A stretch of DNA of 64,000 nt, taken from positions 1-64,000 of the forward strand of contig DUMS01000086.1 in the NCBI GenBank assembly GCA_012839745.1. The letters run 5' to 3'. The stretch's first letter is position 1, and the number at the start of each line of letters is the position of its first letter. Made by a program: the position numbers and the translations under genes. The notes under the pieces are model-generated. The model saw nothing but the letters and a program-made list of their open reading frames with translations, ran no database searches and was not told where the DNA came from. Below are positions 1-64,000 of the stretch, one piece after another. The stretch is from Tissierellia bacterium. GTDB lineage: Bacteria > Bacillota > Clostridia > Tissierellales > Tepidimicrobiaceae.

Positions 1-122
1 GCGTTCATTTTACCCTTGACAATCTCAAGGCGGACTTTTATAATCGTCAAGGCGAAATTGAAAGTAATTTAAAGCAATTCTATAAAACATTGTGCTATTT
101 TTTCATGTTTAGTTTACAAAGC

Positions 123-1274
123 CTATTCTACCAAAAATTTCTTATTTCTAAATTCTGCCTCTACTTCATAAGTTTTTGTTGTTTTACCATTTGAAACTGT
201 AACTTTATATAACAGTTTCTCACCATCTTTTAACTCATAAGGTTTTTTTGTTTTTGGATTTAAATCTAACCTAAAAGAATACAGTTCATATATTTTACCC
301 ATTGGTATTTGAAATTCTAATTTTGATGATTCTATTGTATATTTTCTTATTTGATCTACTTCAAAATAATCGCCTTTAAATATATCCTTAACCAACCTTG
401 TATTTAACTCAGGATGCGATATACATTCTGTTTTAAATGTATAATTCTTATCTAAGTAATCCATGTAATTGTCTACTATTATTTCAAAGTAGTTGAAGAA
501 ATGTGGCCATTCTGTAGTTTGTCTTACATATAGCTTAGGTTCAATAAAATCATCATCTCCCTTTACTTTATCCATTATATCCACTCTTTCTGACTTATCA
601 AATATACGGACTATTATTGTGGCTCCTTCTGCTCTTGTTAAATTGTTGTTTCCTCTAAATGTGCTATCATCATATCCATCTATTAATCCTATTGCTGTGC
701 CTTTGAGTACATAGTCCTTATATTTTGCGGGTATGGAATTATAATCTTTGATATAGTCTTTGTATCCTTGATAGTTTGCTGGGGCATTTTCTCCCAAATA
801 CTCACATGCTCTTACTGCAATTTTTACTGCTTCATTCCTTGTTATTGGTACATTATAATCCTTTAACTGATATTCACCTTTATCTATAAGCCCTATCTCT
901 TCAGCTTTTTTCATGTAGTCTGTTGCCCAATGCTTATCCTTTGGCTCTTCTTCTTTAAAACCTAAAGAACCTACTACTATTTTTGTAAATTCTGCTTTCG
1001 TTATTGTGTTTTTAGGCCTGAAGGTTCCATCATCATACCCATCTATACCACCTAAACCTACAAGCTTGGCAACTGTTGATACAAACCAATCTTCGATACC
1101 AATATCCTTAAATTTCCTTACTACATTTTCTATAAGTTTTTATAGCATATCATCAGTTATATCAATTATCCTATTTATCCCGCTTACAACATCATCAATT
1201 GGTGCTGCATAAGTAAAGTCCATTGATGTTAAAATCAAGGCTAATGATAAGAACAAAATCATTTTTCTCTTCAT
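123..1274 (-). pseudogene. S-layer homology (SLH) domain protein, interrupted by an in-frame TAA at complement(1140..1142)
   Basis: The minus-strand frame from the ATG at 1274 (MKRKMILFLSLALILTSMDFTYAAPIDD..., signal peptide) runs to 123 in one frame with one internal TAA at codon 45. SLH motifs: GIDGYDDGTFRPKNTITKAEFTKIV and GLIDGYDDSTFRGNNNLTRAEGATIIVRI. Confidence 0.8.
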
Positions 1275-1328
1275 AACATCTCTCCTTTCATTGAACCTTC
1301 CATGGCTAAAACCGCAGGCTTCTAACCT

Positions 1329-1363
1329 AAATAAGACAAGAGAACCGTCCCCTTGTCTTATTT
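1329..1363 (-). repeat. REP-like hairpin copy A (AAATAAGACAAGGGGACGGTTCTCTTGTCTTATTT on minus)
   Basis: 12-bp perfect stem, 11-nt loop GGGACGGTTCT; identical 35-mer at 2542 and 9134. Confidence 0.9.
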
Positions 1364-2149
1364 TGCATTTGCAACCATATTCCTTCCAACATTTAAAAGC
1401 TCAGATATTTTTCTAATGGATAAGCCTGAATTCTGCCGCAGATATAATATAAGCTCATTTCTCTTAGCTATGTATTCTCTCTTTCTCAAATCCTCCAATT
1501 TTAATCCATTATCCTTTAGATAATCTATTATGTAAATCTTTGCTTCATGATAATCTTTTATTGCCAATGGTTTTTCTTCATAATCTATGTCTATTAGCCT
1601 ATCATCATTTTCTTTTATGGAAAACTCTTGAAATATATTTCTGCTTCTATCTATATCGGAAGAAAACAAGGACAAGACGAATTCTGTATCTACAAGATTA
1701 TTTTTTATATCTTTTACATAATATCCATAGCTGCTCCATGGGTATGCTTGTGCATTTTTTGTAATTTTAGCCTTAACAGGATTATTATGTACATATCTTA
1801 TTGCAGTTAAAAGATAATTATCATCTTCTATTGGCTCACTTACATACCTGTCCTGGAAAACATGCCCAACTCTTTCATACTTCTTATTAAAATAAATTGC
1901 ATAGGAAATGTTTACTTTTTTCATAATATCCGATAGAGATTCATTTAATTCCCTAATAATTAGATGAGAATGGTTAGTCATAATACAGTAAGCATATAAA
2001 ACGTAGTTAGATTCTTGCTTTTTCTCTTGCAGTATGCTCAGATACTTTTCCTTATCCTCCCTGTCAATAAATATATTGTTTTTTGCATTCCCCCGGGTCA
2101 TTACATGATATATGCCTGTTTCACTAATCTCCCTTTTGAACCTTGGCAT
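1358..2149 (-). mobile_element. REP-associated tyrosine transposase (RAYT, IS200-like Y1_Tnp)
   Basis: YHVMTRGNAKNNIF, HUH-type TNHSHLII and AIRYVHNNPVKA motifs; C-terminal HTH-like tail LSIRKISELLNVGRNMVANAK. Confidence 0.9.
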
Positions 2150-2308
2150 GCAATCCCCCTTTCAATTGTTTTTATTTAATATTCTACACGATTTACCAAT
2201 ATCCTCCATATTTAAAAAATTTATAATGTAATACTAAGAGCCATTCCTTTGTCTTTATCCTTTGGTCTTGAATATTCTTACAAAAGCATCCTGTCCCATG
2301 TGCCTCCA

Positions 2309-2333
2309 ATAAGACAAAAGACGGATCTCAACA
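2309..2333 (+). repeat. Possible degenerate REP-like copy (AATAAGACAAAAGACGGATCTCAAC)
   Basis: Resembles the left arm plus loop of the family; right arm missing. Confidence 0.35.
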
Positions 2334-2541
2334 AAAAAGGAATATAAATAAAGAAAAGCCCTGCTGTGGAGAATTTGAAAGCCATTCTTTATCATATGCC
2401 TTTCTAAATAGAGAATAGTTATCTTTCATATTCTTCTTACTATTCATATTTGGTGAAGTCAAATTTTTTGGAAATCAGCTCTTATCCTTGCAAATATGGG
2501 GCGATATCGAAAATATATATAGATGAAAAAAACACCTTAAA

Positions 2542-2576
2542 AAATAAGACAAGAGAACCGTCCCCTTGTCTTATTT
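2542..2576 (-). repeat. REP-like hairpin copy B
   Basis: 35-bp identical to copy A; overlaps the stop codon of the adjacent CDS. Confidence 0.9.
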
Positions 2577-2825
2577 TAGCTTATTTATGATTTCTTCTAA
2601 TAAATCCTCTAAATCCTTTTCATCCTGTAAGCAAAATATCCCGTATTTGCTTTTATATTCATCCTTGTTAATGCATTCAGACCAGCAGCCCTTTACAATT
2701 AGCAATAGGTCTGGTATTGTCCTGCCATCATAGGGCTTTATTTTTATTGGTATCCTTTCCTGTATCCTTTTAATGGCACCAGCCCTATCATAGCGAGAGT
2801 TGCACCCTCCGCAGTATTTAACCAT
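2571..2825 (-). CDS. Small conserved-type protein with CGGCNxRYDR motif, unknown function (ORF extends upstream to 2900)
   Basis: MVKYCGGCNSRYDRAGAIKRIQERIPIKI...; last gene of the 4-hydroxybutyrate operon. Start chosen by motif position. Confidence 0.6.
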   Translation of the reverse strand: MVKYCGGCNSRYDRAGAIKRIQERIPIKIKPYDGRTIPDLLLIVKGCWSECINKDEYKSKYGIFCLQDEKDLEDLLEEIINKLK

Positions 2826-2871
2826 GAAGCTAAAGTCCTGCAAAATATCACTCTTCCTATTTGTAAACCGA

Positions 2872-4230
2872 TTATTCAATAGTTCCGCTGGTTTCTTCAA
2901 CTAATTTTTCTTTCTTAACATTGCTCAACAATAAATGCAATAATATTCCTACTGCAAAACCCCATGCTGCACCCTTTGTTGCCAATATTGCTCCCATAGT
3001 TCCTGCTATTCCTCTTTCCATATCATTATCGCACATGTTCATTGCCAGCCTTGTGCATATGAATCCCTGTACCAGTAATGTCATGGATAAAGCAACAGGC
3101 AATACCGGTTGAACTAGAGATACAATAGGTACCAGCATTACACTTATAAATGTTGACCATCTAAATGTACCAACACCGCTGAATATCGAATCCATAGCTT
3201 TTCTGCCTTCCTTATACCTTTGTGATACTGCTGCTGTTACAGCTGCCCACAATGGTCCGCATAGAGGCACATAAGGGCTGATAATGGATTGAACCAGATT
3301 CCTGAATGCACTTACTAAATTAGAGCGGTTTGAATTAAAATCAATTATTTCATCATCTCTTACGGAACTTGCTTCACTTATAAGGGCTTCACTGGTTACG
3401 AAATCCCCGAAAGCAATAATATAAGCTACAAATGCCATTGGCAACGCATTAATGAATAAATCTAGAGCTGGAAATCCTATTCCAATTGGGCTTACAGTTC
3501 TTATAATGTCACCTATTTGAGGTATTTTAATCACTGATCCTATTTCTATTTGTGGAACTGGTAATTCTCCTGCCAATGGTCCAATTATTATTCCTATAAC
3601 TATTGCAGGAAGCATTCCATATTTGCCTAAGGCATTGACAAATTTATATTTTCTTCTAAGCGCTCTAAATCCCTCAGAAAACAATAGGTAATATGCTACC
3701 AGACATCCTATGGAAATTGATATTGGATAGATTCCAAATCTGCCGCTTTCCTTAAATTCACCAACTATTGCAGCTACTCCTGCCCCCAATAATATACCGG
3801 CTTTTAATGAATTTGGAACCAGGTTGATAAGTTTTCCTGCTAATCCTGTCAACCCCATTATCAGAAATATAGCTCCTACTAAAATCTGCAGGGCTACTAA
3901 TGCCTGAATTCTCTCTGGCCCCAGTGCATATTGCCCTAAATATGCAGTTGTAAGTGGTATGGCAGGTGTTATCCAGCCTGGTACAACAGGATCCCCAAGT
4001 AAGGCATGAATTGAATAAAAGAATCCATTTATTATAACCATAGACCATGCAATATCAAATGGAATTCCTAAGGTTTCTGTTAATATTGGAATTGCTCCCA
4101 AGCAGGTAGCGCACATCAATATACCCTGTATTGCTTCAGACCATTCCCATTTGTAGTGTATGAAAGGCAATCTTATTTTAAATATTCCAGCTGGTATATA
4201 AGGCTGCTCTTTTCCGTGCTCTCTTCTCAT
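2872..4230 (-). CDS. Polytopic membrane transporter, NCS2/xanthine-uracil permease-like fold
   Basis: Many hydrophobic helices; GWITPAIPLTTAYLG...; GGGGGAAG-type RBS before MRREHGKEQPYIP. Confidence 0.65.
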   Translation of the reverse strand: MRREHGKEQPYIPAGIFKIRLPFIHYKWEWSEAIQGILMCATCLGAIPILTETLGIPFDIAWSMVIINGFFYSIHALLGDPVVPGWITPAIPLTTAYLGQYALGPERIQALVALQILVGAIFLIMGLTGLAGKLINLVPNSLKAGILLGAGVAAIVGEFKESGRFGIYPISISIGCLVAYYLLFSEGFRALRRKYKFVNALGKYGMLPAIVIGIIIGPLAGELPVPQIEIGSVIKIPQIGDIIRTVSPIGIGFPALDLFINALPMAFVAYIIAFGDFVTSEALISEASSVRDDEIIDFNSNRSNLVSAFRNLVQSIISPYVPLCGPLWAAVTAAVSQRYKEGRKAMDSIFSGVGTFRWSTFISVMLVPIVSLVQPVLPVALSMTLLVQGFICTRLAMNMCDNDMERGIAGTMGAILATKGAAWGFAVGILLHLLLSNVKKEKLVEETSGTIE

Positions 4231-4282
4231 ATATACTTCCCCCTTATTGCTTATTATTTTCATTTGCTGTTAACTCTCATTT

Positions 4283-5599
4283 TTAGTATAATAACTTTTC
4301 CAATCTAAACTGCCCAAATCTCTTGACTGCCTCTTCCATTAACATATCTCTAAAATCCGGATGTGCAACTTTTATTAATTCCATTGCCCTTTCTCTTAAT
4401 GTCTTTCCTTTTAACTCTGCTATTCCATATTCAGTTACTACATAATGAACCTCATTCCTTGGGGTGGTAACAGCAGCGCCTTCATCTAAAAATGGCACTA
4501 TTCTGGACACCTTTCCCTTGCCTGCTACTGAGGGCATGGCAATAATTGATTTTCCACCTTTGGATAATGTGGCTCCCCTTACGAAGTCAACCTGTCCGCC
4601 TACACCACTGAACTGTTTATGTCCAATTGTTTCTGCATTTACCTGTCCCATTAGATCCACCTGAATTGCTGAGTTTATGGAAACCACCTTATCATTTTGG
4701 CTGATTACATATGGATTGTTTACATAGTCCACAGGATAAAGCTGTATGCTTGGATTATCGTTTACAAAATCATATAGCTTTTTGCTGCCCATGAGGAATG
4801 TTACAATTGATTTATTTGGATGCAGCTTTTTCATCCTGTTGTTAATTACTCCACTTTCAATAAGGTTTAATACTCCATCGGAAATCATTTCGGAATGAAT
4901 TCCCAAATCCTTTTTATCTCCCAAAAAGGATAATACTGCATCTGGTATTGCGCCAATTCCCAATTGGAGTGTGGAACCATCTTCTATAAGCTGAGCACAG
5001 TATTCTCCTATTTTTCTTTCCACATCTCCTATTTTGGGAGGTTGAAGTTCTATTAGAGGTTCAGAAGCTTCAACTATATAATCTATATCGTCTATGTGGA
5101 TAAAGTTGTCCCCAAGAACCCTTGGCATCTGGTCGTTTACCTGGGCTATAACAATCTTTGCACATTCAGCTGCAGGCTTTGTATAGTCACAGGAAATTCC
5201 AAAGCTGCAATATCCATTTGCATCAGGCTTAGACACCTGAATCAGTGCCACATCAACTGGAAGCCTTTTTCTGAACAGCTCAGGAACCTCATGGAAAAAA
5301 CAAGGTGTATAATCCCCTCTTCCCTCTGCTATAGCTTCCCTGGTGGATGCTCCTACAAAGATGGCATTGTGCCTGAAATGCTTTGCCATTTCAGGTTTCA
5401 TATATTCCCCTTTTCCCATGGCTACCATATGGACAATTTCCACATTCTCATATTCATCGTGATTTCTTACCATGGCTTCCACAAGGGTTTGGGGCTCTCC
5501 AGTAGCATGGGCTATTACTACCCTGTCCCCTGATTTTATATGTTTAACTGCTTCATCAGCAGTGCAAAGCTTACTTAAGTATCTATCCTTCCAGCTCAA
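4283..5599 (-). CDS. abfT: 4-hydroxybutyrate CoA-transferase / acetyl-CoA hydrolase family
   Basis: GDRVVIAHATGEPQTLVEAM, GVGGQVDFVRGA, EYGIAELKGKTLRERA; next to abfD. Confidence 0.85.
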   Translation of the reverse strand: MSWKDRYLSKLCTADEAVKHIKSGDRVVIAHATGEPQTLVEAMVRNHDEYENVEIVHMVAMGKGEYMKPEMAKHFRHNAIFVGASTREAIAEGRGDYTPCFFHEVPELFRKRLPVDVALIQVSKPDANGYCSFGISCDYTKPAAECAKIVIAQVNDQMPRVLGDNFIHIDDIDYIVEASEPLIELQPPKIGDVERKIGEYCAQLIEDGSTLQLGIGAIPDAVLSFLGDKKDLGIHSEMISDGVLNLIESGVINNRMKKLHPNKSIVTFLMGSKKLYDFVNDNPSIQLYPVDYVNNPYVISQNDKVVSINSAIQVDLMGQVNAETIGHKQFSGVGGQVDFVRGATLSKGGKSIIAMPSVAGKGKVSRIVPFLDEGAAVTTPRNEVHYVVTEYGIAELKGKTLRERAMELIKVAHPDFRDMLMEEAVKRFGQFRLEKLLY

Positions 5600-5628
5600 T
5601 ATATCGCCTCCCTTAATAATTAAGTCTA

Positions 5629-5910
5629 TTATTTTATTTTCAGCAATTCCTTTGCCAGAGAAATCATTTCTTCTGACAAACCAGTCTCAACAGTTATATC
5701 CTCTAACCCTTTTACCCTATCCTTTAGGTTGAGCTTTATCAAGTTGTCAATTGTGCTTATTGAGCTGGGACAGGTACAGCACTGTCCCAGCAGCCTAAGC
5801 CTCAATTGCCTTTTTTCTTCATCAAATTCCAGAATCTCAATATCTCCTCCATGCAGCCTTAACTGTGGCTTAATAACCTCTTCCAGTACCTTTATAATTT
5901 CAGCTAACAT
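5629..5910 (-). CDS. NifU-like C-terminal domain protein
   Basis: VIKPQLRLHGGDIEILEF and GQCCTCPSSISTIDNLIK. Confidence 0.85.
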   Translation of the reverse strand: MLAEIIKVLEEVIKPQLRLHGGDIEILEFDEEKRQLRLRLLGQCCTCPSSISTIDNLIKLNLKDRVKGLEDITVETGLSEEMISLAKELLKIK

Positions 5911-5915
5911 ATTAT

Positions 5916-7367
5916 CTAGTCCTCTATATCCAGTATATCTTTTACCAGCTGTTTCTTCCTTTCAAGATTTGACTGCCTGCTTATCATTATTCTCTGTGCC
6001 TGAGGTGAACCTGCTCCATGTAAGGATTCTGTCCTATATCCTACTGCTGCTGTACCTAAGGTCATGTTTTCTATGAACCTCAATACCTTCATCCTGTTGA
6101 TTGTAGGCACACTTGCTACTCCCTTCAGGTACTTCTCTACATACTTGCCTATTTCAGGGTGTTTCAGGTCTTTTTCAGAAGGCATGGTTACAAATATTCC
6201 TCCTGCTATGTCTTCTGCAAGCCTTGCTATTTCATATGGGAATCTTGTTACATTCTGCTTGCACACGTTTGCAAGAAGCATATCTATTTCATAATTGCCA
6301 GCTTTAGTCTTATGCCCTTCGCAGGAGCATGCTATACCACAGGAATAAAGGGTTTCATTCAGATGCACCATTTCTATTATCTTATCCTTTATATGTGAAG
6401 CCTTTGGCACACCATTGTAGTCAGCTATCAATGCAGCAGCTCCTATTAGTACATCTCCAACTCCTACCTTGCAACCACCGTAGCTTTGCCTGTGATATCC
6501 TGCAAACCTCTCTACTAATATGCCTGAGAAATCATATTCCCCGCACATAAATATTCTTTCATTTGGAACAAATACATTGTCAAATATTACTAAAGCTTCA
6601 TGTCCGCCGAATTTTGGATTTCCTACATCTAATTTTCCCTCTTCCAGTTTTCTGGTGTCGCAGGATTGTCTTCCGTAAATAATTGTAATTCCCTCTGCAT
6701 CTGTTGGTACTGCAAAGCACACTGCATAATCCTTGTCCTCTTCCCTCATGGTTTGAGTAGGCATTACCAGAACTTCATGGGAGTTAACCATACCTGTTTG
6801 GTGAGCCTTGGCACCTCTTACTACAATTCCATCTTCTCTTCTTTCCACAATGTGCAGGAATAAGTCTGGATCCGCCTGCTGTGATGGTGATAAACCTCTG
6901 TCCCCCTTAGGGTCAGTCATTGCACCGTCTACTGTTAAATCCTCCTCCTGAACGTATTTTAGATATTCAACAAATCTATCATGATAATTTGTACCATATT
7001 TTTCATCTATCTCAAATGTAGTACTGTACACTGCATTAAAAGCATCCAATCCTACACAGCGCTGGAAACAGGAAGCTGTTTTCTGTCCTACCAGTCTTTG
7101 CATTTTTACCTTTTTAACCAGGTCTTCTGTGCTGTTATGTAAATGTGTAAAGCGGTTTATCTTCTTGCCTGTCAGTGTAGATGTGGCTGTCATTAAATCC
7201 TCATATTCAGGATTTTGTGCCAGTTCATATGTCATTGCAACTGAATTTAAGGAAGGCCTTATAATTGGATGGTCTACAGGATTCTCCACCTTCTCCCCCA
7301 TCAAATAAACGTTTAGCTTAAGATTCCTTAGACTGTCAATGTACTCCTTTGCAGTTTTTAAAGCCAT
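5916..7367 (-). CDS. abfD: 4-hydroxybutyryl-CoA dehydratase / vinylacetyl-CoA delta-isomerase
   Basis: Cluster-ligand type motifs TASCFQRCVGLDAF and HRQSYGGCKVG; MTDPKGDRGLSPSQQADPD; GAKAHQTGMVNSHEVLVMP. Confidence 0.95.
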   Translation of the reverse strand: MALKTAKEYIDSLRNLKLNVYLMGEKVENPVDHPIIRPSLNSVAMTYELAQNPEYEDLMTATSTLTGKKINRFTHLHNSTEDLVKKVKMQRLVGQKTASCFQRCVGLDAFNAVYSTTFEIDEKYGTNYHDRFVEYLKYVQEEDLTVDGAMTDPKGDRGLSPSQQADPDLFLHIVERREDGIVVRGAKAHQTGMVNSHEVLVMPTQTMREEDKDYAVCFAVPTDAEGITIIYGRQSCDTRKLEEGKLDVGNPKFGGHEALVIFDNVFVPNERIFMCGEYDFSGILVERFAGYHRQSYGGCKVGVGDVLIGAAALIADYNGVPKASHIKDKIIEMVHLNETLYSCGIACSCEGHKTKAGNYEIDMLLANVCKQNVTRFPYEIARLAEDIAGGIFVTMPSEKDLKHPEIGKYVEKYLKGVASVPTINRMKVLRFIENMTLGTAAVGYRTESLHGAGSPQAQRIMISRQSNLERKKQLVKDILDIED

Positions 7368-7403
7368 AAAATCACTCCTTTTGTTATTTTATCTTTTATA
7401 TAG

Positions 7404-7421
7404 CTGCAACAACTGTGCCAA
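7404..7421 (-). promoter_or_regulatory. Sigma-54 (-24/-12) promoter of abfD operon: TTGGCACAGTTGTTGCAG
   Basis: GG-N10-GC spacing within consensus TGGCAC-N5-TTGC; 37 nt upstream of the abfD ATG. Confidence 0.9.
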
Positions 7422-7440
7422 TAAAACCTATTAAATAAAA

Positions 7441-7490
7441 AAATTGCAAAGATTCAGAAACAATCGGTGATGGAATCTTTGCAATTTTTT
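7441..7490 (-). terminator. Rho-independent terminator after the EBP gene (reads both ways)
   Basis: AAATTGCAAAGATTC ... GAATCTTTGCAATTTTTT hairpin with flanking A/T runs. Confidence 0.8.
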
Positions 7491-7539
7491 ATCATCTATC
7501 CATATTAGACTCTAAATGTATATCCAAATAAATATATAT

Positions 7540-7603
7540 TTGCAGTATTGCAATTATTGTACTTAACAAATTGCAGTATTGCAATTCATTTGCAGAACTG
7601 CAA
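7540..7603. promoter_or_regulatory. Three palindromic upstream activator sites TTGCA-N4-TGCAA
   Basis: TTGCAGTATTGCAA at 7540..7553 and 7571..7584; TTGCAGAACTGCAA at 7590..7603. Confidence 0.8.
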
Positions 7604-7607
7604 TTTA

Positions 7608-9029
7608 TTATCCTCTTGATTTTCTGGTTATTGTGGAAGGATGAACTTTTAATAGCTCAGCTGCCCTTTTCTTGTTGCCGCACTTTGCTATAGCTGCATC
7701 AATCATCTTCTTTTCAAATACTTCCATTGCCTTGTTTAACCCCATGCCAAGAAACTTTGCTATAAAATCCTCTTCCTGAGCATCTCTACTTCCTTTTTTG
7801 TTTTTAAATATATATGAAGGTAAATTCATAACATCTATCTTATCATCATGGGTAATTATTATCAGGTGCTCCACCAAGTTTTTTAATTCTCTTACATTAC
7901 CTGGCCAATGATATTCCTTTAATGCTTCCAGTGCTGATACAGTAAAGTATTTATTGGATCCGTATTTTTTATTGAAGTCATTCAGAAAATTAATGCACAA
8001 ATCTGGAATATCATCCTTTCTTTCCCTTAGCGGAGGGATTTCTATGGGAATAACGTTAAGCCTATAGTATAAATCCTCTCTGAACAATCCCTTTTTCACC
8101 AAATCTTCCAGATTCTTATTGGTAGCTGCTATTATTCTGACATTTACCTTTTTTGCCTTATCCCCTCCTACAGGCTTGATTATTCCCTCGTCTATGGCCT
8201 TAAGGAGGCTAACCTGAATGTCCAGACGTGCTTCTGAAATTTCATCCAGAAATAATGTTGAATTGTGGGCTAGCTCAAATACCCCGATTTTCCCCTTTTT
8301 AGAAGCCCCTGTAAAGGCACCGCTTTCATATCCAAACAGTTCTGATTCAATAAGTGTTGGTGGTATTGAGCCACAATTTACCTCTATAAAAGTATAATCC
8401 TTCCGTGAGCTGTTATCATGAATGAACTTTGCAGCCATGGTCTTACCTACTCCAGATTCTCCGGTAAGGAGTATGGTAGTATCGAATTTTGCCACCTTTA
8501 GCAAAGTCCTGACCAATTGTACTGTTCTCTTATCCTTTACCACAAATCCCGGATGCTGCATCATCTGTTCCTTTATATTTTCCAGTTCTGAACGATATTT
8601 CTGATACAAGGCTTCCGTAAGAGATAGCTTTTCTTTAAGCTTTACCAAATCAGATATATCTCTGACATTTGTTACTATAAATTCCCTTTTTCCATTTTTA
8701 TTGTATACCGGGGTACTTGTAACCAGTATTTCCTTTCCTGAAATCAGCTTTTGCCTCAAAGTAACCTGCTTTCCGGTACGTATTACTTCAAGGGAGCCGG
8801 ATTGATTATAGTAGCCTTCTTCCACCAGTTGAGCCATGTTCTTTCCTATTACATATTCTGCATCAATTCCGGTAATCCGTTCATAGGCCTTATTCAGCAT
8901 CAATACATTTGCTTCTCCATCGGTAACAAATATTCCATCGTAGGATGAATCGATTATTGCCTTTAATGAATCATACAGGAATTTATACTTATTTAATTCC
9001 TCGGTTATCTTTTTACTTGTGTTTTCCAT
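7608..9029 (-). CDS. Sigma-54-dependent enhancer-binding protein (PAS, AAA+, Fis-type HTH)
   Basis: Walker A GESGVGKT, ESGAFTGA sigma-54 contact motif, C-terminal Fis-like KKRAAELLKVHPSTITRK. Confidence 0.95.
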   Translation of the reverse strand: MENTSKKITEELNKYKFLYDSLKAIIDSSYDGIFVTDGEANVLMLNKAYERITGIDAEYVIGKNMAQLVEEGYYNQSGSLEVIRTGKQVTLRQKLISGKEILVTSTPVYNKNGKREFIVTNVRDISDLVKLKEKLSLTEALYQKYRSELENIKEQMMQHPGFVVKDKRTVQLVRTLLKVAKFDTTILLTGESGVGKTMAAKFIHDNSSRKDYTFIEVNCGSIPPTLIESELFGYESGAFTGASKKGKIGVFELAHNSTLFLDEISEARLDIQVSLLKAIDEGIIKPVGGDKAKKVNVRIIAATNKNLEDLVKKGLFREDLYYRLNVIPIEIPPLRERKDDIPDLCINFLNDFNKKYGSNKYFTVSALEALKEYHWPGNVRELKNLVEHLIIITHDDKIDVMNLPSYIFKNKKGSRDAQEEDFIAKFLGMGLNKAMEVFEKKMIDAAIAKCGNKKRAAELLKVHPSTITRKSRG

Positions 9030-9133
9030 AAGTATTACATCTCTCCCAGAATCAAATGGTTTCTAATGATACATATGCTTACCTAATATAATTCTATAGA
9101 GGCTTCAAAATTCCTTCACATATGTAATTTACA

Positions 9134-9168
9134 AAATAAGACAAGAGAACCGTCCCCTTGTCTTATTT
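9134..9168 (-). repeat. REP-like hairpin copy C, directly 3' of prfA
   Basis: 35-bp identical to copies A and B. Confidence 0.9.
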
Positions 9169-9174
9169 GTCTTA

Positions 9175-10242
9175 TTAACCTACATCCTTTAGTTTTTCAG
9201 CCTGGTCTGATGTTATAAGGGCATCTATCATCTCATCTATTTCTCCATCAAGAAATGCCTCCAGCTGATAGATGGTCTTGTTTATCCTATGGTCTGTTAT
9301 TCTTCCCTGTGGGAAGTTGTAGGTCCTTATTCTCTCAGACCTGTCTCCAGTACCTACCTGGCTTCTTCTGGTTTCTGCTATTTCATCCTGCTGTTCTCTC
9401 AGCATCTTGTCATAAAGCCTGCTCTTCAATATCTTCAGGGCCTTTTCCTTGTTCTTTAGCTGAGACTTTTCATCCTGGCAGGATACTACCATTCCTGTTG
9501 GAATATGGGTAATCCTTACTGCAGAGTCTGTTGTGTTAACGCTCTGTCCACCGTTTCCTGAGGAGCGGAATACATCCACCCTTATATCATTTGGATTTAT
9601 CTCAATATCTATATCCTCTGCTTCTGGAAGTACTGCTACTGTTGCAGTTGATGTATGAATTCTACCGCTGGACTCTGTTTCAGGTACCCTTTGTACTCTG
9701 TGAACTCCAGATTCATATTTTAGCTTGCTGTATGCACCTTTACCTTTAATCATGAATATAGCTTCCTTAAATCCGCCTACTCCCTGCTCGCTGGTGCTCA
9801 TTACCTCAACTTTCCATCTGTGCCTTTCTGCATATCTGGAGTACATTCTGAACAAATCTCCTGCAAATAGCCCTGCTTCGTCTCCTCCAGCTCCTGCTCT
9901 TATTTCCACAATTACGTTTTTCTCATCATTGGGATCCTTTGGAATAAGCATTAACTTAAGCTCCTTCTCCAGCTGCTCCAGGGCTTTTTCATTTTCTGCT
10001 ATTTCCTCCTTGACAAGCTCCTTCATCTCATCGTCAAGTTTTTCCTTAAGCATCTCCTTGTCTTCTTCCAGTGTTTTCTTTACCTTCATGTATTCTCTAT
10101 ATTTCAATACTATAGGCTCCAGTTCAGCATGTTCCTTTGCAAGCTTCTGCCATTCGCTTGTCTGGCTGATTATTTCAGGATCTATAATCTTTTTACCTAA
10201 TTCCTCATATCTAGTCTCTATAACTGATAACTTTTCCAGCAT
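9175..10242 (-). CDS. prfA: Peptide chain release factor 1
   Basis: [42 protein letters not shown] (GGQ motif). Confidence 0.97.
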
Positions 10243-10311
10243 ACTTTTGCCTCCTTTCTCAACATCTGCTTATACTATTATTATATCATGAATGGCTGTC
10301 GTGAATCCATC

Positions 10312-10863
10312 CTATGGCTCTCCCTTTCCATCTTTCCTGCTATAATATAATATGGCAAATAAGCCAGCTATTATAATCAAGTATATTGGGCTTATATCTG
10401 TAAACACTATAACAAGCGAAGTGGCTATGGCTATCAAAAGCCTTATTCCTTTTAAATGGGATTTCTTTGCCATCTTATATACTGCTGATGCAATCAGCGC
10501 CACTATTGCAGGCCTTATACCCATAAATGCCTGAGAAATTACAGGATTATTCCTAAACCGGAAAAATACCGTTGCAACAAGAAGTATTATAAGAAATGAA
10601 GGCAATATAGTTCCCAGCATACAGGTTAAGGCACCTTTTACTCCCTTAAGCTTATAGCCTATGAATATGCTTACATTTACTGCAATAGGTCCTGGGGAGC
10701 CCTGACTTATGGCTATTATATCCATAAAGTCCTCTTCGCTGACCCAGTTCTTCTTATCCACTATTTCCTCCTGTATAATAGGTATCATGGCATATCCTCC
10801 GCCAATGGTAAAGGCTCCTATCTTGAAAAATGTCTTAAACAAATCCAAAAGCATATGGTTCAC
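10312..10863 (-). CDS. Chromate transporter, short CHR-domain subunit
   Basis: FFKIGAFTIGGGYAMIPIIQEEIV; ISQGSPGPIAVNVSIFIGYK. Confidence 0.9.
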   Translation of the reverse strand: MNHMLLDLFKTFFKIGAFTIGGGYAMIPIIQEEIVDKKNWVSEEDFMDIIAISQGSPGPIAVNVSIFIGYKLKGVKGALTCMLGTILPSFLIILLVATVFFRFRNNPVISQAFMGIRPAIVALIASAVYKMAKKSHLKGIRLLIAIATSLVIVFTDISPIYLIIIAGLFAILYYSRKDGKGEP

Positions 10864-10867
10864 CTGC

Positions 10868-11392
10868 CTAATAAACTATTACTCCGGCTATTCCTGCAAT
10901 TATTATGGCAGGTATTGCCTTTAAATTCTTAAATGTTATGAAGTAGAACAACACTAGGCTAATTAATACTGCCTTAAGGTCAATATATGCATCCATTGCT
11001 ACTGACACTGCCGCTGAAGCAATTAATCCCAGCACTACAGGCCTTATGCCTCTGAAGAAATAATCTGATAAAGGTGAACCTTTGAATCTATTTACAAAAT
11101 GGAATATAAGGCTCATGATAATAAATGAAGGCAGCACTACTGCTGTTGTAGCAACTACTGACCCTAAAAAACCCCCAACCCTGTATCCCAAGAAGGTGGC
11201 CATGTTTATTGCAATAGGCCCGGGAGTCATTTCGGATATTGCCAGTATATCTATGAATTCAGAGTTAACAAGCCAGTGGTGCTCATCTATCACTATTTCC
11301 TTCATAAGTGGAAGCATGGCATATCCTCCGCCAAAGCTGAAAGCGCCTATTTTAAAAAAGGATAAAAACAGTTTAATTAAATTAGCCATCAC
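10868..11392 (-). CDS. Chromate transporter, short CHR-domain subunit
   Basis: FFKIGAFSFGGGYAMLPLMKEIV; ISEMTPGPIAINMATFLGYR. Confidence 0.9.
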   Translation of the reverse strand: MMANLIKLFLSFFKIGAFSFGGGYAMLPLMKEIVIDEHHWLVNSEFIDILAISEMTPGPIAINMATFLGYRVGGFLGSVVATTAVVLPSFIIMSLIFHFVNRFKGSPLSDYFFRGIRPVVLGLIASAAVSVAMDAYIDLKAVLISLVLFYFITFKNLKAIPAIIIAGIAGVIVY

Positions 11393-11400
11393 TTCAACTC

Positions 11401-12255
11401 CTAACCCTTAATACCTAGTACTACCCTGTCCAAGCCCTGCAAATCCTTTAATGTCTCAATGTTGATGAATCCTTCCCTTTCCATCATATCCCTGACATTA
11501 TTATTCTGATTATATCCTATTTCAAAAATCAGCAAGCCTTTCTCGTGCAGATGGTGTTTGCTTTCAGGTATTATTCTCCTGTAGAAATCCAGCCCATCCA
11601 GCCCTCCTTCAAGGGCAGTTCTGGGCTCATAATCCCTTACTTCCTCCTGCAGAGCCTCAATATCATCTTTGGGGATATAGGGAGGATTTGATGCTATTAT
11701 ATGGAATTTTTTATTTCTATCTATGTTTTCAAATAAATTGCTCTTTATCAGGGTTACATTGTTCAAATTAAACCTTTCTTTGTTTATGTTTGAGACCTTT
11801 AAAGCTTTGTCACTTATATCAACTCCACAGACATTGGCATTTTTTCTGTAATACGCAATGCTTATTCCAATTGCGCCACTGCCAACGCCTATATCCAGGA
11901 CGTCTATATCTTCATTTCCATGGACTCTGTCAATATAGTCCAGCACATATTCCACCAGTATTTCCGTATCTGGCCTGGGAATTAATACTCCTTCTTCCAC
12001 ATAGAAGTCTAATCCCATAAATTCCTTCTCATTTATTATATATTGAACAGGATACCCTTCTTTTCTCCTATCTATCATTTCAAGGTATTTTTCCGCAATA
12101 AAATCAGGTACTTCCTCATCTCCATGGATATAGATGTATACCTTATCCACATTCAACACTTTCCCCAACAAAAGGGTAGCTTCCAATATGGGATTCCCGT
12201 ATGGCCTACCCTTTATCCTATCCACACCTAATTTAATAAGCTTATTTATTTCCAC
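11401..12255 (-). CDS. prmC: Release factor glutamine methyltransferase
   Basis: LIPRPDTEILVE, DIGVGSGAIGIS, ASNPPYIP. Confidence 0.95.
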   Translation of the reverse strand: MEINKLIKLGVDRIKGRPYGNPILEATLLLGKVLNVDKVYIYIHGDEEVPDFIAEKYLEMIDRRKEGYPVQYIINEKEFMGLDFYVEEGVLIPRPDTEILVEYVLDYIDRVHGNEDIDVLDIGVGSGAIGISIAYYRKNANVCGVDISDKALKVSNINKERFNLNNVTLIKSNLFENIDRNKKFHIIASNPPYIPKDDIEALQEEVRDYEPRTALEGGLDGLDFYRRIIPESKHHLHEKGLLIFEIGYNQNNNVRDMMEREGFINIETLKDLQGLDRVVLGIKG

Positions 12256-13235
12256 CTGTCTTCCTCCCTGTTCTCAGTCAAAACAGCCTCAAGGGCCAAA
12301 ATGGCAACTTCTATCTGGCCATCATCCGGCTCCTTTACTGTGGCTATCTTTTGAATAAACAAACCGGGATAGGAAGTGAAATAAGCAAGCTTTGACCTGC
12401 TTTTTCCTATGAACCTGTTTATCTCATAGGATATTCCTGCTATTACCGGCAGCATTACAAGCCTAATTGCAAGCCTCTTTATTGGATTTGGCCACCCAAA
12501 AAATGACAGCACAAATATGCTTACAATCATCACCATAAACAGAAAGCTGGTTCCGCATCTTGGATGGAGTATGGGGTATTTCCTCACATTTTCCACAGTA
12601 AGCTCCTCCCCATGCTCATAGCAGTGGATTGTCTTATGCTCTGCACCGTGGTATTCAAACACCCTTCCTACTTCATCCATCTTGGATACTATTACTACAT
12701 ATGAAAGGAATACAGCAATGCGTATTAATCCTTCCACAAGGTTCAGCAATACCGGTTTATGGATTATATTCTTCAACAGGTTTGTTATTACTGTAGGAAA
12801 CAGTATAAACAATCCTATGCTTAACAGCAGCGAAACTATCAGTGTAAACCCAATTTCTATATCCTCTGACTTATCCTCAAAAAACCTGTATAGGGAGCTG
12901 TTCTTCCATTTCTCATATAAAAAGCTGTCTTTTTTGCCTTTGGATTTTTCATCCTCTTCCACATCGAAGAATTCAGCAGAATACATAAGCGCCTTGAGTC
13001 CAAAGGATAGAGATTCCACAAGGCCTACAACTCCCCTTATTATAGGCAGCCTGAAAAATCTGTACCTCATGCCCAATGTATTAAGCTTTTCCTTTTTAAG
13101 CTCTATTTCCTTATTTGGCTTCCTAACAGCAATTGCCACATCCTTCGGGCCACGCATGAGTATTCCCTCAATTAACGCCTGACCCCCTATGGTGGTTATA
13201 TGCTTGGGAGTTCTGTCTATATCCTTGATTTTCAT
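12246..13235 (-). CDS. DUF1385 family membrane protein
   Basis: GGQALIEGILMRGPKDVAIAVR; YHGAEHKTIHCYEHGEELTVENVRKYPILHPRCGTSF. Confidence 0.9.
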   Translation of the reverse strand: MKIKDIDRTPKHITTIGGQALIEGILMRGPKDVAIAVRKPNKEIELKKEKLNTLGMRYRFFRLPIIRGVVGLVESLSFGLKALMYSAEFFDVEEDEKSKGKKDSFLYEKWKNSSLYRFFEDKSEDIEIGFTLIVSLLLSIGLFILFPTVITNLLKNIIHKPVLLNLVEGLIRIAVFLSYVVIVSKMDEVGRVFEYHGAEHKTIHCYEHGEELTVENVRKYPILHPRCGTSFLFMVMIVSIFVLSFFGWPNPIKRLAIRLVMLPVIAGISYEINRFIGKSRSKLAYFTSYPGLFIQKIATVKEPDDGQIEVAILALEAVLTENREEDRWK

Positions 13236-13260
13236 TCAATCAACCTCTCTTACAGCCAAC

Positions 13261-13291
13261 AGCTATCCGGGCCCTTTAAACCCTGGATGCT
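13261..13291 (-). promoter_or_regulatory. Leader hairpin upstream of DUF1385 gene
   Basis: AGCTATCCGGG / CCCTGGATGCT inverted repeat between rpmE and DUF1385; function unknown. Confidence 0.35.
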
Positions 13292-13325
13292 GACAGCTGC
13301 ATATTCTCCTCTCATTAAAAATTAA

Positions 13326-13352
13326 AGGTTAGTTGCCCAGAGCATCTAACCT
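13326..13352 (-). terminator. Probable terminator after rpmE
   Basis: Minus strand AGGTTAGATGCTCTGGGCAACTAACCTTTAATTTTTAA. Confidence 0.55.
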
Positions 13353-13365
13353 AATCTAATACAAA

Positions 13366-13578
13366 TTAATCCATGCCATATTTTTTCTTGAACTTTTCAA
13401 TACGTCCACCACGTTCTGTAGCAGTCTTCTGACGTCCTGTAAAGAATGGGTGACATTCTGAACAAATTTCTACTCTTAATTCTTTCTTTGTTGAACCAGT
13501 TGTAAATGTATTTCCACAAGCACATCTTACTGTTGCTTCATAGTATTCTGGATGAATGCCTTTCTTCATTTTTTTCAC
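13366..13578 (-). CDS. rpmE: 50S ribosomal protein L31 (Cys-containing form)
   Basis: [48 protein letters not shown]. Confidence 0.97.
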
Positions 13579-13632
13579 CTCACATCACGATTTTGACCAA
13601 TTAATTATATCACAGTCATTAATTAATTTCAA

Positions 13633-14997
13633 CTAATACCATATTTTATTTTTCATCTTGGCAATAAATTCCTGATTATTTTTTGTCTGCAACAGATTAT
13701 CTATGAGCATTTCCGTAACTTCCTGAGTAGGTGCGTTGCCCAGTGCCTTTCTGATACTCCATATTGTTTCCAGTTCATCCTGATTTAATAGCAGATCTTC
13801 CCTTCTTGTACCTGATCTATTTATATCCAGTGCAGGGAATATTCTCTTTTCAGACAGCTTCCTATCCAGGTGTATCTCCATATTGCCTGTACCCTTGAAT
13901 TCTTCAAATATAACGTCATCCATTCTGCTTCCTGTTTCAACCAGTGCAGTAGCCAATATGGTTAAGCTGCCGCCTTCCTCCAGCTTTCTGGCAGCCCCAA
14001 AGAATCTCTTTGGCTTATGCAAGGCTCCAGGGTCCAAACCTCCAGAAAGTGTTCTTCCCGTGGCAGGAATAGTCAGGTTATATGCTCTTGCCAAACGTGT
14101 AATGCTATCCAGTAGAATTACCACATCCTTCCCATGCTCTACCAGCCTCTTTGCCCTTTCAAGAACTATTTCTGCAACTTTGGTATGGTGGCTAGGAAGC
14201 TCATCAAATGTGGAATAAACTACATCGCCTTTAACAGACCTTTTCATATCTGTAACTTCTTCCGGTCTTTCATCTATCAGCAGAACTATGATTTCAATTT
14301 CAGGGTGATTTTCAGATATGGCATTGGCAACAGCCTTGAGAAGGGTTGTTTTACCAGCCTTTGGAGGAGATACAATCATTCCCCTCTGACCTTTACCAAT
14401 AGGTGCTATTAAATCAAACATTCTCGTAGAAAGATTTGTAGACACTGTTTCCAGAAATATCCTCTCATGCGGGTAAACAGGTGTCAAGCTGTCAAAATCA
14501 GGTCTGGTAAGGCAGGTTTCTGGATTCATGCCGTTTACGCTTTTTACATATAAAAGTGCATTATATTTCTCACCGGATTTAGCAGGCCTTGTAATGCCGT
14601 ATACCTTGTCTCCAGTTTTAAGCTTGAACCTTCTTATTTGGGAAGGAGATACATAAACATCATTTTCCCCTGACAGGTAGTTATCGGACCTTAAAAATCC
14701 ATATCCATCCTGGTGAATCTCCAAAATGCCTTCAGCAGCATCAATATTATCCATATGTTCCAGTTCTTCTGTAACCTTTTCAGGCAGCTTTTCAACATCC
14801 ATATCCTGAATTTCCACATCATTTTCCTTATCCTTAATATCTGGTACCTCTTCTTTCTTGACATTATCCTTTACGCTTTCAGCTATTAATTCTATCAATT
14901 CGCTTTTTCTGTATTTGGTAACACTTTTAATACCAAGAGTTTTAGCAATAACCCTTAGATCCTCAAGCTTTTTGTCTTCCAGAATTTCTAAATCCAA
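13633..14997 (-). CDS. rho: Transcription termination factor Rho (probable TTG start at 14997; ORF extends to 15090)
   Basis: [65 protein letters not shown] before the TTG start. Confidence 0.95.
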
Positions 14998-15086
14998 CAC
15001 TTCACCCCCATAATATATAGCTTTCCTGAAACTACACATCCTGCGGTTTTTAAATGAATAATATACATGTAAAAAACTGCCATCAT

Positions 15087-15117
15087 CCACTTACAGAAGT
15101 AAATAGCTTCTGCAGTG
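15087..15117 (-). promoter_or_regulatory. Hairpin between glpX and rho (terminator or rho leader attenuator)
   Basis: CCACTTACAGAAG...CTTCTGCAGTGG; T-run about 10 nt downstream on minus. Confidence 0.45.
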
Positions 15118-15241
15118 GATTTAATTTAATTAATCTATTTATATATAATTTACACCTCAGGGATAAATAAAGAAATGAACATACGGATGAGTATTTTCTA
15201 ATTTATGATAACACTATAATACTTTTTTGTCAATAAATTAA

Positions 15242-16213
15242 TTATTTTGCATACTCTGGCTTTTTATCCAGTCTATGTATAGCCTCAATAAACCTGATTG
15301 TGCCTGTTTCTGCCCTCATTACAACTGAATATGTTTTTGCCATGTTGTTTCCGTAATATACTACACCCTTTAATAATTCACCATTTGTAATTCCTGTTGC
15401 AGCAAAAACCACCTCGTTGCCCTTAACAAGGTCTTCCATGGTAAGAAGCTTATTTACATCATCAAGCCCCATAGCTTTACATCTTTCACATTCCTCATCA
15501 GTTAAAGGATGAAGCCTTCCCTGGAATTCGCCGCCCATGCATTTTAAGGCTGCTGCTGCTATAACTCCTTCCGGTGCTCCTCCTATTCCCAAAAGAACAT
15601 CCACTCCGGAATCATCAAAGCAGGTAGCTATTGCTGCAGCCACATCGCCATCCTGAAACAGCTTTATTCTGGCTCCAAGCCTTCTTATTTCCTTAATCAA
15701 TCCCTCGTGCCTTGGCCTATCAAGCATTGTAACCGTAATATCTGAAATGTTCTTATTCAATGCCACTGACAGATTCTTCAGTATCTCCTCTACTGACATA
15801 TCCAGGTTTACCTTGCCCTTAGCCTTTGGGCCTACGGCTATTTTGTTCATATACATATCAGGAGCATGCAATAAACAGCCTCTAGGTGCCACTGCCACTA
15901 CGGATATAGCATTTGATATACCCTTGGCAACTGCATTGGTGCCATCCAGTGGGTCTACGGCTATATCCAGCTTTATTGAATCCGGAGTAGCCTTGCCTAT
16001 CTGTTCACCTATATAAAGCATTGGTGCCTCGTCCATTTCCCCTTCTCCAATTACCACCACTCCATCAATGTTAAGGGTGTCAAACATCTTCCTCATACCG
16101 TTTACTGCAGCCTCATCAGCCAGGTTCTTGTCCCCTCTTCCTAAATAGCGTGCACAGTTCAGCGCTGCAGCTTCAGTAACCCTAACCAGGTTTAACGCCA
16201 GATTTCTGTCCAT
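15242..16213 (-). CDS. glpX: Class II fructose-1,6-bisphosphatase (copy 1)
   Basis: RNLALNLVRVTEAAALNCARYLGRGDKNLADEAAV; DVAVDPLDGTNAVAKG; GGAPEGVIAAAALKCMGGEFQGRL. Confidence 0.95.
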   Translation of the reverse strand: MDRNLALNLVRVTEAAALNCARYLGRGDKNLADEAAVNGMRKMFDTLNIDGVVVIGEGEMDEAPMLYIGEQIGKATPDSIKLDIAVDPLDGTNAVAKGISNAISVVAVAPRGCLLHAPDMYMNKIAVGPKAKGKVNLDMSVEEILKNLSVALNKNISDITVTMLDRPRHEGLIKEIRRLGARIKLFQDGDVAAAIATCFDDSGVDVLLGIGGAPEGVIAAAALKCMGGEFQGRLHPLTDEECERCKAMGLDDVNKLLTMEDLVKGNEVVFAATGITNGELLKGVVYYGNNMAKTYSVVMRAETGTIRFIEAIHRLDKKPEYAK

Positions 16214-16266
16214 ATATTTTCCCCCTTTAAAAGTATAACATATTTGCTGTATTTAGTATATCATAT

Positions 16267-17262
16267 TTATCTGTGCTTTCTCAATAACTCTTTCAATATA
16301 TCATTTTTATCCAATCTATGATAAGCTTCTATGAACCTTATGGTTCCGGTTTTGGACCTCATGACCACCGAATGGGTTTTAACACGTTTGTCTCCAAAAT
16401 ATACTACTCCCTTAAGAAGGTCTCCATCTGATATGCCTGTTGCTGCAAAGAATATATCATCTCCCCTGGCCAGTTCATCTATAGATATATTTTGGCTAAT
16501 CCTCTCATCTGTCCATCCAAGTTCTCTTAACCTTTTCATTTCTTCCTGGCTTAAAGGCAAAAGCCTTCCTTGAAAATCTCCCCCTAGGCATTTTAAAGCT
16601 GCTGCTGCAATTACTCCTTCAGGGGCTCCTCCTACGTTAATCATTATATCCACGCCGGTATCATCAAAAGCCGTAGCTATGGCAGATGCAACATCTCCCT
16701 CTCCAAACAGCTTGATTCTGGCACCTATTCTTCTCACTTCCTCTATAAGGTCCCTGTGCCTTTCCCTATCCTGAATGGTTACCGTCAAATCTGAAATATC
16801 CTTATTTAATGCCTTGGCTACGGAGTACAGGTTTTCTTCAACAGATGCATCTATATCTATTTTGCCTTTTGCTTTTGGTCCCACAGCTATTTTTTTCATA
16901 TATGTATCCGGTGCCTTGAGCAAACATCCCTTTGGAGCCATGGCTATGACTGCCATTGCATTTGGCAATCCCTTGGCCACCAGTGTAGTTCCATCTAATG
17001 GGTCTACAGCTATATCTGCCTCCACATTCATTCCTCTTCCTATTTCCTCTCCAATATACAGCATGGGAGCTTCATCCAATTCCCCTTCTCCTATTACCAC
17101 TCTACCTCTGGTGTTTACCAGTTCAAATGCAGCTCTCATTCCATCTACAGCTGCCTGGTCTGCGCCAATCTTGTCTCCTCTGCCCATGTATCTTGCTGAA
17201 GCAATAGCTGCTATTTCTGTAACTCTAACTAAAGATAAAGCTAAATCCCTGTCCACAATCAT
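16267..17262 (-). CDS. glpX: Class II fructose-1,6-bisphosphatase (copy 2, tandem paralogue)
   Basis: RDLALSLVRVTEIAAIASARYMGRGDKIGADQAAVDGM; DIAVDPLDGTTLVAKG; GGAPEGVIAAAALKCLGGDFQGRL. Confidence 0.95.
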   Translation of the reverse strand: MIVDRDLALSLVRVTEIAAIASARYMGRGDKIGADQAAVDGMRAAFELVNTRGRVVIGEGELDEAPMLYIGEEIGRGMNVEADIAVDPLDGTTLVAKGLPNAMAVIAMAPKGCLLKAPDTYMKKIAVGPKAKGKIDIDASVEENLYSVAKALNKDISDLTVTIQDRERHRDLIEEVRRIGARIKLFGEGDVASAIATAFDDTGVDIMINVGGAPEGVIAAAALKCLGGDFQGRLLPLSQEEMKRLRELGWTDERISQNISIDELARGDDIFFAATGISDGDLLKGVVYFGDKRVKTHSVVMRSKTGTIRFIEAYHRLDKNDILKELLRKHR

Positions 17263-17306
17263 CTCTCCTCATATTGTTTCTACTACTATTATAGACTAAA
17301 AGTAAA

Positions 17307-17334
17307 AAAAGTAAAGGAGACCAAAGTCTCCTGT
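17307..17334 (-). terminator. Rho-independent terminator after transaldolase-like gene
   Basis: Minus AGGAGACTTTGGTCTCCTTTACTTTTTTT. Confidence 0.8.
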
Positions 17335-17978
17335 TATTTATATAATCCTTCCCAATCCTTCAGGAATTTCTTGATGCCTATATCCGTCAAAGGATGGCTA
17401 ACCATCTGATTGAATACCTTATATGGAATAGTTGCAATATGAGCTCCTGCCTTTGCTGCTTCTGTTACGTGAATTGGATGCCTTATGCTTGCTGCTATAA
17501 CCTGTGTGTCTATGCCGTGGATATCAAATATCTGAACAATATCGTGTATTATATCCATGCCTTCATTCCCAATATCGTCAAGCCTTCCTATAAATGGGCT
17601 TACATAGGTTGCTCCTGCCTTTGCAGCCAAAAGAGCCTGATTAGCTGAAAATACCAATGTTACATTGGTTTTGATTCCTTCCTCGTTTAGTACCCTTACA
17701 GCTTTCAGCCCTTCCTTTGTCATTGGAATCTTAATTACTATATTTGGATGAATTTTTGATAATTCTCTTGCTTCCTTAACCATTCCATCCTTCTCAAGGG
17801 ATATGACTTCAGCGCTTATAGGCCCATTTACAATGGAAGCTATTTCATGTATAACCTCTTTAAAGTCCCTTCCTTCCTTTGCAATAAGTGAAGGGTTGGT
17901 GGTTACACCTGAAATGACTCCCCACTCGTTTACTTCTCTTATTTCATCAACATTGGCAGTATCAATAAATAGTTTCAT
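17334..17978 (-). CDS. Transaldolase / fructose-6-phosphate aldolase family (TalC-type)
   Basis: [48 protein letters not shown]. Confidence 0.93.
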
Positions 17979-18066
17979 TTTAAAACTCCTTTCAAATATC
18001 CTGGGAAACGGCCTCCCGTAATGGAATAATGCTAATTATAGAATATTGTCAATTTAAGTCGATTTT

Positions 18067-18095
18067 GATGCAAAAAGAACCGTCCCCGTTGCATC
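18067..18095 (-). repeat. REP-like hairpin copy D, variant stem (GATGCAACGGGGACGGTTCTTTTTGCATC on minus)
   Basis: Same GGGGACGGTTCT loop, different stem GATGCAA/TTGCATC; abuts the fba stop codon. Confidence 0.8.
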
Positions 18096-18947
18096 TTATG
18101 CTCTTCCTGCTGAGCCGAATATATGCATCTTTTCCTTTATTACTTCCTTCATGGCTTCCTTTGCAGGTGCCAGTACCTTTCTTGGGTCTATGTTCTTTGG
18201 GTTTTTCTCGTTGTAATCCCTTATGGCCTGTGTAAATGCTATTCTCAAATCCGTATCTATGTTTATCTTATTTATTCCCAGGGATACAGCCTTCTTTATG
18301 GAATCTTCCGGAACTCCGCTGGAGCCGTGAAGTACCAGTGGAATTCCCACAAGCTCCTTTATTCTCTTTATTCTGTCAAAATCAAGCTTTGGCTCTCCCT
18401 TGTATACCCCATGGGCAGTGCCTACTGCTATAGCCAGGTAGTCAACGCCTGTTTCATCAACAAACAGTTTGGCTTCATCAGGATCGGTAAAGGCAGCTTC
18501 CCTTTCATCTACAGTTACATTATCCTCAGTACCTCCAATTTTACCCAGCTCTGCTTCTACTGAAACTCCTACAGCATGGGCAACTTCAATAACCTTTTTA
18601 GTTATATTGATATTTTCCCTCAATTCATACTTTGAACCATCAATCATTACAGATGTAAATCCATGCCTTATGCAAAGCATTACCTGATCAAAATCTGTAC
18701 CATGGTCCAAATGCAGTGCAACAGGCACCTTTGCCTTTCTTGCTGCTAATTTTCCAAGTGCTGCTATGTACTCTATTCCTGCATATTTTATTCCGCCCTG
18801 GCTGGCTTGAAGTATAACCGGCGAATTGGTTTCCTCTGCTGCTTCTATAATGGCCTGAACAATCTCCATATTGTTTACATTAAATGCCCCAACTGCATAG
18901 TTGTACTTATTGGCATGGTCCAATAATTCCTTACCTGTAACTAACAT
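18096..18947 (-). CDS. fba: Class II fructose-bisphosphate aldolase
   Basis: YAVGAFNVNNMEIVQAI; VALHLDHGTDF; LVLHGSSGVPEDSIKKAV; GINKINIDTDLR. Confidence 0.95.
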   Translation of the reverse strand: MLVTGKELLDHANKYNYAVGAFNVNNMEIVQAIIEAAEETNSPVILQASQGGIKYAGIEYIAALGKLAARKAKVPVALHLDHGTDFDQVMLCIRHGFTSVMIDGSKYELRENINITKKVIEVAHAVGVSVEAELGKIGGTEDNVTVDEREAAFTDPDEAKLFVDETGVDYLAIAVGTAHGVYKGEPKLDFDRIKRIKELVGIPLVLHGSSGVPEDSIKKAVSLGINKINIDTDLRIAFTQAIRDYNEKNPKNIDPRKVLAPAKEAMKEVIKEKMHIFGSAGRA

Positions 18948-18960
18948 TATTTACCCTCCT

Positions 18961-19611
18961 TTATTTTTTAATATGCTTATTGCTGTCTACTATGGAATCA
19001 ATACATGAAATATCATTTTTCTTCAGTATTATAACATCCTTGTTCATTATAACATCCAAATCCTCTTCCGTTTCTGCAAATATAAGCTTTACACTATGGC
19101 AGCTCAAACATTCAAGCTCAATTCTGTCAGAAAACAGCTCAATTTTTATACTTGAACTGCCGCAGTCGCATTTAATCTTATCATTTTTGTCCATATCAAA
19201 TAGCCTTATAAGTGCTCTGGTTATGATATCAAAGTTTGTAAATATGTCTCTTCTATCCCCTTCACTTACAATATCCCCAACTTCCATTCCCATCTCCTTT
19301 ATCTTGTTTCTGCCCAGTTTCTTATCTCCTAGAAAGAATATAAGGGAATTGTCTCTGGTCCGGAATATATTGTCCCTGCTGATAATTGTATGTAAAGGGA
19401 ACTCCAGTATTTCATCATTTATTTTAAAGGATATAATCCTGTTGTTTACTACGCTTTTTTTCCCAACATTAATCTTTATTATTCTCCCGCATAAACACTC
19501 GTATTCTATTTTATCATATTTAAGAATATTAAACAGATTAAATTCATATTCCTTTAATCTATTGCACAAATCGCACTTTATGATTAAGGACTTGCATAAG
19601 TTCACCACCAC
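18961..19611 (-). CDS. Uncharacterised protein with paired Cys motifs (zinc-ribbon-like)
   Basis: CDLC, CLC, CDCG and CLSC motifs; single frame 216 aa. Confidence 0.65.
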   Translation of the reverse strand: MVVNLCKSLIIKCDLCNRLKEYEFNLFNILKYDKIEYECLCGRIIKINVGKKSVVNNRIISFKINDEILEFPLHTIISRDNIFRTRDNSLIFFLGDKKLGRNKIKEMGMEVGDIVSEGDRRDIFTNFDIITRALIRLFDMDKNDKIKCDCGSSSIKIELFSDRIELECLSCHSVKLIFAETEEDLDVIMNKDVIILKKNDISCIDSIVDSNKHIKK

Positions 19612-19689
19612 GCCTATCTCCCCCCTTTATGTCATAAATTCTATATAAATCGAGGAAATCCTCCCAAAAAACAAAAATAAAAATAAAAA

Positions 19690-19736
19690 ACAAGTTCCTT
19701 TATTTCCCTTGCGTGGAAAAGGAACTTGTTTTTATA
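19690..19736 (-). terminator. Terminator after kce
   Basis: ACAAGTTCCTTTa...GGAAAAGGAACTTGTTTTT hairpin. Confidence 0.8.
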
Positions 19737-20555
19737 TTATCTTTTCTTTAGTCCCAGTATCTGCCTTGCTTCATCAGGTGTAGCAATTTCCCTGCCCAGC
19801 TCTTTAGCAAGCCTTACTACCTTTTCAACCAGTTCTCCATTTGATTTTGCTAAAACGCCTTTTGAAATATATACGTTATCTTCAAATCCTACTCTTACAT
19901 GGCCTCCCATTACAATTCCCAGTGCTGCCATCTGAAACTGATGTCTTCCAACTCCTGCAACAGTCCAGGTGGACCCTTCTGGAAGGCTGTCTACCATGAA
20001 AGCCAAATCCCTTGCAGTAGCTGCTATTTGAACTCCCATTACGAAGTCAAAATGCATTGGCTTCAGTATATATCCCTGTTTAGCAAATTTTATTGCATAA
20101 TCTATCATGCCTTTGTCAAATACTTCAATTTCAGGCTTGATCCCCTTTTCAATCATCTTCTGTCCAAAGTATTTGATGGTGTTTTCAGTGTTTACAAATA
20201 TTTCATCTCCGCCAAAGTTTAGAGTTCCACAGTCCAGTGTTGCCATTTCTGGCAGAAGCTCTATAGGCTGCAGCCTTTCGTCATTGCTCATTCCCACTGC
20301 TCCACCTGTAGATGGCTGGATTATTACATCAGGGCATCTCCTCCTGATTTCCTCCATACACAGTCTGAATCTTTCCTTGTCCTGTGTAGGAGTGCCATCG
20401 TCATATCTTACGTGAAGGTGAATTATGCTTGCTCCTGCTCTATAGGCAGATTCTGCCTCTCTTCCTATTTCCTCTACAGTATAAGGCACATTTGGGTTGT
20501 TTTCCTTTGTAACTTCTGCTCCGCATATAGCTGCAGTAATTATTAACTTGTCCAT
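19737..20555 (-). CDS. kce: 3-keto-5-aminohexanoate cleavage enzyme (BKACE/DUF849)
   Basis: MDKLIITAAICGAEVTKENNPNVPYTVEEIGREAESAYRAGASIIHLHVR. Confidence 0.88.
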   Translation of the reverse strand: MDKLIITAAICGAEVTKENNPNVPYTVEEIGREAESAYRAGASIIHLHVRYDDGTPTQDKERFRLCMEEIRRRCPDVIIQPSTGGAVGMSNDERLQPIELLPEMATLDCGTLNFGGDEIFVNTENTIKYFGQKMIEKGIKPEIEVFDKGMIDYAIKFAKQGYILKPMHFDFVMGVQIAATARDLAFMVDSLPEGSTWTVAGVGRHQFQMAALGIVMGGHVRVGFEDNVYISKGVLAKSNGELVEKVVRLAKELGREIATPDEARQILGLKKR

Positions 20556-20588
20556 TAGAATCACTCCTTAAATACCATATTTAAATAT

Positions 20589-20972
20589 CTATTTTCTCAT
20601 CTTGTCCTTAGGTACTACGCATGTTCCTTCTGCCCTGCATACAACTATAGGCTCTTCCAATACGTCGCATGCTGACTCGTTTATATCTGGCCTTGGTGTA
20701 ATAACCTTTCTTGCTTCAAATACCATCTTTCTTGAAGTGTTTCCAACATGTGTTATTTCTCCAACTGCTTCTATGTAATCTCCAGCATGAACAGGAGCCA
20801 GGAATTCTACCTTGTTGTAAGCTACAAACAGACCTTCGTCTCCATCATGTCTAATAAGTAGCTCTGTTGCAACATCACCAAACAGCTGTAACATCTTTGC
20901 TCCGTCTACAAGATTCCCACCGTAGTGAGCATCTCCTGAACTCATTCTTACTCTAATCATTGCTTTATCCAT
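20589..20972 (-). CDS. kal: 3-aminobutyryl-CoA ammonia lyase (hotdog fold)
   Basis: [65 protein letters not shown]; adjacent to kce. Confidence 0.88.
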
Positions 20973-21034
20973 AAAATCCCCTCCATTTAATATTACTTTG
21001 TTAAGTCATATACATTATACCATACTTATATATT

Positions 21035-22204
21035 CTATACCATATCAATTGCTTTTTCAATTCTCTCTAAGGCTTCCTTTAAAAGGGAACGTGGGCAGCC
21101 TATGTTAAACCTCATGAATCCCTTGCCTTCTTCCCCAAACATGCCTCCATCATTCAATGCCAACTGACATTTGTTTACAAAGAAGTCCTTAAGCTCATCA
21201 GGACTCATATTAAGTCCCCTGCAGTCAACCCATATCAGGTATGTTCCCTCTGGCTTCATTGCCTTAAGCTTTGGAATCCTTTTGTTGATGTAATCTATGA
21301 AGAAATCCCTGTTGCATTCAAGGTATTCTAACAGCTCATCAAGCCATTCTTCGGATTCGTTGTATGCAGCAATTAATGCTTCCCCTCCAAATATGTTTGG
21401 AGTTGATACATGGTCCTTGTTGATTTCAGCTCTGTATTTTCTCCTAAGCTCCTCGTTGGATATAATGACATTTGAAACCTGAAGCCCTGCTATGTTGAAG
21501 GTCTTGCTGGGAGCTGTCAGCACTACACAGTTATCCCTTATTTCATCTGAAATACTGCCTAGTACTATATGCCTGTTTCCGCTATATACAATGTCAAAAT
21601 GTATTTCATCGGATACAATCAATATGTTATTTCTAATGCATATATCTGCAAGTTCCTTAAGCTCCTCCTCCTTCCAGACCCTTCCTCCGGGATTGTGGGG
21701 GCTGCACAATATAAGCATTTTAGTCCTTGAATCAATTTTTTTCATAAGGTCATTGTAGTCCATATGGTACTTTCCATCCTCAAGCTTGAGAGGGTTTCTT
21801 ACTATTTCACGCCAGTTGTCCCTGATTACGCTGTAGAATGGATGATATACGGGAGTCTGTATTATGACCTTGTCTCCCGGCTCTGTAAAGGCCCTTATAC
21901 AATAGCTTAATGCTGGAACCACTCCCGGAGTGTATGTAATCCACTCCCTTTCAACCTTAAAGTTATGCCTTCTAGCCATCCACCCTATTACTGCATTGTA
22001 ATAGTCATCAGAAGGAAATGTATATCCAAATATGCTGTGACGAGCCCTCCTCTCTAATGCTTCCGTAATGGGCTTGGCTGCAGGAAAATCCATATCCGCA
22101 ACCCAAAGTGGAATGAGATCTTCTCTTCCATACAGTGTACCTAAGCTATCCCATTTTAAGCAGCTGGTATTGCGCCTATCCACTATGCTGTCAAAATCGT
22201 ACAT
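21035..22204 (-). CDS. PLP-dependent C-S lyase/aminotransferase, MalY/PatB family
   Basis: MYDFDSIVDRRNTSCLKWD; LILCSPHNPGGRVWKEEEL; IVSDEIHFDIVY; APSKTFNIAGLQ. Confidence 0.9.
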   Translation of the reverse strand: MYDFDSIVDRRNTSCLKWDSLGTLYGREDLIPLWVADMDFPAAKPITEALERRARHSIFGYTFPSDDYYNAVIGWMARRHNFKVEREWITYTPGVVPALSYCIRAFTEPGDKVIIQTPVYHPFYSVIRDNWREIVRNPLKLEDGKYHMDYNDLMKKIDSRTKMLILCSPHNPGGRVWKEEELKELADICIRNNILIVSDEIHFDIVYSGNRHIVLGSISDEIRDNCVVLTAPSKTFNIAGLQVSNVIISNEELRRKYRAEINKDHVSTPNIFGGEALIAAYNESEEWLDELLEYLECNRDFFIDYINKRIPKLKAMKPEGTYLIWVDCRGLNMSPDELKDFFVNKCQLALNDGGMFGEEGKGFMRFNIGCPRSLLKEALERIEKAIDMV

Positions 22205-22365
22205 CCTATCATCCCCTATCATGTCCTTTTCCTTTATTATATCATAATGTGCTTCCAGTTTACTATTTAACAAATGTTTCTAGAATTTTTAACTATATTG
22301 TAACTACATATATTGAAAGATATGGTAAAATATTATTATTAGTGTATTGGGAGGTGAGATGATTA

Positions 22366-23073
22366 TTGGATGAGCTTATCAATCTTAAGAATGTGAGAAA
22401 GGTATACAGGATGGGGGATGAAAAAATAGTCGCCTTGAATGATATCAATCTGACCATCTATAGAGAGGAATTCGTGTGCCTGCTTGGAACCTCAGGCTCA
22501 GGAAAGAGTACGCTTTTAAACCTTATGGCCGGCTTGGAAAAGCCTACAAAAGGCGAAATAATAATTGGAAAGCATCATATTGAAAAGATGAATGAAAAGC
22601 AATTGGCCAAATTTCGCCAGCTGCATATCGGGTTTGTATTCCAGTCCTATAACCTGATACCTACCCTGTCGGCACTGGAAAATGTAAGCTTAAGCCTTAC
22701 ATTCAGAGGAGTCCCAAAAAAGGTTAGGGAAAAGATGGCTAAGGAAATGCTTGTTGCAGTAGGATTGGGCAATAGGCTTAGGCATAAACCTTCCGAAATG
22801 AGCGGAGGGCAGCAGCAAAGGGTCAGTATTGCCAGAGCTTTTGTAGGCAATCCTGAAATAGTGTTTGCTGACGAGCCCACAGGCAACCTGGACACAAAAA
22901 CCACCATAGAAGTAATGGACCTTATAACAGACATGGCAAGGGAACACAAGCAGACTCTGATCATAGTAACCCATGACCCTGAAATAGCGCCATATGGTGA
23001 TAGAATAATACATCTAAGAGATGGCAGCATTGAAAAGATAGTTCAAAATAAAAAGAAGGAGGATTATGCATAG
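22366..23073 (+). CDS. ABC transporter ATP-binding protein (MacB/LolD-like), TTG start
   Basis: LGTSGSGKSTLLN, MSGGQQQRVSIARA, DEPTGNLD. Confidence 0.95.
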   Translation: MDELINLKNVRKVYRMGDEKIVALNDINLTIYREEFVCLLGTSGSGKSTLLNLMAGLEKPTKGEIIIGKHHIEKMNEKQLAKFRQLHIGFVFQSYNLIPTLSALENVSLSLTFRGVPKKVREKMAKEMLVAVGLGNRLRHKPSEMSGGQQQRVSIARAFVGNPEIVFADEPTGNLDTKTTIEVMDLITDMAREHKQTLIIVTHDPEIAPYGDRIIHLRDGSIEKIVQNKKKEDYA

Positions 23074-25136
23074 TGAAAAAAGGTTTTGCATTTTTTTTAG
23101 TCCTAATAATAATATTATCACAGCTTTCAATTGCAGCAATTGCAGGTGACGATGAAGAGTTTGATACAAAGAAAGTAATGCCAAAATTCAGCATTCAGAA
23201 TCAGGATATACCAACTGCCGATGCCAATACAACAATGACACTGTCCTTTAATCTTACAAATTCAGGGTATCAGGCAAGGAATGTTGTCATTACGCCTGAA
23301 TTCATAGCTGAAAACAACCCATTTACAGTAAGCGGGCTGACAAATTCCCATGCCATTGGAAATATCAACGGAAATACCACAGTCAATGTCAAGATAAAGC
23401 TCAATGTGGCACCTAATGCTAAAGCTGGTACATATCCCATACGCCTGGTTATAGACTATGAAAACGTATTTGGAGACAAGGGCCAGTATGTAGAAACAGT
23501 ATATATAAAGGTAAGCGGCAAAAGCACACCTCCCAGGCTGATAATCGACAGAGTTTCTACAGAGCCTAAGGAAATAGGCCCTGGAGACAGTGCAAACATA
23601 AGCATTGTATTTGTGAACAAAGGCACAATTGAAGCCAAGGACATATCTGTGACACTGGAAGGACTAAATTCCAACGGAGGATTCTATATACAGAATGGGT
23701 CCAATGTAGGCTACGTAACAAGGGTAAGAGGAGATTCCTTTGGAGTGGTTTCCTTCAGCTTAAATGCTGCAAAGAACATAGCAATAGGAAGCCACGAGCT
23801 GTCTGTAAAGTTCAGCTATCAGGACAGCCAGGGAACCCCTTATGAGGATGTTCAGAAGATATACCTGAATATAACCGGTGAAGGAACTTCAGGCTCCAAT
23901 CTTGTAATAGAAAATCTTAATTATCCAGCTGCAGGAGTAGAAAAGGGAGAGGACTTCATATTTAATTTTGATTTGATAAACAAGGGGGAAATGGAAGCCT
24001 CCAACATTATAGTCAGGGCAGAGAGTACAGAACCTGGAGTTGTTCCAAAGTCATCCAGCATCATTAAATTAAACTCCATATCCCCTGGCAATAAGGAAAG
24101 CCTGCAATTTATATTTACTCCTGTAGACAGTGCAGAGTCAAAGAACTACCCCATCAGGATTACAGTAGAATATCAGGATGAGCTAAACTATGGAACTGAC
24201 AGTGCATACACGTTAACTCAATATATAGGAGCCTATGTAGAAGGCAAAGAGGAAAGCTCCGTCGGCAAGCCAAAGCTTATTATTGATAAGTACAGCTTTG
24301 AGCCAAATATTGTAAGGGCCGGCGAAAACTTTGTAATGAATCTGTCCTTCTATAACACAAACGGCCAGCAGACCATCAGGAATATAAAGATATTCCTGAC
24401 TTCAAATGAAACTACAGACCCAACCAGCAACAGCGCAGGAAGCAGCGTATTTACCCCTGTAAACAGCAGCAATACATTCTACATTGACAGCATTCCTCCA
24501 AAGGGAAGAGTGGAAAAGAGCATAACACTGTTTACCGTTCCTGATGCTCAGGCAAAAACCTATACCATAATTGCAAATTTCGAGTATGAAAATGGAGAAG
24601 GGCAGGAATTTACCGCTACAGAGCTTATTGGAGTGCCTGTAGTACAGCAGTCCAAGCTGGAGCTGGGAGAGCTAAGCATAAGCCCAGAAGCCTATATAGG
24701 CCAGCCAAGCCCTGTATTCATTGAATTCTACAATACCGGAAAGGTAACTTTGTACAATATGATGGTTAAGCTGGAAGGGGATTTTCAGACTGAAAATGGA
24801 AGCTACTATGTTGGCAACTTTGAAATAGGAAGATCTGACTACTTTGAGGGGATGATTATACCCACATCTCCTGGTGAAGTAACAGGCGCACTGGTATTTA
24901 CCTATGAAGACTCTACTGGAGAGCCTATTGAAGTTAGAAGGGAGTTTACAATTAATGTAATGGAATCCATGCCAATAGGCGACTTCCCACAGGATATGCC
25001 TCCTATTCCTGAAGAAAATGCAAGCATATTCAAAAAGCCTGTATTCTGGATTGCAGCAGGGGCAGTGGCAGTAGTTATTATTGGAGTTGTAATCTTCAAA
25101 AAAAGAAGAAAGAAAGGTATGTCACTAGATGAATAG
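23073..25136 (+). CDS. Exported protein with repeated CARDB/COG1361-like beta domains and a C-terminal TM helix
   Basis: Signal peptide, repeated FxLxNxGxxxAxNVxV-type segments, C-terminal IAAGAVAVVIIGVVIFKKRRKK; GTG start overlapping the ATPase stop. Confidence 0.8.
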   Translation: MKKGFAFFLVLIIILSQLSIAAIAGDDEEFDTKKVMPKFSIQNQDIPTADANTTMTLSFNLTNSGYQARNVVITPEFIAENNPFTVSGLTNSHAIGNINGNTTVNVKIKLNVAPNAKAGTYPIRLVIDYENVFGDKGQYVETVYIKVSGKSTPPRLIIDRVSTEPKEIGPGDSANISIVFVNKGTIEAKDISVTLEGLNSNGGFYIQNGSNVGYVTRVRGDSFGVVSFSLNAAKNIAIGSHELSVKFSYQDSQGTPYEDVQKIYLNITGEGTSGSNLVIENLNYPAAGVEKGEDFIFNFDLINKGEMEASNIIVRAESTEPGVVPKSSSIIKLNSISPGNKESLQFIFTPVDSAESKNYPIRITVEYQDELNYGTDSAYTLTQYIGAYVEGKEESSVGKPKLIIDKYSFEPNIVRAGENFVMNLSFYNTNGQQTIRNIKIFLTSNETTDPTSNSAGSSVFTPVNSSNTFYIDSIPPKGRVEKSITLFTVPDAQAKTYTIIANFEYENGEGQEFTATELIGVPVVQQSKLELGELSISPEAYIGQPSPVFIEFYNTGKVTLYNMMVKLEGDFQTENGSYYVGNFEIGRSDYFEGMIIPTSPGEVTGALVFTYEDSTGEPIEVRREFTINVMESMPIGDFPQDMPPIPEENASIFKKPVFWIAAGAVAVVIIGVVIFKKRRKKGMSLDE

Positions 25137-26457
25137 GATAGATTTAATCAGAATGGGCCTTAAGAACCTATGGCGAAGAAAGCTTAGAACCTTTCTGACA
25201 ATACTCGGGGTACTTATTGGCACCAGCTCCATAATTGTTATGCTGTCCATAGGATTTGGAATGCAGGAATCATATATGGGAATGCTCTCAAGAATGGGAG
25301 ACCTTACAACCATTAACGTTTATAAGGGCTATGGCGGAGGTTATATGGATGCTTCATCAGGAAGAAAAAGCAATGAGGTAAAGCTGAATGATGAAGCCAT
25401 AGAAAACTTCAAAAATATACCCCATGTAGTTGCAGCAACTCCTCTGGTGGAAACCTGGGGAATGATAGTATCCGGAAAAAATATGGCCTATGTTACCTTA
25501 AAAGGCATAGACCCCAATTCAATGCAGCATTTTGAGTATAAAATAGCAGAAGGCCGCCTTCTTGAGCCTGGAGACAACCTGGCTGTAGTATTTGGAGGAG
25601 GCATGAGGTACAACTTTTACAATGAAAGGGATTTGAAAAGGGGCATATATACTCCTCCAGACGTAGACCTTATGAACGATAGAATGGTATTTACATTTGA
25701 TACATCCGGTGGATACCCAGCTATGCCTGGAGAACAAAGGCCTAGATACAAAGAATACAACCTTAAGGTTGTAGGAGTTCTTCAGGAAGGAAACTGGGAT
25801 ACGGATTACAGCGTATTTATGCCCATAGATACAGTACAGAAGATGATCAAGGAAAAGGAAAAGGCAGAAAACTATCCTCAGCAGAATAAAAGCAAGGACA
25901 ATGAATACGAAACAGCTCTGGTTAAGGTGGACAGCATAGACCATGTTGAGGAGGTTCAGCAAGTCATAACAGATAGCGGATACAATGCCTACAGCCTTTC
26001 TGACAGCCTAAAGGAGATGAAAAAAATGTCCAGTACAATCCAGGCAGTGCTTGGAGGGATTGGCGCCATATCACTGCTGGTAGCTGCCATAGGCATAACC
26101 AATACAATGGTTATGTCCATATATGAAAGAACCAAGGAAATTGGAATAATGAAGGTAATAGGAGCTTCCATAAGGGACATAAAGAGGCTGTTTCTGTTTG
26201 AATCAGCATTAATAGGGCTTTTAGGAGGAATATTCGGAATTGGAATGAGCTTCCTGCTATCCTTTGGATTGAACCATTTTGGCAGCGGATTTTTCATGAA
26301 CGTAGGATTTGAACCAGGGTCCAAAATAAGTATTATCCCAATATGGGTTGTGTTTGCAGCCTTGGCATTTTCAACCTTCATAGGAATACTGTCAGGATAC
26401 TACCCTGCAAGAAGGGCCATGAAGCTGTCTGCCATAGAGGCCATCAGAACTGAATAA
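25129..26457 (+). CDS. ABC transporter permease, MacB family
   Basis: MGLKNLWRRKLRTFLTILGVLIGTSSIIVM; ERTKEIGIMKVIGAS; ATGAATAG overlap with the upstream gene. Confidence 0.93.
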   Translation: MNRIDLIRMGLKNLWRRKLRTFLTILGVLIGTSSIIVMLSIGFGMQESYMGMLSRMGDLTTINVYKGYGGGYMDASSGRKSNEVKLNDEAIENFKNIPHVVAATPLVETWGMIVSGKNMAYVTLKGIDPNSMQHFEYKIAEGRLLEPGDNLAVVFGGGMRYNFYNERDLKRGIYTPPDVDLMNDRMVFTFDTSGGYPAMPGEQRPRYKEYNLKVVGVLQEGNWDTDYSVFMPIDTVQKMIKEKEKAENYPQQNKSKDNEYETALVKVDSIDHVEEVQQVITDSGYNAYSLSDSLKEMKKMSSTIQAVLGGIGAISLLVAAIGITNTMVMSIYERTKEIGIMKVIGASIRDIKRLFLFESALIGLLGGIFGIGMSFLLSFGLNHFGSGFFMNVGFEPGSKISIIPIWVVFAALAFSTFIGILSGYYPARRAMKLSAIEAIRTE

Positions 26458-26473
26458 GGTAAAAACAAGAAAC

Positions 26474-26500
26474 AAGACAGGGGGACGGTTCTCCTGTCTT
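26474..26500 (+). repeat. REP-like hairpin copy E (AAGACAGG-GGGACGGTTCT-CCTGTCTT)
   Basis: Same loop; stem changed A:T to G:C relative to copies A-C. Confidence 0.88.
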
Positions 26501-26513
26501 ATTTCTTAAAAAT

Positions 26514-26540
26514 AAGACAGGAGAACCGTCCCCCTGTCTT
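26514..26540 (-). repeat. REP-like hairpin copy F, inverted relative to E
   Basis: Minus strand AAGACAGG-GGGACGGTTCT-CCTGTCTT; E and F form a head-to-head pair between convergent genes. Confidence 0.88.
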
Positions 26541-26545
26541 ATGTC

Positions 26546-28372
26546 TTATTCCAGCTCTATCTTGCCCATGTTCAGGTCATAATACCTTCCCTTTTGCCTC
26601 ATAAGCTCATCATGGTCTCCCCGTTCTATTATCTCTCCATGTTCCAGAACCATTATGGCATTGGAGTCCCTTACTGTTGATAGCCTGTGGGCTATTACAA
26701 AGGTAGTTCTCCCTTCCATCAGCTTATCCATTCCTTCTGCTATAAGCTTTTCTGTCCTGGTATCTATTGACGATGTTGCCTCGTCTAATATCAGTATTGT
26801 TGGATTTGCCACTGCTGCCCTTGCAATTGACAACAGCTGGCGCTCTCCCTGAGAAAGATTCCCTCCATCTGCTGTAAGGTACGTATTGTATCCATCAGGC
26901 AGATTCTTAATGAAGTAGTGGGCATTGGCAAGCTTTGCAGCTTCCATTACCTCTTCATCCGTAGCATCCAGCCTTCCATATCTTATGTTGTCTGCAACAG
27001 TTCCTTCAAACAGATGGACATCCTGAAGCACCATGCTCATAGTGCTTCTTAAATCCAGCTTGTTTATGCGCCTGATATCAATGCCATCATACAGTATTGT
27101 TCCCTCGTTTATTTCATAGAATCTGTTTATAAGGTTTGTAATGGTGGTCTTTCCAGCACCTGTTGACCCTACCAGGGCAATTTTCTGTCCAGGCTTTGCG
27201 TATAAGCTGATGTTCTTAAGGACCTTCTGGTTCTCAACATATCCAAAGTTTACATTTTCAAAGGTTATATACCCTCTAAGAGGAACCTTCTCATATTCTC
27301 CATTTCCCTTGGGAACCTTCCAGTAATCCCCGTTTTTCTCATCCCTTACAAGCCTTACATCTCCTTCATATTCCTCTACATCTTCATCCAGTACATTGAA
27401 TATCCTCTCTGCACCAGCCAATGCTGCAAACAGAATATTCATCTGATTTGAAAACTGGGTAATAGGCCTTGAAATTGTCCTTGTATACTGGAGGAAGGAT
27501 GCTATATTTCCTACAGTAATGCTGTTTTTCATTACCAGAAAGGCACCAAACATGGATACCAGCGCATATAGCACGTATGATAAGTTCCCCATAATAGGCA
27601 TGAGCATTACTCCATAGGTGGATGCCTTAGTACTTGCCTTTCTCAGCTCTTCATTTCTCCTGTTAAAGCTTTTTATGGCCCGCTCCTCATAGTTAAATAC
27701 CTTGACTACCTTCTGGCCTGACATCATCTCTTCTATATATCCATTCATATCAGCCAGGGCAGCCTGCTGGTTTCTAAAGTACCTTGCGGACCTTTTCCCA
27801 ACATATCCTATTGAAAAGAACATTACCACCAGCATTGCCACTACAACCAAAGTAAGTATCGGGCTTAGTACAATCATCATAATGAATGTACCCACTACAG
27901 ATACCACGGAAATTATGAACTGGGATATGCTCTGCTCAAGACACTGGCTCAGCATATCCACGTCATTGGTAAATGTGGACATCAAATCTCCGTGGGCATG
28001 GCTGTCAAAAAATGATATGGGCAGCTTTTCCATATGGGAGAATAAATCCTCACGTATCCTGTGCACAGTATTCTGAGCAAGCTTTGCCATAAACAGGCTA
28101 CCCAGATACTGGCCTATGGATATTACTATAACCAGTACTACCATAATTATAAGGTTCTTTATAAACATATTCATATCATCATGAACTACCAGGGAATCAA
28201 TAATAGGGCTTAGCATGGCATTAGCTGATACCTGTGCAAAGGATGATACAATTACCAGCAGTATTCCGCCAAAGAACAGTGCCTTATTGAACCTGAAATA
28301 GCCAAAAAGCCTTATAAGCGTTCCCTTTACATCCCTGGGGCGAAGATTCCTGTGTTTTGGCTTGCCGTTCAT
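26546..28372 (-). CDS. ABC exporter half-transporter (TMD-NBD)
   Basis: VGSTGAGKTTITNLINRFY; LSQGERQLLSIARA; ILDEATSSIDTRTE. Confidence 0.95.
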   Translation of the reverse strand: MNGKPKHRNLRPRDVKGTLIRLFGYFRFNKALFFGGILLVIVSSFAQVSANAMLSPIIDSLVVHDDMNMFIKNLIIMVVLVIVISIGQYLGSLFMAKLAQNTVHRIREDLFSHMEKLPISFFDSHAHGDLMSTFTNDVDMLSQCLEQSISQFIISVVSVVGTFIMMIVLSPILTLVVVAMLVVMFFSIGYVGKRSARYFRNQQAALADMNGYIEEMMSGQKVVKVFNYEERAIKSFNRRNEELRKASTKASTYGVMLMPIMGNLSYVLYALVSMFGAFLVMKNSITVGNIASFLQYTRTISRPITQFSNQMNILFAALAGAERIFNVLDEDVEEYEGDVRLVRDEKNGDYWKVPKGNGEYEKVPLRGYITFENVNFGYVENQKVLKNISLYAKPGQKIALVGSTGAGKTTITNLINRFYEINEGTILYDGIDIRRINKLDLRSTMSMVLQDVHLFEGTVADNIRYGRLDATDEEVMEAAKLANAHYFIKNLPDGYNTYLTADGGNLSQGERQLLSIARAAVANPTILILDEATSSIDTRTEKLIAEGMDKLMEGRTTFVIAHRLSTVRDSNAIMVLEHGEIIERGDHDELMRQKGRYYDLNMGKIELE

Positions 28373-30093
28373 TCTCCCACCACCCCTTTCTCCTGTGATT
28401 CATATATTTCTCTATATATTGGTGAAGTATTTATGAGGGTTTCATGGTCTCCAATTGATTCAATCTGCCCCTCGTGCATTACAATAATCCTGTTGGCATT
28501 TCTAATGGAGGAAATCCTTTGAGCAATAATTATCTTTGTAACATCCCTTAATTCCTCCTTGAAGGTTTTCTGTATTTTGGCATCAGTTGACATATCCACG
28601 GCACTGGTGGAATCATCAAGTATTATTATCTTAGGGGATTTTATAAGAGCCCTTGCAATACACAGCCTTTGCTTCTGTCCTCCTGAAAAGTTGCTGCCTC
28701 CCTGTTCAACCCAGTGGTCCAACCCGTCTTCATATTTTGAAACAAACTCCCAAGCCTGAGCCTGCTTCAATGCCCTGACTATTTCTTCATCCGTTGCATT
28801 TTCATTGCCCCATTTCATGTTGTCGCGAATGGTACCTGAAAACAGGGTATTTTTCTGCAGCACAAACGCCACCTGATCCCTCAGTGCCTTTATATCATAC
28901 TCCCTTACATCTACTCCTCCAACGATTACAGACCCTTCAGTTACATCGTACAGCCTTGGTATAAGCTGCACCAGAGTGGACTTAGATGAGCCTGTTGAAC
29001 CTATTATTCCAAGCATCTCACCAGACTCCACATGAAAGCTTATATCCTTCAGCGTAAACTCCCTGCTGCCAGGGTATTTGAAACTGACGTGGTCAAATAC
29101 TATTGACCCGTCCTTTAGCTCCTTCACAGGGTTTTCAATTTCCTTTATTTCAGATTCTGTGCCTAATACCTCCAGAATCCTTCCTCCAGAAGCAATGCCC
29201 CGCAATAGCTGCATGAAAAACATGGAAATAAGCATTAATGCCATCATAACCTGTGTTATATATGTTATGAAGGATATCAGCTCACCACTTCCCATGTTTC
29301 CTATTCTGACCTGCTGTCCTCCAAACCACAGCACTGCTATTATGGTGCTGTATATCAATAGGTTAAGCATTGGCATAAGCATTATTACAAGGGAGATGGC
29401 CTCCATAGCTGCATCCCTTAGTGAATCATTTCTTTCCTTAAACTTCTTCTCTTCATACTCCTGCCTGTTAAAGGATTTTACAACCCTGATACCTATCAGG
29501 TTTTCCTGAATTACTGCATTTACCCTGTCTATACGGCTTTGCATCTTCCTGAATAAAGGCCTTGCCTTCTTAAGTCCCAGGATGAACCCCAGTGCAGTCA
29601 GGGGTATGGCAACCATAAACACCTTTGCAAGGGACGAATTTATCTTAAAAGCCATTATAACTGCAAACAGCATTAAAAATGGCGCTCTTATGGCCAAACG
29701 CAGGCTCATCATGGTTACCTGTCCCAGAGTGTTGCAGTCATTTGTAAGCCTTGTAATAAGAGAGGAAACGGTAAACCTGTCAAGGTTTGCAAAGGAAAAC
29801 TCCTGAACCTTTTTAAATACATCCTTTCTTATCTCTGCAGCAAACCCGTATCCTGCCCTGGCACCAGCATGAGCGCTCATAACACCAAAGGCCATGGCCA
29901 GGAGGGCTGATAAAATCATGATAACTCCTGTTCTTACAATGTAATCTATATCCTGATTGGCTATTCCTATATCTACTATTCTGGACATTAAATATGGTAT
30001 TATGATATCTGCCAATACCTCAAGTATCATCAATATGGGGCTTAATACTGCATAGATCCAATACTTCTTCATATAGGGTAATAAAGTTCTCAA
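28369..30093 (-). CDS. ABC exporter half-transporter (TMD-NBD), partner; divergent D-loop/Walker region
   Basis: IGSTGSSKSTLVQLIPRLYD; FSGGQKQRLCIARAL; IILDDSTSAVDMSTD. Confidence 0.95.
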   Translation of the reverse strand: MRTLLPYMKKYWIYAVLSPILMILEVLADIIIPYLMSRIVDIGIANQDIDYIVRTGVIMILSALLAMAFGVMSAHAGARAGYGFAAEIRKDVFKKVQEFSFANLDRFTVSSLITRLTNDCNTLGQVTMMSLRLAIRAPFLMLFAVIMAFKINSSLAKVFMVAIPLTALGFILGLKKARPLFRKMQSRIDRVNAVIQENLIGIRVVKSFNRQEYEEKKFKERNDSLRDAAMEAISLVIMLMPMLNLLIYSTIIAVLWFGGQQVRIGNMGSGELISFITYITQVMMALMLISMFFMQLLRGIASGGRILEVLGTESEIKEIENPVKELKDGSIVFDHVSFKYPGSREFTLKDISFHVESGEMLGIIGSTGSSKSTLVQLIPRLYDVTEGSVIVGGVDVREYDIKALRDQVAFVLQKNTLFSGTIRDNMKWGNENATDEEIVRALKQAQAWEFVSKYEDGLDHWVEQGGSNFSGGQKQRLCIARALIKSPKIIILDDSTSAVDMSTDAKIQKTFKEELRDVTKIIIAQRISSIRNANRIIVMHEGQIESIGDHETLINTSPIYREIYESQEKGVVGE

Positions 30094-30115
30094 AATATCC
30101 CTCCTTGGTGCTTCA

Positions 30116-30556
30116 CTATATAATACCTTTTATTATTACCTTATCCAGGTTCTTGTTAATCCTGGAAATAAAATCATTTAGCTCTTTAAGCTCATCTTCG
30201 CTGAACCCTTCAAACATATCCTTCATAATTGTATCCAGATATTTCTGGTAATCGCATAATACCTCCCTGCCTTTATCAGTTATCACAATCTTATGGTTCC
30301 TCATGTCTGATTCCAGCTGGACCTTCTCTATCATTCCCAGATTCATAAGCCTCTTAACAGAAAGGCTCATAGCACCTTCTGTAAACCTCATTTTACTTGC
30401 CAGTTCCTTCTGATTTGCATGAGGATTGTTCTCTATAAGCTTCATAAGGTACAAAAGCCCGAAGGTTAATCCGTATTCATCAAATTTCATCTGCATAAGG
30501 CTGCTTATCTTCTGAGCTGTAACCTTAAACTCTATGGCCAGATTTTTCTCTATCAT
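30116..30556 (-). CDS. MarR family transcriptional regulator
   Basis: ANQKELASKMRFTEGAMSLSVKRLMNLGMIEKVQLESDMRNHKIVITDKG; AGGAGGAG RBS before MIEKNL. Confidence 0.9.
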   Translation of the reverse strand: MIEKNLAIEFKVTAQKISSLMQMKFDEYGLTFGLLYLMKLIENNPHANQKELASKMRFTEGAMSLSVKRLMNLGMIEKVQLESDMRNHKIVITDKGREVLCDYQKYLDTIMKDMFEGFSEDELKELNDFISRINKNLDKVIIKGII

Positions 30557-30572
30557 ATACTCCTCCTGATAC

Positions 30573-30640
30573 TTTAGTACTAAACTAATAAGCAATACTT
30601 TAATGTTAAACTATTTTCTAATAGTTGTCAATTAAAATTC
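30573..30640 (-). promoter_or_regulatory. marR promoter/operator region
   Basis: TTTAGTACTAAA at 30573..30584, TTTAATGTTAAA at 30599..30610; minus-strand TTGACA-N17-TAACAT. Confidence 0.6.
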
Positions 30641-30696
30641 GGTTCCATAACATATGCCAAGGTGGTGAATATCCCAGTAATTTCTAAAATGAAATA

Positions 30697-30737
30697 CACT
30701 TGTGAAATAAACCTACCAAGAGATTTATTCACAAGTG
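30697..30737 (-). terminator. Hairpin downstream of SLH gene (probable terminator)
   Basis: CACTTGTGAAATAAA ... TTTATTCACAAGTG inverted repeat; weak T-run. Confidence 0.4.
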
Positions 30738-30801
30738 CAATTAATTTTATCCACACAATTATTAAATATGGAAGAGGTTAAATGAGCTAAACCTTTACGG
30801 A

Positions 30802-32424
30802 TTATTCCTTCTCAATAATGCTTATGTTCACTATTTCATCGCTTCTAATCTTAAGCTCTGCAAAATCGCCCAGCCTCAAATCATATAGATTAAGAATCCT
30901 GTTGTCCCTTACAATCAAGACCCTGTTTGATATATAATAGCTTACCTTGTTTCCATCTTCCCTTTCTATGGTAAGCACTGGTTCATCAGATATCAATATG
31001 GACCTTATGTAGCCTTTATCCTCACTGGGAACTGAGAAGGCGTCAATCCTGTAGACCTTTCCGCCTTTAAGCATTAATATCAGCTCATCTGAATCTCTTA
31101 AAGCCTTTAAATCCACCCTGCTTGAATCCCTGTTTACTATTACCTCCTCATGTAAATAGTACTCGTATACCGTGCCATCCTCCCTTTTTACCAGTATGGA
31201 ATTGCCATCCTTTGTTCTTCCGTCTAAAATGCCTAAAACCCTTCCTTCTCTGCTTTCTCCTGTTATGAAGAGAGCCTTATCCTCACTGGATTCAACAATT
31301 ACATAGTCTCCCTCATCCAGGCTAAATAGGTATGAATTCCTTCCGTCCAGTACCACTTCGGGGTTTTCACTGAGAATAAAGGTTCTGATTTCTCCATTTT
31401 CCATCTCTACCTCTATATATGGTTCTTCACCCAGGTATAGGCTTTTTATAATGCCGTGTATCAGCCTGTTATCCGTAACCTTTTCCATCCTTTTTACTGT
31501 TTTCTCCTCTGAAACCAGCAGGTTTACATTCATATGGCTTTCAATGCCTTCAATACCTGAAGGCTCTCCGTCAACAATTATTTCAGTATCTTCCGTTATC
31601 CTGAAGGCATCTATGGCATCTCCCGTATCAACAACAATATAATCCCTTATGGCCATCAATATGGTACACGAAATTTCTTCATATACCGGCTCTTCAACTA
31701 TATCCGCATTGGGAGCATCCTTTTCTTTTTCCAAATCAGGAATTCTTTCCACTTCTATTATGGATTTACCGTTCATGGCATCATAAGCCTGAGAAAGCAT
31801 TTTGGCAAGTATGGCTCTGGTAATCTGCTGATTGGGGTTGAAGTTTCTGTTTTCATCCCCTTTCTTATCCAGCACTCCCTGGTCTATTAGGAACTTCACA
31901 TAAGGCTGTTCGCTGATTGGTATCTCCGAGGCATCATTATACAGGAATATATAGGATATGTTCTCTTCTCCCTCCTTATATCCCATGGCCTTTGCCAGAT
32001 ACCTTGATATTTCAACTTTAATTGCCTTTCTTATCCCATCTTCCGTAAATAGTTTGCTCTTAATAAATTCTTCGTCTATAAACCCCCTGTACAGGGCTAT
32101 AGCCAAGGTGTTTCTTGCATCTTCCGTTAGCTGGGCATCGTTCAGCAAAACATCATAGGTTTCCCTTGCTTTTATAATCTCGTCCTCATAAACTGTCAAC
32201 AGCCTTGTTATATAGCTCAATGCTTCAACGGTATTTATAATATCGTTTGGCCTAAAGGTGGCATCGTCATATCCGTCCATTAATCCCAGGTCGACAGCCT
32301 TTTTTATATATCTGTAAGCCCAGTGGTCATCAGGTACATCTGTAAATATCCTTTCCCCGAAGGATATGCTGCTTGTAAATATTATTGCAAACAGCAATAT
32401 TAATGGAACTATTCTCCTTTCCAT
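30802..32424 (-). CDS. SLH domain cell-surface protein
   Basis: Signal peptide; FTDVPDDHWAYRYIKKAVDLGLMDGYDDATFRPNDIINTVEALSYITRL. Confidence 0.9.
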   Translation of the reverse strand: MERRIVPLILLFAIIFTSSISFGERIFTDVPDDHWAYRYIKKAVDLGLMDGYDDATFRPNDIINTVEALSYITRLLTVYEDEIIKARETYDVLLNDAQLTEDARNTLAIALYRGFIDEEFIKSKLFTEDGIRKAIKVEISRYLAKAMGYKEGEENISYIFLYNDASEIPISEQPYVKFLIDQGVLDKKGDENRNFNPNQQITRAILAKMLSQAYDAMNGKSIIEVERIPDLEKEKDAPNADIVEEPVYEEISCTILMAIRDYIVVDTGDAIDAFRITEDTEIIVDGEPSGIEGIESHMNVNLLVSEEKTVKRMEKVTDNRLIHGIIKSLYLGEEPYIEVEMENGEIRTFILSENPEVVLDGRNSYLFSLDEGDYVIVESSEDKALFITGESREGRVLGILDGRTKDGNSILVKREDGTVYEYYLHEEVIVNRDSSRVDLKALRDSDELILMLKGGKVYRIDAFSVPSEDKGYIRSILISDEPVLTIEREDGNKVSYYISNRVLIVRDNRILNLYDLRLGDFAELKIRSDEIVNISIIEKE

Positions 32425-32484
32425 GTATTATCCCCCTTATAGTTATTACTAATGTATATATTCTACATGGAAATGGAAATTCCT

Positions 32485-34095
32485 CTATTTATTGCTGCTA
32501 TTTTCTTTACATGCTCCAATAAACCCTTTAAACAGCGGATGTGGCCTTGTTGGCCTTGATTTAAACTCAGGATGGAACTGTGAACCTACAAACCATGGAT
32601 GGTCCTTTAGCTCCACAATTTCAACCAGCCTTCTATCAGGAGATATTCCGCTTATTATCATTCCGTTCTTTTCAAATTCCTCCCTGTATTTATTGTTGAA
32701 TTCATATCTGTGCCTATGCCTTTCATATATCAGCTCTTCATTATATATTTCCAGTGCTTTGGTGTTCTTCATTATCTTACATGGGTATACCCCCAGCCTC
32801 ATTGTGCCTCCCAGGTTTTCCACATCCTTCTGTTCAGGCATAAGGTCTATTACCGGATGGAGGGTATCCTTTCTGAATTCTGCACTATGGGCATCCTTAA
32901 ATCCCAATACATTTCGTGCGAATTCCACTACAGCCATCTGCATTCCAAGGCATATTCCCAAGAATGGAATCCTGTTTTCCCTTGCATATTTTATTGCTGT
33001 AATCTTTCCTTCTATTCCCCTGTCTCCAAAGCCTCCTGGAACCAGTATTCCATTTACATCGGAAAGAAGCTCATTTACATTTTCTTCAGTAATATCTTCA
33101 GAATGAATCCATTTTATTTCAACATTTACATTATTATAAATGCCACCATGGGTTAAAGCCTCGGATACAGATAGATAGGCATCCTTAAGCTCTACATATT
33201 TCCCAACCAGAGCAACCTTTACCGTATCCTTTATGCTTTTTATTCTGTCTGTCATCTCTATCCATTCTGTCAAATCCAGCTTTCCGCATTTTATTCCCAA
33301 TTTATCTATAACCAGCTGGGACAGCCCTTCTTTTTCCAGCATCAGAGGAAGTTCATATATGCAGTCTACATTTACATTTTGAATTACTTCATTAGGCTGC
33401 AGGTCACAGAACAGGGCTATCTTTTCCTTTATGTCCATGGATAATGGCACATCAGTTCTGCATATTAATATGTCAGGCTGTATACCTATGCTCCTTAATT
33501 CCTTTACTGAATGCTGAGTTGGTTTTGTCTTCAGTTCTCCTGTAGTAGTTAGATATGGAACAAGGGTAACATGTATATACATTACATTTTCTCTTCCTAC
33601 ATCGAACTTTATTTGCCTTATTGCCTCCAGATATGGCTGAGATTCTATATCACCAACAGTTCCCCCTATTTCTGAAATGACTACATCTATATCTCCGTCC
33701 TTAGCTACTCTGGTAATCCTTTCCTTTATCTCATTGGTTACATGGGGGATAACCTGGACAGTCCTGCCTTCATAGTCTCCCTTTCTTTCCTTATTTATAA
33801 CAGACCAGTATACCTTTCCGGATGTTACGCTGCTGTACTTGCTCAGGTTTACATCTATAAACCTCTCATAATGTCCCAAATCCAAATCCGTTTCTGCTCC
33901 ATCTTCAGTTACAAATACCTCTCCATGCTGATAAGGGCTCATTGTGCCTGGATCAACATTTAAATAAGGATCAAATTTTATTATTGAAACCCTTAATCCC
34001 CTGCTTTTCAATAATCGGCCTAAGCTTGCAGCTGTAAGTCCCTTGCCCAGAGAGGAAACTACACCACCTGTAATAAATATATACTTAGTGTTCAT
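32485..34095 (-). CDS. pyrG: CTP synthase
   Basis: [59 protein letters not shown]. Confidence 0.97.
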
Positions 34096-34276
34096 TCGAA
34101 ATCCTCCTCCAATATCATTATAACTATATTATTCTATACAATTATGCATTTTATGTCAACGATACTATAAAATAAATCAAATGCCATATTTGCCTTTTTG
34201 TAATTATAATGTAATATTTGCCACCCTTCTTATGCGGTATAATAGAAATAGAAAATTTAAGAAAGGAGAGTTTCAA

Positions 34277-37234
34277 ATGAAAAAAGTTTTGTCCTTAGTC
34301 ACAGCACTGGTATTGCTATTGGGCACAATTCCTGTTTCTGCAGCTCCTTCTGAAAACAGCCTATATGAAGAAGCGGGCAAAATACTGAAAAACCTTGGAG
34401 TACTGCAGGGCTCGGAAAGCGGAGATTTAATGCTTGACCAGAAACTTAAAAGGCAGGATATGGTTGTTCTAATAAGCCGCCTTTATAATGAAGAAGATAT
34501 AGCCAGTAAATATCCGGTTAAAACCATATTTACCGATATAAAGGACGATTTTTACAAGCCATATATATACTGGGCAGTGGACAAGGGTCTTATTCAGGGT
34601 ACAGCACCCAATACCTTCGGATATACCACAAATGACAGCACCAAATATGATACAAAGGTCCAGCAGCTGCAGGCTGTATTGTTAAGAGCCTTGGGCTATG
34701 GAAGTGAAGTAAATGAATCCTACGATTCAGTTCCCAAACTGGCTGAAAGCAAAGGAATTATGAAAGGATTGTCGGTAGACAAAAATGACACCGTAACCAG
34801 AGGACTAATGGCTGCAATGACCTTAAATGCCTTAAAGACTAATATAAACGGGTATACAAACTATACACTGGCAGATAAGCTGAAGCTAAAAATACCTGGT
34901 ATATTGGTGGAAGTCAACCCTTTAATATACGCTAACACCCTTGTATTCGAGGGTGTTGCTCAGGGTACTGATGAGTTAAAGCTTGTATTAAAATCCCTTT
35001 CAGATGAATCCTCCTTCAGCGAAAGGTTTTACAATGTGGAACTGAAGGAAGATGGCAGATTTGAAATCACCATTGAAAACCTTGAAGGGGGAAAGTATGA
35101 ATACAGATTTACCATTGGGAGTTTGACCATTAAATCCGGCACAGTGGAAATTAAGGACCTTCCCTTCGAACTATCAGATATCACCGCCAGCAATCTAAAA
35201 GAAATATCCCTTAGTTTTACACAGCCCGTTGATGTGGAAACAAGCCAGTTTACAAGCAAATACTTTACCGATGCAGGCACAATTAAAGCCATACGCTTTG
35301 AAAACAGCAACAAAACAGTAAAGATTACATTAAATGAAACCATGACCAATCAAAATACATATAAAATATCCGTAAGCAGCATAAAGTCTGAAAAGGGCGA
35401 TGAAATAAGCATATACAACAGGGAATTTAAGGTTTTTGACAACACTCCCCCTGAAGTTAAGGAAGTAGTTCAACTGGGAAACAAGGGGCTTAAGATAATA
35501 GCCTCTGAGCCAATAAAAACCGCTAAAGCGGACAACTTCAAAATAGACGGCAAATCAGTAAAAGGTCAGGTTTCAGTAAACGATAATGTAATTACTTTAA
35601 TATATTCTTCTACATATTATGCACCAGGTGAAGGAACACATACTCTTAATGCCTCAGGCTTACTGGATTACGCCAATTTTCCAAGCATGGACAGGAATCT
35701 GTCCTTTAAGGTAGTTAAGGACACTGCACCACCTGAAGTAGTTAGTGTATCTGCCACTACAGAGGAGGCAATTATCCAGTTTGACGAGGACATAGACCCT
35801 GATTCAATAGTAAAAACCAACTTCTACTGGAAATCAGGTTCATCCAAGAAATATCCTGCAAATATCAAAGCCGCTGAAAACAAGCTGTTCCTAGATTTCA
35901 GCAGCAATAAGCTTCCAACAAGTGAAGTAACCATATCCATAAACAAGGTTAGGGATTATTCAGGCAATACATTAAATAATGAAGAAGTTAAAGTTAAACC
36001 TATACTTGATACAACTGCTCCTGAAGTAGTAGGGCTGGATGTATCAAATGACGGAAAGACCATAACAGTTTATTTCAGTAAAAATGTAAAGGGAAACAAC
36101 AGAAACAGCTATGACCTTAGGGATGAAAGGAACAATAGGATTCCTATAGGAAGAATAGAAGGCTCCGGAAGAGTATTTAAAATTATATTAGCCAATCCCC
36201 TTCCAGCAGGAACCAATACAATTACAATAGATAATATTGTGGACACAACAGCTTTGGAAAATAGGCTAATTCCATACAGGCAGGAAATATTCATGAAAGA
36301 TGTTGAAGTTCCCAGAATAACAAGCTATGCAGGAAAGGACAATATGATACTCTTAAGGTTCAGCAAGGAAATGGATATAGACACTGTATTTAACACATCC
36401 AACTATGTAATTAAGTTTAACAACCAGTATGCCTACCTGCCTGAAGAAACTGATTTCAGCCCACTGGAGGATGACCTGACCTATATACTGTACCTTCCAT
36501 CTGAAATAGATGGCAAAAAGGTGGAAATAGGAAAATCAGGCAACTTGGTGGAGCTGGATATAAGGGGGCTAAAGGGAGTAAATGGAGTAATGATGAATCC
36601 TGTTACACTAACATTTGACAGCACAACTGACGGAAAGGCCAATATGAAATCAGCAGAGCTTGTGGAGCCAGGCACCATAGTTGTAGCATTCGACCAGCCT
36701 ATAGTAGATGCTTCCGCCAGCGATTTCAGCATCCCTGGCATGACCATAATAGATGTGTATGTGGATTTCAGCGAAAAGGTAGTACTCTATCTGTATGAAG
36801 AGAATAAAACCTATATTGAAGGCAGCCTCACCATTAAAACTACAAACTCAATTGAAACCCATTTGGGAGCCAATGCAAAGGCATCATCCATTGGCATAGT
36901 GGACAGGGTTCCTCCAAGGATAGATGCAGAATCAGGGGAATTAACCCTTACAGGAAGATATATATACCTTCCCTTCACAGAGAAGTTGAAAAAGGAAATT
37001 GATATGCTGTATAAGGAAGACCTTATAATTGAAGTACTTGGGGAAGGCATTCTGGACAAATCCAAATATTCAACAGAACTTGACACGACAGGTACTAAAA
37101 TAAGAATAAAAATTGCAAATGATGTCAATATATCCAATGGCTTAATAGTAAGGCTTGTGGACAATCCAAAATACATCATGGATAACATGGGCAACATCGT
37201 ACAGTATGACGGCAATGAGTATTATACAGATTAG
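34277..37234 (+). CDS. Large SLH domain protein with repeated Ig-like/SbsA-type domains
   Basis: MKKVLSLVTALVLLLGTIPVSAAP signal peptide with GAAAGGAGAG RBS; FTDIKDDFYKPYIYWAVDKGLIQGT; repeated DTTAPEVV... segments. Confidence 0.9.
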   Translation: MKKVLSLVTALVLLLGTIPVSAAPSENSLYEEAGKILKNLGVLQGSESGDLMLDQKLKRQDMVVLISRLYNEEDIASKYPVKTIFTDIKDDFYKPYIYWAVDKGLIQGTAPNTFGYTTNDSTKYDTKVQQLQAVLLRALGYGSEVNESYDSVPKLAESKGIMKGLSVDKNDTVTRGLMAAMTLNALKTNINGYTNYTLADKLKLKIPGILVEVNPLIYANTLVFEGVAQGTDELKLVLKSLSDESSFSERFYNVELKEDGRFEITIENLEGGKYEYRFTIGSLTIKSGTVEIKDLPFELSDITASNLKEISLSFTQPVDVETSQFTSKYFTDAGTIKAIRFENSNKTVKITLNETMTNQNTYKISVSSIKSEKGDEISIYNREFKVFDNTPPEVKEVVQLGNKGLKIIASEPIKTAKADNFKIDGKSVKGQVSVNDNVITLIYSSTYYAPGEGTHTLNASGLLDYANFPSMDRNLSFKVVKDTAPPEVVSVSATTEEAIIQFDEDIDPDSIVKTNFYWKSGSSKKYPANIKAAENKLFLDFSSNKLPTSEVTISINKVRDYSGNTLNNEEVKVKPILDTTAPEVVGLDVSNDGKTITVYFSKNVKGNNRNSYDLRDERNNRIPIGRIEGSGRVFKIILANPLPAGTNTITIDNIVDTTALENRLIPYRQEIFMKDVEVPRITSYAGKDNMILLRFSKEMDIDTVFNTSNYVIKFNNQYAYLPEETDFSPLEDDLTYILYLPSEIDGKKVEIGKSGNLVELDIRGLKGVNGVMMNPVTLTFDSTTDGKANMKSAELVEPGTIVVAFDQPIVDASASDFSIPGMTIIDVYVDFSEKVVLYLYEENKTYIEGSLTIKTTNSIETHLGANAKASSIGIVDRVPPRIDAESGELTLTGRYIYLPFTEKLKKEIDMLYKEDLIIEVLGEGILDKSKYSTELDTTGTKIRIKIANDVNISNGLIVRLVDNPKYIMDNMGNIVQYDGNEYYTD

Positions 37235-37278
37235 CACAAATTGGCAACAAGGATCTCCTTATAAACATATAATTGCAG

Positions 37279-37310
37279 AAAAGGCAGAGGAAAATTTTCC
37301 TCTGCCTTTT
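37279..37310. terminator. Perfect 32-bp palindromic bidirectional terminator between convergent SLH genes
   Basis: AAAAGGCAGAGGAAAATTTTCCTCTGCCTTTT. Confidence 0.85.
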
Positions 37311-37322
37311 CACTTTATTATT

Positions 37323-39449
37323 CTACTTTATTATGTTGTAAATTCTATAAATGGTTGTAGCTGATTCAGCCCTTGTAGTATTGTCAGATGGATTAAACCT
37401 ATTGTTATCTCCAACCATTACCCTGGATTTTACTACCTTTGCTATGGCCAGCCTTGCCCAGTCTGGTATTTGATCCTTATCCAGGTAGCCAGCAAGCAAT
37501 GTGTCTATTTCATCCTCATCTACTTCTACATCTAATACATTGCTTAGTATTACAGCAATTTCTGCCCTTGTAATGTATTTGTCTGGCCTGAAGGTGCCAT
37601 CATCATATCCTTCAGCCAGTCCCAGCTTCTTCATGGTAGCCAGATAATCTGCATACCAGTCATTGGCTTTAACATCCTTGAACTCTCCATTGTATTTAAC
37701 CAGCTGAACTTCCAATCCCTTCAATATCATCTTGGAGAATTCTGCCCTGGTTACATTGTTTCCTGGCCTGAAGGTGCCATCACTATATCCATCTACTACG
37801 TTCTTGGCAGCCATTGACTCAATAAACAGCTTAGCCCAGTGGTTTTCTATATCGCTAAAGGTCTTATATGATTCAATTACCAGGTATTTGCTGAAGTGGC
37901 TTAATCTGATTATAATATGGTTGCCTGTTACCTTTCCGGTTACAAATTCCAGTGTGTTGTTTTCTTCATCAAGATAATACACTGCCAGCTTATCCCTGTT
38001 CCATAATCCTTTCAGTTCTATTTTAACAACAATAGGTGTCTTGAATTCATCTATTATGATTACATTGCCATTTCTTACTACCTCTAAGTACAGGTCTACA
38101 CCCATCCTTACTTCTTGGTCTTCTCCAGCCAATTCACTAACCAGTTCAGTAACATCTTCTGTCCTGAATACCACCTTGTCTCCTTTTTCTATACCAGCAG
38201 CATCCAATACATCAAATGGTACCAGTACTTCCACATCATCAAATACCAGATTTAATGAAACATTATTGTCAACTGCAGCTTTAATTAAATCATATGGAAA
38301 TTCAACGTTAATGCTTCCGCTTTTCACTCCGCTTAAATTGATATTTAATACGGCTTCTCTATCCTTTCCTGCTTCACTTCTCAGTTTTTCCACTGTTCTA
38401 ACTGCTGTTCTAGAATCCAATGAAACATATGCAGTCTGTTCCCTAACGCTTACATTCACTTGTTCATTTCCTAAGGTTGCTGATGCAGGCATATTTTTAT
38501 CTTCTGGAACTGTTACTTCAGGTAACTGTGGTTCAGAAGGTACAGGTACTCCGCCACCTGGTGCTGGAGGTGTTGGAGGTGTTGGCTCTGTATAGGAAAT
38601 GTAGTTTCCTTCAGATACTATATTCTTGATGATTCCGGCAATCTGCTTGTCGGAAAGGCCTGCTTTTTCCTTTACCACTGGCTTAATGGTTTCATAATAA
38701 TTCTCAGCTTCCTCAATAATGCCATCCATAACAGCTGACAGCTGGCTTAATGTAAAGGATTCTGTAAGCTTGTATTCATCATTGGCTATATATTTATCTT
38801 CAATGCTTTCAATTGCCTGGTATAGCCCATTCTTATCAACGCTGAAATCTAAATCAGGATTTGTATTGGTTTCTTTAACTATTAGATTATCCAGTACAGC
38901 TTTGGTTAAATCCAGGGATAGCTCAAGTAATCCATAATTTGATCGGTACTCTTCCTTTAATTGAGCTTTTATAGTTCTTATTTCATCTGAAAATTCACCT
39001 GATATGGAATCCTTTAATGCCCTTATGGTAATATCCCATTCATCTGGTTTTGCTTTTGTATTGCTCTTAAAGCTGTTTAATATGGTTCTTAAGTTTTCGT
39101 TATAGTCGTCTTCCCAGTCAAATACGATATCTTTAAGATTATTTACATTTTCTCTGGAAACATAGTATTTGCCATATAAAAACTGTTTAAGTTCTTCATT
39201 TTTGTTTATTTCATCATATACGCTATTTATGAAGTCACTTACATAGCCTTTTCCTTTTAACTCATCCCTTATGTCAAACAATTCATCTACTGTAATAAGG
39301 TCAGTTTCCCTAAAGGCCTTGCCCAATCTGCTGCTATAGAACCTGTTATATAGCTTGTCCAGATTGCTTTCTTCAGCATATCCACCTATTGGTGCCAATA
39401 GGCTAAATACCAATGCCAGTATAATGGCCAATGAAATGCTCTTTTTCAC
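37323..39449 (-). CDS. SLH domain cell-surface protein (C-terminal SLH triplet)
   Basis: FSDIENHWAKLFIESMAAKNVVDGYSDGTFRPGNNVTRAEFSKMI and two further SLH repeats; N-terminal signal. Confidence 0.93.
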   Translation of the reverse strand: MKKSISLAIILALVFSLLAPIGGYAEESNLDKLYNRFYSSRLGKAFRETDLITVDELFDIRDELKGKGYVSDFINSVYDEINKNEELKQFLYGKYYVSRENVNNLKDIVFDWEDDYNENLRTILNSFKSNTKAKPDEWDITIRALKDSISGEFSDEIRTIKAQLKEEYRSNYGLLELSLDLTKAVLDNLIVKETNTNPDLDFSVDKNGLYQAIESIEDKYIANDEYKLTESFTLSQLSAVMDGIIEEAENYYETIKPVVKEKAGLSDKQIAGIIKNIVSEGNYISYTEPTPPTPPAPGGGVPVPSEPQLPEVTVPEDKNMPASATLGNEQVNVSVREQTAYVSLDSRTAVRTVEKLRSEAGKDREAVLNINLSGVKSGSINVEFPYDLIKAAVDNNVSLNLVFDDVEVLVPFDVLDAAGIEKGDKVVFRTEDVTELVSELAGEDQEVRMGVDLYLEVVRNGNVIIIDEFKTPIVVKIELKGLWNRDKLAVYYLDEENNTLEFVTGKVTGNHIIIRLSHFSKYLVIESYKTFSDIENHWAKLFIESMAAKNVVDGYSDGTFRPGNNVTRAEFSKMILKGLEVQLVKYNGEFKDVKANDWYADYLATMKKLGLAEGYDDGTFRPDKYITRAEIAVILSNVLDVEVDEDEIDTLLAGYLDKDQIPDWARLAIAKVVKSRVMVGDNNRFNPSDNTTRAESATTIYRIYNIIK

Positions 39450-39460
39450 AATATCCCTCC

Positions 39461-40531
39461 TTAATTATAAGACAAATTCCCTTTTTCCTTTAATATGTCA
39501 TAAAGCCTTCTTATTGTATTGGCTGCTTCCCCTCTTAATGCAAACTCCCTTGGAGCTAGTTCAGTTTCTGTTCTTCCTTCTATAAGTCCGTATTTTACAC
39601 CGTAGAACAGGTATTCTCTTGCCCAGTCAGATATTTTACTGCTGTCTAAATACATGGCTACATCCAATCCTGAAGGATTGATGCTGTGGAGTATTCCCTT
39701 GTTTTCCAGGATGCTTACTATAATCTTCACCATTTCTTCCCTTGTGATATACCTATTAGGTGCAAATGTGGCCCTGTTTACACCCTCTATAATCTTGTTG
39801 TCATAGGCAGCCTTTACAAATTCATAATACCAGCTGTCCTTCTTAACATCCTCAAAGGGGAGCTGTGATTTCTCATCCAATGGCAGCTTCAATAATCTTA
39901 CAATTAAAGTTGTAAATTCTGCCCTTGTAAGATTACCATCTGGGTCATATATCTCCTTGGTCCTGCCTTCAATAATCCCTCTTTGGGCCAGGTAGATGAT
40001 ATCCTTCTCGTAGCGGTGGTTTGCAATATCCTTGAAATGCACTTCAAGAAGTTTCTCCTGATTTTCCTCTCCTTTAGTTCCATTTTGGGAACTTCCTCCT
40101 GGAGCAACGCCACCACCTGTATTATTCCTCTCCTCTACCTGCTTGATAAGAGCCCTGATGCCATCTGCGTTGCCAGATTCAAGATATCCCAAAAGCCTGA
40201 ATTTATCTACCTTAGTCCAGCTCTTAAGCTTAATAAGTTCTGATTTCACATCATCCAGAGTATAGCCTTTTGACTCTATTAATCTGATGTGCTCATCTGT
40301 TACGAATAGGTCTATATCATTTACCAATTCATCTATTCCGTTTTCATCATCGTTAAAGTAGATTTCCAGAATGTTTACTGCATTTTTCCTTGTCTCCCTG
40401 CTGACTTTGGTCAGCTCCTTAAGAAATACCTCCAGTGCTCCCTCATCTATATCCTCTGCAAAGGAGATACTTGAAACCAAACAGGCTAAGATAACAACAA
40501 ATAATATGATCTTTTTAATGCTGTTTTTCAT
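39461..40531 (-). CDS. SLH domain cell-surface protein
   Basis: FKDIANHRYEKDIIYLAQRGIIEGRTKEIYDPDGNLTRAEFTTLIVRLL. Confidence 0.92.
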   Translation of the reverse strand: MKNSIKKIILFVVILACLVSSISFAEDIDEGALEVFLKELTKVSRETRKNAVNILEIYFNDDENGIDELVNDIDLFVTDEHIRLIESKGYTLDDVKSELIKLKSWTKVDKFRLLGYLESGNADGIRALIKQVEERNNTGGGVAPGGSSQNGTKGEENQEKLLEVHFKDIANHRYEKDIIYLAQRGIIEGRTKEIYDPDGNLTRAEFTTLIVRLLKLPLDEKSQLPFEDVKKDSWYYEFVKAAYDNKIIEGVNRATFAPNRYITREEMVKIIVSILENKGILHSINPSGLDVAMYLDSSKISDWAREYLFYGVKYGLIEGRTETELAPREFALRGEAANTIRRLYDILKEKGNLSYN

Positions 40532-41328
40532 TTGTCACCTCCTAGGTTTAGCTTTGATTTTAAAAAATATAAAAAGCTTCTTTGCTTTTTATACTGAATT
40601 GGAGAATCAACTTCTATTGGCTTATTATCAAGAATGCACTGGCTGTTTATATTGGTTATCCTGTCAAGGGTTTCCAGGTCTGTGAAACTTTTCAGTATTT
40701 CAATGCTCCTCTTAATTTTGGAAGCCATTCCATGGGGCATGTGGATGTCAGTGCCAACAAAGTGTATCATATTATGCTTTAAAAGTATTTCCCCTGTAGA
40801 TTTTACCTCTTCCCCATACATGCCTTCCAGGCTGGGCAAATTCAACTGTGCCAAAGCTCCCTTTGTTATCAGGTCGTATAGAATATTCGGATTCTCCACT
40901 ATCCTTGCATTCCTTTCCGGATGGGCAATTACTGGTACATAGCCTTTAAGCAACAGCTGATAGATTAGCTGCTCTATATATAAAGGTATATCAAGCATAG
41001 GCAATTCAATCAATAGATATCTGGAACTATTTAGGCTTGATATTAAGCCATCCTTGAGATACTTTAGCACATCCATGGTAACATATATTTCATTACCCAG
41101 ATATACCCTAAGGTTAATCCCATTATCAGCAAGGGCTTCATTCAATCTGTCTAAAATGGCTGAATTTTTCTCCTTTGTGCTGCTGTTGGTTCCCTCTATG
41201 AAATGAGGAGTTGCTATTGCCTTTTCTACTCCATTTTCCTCATATATTCTGGCAATTTCTATAGCCTCTTCAATATCCTCTGCTCCATCATCCACCATGG
41301 GCAGTATATGGCTATGAACATCTATCAT
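40528..41328 (-). CDS. CpsB/YwqE-type PHP tyrosine-protein phosphatase
   Basis: MIDVHSHILPMVDDGAEDIEEAIEIARIYEENGVEKAIATPHFI; VIAHPERN. Confidence 0.93.
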   Translation of the reverse strand: MIDVHSHILPMVDDGAEDIEEAIEIARIYEENGVEKAIATPHFIEGTNSSTKEKNSAILDRLNEALADNGINLRVYLGNEIYVTMDVLKYLKDGLISSLNSSRYLLIELPMLDIPLYIEQLIYQLLLKGYVPVIAHPERNARIVENPNILYDLITKGALAQLNLPSLEGMYGEEVKSTGEILLKHNMIHFVGTDIHMPHGMASKIKRSIEILKSFTDLETLDRITNINSQCILDNKPIEVDSPIQYKKQRSFLYFLKSKLNLGGDK

Positions 41329-41335
41329 TGGCTGT

Positions 41336-42064
41336 TCACTTCCTCTTTCTCCTCTTCCTCCTGGGTTCATCGCTTGCATAATAATATGAATAATACTGAT
41401 GATAATGGTATCTGTAATACCTGCTTCCAGTCATAGGCACTTTGTTGAGTACAACGCCGAGAATATTTGCATTGACCTTATCAAGGGATTCCTTGGCCAG
41501 TTTAGCCACATCAATATCAGTTTCTCCAACAGCGCATACAAAAATTGTACCATCAACAAGGGTGGACAGTATTGCACTATCGGTAACCATTCCAATAGGT
41601 GGGGAATCAAATATTACCATATCAAATTTTTCAACTATGCTTTCAACAAAGCTTTTCATCTTGTGGGAGCCTAAAAGTTCAGCAGGATTTGGTGGAATTG
41701 GCCCTGAACTTAATACATAAAGTCCCTCTATGTCAGGGAAGTTATATAACGCCTCTTCAACCCCCACGTTCTCAACTAGTATATTTGTAAGTCCCTTTGC
41801 ACCATCCATATTGAATGTCTTATTTAATACAGGCTTTCTCAAATCAGCATCAACTAATAGAACCCTTTTACCTGATTGGGCTATTGTAGCTGCAATATTT
41901 ATGGCAACGGTACTTTTGCCCTCATTTGGAGCTGAAGAGGTAATTACCATGCTTCTAATGGGCTTATCAATGCTTGAAAACTGAATGTTTGTCCTTAAAG
42001 TTCTAAATGCCTCTGATACAGGCGATTTTGGATTGGATATGGAAAATATCTTTGAGCCTCTCAT
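41336..42064 (-). CDS. CpsD/YwqD-type BY tyrosine kinase
   Basis: EAFRTLRTNIQFSS; SSAPNEGKSTVAINIA; VLLVDADLRKP; Tyr-rich C-terminus YYRYHYHQYYSYYYASDE. Confidence 0.95.
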   Translation of the reverse strand: MRGSKIFSISNPKSPVSEAFRTLRTNIQFSSIDKPIRSMVITSSAPNEGKSTVAINIAATIAQSGKRVLLVDADLRKPVLNKTFNMDGAKGLTNILVENVGVEEALYNFPDIEGLYVLSSGPIPPNPAELLGSHKMKSFVESIVEKFDMVIFDSPPIGMVTDSAILSTLVDGTIFVCAVGETDIDVAKLAKESLDKVNANILGVVLNKVPMTGSRYYRYHYHQYYSYYYASDEPRRKRRKRK

Positions 42065-42086
42065 ATTATCACCTCAACTTCTGCTT

Positions 42087-42770
42087 TTACTTATCTGCTT
42101 GTGGTATAGTACCAATTATGGTAATTCCTAAATGCTTTGCTACATCATCTGGCGTCTTGATGGTATTATCAAGGTATTCTAACAGGAATACCAGAAATAC
42201 TCCTATCATTAATCCCAATACTCCCGCAATGGCCATATTTAGCATTGGCTTAGGGCTTATTGGATTTAACGAAATCTGTGCCTCATCGATTACCTGAACA
42301 TTTTCAACCATCATTATGTTCTTTACGCTTTCCATAAAAACTTGTGCAGTTTCATTTGCTATTTTCTGAGCCAATTCAGGGTCAGTATCCTTTACCTGAA
42401 TCTTTATTATTTCAGTATTATTTACCAGGTTTACACTTACCTTGCTGCCAAAGGTTTCATAGGACATGTCCAAATTCAGGTTTGCAATTACCTGATCGGC
42501 AACCTTCCTGCTCTTTACCAGTTCCCCATATGTAGAGACCAGCTTTTGATTGAGAAGTATATCGTTATATTCCAGTTTATTATCACTTTGATAATCCTTT
42601 GGCTTTCCCACCATTAAAGTGGTAAAGGTCTGATATACCGGTTCCAATAAATAGAAACTGACCACAGCACTTGCTCCTACTGCCACAACTGTTAATAAAA
42701 CTATTAACCACAATCTCTTCCTGATTATAAGAAAGAGTTCCCTTAAACTTATTTCATCCAATACTATCAC
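42087..42770 (-). CDS. Wzz/CpsC-type chain-length/kinase-activator membrane protein
   Basis: ISLRELFLIIRKRLWLIVLLTVVAVGASAVVSFYLLEPVYQT; C-terminal TM. Confidence 0.92.
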   Translation of the reverse strand: MIVLDEISLRELFLIIRKRLWLIVLLTVVAVGASAVVSFYLLEPVYQTFTTLMVGKPKDYQSDNKLEYNDILLNQKLVSTYGELVKSRKVADQVIANLNLDMSYETFGSKVSVNLVNNTEIIKIQVKDTDPELAQKIANETAQVFMESVKNIMMVENVQVIDEAQISLNPISPKPMLNMAIAGVLGLMIGVFLVFLLEYLDNTIKTPDDVAKHLGITIIGTIPQADK

Positions 42771-42864
42771 CTCTTTAAATTGTGTCTTTTTTCCTACTCC
42801 TATTTCTTATATAATTATTGTATAATATATTTTGCGACAAGTCTCTACAAAATTCTGAGGAGGA

Positions 42865-43044
42865 ATGACATTGTTCTTCAAAGCAATATACAAAATACTA
42901 AAAAGAAAAAAAGTTGATGGCTATTATAATTCTGATTACATAATTTCTCATAAAGAGAAGGAGAGTTTATTGATTGGAGCAAGCATTTTAATTGTGCCGA
43001 TAATAATAGTCATTATTCTCATAAGTATTAATCAATTATCATGA
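42865..43044 (+). CDS. 59-aa predicted single-pass membrane protein, not in ORF track
   Basis: GAGGAGG RBS then ATG; MTLFFKAIYKILKRKKVDGYYNSDYIISHKEKESLLIGASILIVPIIIVIILISINQLS*. Confidence 0.6.
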   Translation: MTLFFKAIYKILKRKKVDGYYNSDYIISHKEKESLLIGASILIVPIIIVIILISINQLS

Positions 43045-44948
43045 GCTACTGCAACTTCACCATAGGAATCTCTAGTGAGCCCTATATCAGAAGCACGTTT
43101 TTCTTCTTCTCTTTTATACTTGTAGGTTGGAACAATATCTGACAATATACTTCTTATTAAATCGTTGCTTCCATATTCCAGTGCATTTTTTAACCTGTTT
43201 AAGCCCTGTTCCAACTTACTGTAATCATGCACCATGGGCTTTTCCACATATATCTTGTTGTGAGCTGTTTTTGTAACAGTGCTGTCATTCAACAATGGCT
43301 CTTCATATAATTTCTCTCCTGGCCTTAAGCCAGTAATCTCAATTTTTATATCAACATCAGGTTCAAATCCGGACAGCTTTATTAAATCCCTTGCCAAGTC
43401 TAATATCTTAACAGGCTCTCCCATATCTAATACAAATATCTCTCCACCCTTCGCCATGGCTCCTGATTGCAATACAAGCTGACAAGCTTCAGGTATAGTC
43501 ATAAAATATCTTACTACTTCAGGATGAGTTACTGTAACTGGACCTCCTTCCTCAATTTGCTTTTTAAATAATGGGATTACACTGCCATTGCTACCCAAAA
43601 CATTTCCAAATCTAACAGCTACAAAATCTGTATTGCTTGTCATATTCTTAGTTTGTATAATCATCTCTGTTATTCTCTTAGTTGCTCCCATGACATTTGT
43701 CGGATTGACAGCCTTATCTGTTGATATCAATACAAATTTGCTTACATTGTATTTATCTGCAAGCTCCACTACATTCAGTGTTCCAAATACATTGTTTTTA
43801 ATTGCTTCCTTAGGGCTATGTTCCATTAATGGCACATGCTTATGAGCTGCAGCATGAAATACTATGTCAATTTTTTTCTCTCTAAACAATTCCTCCAAGC
43901 ATTTCCTATCCCTCACTGAGCCTATAACAACTGTTAATGGTAAATCTTTATGCTTTCTTAAGAGCTCATTCTGAATATCATATGCGTTGTTTTCATATAT
44001 ATCGAATACTATTAGCTCCTTTGGGCTAAAATTGGCAATCTGTCTGCATAATTCCGATCCAATGGATCCGCCGCCACCGGTAACCAGAATCCTCTTTCCG
44101 TTTATGTATTGATTTATTCCCTCCATATCAAGCTTTACTTCTTCTCTGCCCAACAGGTCGCTTATATCCACTTCTCTTATGGTGCTGACATTTACTTTAC
44201 CGTCAATTATCTCGTAAACACCGGGAAGTATTTTTGTCTTGCACCTGGTTTTTTTGCATTCATTGACTATTTCCTTTATATCCTTCCTGCTGGCAGAAGG
44301 TATAGCTATTATTATTTCATCTATGTTATATTTCTTGCAAATATGTACTATATCATTTCTGTTTCCTACAACAGGTATTCCATTTATGTTTAGATTCTTC
44401 TTTGCTGGATCATCATCTATTATGGCTACAGGCTTGCTGTTCAGACCATTGTGGTTTCTAAGCTCCCTTATGACCATTGAACCTGCTGCACCTGCTCCAA
44501 CGATAAGCACCTTTTTAAAGTTCTTATCTGTAACCCGTAATTGTATTTTAAATCTTCTCAGTATCCTTATGCAGAATCTACTTCCCCCTATAAATGCCAT
44601 ATCCAATATAAGTACCATAAGATATATGTTGACAGGCAATCCGGCATTTACAACCAGCAGATAAAATACCGATATTATATTTGATATGACTGTGGCCTCT
44701 ACTACCTCCACCAGTTCATCTATGCTGGCAAATTCCCATAGGCTTTTATAGAGTTTAAAGCCATAAAATACAAATATTTTTATAAATAGTATTATTGGAA
44801 TATGCCTGATAAAGCTGTTGGCAAATATCATCAGGACATTGCCACCAAACCTGGAGTATAGAGGTAGGAAATAAGCCAAATTAATGCATATTACATCAAA
44901 AATAAGCAGTAAAATAGCTGTCTTTCTTTTCATAACTTCATCCCCCAA
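43032..44948 (-). CDS. Polysaccharide biosynthesis NDP-sugar dehydratase/epimerase, FlaA1/CapD-like
   Basis: N-terminal TM helices; GAGAAGSMVIREL; ILVTGGGGSIGSELCRQI; STDKAVNPTNVMGATKR. Confidence 0.95.
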   Translation of the reverse strand: MGDEVMKRKTAILLLIFDVICINLAYFLPLYSRFGGNVLMIFANSFIRHIPIILFIKIFVFYGFKLYKSLWEFASIDELVEVVEATVISNIISVFYLLVVNAGLPVNIYLMVLILDMAFIGGSRFCIRILRRFKIQLRVTDKNFKKVLIVGAGAAGSMVIRELRNHNGLNSKPVAIIDDDPAKKNLNINGIPVVGNRNDIVHICKKYNIDEIIIAIPSASRKDIKEIVNECKKTRCKTKILPGVYEIIDGKVNVSTIREVDISDLLGREEVKLDMEGINQYINGKRILVTGGGGSIGSELCRQIANFSPKELIVFDIYENNAYDIQNELLRKHKDLPLTVVIGSVRDRKCLEELFREKKIDIVFHAAAHKHVPLMEHSPKEAIKNNVFGTLNVVELADKYNVSKFVLISTDKAVNPTNVMGATKRITEMIIQTKNMTSNTDFVAVRFGNVLGSNGSVIPLFKKQIEEGGPVTVTHPEVVRYFMTIPEACQLVLQSGAMAKGGEIFVLDMGEPVKILDLARDLIKLSGFEPDVDIKIEITGLRPGEKLYEEPLLNDSTVTKTAHNKIYVEKPMVHDYSKLEQGLNRLKNALEYGSNDLIRSILSDIVPTYKYKREEEKRASDIGLTRDSYGEVAVAHDN

Positions 44949-45372
44949 CTCTATTGCTAGTTACAAGAAAATACGCCCACTTAAAATCACTATCCCCACA
45001 ACAATCCCTTAATAAAAATATTGGCTTACATCCAGTCTCAAATATACTAGCTTTTATACTAGCTTTCAGTAGCCATTCATTGAATAACAATTCAATAACA
45101 TGTTTTGCAAAACGAAAACTACCTTCACCTATAGAAATGGTATTTCGTAGTCAAAACAAATGCTGTCACAAGACTACCTTATCTCAAAGGCTATCCTTAC
45201 CATTAGTATACCTTTATGTTATATTTAACCATTTTCCCCCATAGCAGGATGCCCTCAATATCCATAGGCTTGATTAGTCTTCTTGTAGCATATGTTTATT
45301 GTTTTATACAAGGTCTGTCTTGATTATACTAAAATTTCTCACAATACTCAATATAATTGAAATGTTTTGTCT

Positions 45373-45405
45373 AAAAAAAGTGGGAGAAGCCTAGGCTTCC
45401 CCCAT
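45373..45405 (-). terminator. Rho-independent terminator after DmpA-like gene
   Basis: Minus GGGGGAAGCCTAGGCTTCTCCCACTTTTTTT. Confidence 0.85.
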
Positions 45406-45417
45406 TCTCAACTGCAA

Positions 45418-46467
45418 TTAAAAATACTCTAGTATATAATCCTTTAATGCCTCCCTTGTATGTCCCTGATATCCTGTTACCTTGTTTGCCGTAATCATGG
45501 AATTCAATATGGCCTCTTCCTCACATTCTGCCACAGCTCTAAATACCATATCCATTTTATCCTCATTCATAGCACGAATGCTTATGATATCCTGAGGCTC
45601 ATCATGTTTAATAATATTGGCAGTAGAAAATCCAATCATGATGTCTCCGCTACCGTGCCCCAGATGGGAGCCTACTCTTGCCAATCCTACAGCTGCCCTT
45701 TTAATGGCTCTTCTCAGCTGGCGGCTGGTTAGGGGTATGTCTGTAGCAATAACTGATATTATGGAGCCTTTATCCACTGTATTATGGTTTTCAAGCTTTT
45801 CAGCCAGATCTCTTCCTATGTTTTTGCCTGATATGGTTAAATCCTTCATAAATCCATGGTTGGACAGCACCAACACTCCAACAGTATAGTCCCTGCCATC
45901 CAAAGATACTATCCTGGATGCTGAGCCTATTCCTCCCTTAAGGTCATGGCAGCTCATGCCTTTTCCTGCTCCAACATCCCCTTCTTCAAAATCCTCCACT
46001 GCATCTTCTATAGCCTTAAATACATGCTCCTTCTTTACGGCTCTGTTTTGAATATTGTTCAGGTAGCTGTCATTGCATTCAGCTACAATTGGATTAAATG
46101 AAGCTATGTTTATATTTTCCCTTCTGCACTTTTCTATTGTATATTCAACAACTGCATCATGAACCACTCCAACATTCAATGTATTTGTCAAAGCTATAAT
46201 GGACTCCAGGGTGCCTAATTCATCAATTTGCACCAGTCCTGCAGTCTTGCCATATCCATTGAGAACAAAGCTTGCAGCTACAAACTTATTGGCATATATA
46301 TTCCCTTCTGTAGGGAGTATGACAGTAACCCCTGTCTTGTTTTCTTCAGTGTCTATTGTATAATGACCTACCCTTACTCCCTTGACATCGCTTATCTTGT
46401 TAAGCCTTCCCTTTGGAAGCTCTCCAATTATAATTCCGTAGTCTTCAATTCTCTTCTTGCCAGCCAT
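45418..46467 (-). CDS. P1 family (S58, DmpA-like) peptidase
   Basis: LNKISDVKGVRVGHYTI; VGAGKGMSCHDLKGGIGSASRI; VIATDIPLTSRQLRRAIKRAAVGLARVGS. Confidence 0.93.
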   Translation of the reverse strand: MAGKKRIEDYGIIIGELPKGRLNKISDVKGVRVGHYTIDTEENKTGVTVILPTEGNIYANKFVAASFVLNGYGKTAGLVQIDELGTLESIIALTNTLNVGVVHDAVVEYTIEKCRRENINIASFNPIVAECNDSYLNNIQNRAVKKEHVFKAIEDAVEDFEEGDVGAGKGMSCHDLKGGIGSASRIVSLDGRDYTVGVLVLSNHGFMKDLTISGKNIGRDLAEKLENHNTVDKGSIISVIATDIPLTSRQLRRAIKRAAVGLARVGSHLGHGSGDIMIGFSTANIIKHDEPQDIISIRAMNEDKMDMVFRAVAECEEEAILNSMITANKVTGYQGHTREALKDYILEYF

Positions 46468-46492
46468 AAAGTACCCTCCTTGTATTTTAATT

Positions 46493-46939
46493 TTAATGTA
46501 TTGACTCCCTGCCTTCATCCATGAACTTAAACAGGTTCAATCCCACTTCATCGTCAAATTCCCTTTCAACATATCCATCTATTACGTCTATTATCATCTC
46601 ACATGTTGCACTGATAACTGCCATGTTTAAATGCCCTCCAAAGGCCCTGTTGTCCTTGTCGCAAAGGGTTATGTGGAGATGAAGGTAAACTTCTCCGTCC
46701 TTTCTAGATATATTGCCACTAAGGTTTGTAATTTCCATATCCCCTTCCAATTCCTTGGAATGGTATTCCTTGGTTTCCACATTAAACAACCCTATTTTAG
46801 CCTTATTGGCTGCTCCTATTGCAGTTACCCTGCCCAGCTTTATGTCGTTTTCCCTGCAGAGCCTGGTTAAGGATTCTATTATCTCCTCCCCTCTTTGTAG
46901 CCTAACTACATATTTATCCTTAAATCTTCTATATTCCAT
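46493..46939 (-). CDS. PPC/DUF296 domain DNA-binding protein
   Basis: YVVRLQRGEEIIESLTRLCRENDIKLGRVTAIGA; LHLHITLCDKDNRAFGGHL. Confidence 0.88.
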   Translation of the reverse strand: MEYRRFKDKYVVRLQRGEEIIESLTRLCRENDIKLGRVTAIGAANKAKIGLFNVETKEYHSKELEGDMEITNLSGNISRKDGEVYLHLHITLCDKDNRAFGGHLNMAVISATCEMIIDVIDGYVEREFDDEVGLNLFKFMDEGRESIH

Positions 46940-46959
46940 TATAAGCCCTCCTTTTATTA

Positions 46960-47940
46960 TTATTTCATAGTTTCCTCTATAACCCTCAATGAATTCTTAT
47001 ATGCAAACTTTTCTATCAGTCCGGTACTCCAGCCTGCCTTTTCCAATGCATTAAACAATAATGGCATCTTATGGCAGCTATCAATTTCCATGTTGCCCTT
47101 TATTCCATCCAGGTCCGTCCCTAAAGCTAAAACGTCCTCTCCTCCCACATTCCTTATGTGGTTAAGATGCTTTACCATCATTTCAATGGTGCTGTCTGGC
47201 CCCTTTGCATTTTCATTCAGGAATGAAGCACAGAAGTTTAGCCCGACAACTCCCCCTTTTTCGCCTATTATCCTTATCATGTCATCTGTCAGGTTTCTCC
47301 TGTGAGGAGAAATGTCCCTTGCGTTGGAATGAGAAGCTATAAAGGGCTTTTTGCTTACGCTTGCCACATCATAGAATCCTCCGTCGGAAAGATGAGAAAC
47401 ATCAACTATGATTCCCAGCTCATTCATATATTCTACTGCTTCCATACCAAAGGGCTTTAACCCTTTATTCATTATTTCAGGGTCGTTGGAATTTGGAAAT
47501 CCCAGTGAATTTTCATAGTTCCAGGTAAGGGTTATAAGTCTTATACCCATATCATAGTACTTCTTAATCTTCTCCAGCTTCCCGTCAATGCTTCTCCCAT
47601 CCTCAATGGTTAAAATTGCAGATATCTTATTGTCTTTATGGTTTCTATTTATATCATCTATATTATACGCCATTTGGATGATATGGGAATTTTTCTCCAC
47701 AGACTCCTTTAAAATATTTACAGCCCTGTCTATGTATTCATCATCTGGGATGGGCTCTATTCCATATTCCTTAAATGTATCCATATCAGGAAGAAATACT
47801 GCAAAGAACTGCGCCATTGCATTTCCTTCCTTTAGCCTTTTAAAGTCAACGCTGGTTTTATCATTTGATGCTAAATCTATTTTCTCATTTGACAGCATTA
47901 CATTCATTAAGGTATCACAGTGTAAGTCAATATACTTCAT
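46960..47940 (-). CDS. Membrane dipeptidase (M19 family)
   Basis: YIDLHCDTLMNVM; LTWNYENSLGFP; IVDVSHLSDGGFYDVASVSKKPFIASHSNARDISPHRRNLTD. Confidence 0.95.
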   Translation of the reverse strand: MKYIDLHCDTLMNVMLSNEKIDLASNDKTSVDFKRLKEGNAMAQFFAVFLPDMDTFKEYGIEPIPDDEYIDRAVNILKESVEKNSHIIQMAYNIDDINRNHKDNKISAILTIEDGRSIDGKLEKIKKYYDMGIRLITLTWNYENSLGFPNSNDPEIMNKGLKPFGMEAVEYMNELGIIVDVSHLSDGGFYDVASVSKKPFIASHSNARDISPHRRNLTDDMIRIIGEKGGVVGLNFCASFLNENAKGPDSTIEMMVKHLNHIRNVGGEDVLALGTDLDGIKGNMEIDSCHKMPLLFNALEKAGWSTGLIEKFAYKNSLRVIEETMK

Positions 47941-48001
47941 TTTATCCCTCCGCATGTATTCATCATGTATTTTTTTGTTCAATTTTGAATAACATTATAA
48001 A

Positions 48002-48093
48002 TTTTAATAAAAACACTCGATTACTGTTTCGACTATGGAAACTTAAGTTTAGCCATAGTCTGCAAATGTAATCTCGTTGTATTTTTATTAAAA
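48002..48093. repeat. Long imperfect palindrome (terminator or MITE-like element)
   Basis: Outer TTTTAATAAAAA/TTTTTATTAAAA and inner GACTATGG/CCATAGTC arms, intermediate ATTAC/GTAAT pairing. Confidence 0.65.
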
Positions 48094-48124
48094 TTTGGCT
48101 TATCTATCAAATATATGCATTGCA

Positions 48125-48763
48125 CTACTGCCCATAGCTCTTAAACTTCTCAAGCATTAGCTCCATTTCCTTATTAGGTATAATCCTTGGCTCTCCTATG
48201 GATTTAGCCCTGTAGTAGAGTTCAGCACAGTATTCCACTTCCTCTGTTATGCTGAAGGCTTCCTTTATATCACGCCCTCCTGTTAACAGCCCGTGATTTG
48301 CCAGAAGTACCGCCTTCCTGCCTTCCATTGCCTTATAGGCGTTTTCTGCCAGATTCCTTGTGCCAAAGGTTGCGTATTCAGCACACCTTACATCCATTCC
48401 TGCTGATGCCAGCATGTAGTGTACCGGAGGCAAGGATAAGTTCAAACAAGCGATAACCGTTGAATACATTGCATGGGTGTGTATTATTGCGTTAATATCC
48501 TCCCTTCTCTCGTAGAATATCCTGTGCATTTCAATTTCAGTGGAAGGCTTTCTATGACCTTCAACTATATTGCCATTTATGTCAATTATAACTATATCCT
48601 CAGGCTCAATCTTGAAATAATCCATGCCTGAAGGGCTTATGGCTATCAGTTTTTCATCCCTATTGAATATGCTTAGGTTCCCGCTGGTACCCCTTGTAAG
48701 GTTGTATTCAACCAGCTTCCTTCCATATTCAGCAATAAGCCTTCTTTCTTTCTCCATAAGCAT
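48125..48763 (-). CDS. Class II aldolase/adducin family (fuculose-phosphate aldolase-like)
   Basis: VEYNLTRGTSGNLSIFNRDEKLIAISPSGMDYFKIEPEDIVIID; HTHAMYSTVIA; LANHGLLTGG. Confidence 0.93.
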   Translation of the reverse strand: MLMEKERRLIAEYGRKLVEYNLTRGTSGNLSIFNRDEKLIAISPSGMDYFKIEPEDIVIIDINGNIVEGHRKPSTEIEMHRIFYERREDINAIIHTHAMYSTVIACLNLSLPPVHYMLASAGMDVRCAEYATFGTRNLAENAYKAMEGRKAVLLANHGLLTGGRDIKEAFSITEEVEYCAELYYRAKSIGEPRIIPNKEMELMLEKFKSYGQ

Positions 48764-48766
48764 AAT

Positions 48767-49810
48767 TTATGCCTCCTTAAGCTTAGGTATGTTTTCAATA
48801 TATGGTGGCTTTATTATTCCCTTTTCAGTTATTATGCCTGTAATATTTTCATTGGGGGTTACATCAAATGCAGGATTGTAAACCTCTATTCCTTCCGGAG
48901 CTATTCTTATATTCTCAATATGGGTTAATTCCATGCTGTCCCTTTCCTCTATAACTATTTCCTCCCCTGATTTAATGTCAAAATCTATGGTGGATACAGG
49001 TGCCACTACATAGAAAGGAACATTATATGCCTTTGCAACAACTGATAGCATAAAAGTCCCTATTTTGTTTGCAGTATCTCCATTTAATGCAATTCTATCT
49101 GCTCCAACAAGTATGACATCTATCTTTCCATCCCTTATCAGTGTGGCCGCCACGCTATCTGCAATAAGCCTTACGGGAATTCCTTCCATTTTTAGTTCCC
49201 AGGCAGTAAGCCTTCCTCCCTGGCACCTTGGCCTGGTTTCATCAGCATATACCATTATATCCTTTCCGCTGTAGAATGCTTCCCTTATGACTCCCAATGC
49301 TGTTCCATATCCTGCTGTAGCCAAAGCTCCTGCATTGCAGTGGGTCAGTATTGTGGCTTTTTGGGGTATTATTGCATTTCCATGCTTACCTATGGATTTG
49401 TTGGTATTAATATCCTCCTCATATATTCTGTCGGCCTCTTCCTTTATCCTTTGGTATAGCTTATCAAGGGGTAAATCCTTATGTTTTTCCACAGCATTCC
49501 TCATTCTCCTAATGGCCCACATCAGGTTTACAGCCGTAGGCCTTGCTCTGTTTAGTATGTTCATAGCCTTGTCCAATTCAGAAAAAAATACATCCCTATC
49601 CTCATGAAGAAACTCCTTAGCTGCCAGTACCACTCCGTAAGCTGCAGCAGCCCCAATAGCCGGAGCTCCCCTTACAACCATATCCTTAATGGCAAAATCA
49701 ACATCCCTATAGGTTTTGCACTGAAATATTTCATAGGATACTGGCAATTTTCTCTGATCTATTAAATAAAGAAAATCATCCTTAAACTCCATGGTTTTTA
49801 TTTCAGTCAT
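48767..49810 (-). CDS. mtnA: S-methyl-5-thioribose-1-phosphate isomerase family
   Basis: DMVVRGAPAIGAAAAYGVVLAA; THCNAGALATAGYGTALGVIR; ADETRPRCQGGRLTAWEL; GADRIALNGDTANKIGT. Confidence 0.95.
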   Translation of the reverse strand: MTEIKTMEFKDDFLYLIDQRKLPVSYEIFQCKTYRDVDFAIKDMVVRGAPAIGAAAAYGVVLAAKEFLHEDRDVFFSELDKAMNILNRARPTAVNLMWAIRRMRNAVEKHKDLPLDKLYQRIKEEADRIYEEDINTNKSIGKHGNAIIPQKATILTHCNAGALATAGYGTALGVIREAFYSGKDIMVYADETRPRCQGGRLTAWELKMEGIPVRLIADSVAATLIRDGKIDVILVGADRIALNGDTANKIGTFMLSVVAKAYNVPFYVVAPVSTIDFDIKSGEEIVIEERDSMELTHIENIRIAPEGIEVYNPAFDVTPNENITGIITEKGIIKPPYIENIPKLKEA

Positions 49811-49970
49811 TATATTCCTCCTTTATTCAACTGTCAAATATTATACAATCTATCCACAATAAATTAATTATATCGCCCAAATTATAAAACCTAATATTAG
49901 ATATGATTGATAACCAATATACATAGCTATATTTGACATTTTTCTTTCTTTTCCTCTTTTTTATTTTATT

Positions 49971-50477
49971 TTAAAGATAAAAAAATGCCTCCAACTGATA
50001 AGGCGTTAAGATAATTAAAAGAATGCCTAAGATTAAATATACTACAATCCCGTATATATTTATACTTCTGTTTAAATTCAGTTTCATAATATTTATGCTT
50101 ATATACTGACATATAAATGCACTTAATATGTACAGGCCAATGTGAAAAAATGTATTAGATTCCTTACTTACTGTTTCATATATATACCCTACAAGAACTA
50201 CAAATATGCTCATTGATATTATCCCTGCAGCTTTTGCTATAAAATATGTATATGTTTTATTTCTTAATGCCCAAAACTCAATTAATATAAAAAAAGTCAA
50301 GGAAAAGTACCCTAGCTTTAAATGCTCCCATAAGCTTTCATTGACCGGGCTGAAGTATCCAACTATTTTCGAATTTCCTGACCATTCATATGTAAAATGT
50401 AAAATGGATCCAACTATAACAATCCAGAAGAATCCAGCTATATGCCATTTTTTTATAATTCCATATGTTTTAAACAT
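49971..50477 (-). CDS. Small integral membrane protein, unknown function
   Basis: MFKTYGIIKKWHIAGFFWIVIVGSILHFTYEWSGNSKIVGYFSPVNESLWEHLKLGYFSL; several TM segments. Confidence 0.75.
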   Translation of the reverse strand: MFKTYGIIKKWHIAGFFWIVIVGSILHFTYEWSGNSKIVGYFSPVNESLWEHLKLGYFSLTFFILIEFWALRNKTYTYFIAKAAGIISMSIFVVLVGYIYETVSKESNTFFHIGLYILSAFICQYISINIMKLNLNRSINIYGIVVYLILGILLIILTPYQLEAFFYL

Positions 50478-50511
50478 AATATCACCTCATTGATATTATG
50501 CTCCTTAAAAA

Positions 50512-50573
50512 TAAAAAAATGTGGATAGAAGAAACAAAATCTCTTCTCTTATCCACATTTTTTATTACTTATT
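50512..50573 (-). terminator. Terminator after YitT gene
   Basis: AAAAAATGTGGATA...TATCCACATTTTTT hairpin. Confidence 0.8.
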
Positions 50574-50591
50574 CAATGAAAACTGTATTCT

Positions 50592-51464
50592 TTATATACC
50601 TACACTCCTAAATCCCTTTCCCGTTACTTCCACAACATCATTTATGGTAAGAAATGCCATTGGGTCTATTTCCTCCACTATAGCCTTAAGCTTTGCAGTT
50701 TCCCTTGATGTTACTATGCAGTATATTACCTTTTTGTTTTCATGGGTGTAGGCGCCTATGCCTTCAAGGAAGGTTACACCTCTGTTTAGCCTTGTAAGTA
50801 TTGCCTCTGCAACCAGATCAGATTTTTCCGATACTATAATTACATTCTTCTTTACATTTAATCCTATCTGTACCTTATCCAAAACGCTATAGCCTATATA
50901 CATGGCTATTAACGTATACATTGCAGATTTATATCCAAACAGTAAGGATGAAAGGGATACTATTATCGTATTTGCCATCATAAGACCAGTGCCTATATTT
51001 AGATTATACTTTTTCTTCAGTATTGCAGCTATTATATCAAATCCTCCCTGGGATACCCTGTTTCTAAACATAATTCCCATTCCAATTCCATTGAATATGC
51101 CTCCAAATACCGAAGCCAATATTATATCATCAACTATAAAGTATCTGCCTAATTCTTTTGTTAAGGTCAATATGGAGGAGTAAATAAGCATGGATATAAA
51201 TGCATAAAAGGTAAATTCCCTGTCTACCATCTTTGAACCTAACAGAAATATTGGAATGTTGAGAAGGAATACAGATATACCTGCAGGCAACCCTGTAAGA
51301 TACTGGATGATTATTCCAATTCCTCCTACACCGCCACTTAAAAGCCTGTTTGGTATGAAAAACACATTAAAGGCTATTGAACATAACAGGTTCCCTGTTA
51401 TAATGAATACAAGCTTTGTCATCAACTCTTTTGTGCTTATTCTCTTGGAAAATTCCTTTGCCAT
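50592..51464 (-). CDS. YitT family membrane protein (DUF161/DUF2179)
   Basis: NRLLSGGVGGIGIIIQYLTGLPAGISVFLLNIPIFL; C-terminal GVTFLEGIGAYTHENKKVIYCIVTSRE. Confidence 0.93.
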   Translation of the reverse strand: MAKEFSKRISTKELMTKLVFIITGNLLCSIAFNVFFIPNRLLSGGVGGIGIIIQYLTGLPAGISVFLLNIPIFLLGSKMVDREFTFYAFISMLIYSSILTLTKELGRYFIVDDIILASVFGGIFNGIGMGIMFRNRVSQGGFDIIAAILKKKYNLNIGTGLMMANTIIVSLSSLLFGYKSAMYTLIAMYIGYSVLDKVQIGLNVKKNVIIVSEKSDLVAEAILTRLNRGVTFLEGIGAYTHENKKVIYCIVTSRETAKLKAIVEEIDPMAFLTINDVVEVTGKGFRSVGI

Positions 51465-51525
51465 TATTATCCCCTTTACAATATATTTTTGTTCTCAATA
51501 CAATATAACAAATATAGAATAAATT

Positions 51526-51564
51526 AGCAATACCATGAATAGAAACATCTATCATGGTATTGCT
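51526..51564. repeat. Inverted repeat upstream of yitT-like gene
   Basis: AGCAATACCATGA ... TCATGGTATTGCT, 13-bp perfect arms. Confidence 0.7.
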
Positions 51565-51608
51565 GTTTATAGGCAAAGGGGGTATTGTGTTTATTTTAAT
51601 TATTTCCA

Positions 51609-51692
51609 GGGCTTTGAATACAGCAAATAGCCATAATCGGCATATTGTAGAGGGAGATTTATAATTCTCTTGTTAGCTGTATTCAAATGCCC
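51609..51692. repeat. Long inverted repeat downstream of M14 peptidase gene
   Basis: GGGCTTTGAATACAGC ... GCTGTATTCAAATGCCC (one bulge), 51-nt loop. Confidence 0.65.
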
Positions 51693-51716
51693 TTTGGAAA
51701 CAAATATAAAGCTTAC

Positions 51717-53105
51717 CTAATTGTTCTTAAGATAATCTGCCATCAACAAGCCGCATTCAAGCTGAATGCTTATCAGCTTTTTAATGGGTATTACTTCATA
51801 GTCAATTTCCTTTTCAAGATAATCGCTTAGCTCCTTTAACCTGGACAGAGATTTATTGAAGGCTTCTTCCAATTTAGCTTTCTTTTCCGGATTGTCTTCA
51901 TTGTTTTTCCTCATATTCTCAAGCTCCATCTCATTGGCTCTTACCAATAACCCATAAGACAGCATCTTATAGAATTTAGCAACCAGCAGGTTGTCAAATT
52001 TCTCAGCTACTGTTGCAGCTCTGTTGTAATCCGGATTTTCGCTTATCATCTTTCTTGTAGCTTCATTGCTTTCCTTATTGTTTGTAAATGCCTCAAGCGC
52101 CAATTTAAAAGGATTTTTATCATTCATATATTCAATGGTGCTGTTTAATGTGCTTCTAATAAACTCATCTGCTTCCTCTGAAAATTCCAGGCTTTCCAGT
52201 ACTGCATCCTTTCTTGACATATCCGATTCAGACATGTCGTTTATCCTCTTGTCATAGAAATATGGCAGCTCTGTCAGCAACGTAAAGGAATTGCATAATT
52301 CATAAGCATAATCTGCGCTACAGGTTCCGCATTTTATTTGCTCTTCCGGATTCTTTACTCCATATTGCTCAAGATAGTCATAGTCCTGACGGATTCCCAA
52401 GCTCTGGTATATTGCAGGAGCAAATGCCACACAATATGGAGCTTCAGGTTCCCCAAGGTTTAGAGGAACTCCCTGCTTTTTGGCTGCATTTTTCATAGCC
52501 TCATAAACTTCAGGCGTCTCCCATGTTATATACCAGTAAACTCCACCAAATCCTGCATTGTGAAGTGAATATATGAATTTTGGCCTAATATCATCTATTA
52601 ATTTCATCATAGCCCTGGTTTCAGGTATAGGGTTGTGGAAATGCAGATTCTTGTAATCTATTGGGAAGGTCCAGTCAACCTGTTGATGACCTGCTGGCCT
52701 GAAGAAATTCCTGGCATAATTATACAGCGTAAAGGGTCCCTTGAACCAGTTTTCATTTAGCTTAGTTCCATCAGCATCCCAGGATTTTACTATATACCAG
52801 GTATAGTCCAGCTCTTCCCTTAGCTCTTTGTTTTCAGCAAGCTCCCTGGAAAAATACTCAAGAAGCATTGCACCTATTGGCTCATTGGGATGTGGACACC
52901 CGAACATAAGGGCATTATTTGAACCATTGCCAATCTTTAAACAGTACAATGGGTGATTATTCCTTGTTCTGCCTATTTCAAACAGCTTAACCACATCAGG
53001 ATATTCTTCAGCAAGCTTTTTGCTGTTTTCATCCATTTCGTCAACTGTCAGAAAGACCTTGTAATCTGGTATTCTGTTTATTACATCTTCAAATAGCCTT
53101 TTCAT
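51717..53105 (-). CDS. M14 family zinc carboxypeptidase-like protein
   Basis: MFGCPHPNEPIGAMLLEYF (HxxE); FIYSLHNAGFGGVYWY; GGAGG RBS before MKRLFEDV. Confidence 0.85.
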   Translation of the reverse strand: MKRLFEDVINRIPDYKVFLTVDEMDENSKKLAEEYPDVVKLFEIGRTRNNHPLYCLKIGNGSNNALMFGCPHPNEPIGAMLLEYFSRELAENKELREELDYTWYIVKSWDADGTKLNENWFKGPFTLYNYARNFFRPAGHQQVDWTFPIDYKNLHFHNPIPETRAMMKLIDDIRPKFIYSLHNAGFGGVYWYITWETPEVYEAMKNAAKKQGVPLNLGEPEAPYCVAFAPAIYQSLGIRQDYDYLEQYGVKNPEEQIKCGTCSADYAYELCNSFTLLTELPYFYDKRINDMSESDMSRKDAVLESLEFSEEADEFIRSTLNSTIEYMNDKNPFKLALEAFTNNKESNEATRKMISENPDYNRAATVAEKFDNLLVAKFYKMLSYGLLVRANEMELENMRKNNEDNPEKKAKLEEAFNKSLSRLKELSDYLEKEIDYEVIPIKKLISIQLECGLLMADYLKNN

Positions 53106-53164
53106 TCTCTCGCCTCCTAAAACAGAAGCTAATTGCATATAAAATATGCAATTAGCCTATTTTG

Positions 53165-54751
53165 TTATTCTGCTATGTCAGTAAATGTGTATTCTGCCCA
53201 GCCCCATTTGCCTGTTCCATCTATAGGCAGATTTATGAATTTAGCGTTGTTTGCATCATATGCAGCATATGCTACCAGTGGTATATAAGGTATTTCTTCA
53301 GCAAGTATTGCCTGAGCTTGTTTGTATAGCTTAGCTCTTTCTTTCATATCTCCAATTGTAATAGCTTTCAAACATAGCTCATCAAATTCAGCATTGCTGT
53401 AATTTCCTAAGTTACCTGCCTGACCTGTTCCTAACCTTTTATATAAAGCATGTGGGTCTGGTCCCATGAATCCACCTTGCATTTCAAGCATGAAGTCTCT
53501 TTGTACTGCAACTTTTTGATCCCAGGCATTGTACTCATGAACCTGTACTGTTAATTCTATTCCGGCTTGTGCCAATGTTGCAGCTATAAGCTTTGCAGTA
53601 TCTGGATATCCGTAACCTTCAAATACATCTATAGTAAGCCCTCTAACATAGAATCCGTCTGCATCCTGTACGTATCCTGCTTCTTCCAGTATCCTTCTTG
53701 CTTCCTCTATATTGAATTTAGGAGCTGTATCTTCGCTGTTTGTTGCCCATTCGATTAATGAAGGATAATAGTTATATTCTGGTTTTTGTATTCCATTGAA
53801 TATCTTTTCAGATATCTCTTCTCTGTTTATTGCAGTAGCTATGGCTCTTCTCAGGTTTACATCCTTTAATGTCTCATTATCCATGTTAAATATAATCCTC
53901 ATAGGTGATGGATATTCGTTTATTTCCATTCTGATATTTGGATTTGCCATTAATTCGTCAACATTTGCTGCAGGTACAGCTTCCAGTACGTCTATTTCTC
54001 CGTTTACAAGAGCCTGAACAGCTGTAGACTCGTCAGGAATTATTGAGAATATCAGCTTGTCCAGTTTTGGTCTTCCTTCATGGTAATCATCATTAGCAAC
54101 CAAAGTTACGCTTTCTCCCTGTTTATGCTCTACAAATTTAAATGGTCCGGAGCCTATTGGTTGTTTTGCAGCTGGGTTATCTTCCCAAGGCTGTCCGTTG
54201 TTGTATATATGCTCTGGAAGTATGAAAGTAGCATACCATCCCAAATCTGCTATAAAGGAAACGTCAGGCTGCACCATATTGAAAACTACAGTATAGTCAT
54301 CTGGAGTTTCTATGGAATCCACTAACTGTAACCTTGTTGACATATAATAAGTTGGGTTACCCTTTATATAGTCAAAAGTATATTTTACGTCCTTGCTGGT
54401 AACCTTTTCTCCGTCATGCCAGTGTACATCATCTCTTAAGTGGAAAGTAATAGCCAGACCATCTTCACTTACTTCCCAATCAGTAGCCAAATCAGGTATT
54501 ACCTGCTTGCTTGCATCCAGCTTAACAAGCCTGTTAAACAGGTTCTGTACAATAGGATATGCATTGTCATCTGCCAATGTGTCAGGGTTAAAGGACATTG
54601 GATCGCCTATAAGCCTAACAATTAATGTCTTTTCTCCTCCTCCGCTGTTTTCATTTCCGCCAGTGGCCTGGTCTTTATTGCCACCACATCCTACAGCAAA
54701 AACTGCAATTAAAGTTAAAATTGAAACCAGTAAGAACAGTTTTCTTTTCAT
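53165..54751 (-). CDS. Oligopeptide ABC transporter substrate-binding lipoprotein
   Basis: Lipobox LIAVFAVGCGGN; LATDWEVSEDGLAITFHLRDDVHWHDGEKVTSKDVKYTFD. Confidence 0.95.
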   Translation of the reverse strand: MKRKLFLLVSILTLIAVFAVGCGGNKDQATGGNENSGGGEKTLIVRLIGDPMSFNPDTLADDNAYPIVQNLFNRLVKLDASKQVIPDLATDWEVSEDGLAITFHLRDDVHWHDGEKVTSKDVKYTFDYIKGNPTYYMSTRLQLVDSIETPDDYTVVFNMVQPDVSFIADLGWYATFILPEHIYNNGQPWEDNPAAKQPIGSGPFKFVEHKQGESVTLVANDDYHEGRPKLDKLIFSIIPDESTAVQALVNGEIDVLEAVPAANVDELMANPNIRMEINEYPSPMRIIFNMDNETLKDVNLRRAIATAINREEISEKIFNGIQKPEYNYYPSLIEWATNSEDTAPKFNIEEARRILEEAGYVQDADGFYVRGLTIDVFEGYGYPDTAKLIAATLAQAGIELTVQVHEYNAWDQKVAVQRDFMLEMQGGFMGPDPHALYKRLGTGQAGNLGNYSNAEFDELCLKAITIGDMKERAKLYKQAQAILAEEIPYIPLVAYAAYDANNAKFINLPIDGTGKWGWAEYTFTDIAE

Positions 54752-54771
54752 TATTTACCCTCCTTGTCAAT

Positions 54772-55755
54772 TTAATATAATCTATCACAAGCTACCTTAT
54801 GACCTCCTCCTACATCATGGGTAGCTGGATATTCCTTGAAGCATTCCTTGCTTGCCTTGAAACACCTTGAGGCAAAATAGCATCCTGGACCCGGGTTTAT
54901 AGGCGTAGGTGGCTCACCTTCAACCTTTATCTTGTCCATAATCTCATCAGGGTCAATGGAACCGCAGTTGGAAATAAGGGCCTGAGTATATGGATGTCTT
55001 GGATTGCTGATAACCTCATCTGCCTCTCCATATTCAACTATTCTCCCCAAATACATAACTGCAACCTTGTCAGAAATATATCTGGTTAAGGAAATATCAT
55101 GGCTTATGAATATAACTGCAGCATCCTTTTCTCTGCTAAGCTTAAGAAGCATGTTGATTATCTCTGCCCTTACGGATACGTCCAGCATGGATACAGGCTC
55201 ATCAGCAATTACGAATTTTGGCTCAACTAGCATTGCCCTCAAAATGGATATCCTCTGCAGCTGCCCTCCGGACAGCTCATGGGGATACCTTCTTGCTATT
55301 TCCTCTGCAGGATGAAGACCTCCCGATTCCAGTGCTTCCAGTATTATCTTCTTCCTTTCATCCTTATCCTTTCCTATGGAATGGATGTTTAAGGGCCTCA
55401 TAAGAATTTCCTCTATTGTATCCCTAGGAGTAAAGGAATCATAGGGATTCTGGAATACAATCTGTACCAGCCTTCTAAATGCCTTAGGGTCCTTTTTCAA
55501 AAGATTGCCTGTAGATTCACCTTCTATGTATACATCTCCACTGGTTGGATTCTCAAGCCTTGCAAGAATCCTTCCCAATGTAGACTTTCCGCATCCTGAT
55601 TCTCCAATTATTCCAAGTATCTCCCCTCTATCCATGTTGATGGAAACTCCGTCAACTGCCTTTACATACCTTTTTTCTCCGGAAAATACCCTGTTGCCTT
55701 TTGCCGGATACCACATGGATACATTGTCTATGCATATAAATGAGTCATTTTTCAT
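54772..55755 (-). CDS. Oligopeptide ABC transporter ATPase (OppF-like)
   Basis: IGESGCGKSTLGRIL; LSGGQLQRISILRAM; C-terminal NPGPGCYFASRCFKASKEC. Confidence 0.94.
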   Translation of the reverse strand: MKNDSFICIDNVSMWYPAKGNRVFSGEKRYVKAVDGVSINMDRGEILGIIGESGCGKSTLGRILARLENPTSGDVYIEGESTGNLLKKDPKAFRRLVQIVFQNPYDSFTPRDTIEEILMRPLNIHSIGKDKDERKKIILEALESGGLHPAEEIARRYPHELSGGQLQRISILRAMLVEPKFVIADEPVSMLDVSVRAEIINMLLKLSREKDAAVIFISHDISLTRYISDKVAVMYLGRIVEYGEADEVISNPRHPYTQALISNCGSIDPDEIMDKIKVEGEPPTPINPGPGCYFASRCFKASKECFKEYPATHDVGGGHKVACDRLY

Positions 55756-56724
55756 CTACCTTTCACCTCCATACAGGTGGCATCTTACGGTCCTTCCGTT
55801 TTCCATCTCTATAACAGGCGGCTTTTTCTGGCATATATCCATTGCACTGCTGCATCTTGGAGCAAAAATACAGCCTTCGTATTTCTTTGACAAATCTGGC
55901 AGGAAACCTCCTATGCTCTGCAGCTTTTCCTTTTTGCCCTTAAGGGATGGAAATGATGCCATAAGCCCTTTGGTATATGGATGCATGGGTTTTTTCAAAA
56001 CATCCTTGACATATCCCAATTCCATAATCTCTCCTGCATACATTACGGCAACCTTGTTACAGGAGGTGGCAACTACTGACATATCATGGGTTATCATTAT
56101 TCTGGTCATGTCCATCTCCTTTTCCATCTTGACAACCTCGTCAAGTATCTGCCCCTGGGTTACTACGTCCAGTGCTGTAGTAGCTTCGTCCATTATGAGG
56201 AGCTTTGGATTGTTAATAAGGCTTATTGCAATGGAAACCCTCTGAAGCATGCCTCCTGACAGCTCGTGAGGATACAGATTATATACTCTATCTGACAGGT
56301 TTACCAGCTTAAGCAAATGGATAAACCTTTCAGCTATTTCCTCTCTTGTTGCCTTTGGGTTATGGACTCTATATATATCCTCCACCTGGGTCCTTATCCT
56401 ATGAACAGGAGAAAGGGAATTCATGGATTTCTGAAATACAACACTCAGCTCTTTCCATCTGAGTTTTTTAAGCTCCTCTTCAGACAGCTTCACCAGATCC
56501 TTCCCGAGAAAATATGCACTGCCTGATATTTCAGTGCTTTTTTCAGGCAAAAGCCTTAAAAGTGCCATTGCCATAGTTGATTTTCCTGAGCCTGATTCTC
56601 CTACAATGCCTAAGGAATCCCCTCTGTTTATGCTGAAATTTGCATCCTTTACTGCATATACTTTCTTGTATTTATTCACATATGTAACATTGAAGTTCCT
56701 TACATCAAGAATAACATTGTCCAT
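55756..56724 (-). CDS. Oligopeptide ABC transporter ATPase (OppD-like)
   Basis: VGESGSGKSTMAMALLRLLP; LSGGMLQRVSIAISL; GCIFAPRCSSAMDIC. Confidence 0.94.
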   Translation of the reverse strand: MDNVILDVRNFNVTYVNKYKKVYAVKDANFSINRGDSLGIVGESGSGKSTMAMALLRLLPEKSTEISGSAYFLGKDLVKLSEEELKKLRWKELSVVFQKSMNSLSPVHRIRTQVEDIYRVHNPKATREEIAERFIHLLKLVNLSDRVYNLYPHELSGGMLQRVSIAISLINNPKLLIMDEATTALDVVTQGQILDEVVKMEKEMDMTRIMITHDMSVVATSCNKVAVMYAGEIMELGYVKDVLKKPMHPYTKGLMASFPSLKGKKEKLQSIGGFLPDLSKKYEGCIFAPRCSSAMDICQKKPPVIEMENGRTVRCHLYGGER

Positions 56725-56727
56725 ATT

Positions 56728-57558
56728 TTACACCCCTTTTCCCTTGGAACGCTTAGGGTTCATCACATGGTTCAGTCCATCTCCCAAGAGATAGAATATG
56801 GTTACTGTTATTACAATTGCAATGCCGGCAAATGTTGCAATCCACCATGCACTTGTAAGGTATGCCTTTCCATCATATATCATCTGACCCCAGCTTATTA
56901 TATTGGGATCCCCCAGCCCCAGAAAGCTTAATCCTGCTTCAGTAAGTATTGCATTTGACATTCCTACTGTGGTATTAGCAATAACCGGAAATACTCCGTT
57001 TGGTATTATGTATTTAAACAGTATCTGCAATCTTGATTCACCCATGGCTGTGGCAGCTTTTACAAAGGTCCTTTCCCTTAATGATAGTGCCTGTGCCCTC
57101 ATAAGCTTTGCATTGCTTGGCCAGGTGGTTATTCCTATTACCACCATTACGTTGTATATGCTGTTTCCAAATAAGGCTATTATTAAAAGTATCAAAAAGA
57201 ATGTAGGAAGCATCATGAATATATTGATGAACTCAGAGATGGCTCTGTCTACTTGTCCGCCAAAATAACCTGCAACTCCTCCTATCAGCATTCCCAGTAT
57301 TCCTGATATAAAAGCCGATATTACAGCAACCTTCAAAGAAGTCCTGGTACCATGTATAATCATGCTGAATATATCCTGCCCCATTTTATTGGTTCCAAGC
57401 AAATGGCCATTTTCCCCTAATTTGTTTAATACGTCAGGGCCATAGTAATAAGGGTCCTCAGGTGCAATTACAGGTGCTAATACTGCAACCAGAAGCAGGA
57501 ATATTAGCCCTAAAATCCCAAATAAAAGCTGTTTGTCATTTACTATTGTTCTAATCAT
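56728..57558 (-). CDS. Oligopeptide ABC transporter permease (OppC-like)
   Basis: GTNKMGQDIFSMIIHGTRTSLKVAVISAF; EAGLSFLGLGDPNIISWGQMI. Confidence 0.94.
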   Translation of the reverse strand: MIRTIVNDKQLLFGILGLIFLLLVAVLAPVIAPEDPYYYGPDVLNKLGENGHLLGTNKMGQDIFSMIIHGTRTSLKVAVISAFISGILGMLIGGVAGYFGGQVDRAISEFINIFMMLPTFFLILLIIALFGNSIYNVMVVIGITTWPSNAKLMRAQALSLRERTFVKAATAMGESRLQILFKYIIPNGVFPVIANTTVGMSNAILTEAGLSFLGLGDPNIISWGQMIYDGKAYLTSAWWIATFAGIAIVITVTIFYLLGDGLNHVMNPKRSKGKGV

Positions 57559-57569
57559 AATAAAACCTC

Positions 57570-58532
57570 CTAGTACCTGATTCTTGGATCAAGTATTGCA
57601 TATACTATATCTACCACTATCATTACTACTGCAATTGACACTGACATTATAAGGTATATGCCTATTAATGTTGGGTAATCCCTCTGGTTAATTGCCGTTA
57701 ATACCAGCCTGCCTGTCCCGGGCCATGCAAAAACTGTTTCAATGAGGGATACGCCAGTAATAAGATAGGCCAAGGATATGCCAAATATTGTTACAGTAGG
57801 CAGTATTGCATTTCTGAATATATACTTGTTGAATATCTTCTTTTCACTCATTCCTGTGGCTCTGAGAGTAAGTATGTAGTCCTCGTTGGTTACCTGTAGT
57901 ACTGAAGATTTTGCTATTCTGTAATACATGGGTATTTCAATGAGAACCAGAGTGCCTACTGGAAGTATCATATGCTTAATAACATCCAAAACATAAGCCA
58001 TGCCTGTATATGAAGCTCTTGCATCGGTCATTCCATATGTAGGCAGTATATTTAGCACTGTTGAAAATATAATAATGAGCATAAGCCCAAGCCAAAAGCT
58101 TGGCATTGAGTTCAATATATATGAAAATCCGGAAAACAGCACATCAATAAATGTTCCTTCCTTCCTTGCAGCAACAATTCCCATGGCAGTTCCTATAATC
58201 AGGGATAATACCCCTGAAGTCAAAACCAGAAGGATTGTAGCAGGGAGCTTTTCAGCAATCATGTCAGCAACCGGTCTGTTATATATGATGGAGATTCCCA
58301 AATCCCCTCTCATGGCAGTCTTAAGATAGCTAAAGAACTGTATATGCAGCGGTTTATTAAGTCCGTATTTTTCTTCCAAGGCTGCCCTTAAAACCGGGTC
58401 ATCAGATTCCTTACCCATAAGGGTCTTAATTGGATCACCAGGTGCCAGATTTATTATCAAGAAATTAATTACAAAAGCTATAACAATGGTTAATAGTCCT
58501 GTCAACAACCTTTTAAATAAATACCTTTTCAT
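57570..58532 (-). CDS. Oligopeptide ABC transporter permease (OppB-like)
   Basis: MKRYLFKRLLTGLLTIVIAFVINFLIINLAPGDPI; YILTLRATGMSEKKIFNKYIFRNAILPTVT. Confidence 0.94.
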   Translation of the reverse strand: MKRYLFKRLLTGLLTIVIAFVINFLIINLAPGDPIKTLMGKESDDPVLRAALEEKYGLNKPLHIQFFSYLKTAMRGDLGISIIYNRPVADMIAEKLPATILLVLTSGVLSLIIGTAMGIVAARKEGTFIDVLFSGFSYILNSMPSFWLGLMLIIIFSTVLNILPTYGMTDARASYTGMAYVLDVIKHMILPVGTLVLIEIPMYYRIAKSSVLQVTNEDYILTLRATGMSEKKIFNKYIFRNAILPTVTIFGISLAYLITGVSLIETVFAWPGTGRLVLTAINQRDYPTLIGIYLIMSVSIAVVMIVVDIVYAILDPRIRY

Positions 58533-58573
58533 TTAACTCCCTCCCTTTCCCAGCACAGAAAAATTAACGCAAT

Positions 58574-58587
58574 ATGAACACGTTCAT
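58574..58587. promoter_or_regulatory. Candidate TetR operator ATGAAC-AC-GTTCAT upstream of opp operon
   Basis: Perfect inverted repeat in the divergent tetR-opp intergenic region, 42 bp from the oppB start. Confidence 0.6.
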
Positions 58588-58777
58588 TTTTGGGTTATTT
58601 TTATGATATTACAATGACTAATAAAAGTCAATTACTATTTTGAATATTGGTATTTTTCAATATTATCATTTTTGTTATGCTTTTCTATTTTAATTTTATA
58701 TTCAAACTGCTATAATTGGATTTGCAGTGTATACATAATAGCAATGTGCTTATTGCTAATTTTTTAAGGAGGTAAGC

Positions 58778-59371
58778 ATGCCTAGAAAAACCTTTTTTAA
58801 CCTGCCCATAGATAAAAAGCAGAGAATAATCGATGCTGTATATGATTTGTTTATCGAAAATGACTACAAGGATGTGAATATTCGCAAAATCACTAGAAAA
58901 GCAGGAATATCCATAGGCAGCTTTTATCAGTATTTTTATGACAAGGACGATTTGTATTTATATTTGATAGCAGAAATAGAAAAGAAGGTATATGATGAAT
59001 ATAAAAAGAAGGCTGGAAAGTTTCTAACAGATGAAATAGTAATTCCCGTTGAAGAAATATGCACTCCTAAGGAGATAGAGTTTGCCAACACCTGGGACAA
59101 TGCTCCAACAGAGGTTAAGGTAAAGTTTTACTTTGGTGAATATGCCAAGGAAATGAACAGAATAGTATGGGACGAGCTTGTGGAATTGAAGGAATCCGGC
59201 AGACTGGTTGAAGGTGTGGACCTGGAATTTGTATTTCACCTATATGTGACTTGCATGTTCAATATATTGATGTATTTCAAAGAAAAAAATATAACAGATG
59301 AGAAAGAAAGGTTCTATTTCAAGAGAAAATTCTATATGGAATGGTTTGTCAACAGGTTAATTAAAAAATAG
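58778..59371 (+). CDS. TetR family transcriptional regulator
   Basis: DKKQRIIDAVYDLFIENDYKDVNIRKITRKAGISIGSFYQYFYDKDDLYLYLIAE. Confidence 0.94.
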   Translation: MPRKTFFNLPIDKKQRIIDAVYDLFIENDYKDVNIRKITRKAGISIGSFYQYFYDKDDLYLYLIAEIEKKVYDEYKKKAGKFLTDEIVIPVEEICTPKEIEFANTWDNAPTEVKVKFYFGEYAKEMNRIVWDELVELKESGRLVEGVDLEFVFHLYVTCMFNILMYFKEKNITDEKERFYFKRKFYMEWFVNRLIKK

Positions 59372-59399
59372 TGGACAACTATTTGCTTTGTCCACTATT
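59367..59399. terminator. Shared bidirectional hairpin between convergent tetR and pcp
   Basis: AATAGTGGACAA...TTGTCCACTATT, 12-bp perfect stem containing the tetR stop. Confidence 0.65.
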
Positions 59400-59996
59400 G
59401 ACCGCTACCTCTATGGCAATGGTTAACCCTTCTACTATAAGGTCTAGAGACATACACGGCATATTTGGCTTATCTATTACCTGCTCAGGCAAAAATGGTA
59501 TATGTATAAATCCTCCCATCATATTTGGATATTTCTTATTTATATTGTACAACAGCCCATACATCAGATGGTTGCATACATAAGTTCCGGCTGTATTGGA
59601 TACCTCTGCAGGAATATTTCTGTCATTCAGCTCCTTAACAATTTTCTTTATAGGCAATCTGGCAAAATAAGCAGTATCTCCATCTTCAAATATGATTTCA
59701 TCAACAGGCTGATAGCCTTCATTGTCAGGAATTCTTCCATCGCTTATATTAATAGCTACCCTTTCAACACTTATTCTGTTTCTTCCACCTGCCTGGCCAA
59801 CACAAATAGTAATATCCGGCTTTTCATCTTCCAAGATTTTTTCCAGTTTCCTGATGGATTTATTAAAAACAGTTGGAATCTCAGCTTTTATTATATCTGC
59901 TCCTGCTATTTTATCACTTAGCCTTTTAACTGCCTCAATTGAAGGATTGACCCTTTCTCCTCCAAAGGGCTCAAATCCTGTAACTAATACCTTCAT
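59379..59996 (-). CDS. pcp: Pyroglutamyl-peptidase I
   Basis: [64 protein letters not shown]. Confidence 0.96.
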
Positions 59997-60142
59997 ATAA
60001 AACCCCCTCAAGTTTTATTATATCACCTAAATATAAATGTTACCATAATATGACCTACCTAATGCTTTATCCATTAATATAATCCTGCTAGATTTTCTTT
60101 GTAGAAATAAAAAATAAAACTTCATACTAATTCTCAGACCAT

Positions 60143-60195
60143 TAAAAAGGAAGACTAGCTTTTTTGTAAACTGCTTTTAGCCTTCCTTCTAAATG
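60143..60195 (-). terminator. Terminator after PEP-hydrolase-like gene
   Basis: Minus AAGGAAGGCT...AGTCTTCCTTTTTAA. Confidence 0.6.
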
Positions 60196-60198
60196 ATG

Positions 60199-61038
60199 TT
60201 AATCTATATTAATCATCTTAAACTCCCTAACCTGATCCCTAATTGCTGTTTCAGTAGGAATCCTTTCAATGCTTGAAGCCCCAAAGAATCCAACTACTCC
60301 TTTTGTTCTTTCTATTACATATTTTGCATCCTCTGGCATTGCAATAGGACCTCCATGGCAAATAACCATAATATCTGGATTTACTGATTTACCTGCATCA
60401 CATATTTCCTGAACTCTCTTTACAGCATCATCTAAGGATAAAGCTGTTTTTGCACCTATGGTACCTTTAGTAGTTAATCCCATGTGAGCTACTAATATAT
60501 CAGCCCCTGCTTCAGCCATCTTCCTAGCTTGAATAGTATCGAATACATAAGGAGTAGTAAGCATATCCAATTGGTGAGCCTTTTTAATCATGTCAACCTC
60601 AAGGTCGTATCCCATACCAGTTTCCTCAAGGTTCTGCCTAAAAACTCCATCTATTAATCCAACAGTTGGGAAATTCTGTACTCCAGCAAATCCCATATCC
60701 TTTAACTGCTTCAGGAATTTATCCATAACCCTAAATGGATCAGTACCGCAGACTCCAGCAAGTACAGGAGTATTTTTAACTATTGGCAATACTTCATTGC
60801 CCATTTCCACCACTATTTTATTTGCATCTCCATATGGAAGAAGTCCTGCTAAGGAACCCCGTCCTGCCATTCTATACCTTCCTGAATTGTAAATAATTAT
60901 AAGGTCAACTCCTCCTGCTTCTGCACTCTTTGCAGATATGCCGGTACCTGCACCAGCGCCTACTATTATATTTCCTTTTGCTACTTCATCTTTTAATCTT
61001 TTTAGTATTTCCTTCCTTGTCATATCCATATATAGCAC
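60199..61038 (-). CDS. TIM-barrel protein, phosphoenolpyruvate-hydrolase-like family (Tm-1 C-terminal-like)
   Basis: [50 protein letters not shown]. Confidence 0.88.
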
Positions 61039-61048
61039 TCCTTTCAGT

Positions 61049-62263
61049 CTATTTACTGGATTTAATTAGTTCCACTAACTTCTTGGCAGCAGTTAATGCA
61101 AAATCCCTATGATTTATATCCAAATCCATTTCAATTAGCTCAACTTTACTTCTGTCTATATTCTTTCTTAGTATGTCAAAAAGGGTTTTATCTTCCTCTG
61201 GTCCATAAAAAGGCCCTCCTTCCACATCTATCATGGAAACACCTTTTAAAGGCAGCATCAATGCTGTTGGCCCTTTGGTATTATTCAGCTTTTCTGCTAT
61301 TATCTCACCTAATTTTCTGTTCTCTTCTACAGTAGTCCTCATAAGGGTTACTGTAGGATTATGCTTATATAGCTTTCTTCCCTTAAACTTTTCAGGAACT
61401 GTATCAATAGGGCCGAAATTCACCATATCCAATGCTCCAACGGATACAACCTGCGGTATTCCCATTTTTGCTGCTGCTTCCAGACGATTTGGGCCTGCTG
61501 ACAATACTCCCCCCACCAGTTCATCACACCACTCTGTTGTAGTTAAATCAAGTACTCCTACAAAATATCCATCCTCTATAAGCCTTTCCATGGTTTTCCC
61601 GCCTGTACCTGTAGCATGAAATACTAAAACTTCGTATCCTAATGATTCCAGATATCCTCTGGCAGTATCTACGCAGGGAGTAGTAACCCCAAACATTGTA
61701 GCAGCAATTAAAGGTTTCTTCTCCAGCTTTTCTTCATGCTCAAATTTTACCATACCTGCAATGGCCAGTGCTGCATTTGTAAGTATTTTTGTTGATATTG
61801 AGTTAAGACCAGATACATCCACTATTGAAGGGAACATTATTATGTCACTTGTTCCAACATATTGTTCAGTATTTCCTGAAGCTACAGTAGAAACCATTAC
61901 CTTTGGAACTCCTATTGGTAAGGCTCTCATGGCAGGAGTTGCCAAAGAAGTACCACCACTTCCTCCAATAGATATTATTCCATCAAATTTGCCCTCTTTA
62001 TATAGTCTGGGGACTATCTTTTCCATAGCCTTTGACATCACTTCAGTGGCTAATGCCCTATCCTTCTTTGCAGCAATCTTCTTAATATCTTCTCCTATTT
62101 CTGCTGCAACTAACTCATTTGATACATCTGTTGGTGTTAAAGGCTCAAAAACACCGCAGTGAATTGTAAAAGTATTAAGCCCTAAGCTTTTAAGCACTTC
62201 TTTAACATAGGAAAGCTCATTGCCTTTGGAATCAAAAGTACCTGCAATAGCTATGGTTTTCAA
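61049..62263 (-). CDS. UPF0261 / Tm-1-like ATP-binding domain protein
   Basis: [65 protein letters not shown]; probable TTG start. Confidence 0.92.
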
Positions 62264-62390
62264 TAGGCATCTTCCTTTCATATTTGTCAGAATAGTTACA
62301 TTTTATTGTTTCCAATACCTATATATTTATGAGAGTTTCTAATATATTGTTTCTTCCTTTATTGAACTCATTAACCCCAGAAAATATATA

Positions 62391-62421
62391 AAGCCTATCC
62401 TGATTCAGTTTCAGGATAGGC
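62391..62421. terminator. Terminator between UPF0261 gene and alpha/beta hydrolase
   Basis: AGCCTATCCTGA...TCAGGATAGGCT hairpin. Confidence 0.65.
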
Positions 62422-62432
62422 TCTAATAATAA

Positions 62433-63212
62433 CTAATAAGCATATGCATCAGATTGTTTTTCCTTCAATTCTGTCAAAAACTTAACGGTATTATCAAGCA
62501 ATTCCCTTTCAAATTCATAGGAGGAATAGCAGTGGTCTGCTCCTTCAACAAAGTGGATAGTGCTGTTTGGAAACACCTTATTATAGCAGTATGCATTGAC
62601 ATATAGAACGTCCATGTCTTCAGTGCCATGTATTATCAGTACCGGATTATGATAGTCCCTGGCATACTGCAATGGGTCTGAATCCAGTAACTCATCAAAG
62701 AACTTCGGACCTACCACATCACCAAGATAATCCACATGTTCCCCTTCTATTCCTTTAATAAAACTTTCACGACCAAATATGTGGTAGAAGTTCCAGAATG
62801 GATTTGAAACTGGTGACCACAATACTAAACCATCACATTGGCATTTGGAGGCCAGAATGGAGGCAACACATCCTCCCATGCTGAACCCCACAATATATAG
62901 CCTTCTTACGTCATAGTTATTCTTCAGGTATTCAATTACATTTAATCCATCTTCAACCTCACCCATAATTGTCATGTCTTCAAAATCTCCATCGCTGTCT
63001 CCCGAGCCTACGAAATCAAATCTCATTACTGTAAATCCTTTCTTCGCCAGCCTTTCCGACAGCTTTCTGAACATCCTGTGAGGCTCTATTTTTGTGCCTA
63101 CAAATCCGTGAATTAATATGACAAAATCCTTTCCTATCTCCTCTTTGTCATCGTACTCCAATATGCCCAGCATCCTATAACCTCTACTTTCAATCCACAG
63201 GCTATTCTGCAT
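62433..63212 (-). CDS. Alpha/beta hydrolase (serine aminopeptidase S33-like)
   Basis: [52 protein letters not shown] nucleophile elbow; EGADHCYS. Confidence 0.92.
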
Positions 63213-64000
63213 AGTATTCCTCCTCACTGAACTGATACCCGTATATAGGGAACCTTCTGCACAATTGGCTGACTCTATCAGCCACATCCTCTTTAATCCT
63301 TTCATTTCCCATATTGCTCAATGTAATATCAATTAGCTCCGAAATCTCTTTTACCTCTTCCTCCTTCATTCCCCTTGTAGTAATTGCAGATGTGCCTATT
63401 CTAATTCCGCTTGTAATAACAGGGGTTTCCGGATCAAAGGGTATCATGTTCTTATTGACTGTAATGCCTACTTCATTTAAGGCTTCCTCTGCCATCTTGC
63501 CTGTCAGTCCCTTATTTCTCAAGTCCACTAAGAACAGGTGGGTATCAGTTCCTCCCGTTACAATCCTGTATCCCTTATCCTTGAGAATTTCAGCCATGAG
63601 CCTGGAATTATCCAATACTTGCTTAATATAGGCTTTAAACTCCTCCTTCATGGCTTCCTTAAAGCAGACTGCCTTTCCTGCTATTGTATTCATCTGGGGA
63701 CCTCCCTGTATTCCAGGAAAAATTGCTTTGTCGATTTTGGGTCCGTATTCCTTTTTGCATAATATGAATCCACCTCTGGCACCTCTTATGGTCTTGGTGG
63801 TCGTACTGGTAACAAAGTCTGCATATTCCACAGGATTTGGATGATATCCTGCAGCAACCAGTCCGGATATATGGGACATATCCACCATCAGATAGGCTCC
63901 AGTTTCATCTGCTATTTCCCTGAATATGCTATAATCTATAATCCTGGAATATGAACTTGTACCTGCAACTATCATCTTTGGCCTGTATTTTAATGCAAGG
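63202..64000 (-). CDS. glyA: Serine hydroxymethyltransferase, C-terminal part (truncated by window edge)
   Basis: [44 protein letters not shown]; frame stays open to 64000. Confidence 0.95.

Follow-up and report, generated by a model that had tools for sequence, protein, structure and literature searches.

The window, the 64,000-nucleotide stretch of Tissierellia bacterium DNA analysed here, carries an operon headed by abfD, the gene for 4-hydroxybutyryl-CoA dehydratase, behind the gene of a putative sigma-54 activator (EBP), and thereby raises the question of how this operon is switched on and which protein throws the switch. On the features described below, positions 7404–7603 very probably hold the enhancer and promoter of a sigma-54 regulon specific to one pathway, through which the adjacent EBP would control the 4-hydroxybutyrate operon.

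Elements between the EBP gene and abfD

The region and its flanking regulator gene comprise the following features, in the order in which the minus strand is read:

7608..9029, minus strand: EBP gene, 473 aa, with PAS, AAA+ (with GAFTGA) and Fis-type HTH domains (Pfam PF00989, PF00158, PF25601, PF02954)
7590..7603, no strand: UAS 1 (distal), ATTGCAGTTCTGCAAA on the minus strand, exact match, leave-one-out PWM score 12.7
7571..7584, no strand: UAS 2, exact match, PWM score 16.4, 19 bp from UAS 1 in the conserved distal doublet
7540..7553, no strand: UAS 3 (proximal), exact match, PWM score 15.5
7437..7488, minus strand: predicted intrinsic terminator between UAS block and promoter, dG -16.9, z -4.63, T7 tail
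7404..7421, minus strand: sigma-54 promoter TTGGCACAGTTGTTGCAG (-24/-12), perfect consensus, reading from 7421 to 7404

The EBP combines an AAA+ Sigma54_activat domain containing GAFTGA and Walker motifs with a C-terminal Fis HTH, as bacterial EBPs do, and these Pfam domains bear out the original prediction of a PAS-AAA-Fis EBP gene upstream of the palindromes. The protein, whose recognition segment reads HPSTITRK, is probably the activator of the abfD operon. About twenty EBPs are encoded in the genome, and rpoN is present on another contig.

The -24/-12 element, predicted as near-consensus, proves to be a perfect match with the GG-N10-GC spacing intact, and it lies 36 nt before the abfD ATG (7367); transcription of abfD is expected to start near 7393–7394. 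Within the window, TGGCAC-N5-TTGCW occurs with zero mismatches only at this promoter, while the genome as a whole holds 24 perfect copies of TTGGCAY-N5-TTGC versus 0 of a reversed control pattern. Another -24/-12 sequence at 5642–5657, with one mismatch, falls inside the 3' end of a NifU-like gene and is read as coincidence.

All three TTGCA-N4-TGCAA palindromes sit between the EBP stop and the abfD promoter, with UAS 1 beginning 4 nt past the stop codon and the centres lying ~127, ~158 and ~177 nt upstream of the -24 GG. Their exact sequence, their place just past the EBP stop and the spacing of their starts (31 and 19 bp) agree with the original prediction. Its helical-turn reading needs adjustment, 19 bp being about 1.8 turns rather than 2, and its distance of 120–200 bp holds when measured from the promoter but not from abfD (173–236 bp). 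Across the 2.17 Mb genome, the exact palindrome occurs at 5 sites, 3 of them here and the other two in unrelated sequence, one coding and one intergenic; sites with one mismatch number 102. A genome-wide check named alongside the prediction covered 21 of the 24 perfect -24/-12 sites, the abfD promoter included, and the 400 bp upstream of each of the 20 others contained no exact palindrome. One stray TTGCA-N4-TGCAA match is flanked by a repeat containing AATCTTGGAGTGGAGGCTCGTTCTTTGCTATATGCA (L002 1445–1480 and 1637–1672, G000 C80).

The predicted terminator is built from a 16-bp stem and a 17-nt apical stretch followed directly by T7, and TTGCAA stands at the stem base in both arms. This stable fold with its immediate T run upholds the claim that a terminator separates EBP gene and operon; a simple scanner missed it because the loop is too long.

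Conservation and co-variation among related loci

Searches with the EBP and AbfD were run over 249 genomes of the order, and with AbfD also over 391 of the class, and the flanks were fetched. A related EBP lies directly before 4-hydroxybutyrate genes at 34 loci (31 after removal of near copies), and these orthologous loci span many families. A profile search of genome contigs with the EBP alignment was discarded, having returned mostly unrelated EBPs, with an AbfD relative in 2 of 80 loci.

When all 5-bp inverted repeats with gaps of 0–12 are searched over the 31 intergenic regions, TTGCA-N4-TGCAA ranks top, being exact in 14 (at most 1 in shuffles) and present with no more than one mismatch in 27, versus 1.9 in shuffles. 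The consensus among relatives is GTTGCA-WWWW-TGCAAC, arranged in a conserved layout in which a doublet spaced 18–19 bp, the commonest doublet spacing, sits at the EBP stop and a proximal site usually follows 55–92 bp on. In the window the doublet is retained, at 19 bp, but the third site follows after only 31 bp, and the UAS scores fall below the relatives' best. The first gene after the EBP is abfD, sucD, 4hbD (4-hydroxybutyrate dehydrogenase) or a permease gene, always of the same pathway; the regulator therefore follows the pathway rather than one gene. Upstream of abfD genes with an adjacent EBP, the sites are found in 22/25 cases and a sigma-54 promoter in 23/25; where no EBP adjoins, the figures are 6/34 and 12/34, respectively.

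In the EBP tree, the 4-hydroxybutyrate-linked proteins and the window EBP form one supported clade (99/94), within which the window EBP is a long branch (1.31) of unsure exact place; its HTH tail is truncated. In the recognition segment, the identity of the residue immediately before RK varies together with that of the outermost base pair of the site. Specifically, EBPs with V face a flanking G or C in 56 of 58 sites, and those with T (the window, L103, L096 and L097) an A/T flank in 7 of 7, a contrast that its Fisher value overstates because only about two independent changes or lineages underlie it. The window EBP belongs to the T class and its sites carry an A/T outer pair, so that, at the level of sequence, the co-variation ties this EBP to these sites.

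The motif is absent from more distant EBPs (group C). A related EBP clade (L114, L115, L116, L118, L123, L124 and L020) shows the same core and a sigma-54 promoter, with sites near-fixed at ~60, ~118 and ~147 from -24, before an isochorismatase-family (N-carbamoylsarcosine amidase-like) gene.

Terminators and rpoN in the loci of relatives

In 12 of the 31 related loci a terminator-like hairpin has a palindrome at its apex, versus 0.7 expected from a folding-based null of 120 shuffles that keep the palindromes (maximum 3). The nested hairpins, found in L067, L070, L072, L078, L079, L085, L101, L103, L228, L231, L232 and L119, carry their T run in the same orientation as the EBP gene, and their arms differ in sequence among loci yet stay complementary. 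They represent about ten lineages, since L078, L079 and L085 are close relatives. The idea of nesting arose from the order-level loci, and of nine class-level loci fetched later three (L228, L231 and L232) show it, where the null rate predicts ~0.2. An earlier, strict test, later replaced by the folding test, counted palindromes only where their nesting in a terminator was perfect; as it required almost perfect stems and long T runs, it found just 3–5 of 31 (null 0.7–0.8). The distal doublet was also tried as a terminator, and its 4 of 31 is not above the null of 2.2. Unlike these nested relatives, the window has its terminator separate from the palindromes. No precedent for UAS/terminator overlap was found in the literature searched, which is weak evidence of novelty.

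In two genomes (G139 and G142; L096 and L097) the gene order is EBP-rpoN-abfD-abfT-permease, and in a third (G091; L105) it is rpoN-EBP-permease-abfD-abfT; the G091 locus yielded no TTGCA site. In each of the three genomes, rpoN occurs once and only one strong EBP match is present, and sigma-54 is apparently dedicated to one pathway there. With one rpoN and one strong EBP in the 4-hydroxybutyrate locus, these may be natural minimal sigma-54 systems. A speculative and rather doubtful extension is that enhancer site and EBP terminator have been coupled in evolution, that EBP binding and readthrough may interact, that in the window the two have been separated with TTGCAA left at the stem base, and that some lineages have captured sigma-54 to serve only the 4-hydroxybutyrate pathway.

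Several other explanations bear on the same elements. Transcription of abfD might start from a sigma-A promoter, and the palindromes might serve as operators for an unrelated dimeric regulator, repressor or activator, whose gene lies elsewhere; indeed, where no EBP adjoins, certain abfD genes lack sites and sigma-54 promoter alike and must be expressed in another way. This is nevertheless very unlikely for the window, where the promoter is a perfect -24/-12 and the sole one with sites among those checked in the genome, and it accounts poorly for the co-occurrence of sites and -24/-12 elements with an adjacent EBP and for the co-variation of flanking bases with the EBP recognition helix. A reading in which the palindromes act mainly at the RNA level, as 3' UTR hairpins or as a terminator for the EBP mRNA, and do not function as enhancers is at least as hard to credit. 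The distal doublet does fold as a hairpin (dG -19, z -5.7), and the site is often the terminator apex in relatives; however, the 14–16 bp core is conserved as sequence with N4 fixed, whereas the terminator arms are not, and in the amidase-linked clade, which has no such hairpins, the core is the same and its distances from -24 are near-fixed. A broader role, in which the EBP controls a wider promoter set and the 4-hydroxybutyrate genes are only one target, gains from the second target operon of XanR in Clostridium (PMC6615313) and from the many one-mismatch sites in the genome, but is improbable, since the 20 other perfect sigma-54 promoters that were checked all lack a site in the 400 bp upstream. 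Control of abfD by the adjacent EBP through these UAS and the sigma-54 promoter is favoured because the exact elements are rare, the orthologous loci conserve them, sites and promoter co-occur with the EBP, residue and base co-vary, and rpoN is present in the genome and, in some relatives, in the locus itself.

The operon and the proposed switch

The apparent operon extends from abfD through four further genes:

5916..7367, minus strand: abfD, 4-hydroxybutyryl-CoA dehydratase (PDB 1u8v, E 4e-241; CxxxC and HxxxYxxCK conserved)
5629..5910, minus strand: small NifU-like protein of 93 aa, encoded between abfD and abfT (PF01106, E 8e-17)
4283..5599, minus strand: abfT/cat2-type 4-hydroxybutyrate CoA-transferase, corresponding to 'ach' in the XanR operon (PDB 3eh7, E 4e-179; 3gk7, E 4e-167)
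2872..4263, minus strand: permease recurrent in 4-hydroxybutyrate clusters (44–74% identical gene in many such loci)
2571..2900, minus strand: small protein with a CGGC motif, encoded by the final gene of the apparent operon (abfD clusters contain weak homologues)

The AbfD and AbfT identities are firm on homology. AbfD matches 1u8v over its full length and keeps the cysteines and histidine that we take to be the cluster ligands. The NifU-like gene was unlisted among the open reading frames, being below the 100-aa cut-off, and the CGGC-motif gene overlaps the end of the permease gene. Domain and family model searches gave the permease no confident name; in some relatives its gene directly follows that of the EBP, and it is a candidate 4-hydroxybutyrate transporter. 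Searches of this genome, which is 86% complete (~14% missing), turned up no close relatives of SucD or 4-hydroxybutyrate dehydrogenase, though both kinds occur in other genomes of the set, SucD serving as the search control. Uptake of external 4-hydroxybutyrate thus appears likelier than synthesis from succinate, and is the simplest reading of these absences together with a permease in the operon. The word fermentation in the original label accordingly needs a qualifier. A Y1 (IS200-like/REP-associated) transposase-family gene lies at 1358–2149, near the operon end.

From these elements we infer a switch in which dimers of the EBP would occupy the three TTGCA-N4-TGCAA palindromes that lie immediately past the EBP gene. 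The PAS domain would receive a signal, most likely 4-hydroxybutyrate or a derivative, upon which the AAA+ domains would assemble and the intervening ~130–180 bp of DNA would loop. ATP hydrolysis would then open the sigma-54 RNA polymerase held at 7404–7421, and transcription of abfD-nifU-abfT-permease-CGGC would support 4-hydroxybutyrate uptake and activation to crotonyl-CoA. The terminator at 7437–7488 would keep readthrough from the EBP gene out of the operon.

This type of switch is not a new idea in clostridia, because sigma-54 control has already been predicted in two reports. XanR and sigma-54 were predicted to control abfD-nifU-hyp-ach-golB in Clostridium (Nie, Dong and Yang 2019, PMC6615313), and the window EBP likewise adjoins an operon starting abfD-nifU-abfT(ach), which agrees with Table 1 of that report in beginning abfD-nifU and containing ach; the window operon differs in continuing with permease and CGGC genes. 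The XanR UAS motif is described there as distinct, and the comparison with the window rests on gene content and this description rather than on motif sequence (PMC6615313). At genome scale, COG2368 genes (aromatic ring hydroxylase/4-hydroxybutyryl-CoA dehydratase) were predicted to be sigma-54 dependent in Clostridia (PMC12316311), but in the accessible part of that report no EBP, site or architecture was found. The exact cis-code, the co-variation of regulator and site, the captured rpoN and the terminator nesting look new, with XanR compared by description and not by motif; the accessible part of the XanR account makes no mention of embedded rpoN, co-variation or terminator nesting (PMC6615313). 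They offer a testable cis-code for the 4-hydroxybutyrate metabolism of anaerobes (TTGCA-N4-TGCAA as an 18–19 bp doublet plus a proximal site); to this they add a candidate rule by which Fis-type EBPs match residue to base, and candidates for the sensor and the transporter of 4-hydroxybutyrate.

Two further EBP systems invite comparison. PrdR, the EBP of C. difficile proline reductase, is the closest NCBIfam model to the window EBP and shares its sensor-AAA+-Fis architecture, but the window protein scores 399 bits versus a cut-off of 795 and has a different target; the PrdR UAS is of the TGT/ACA type with a 10–12 bp spacer (PMC6615313). The N-carbamoylsarcosine amidase-like loci have a related EBP, the same core and a sigma-54 promoter, and differ in their target and in the near-rigid positions of their sites.
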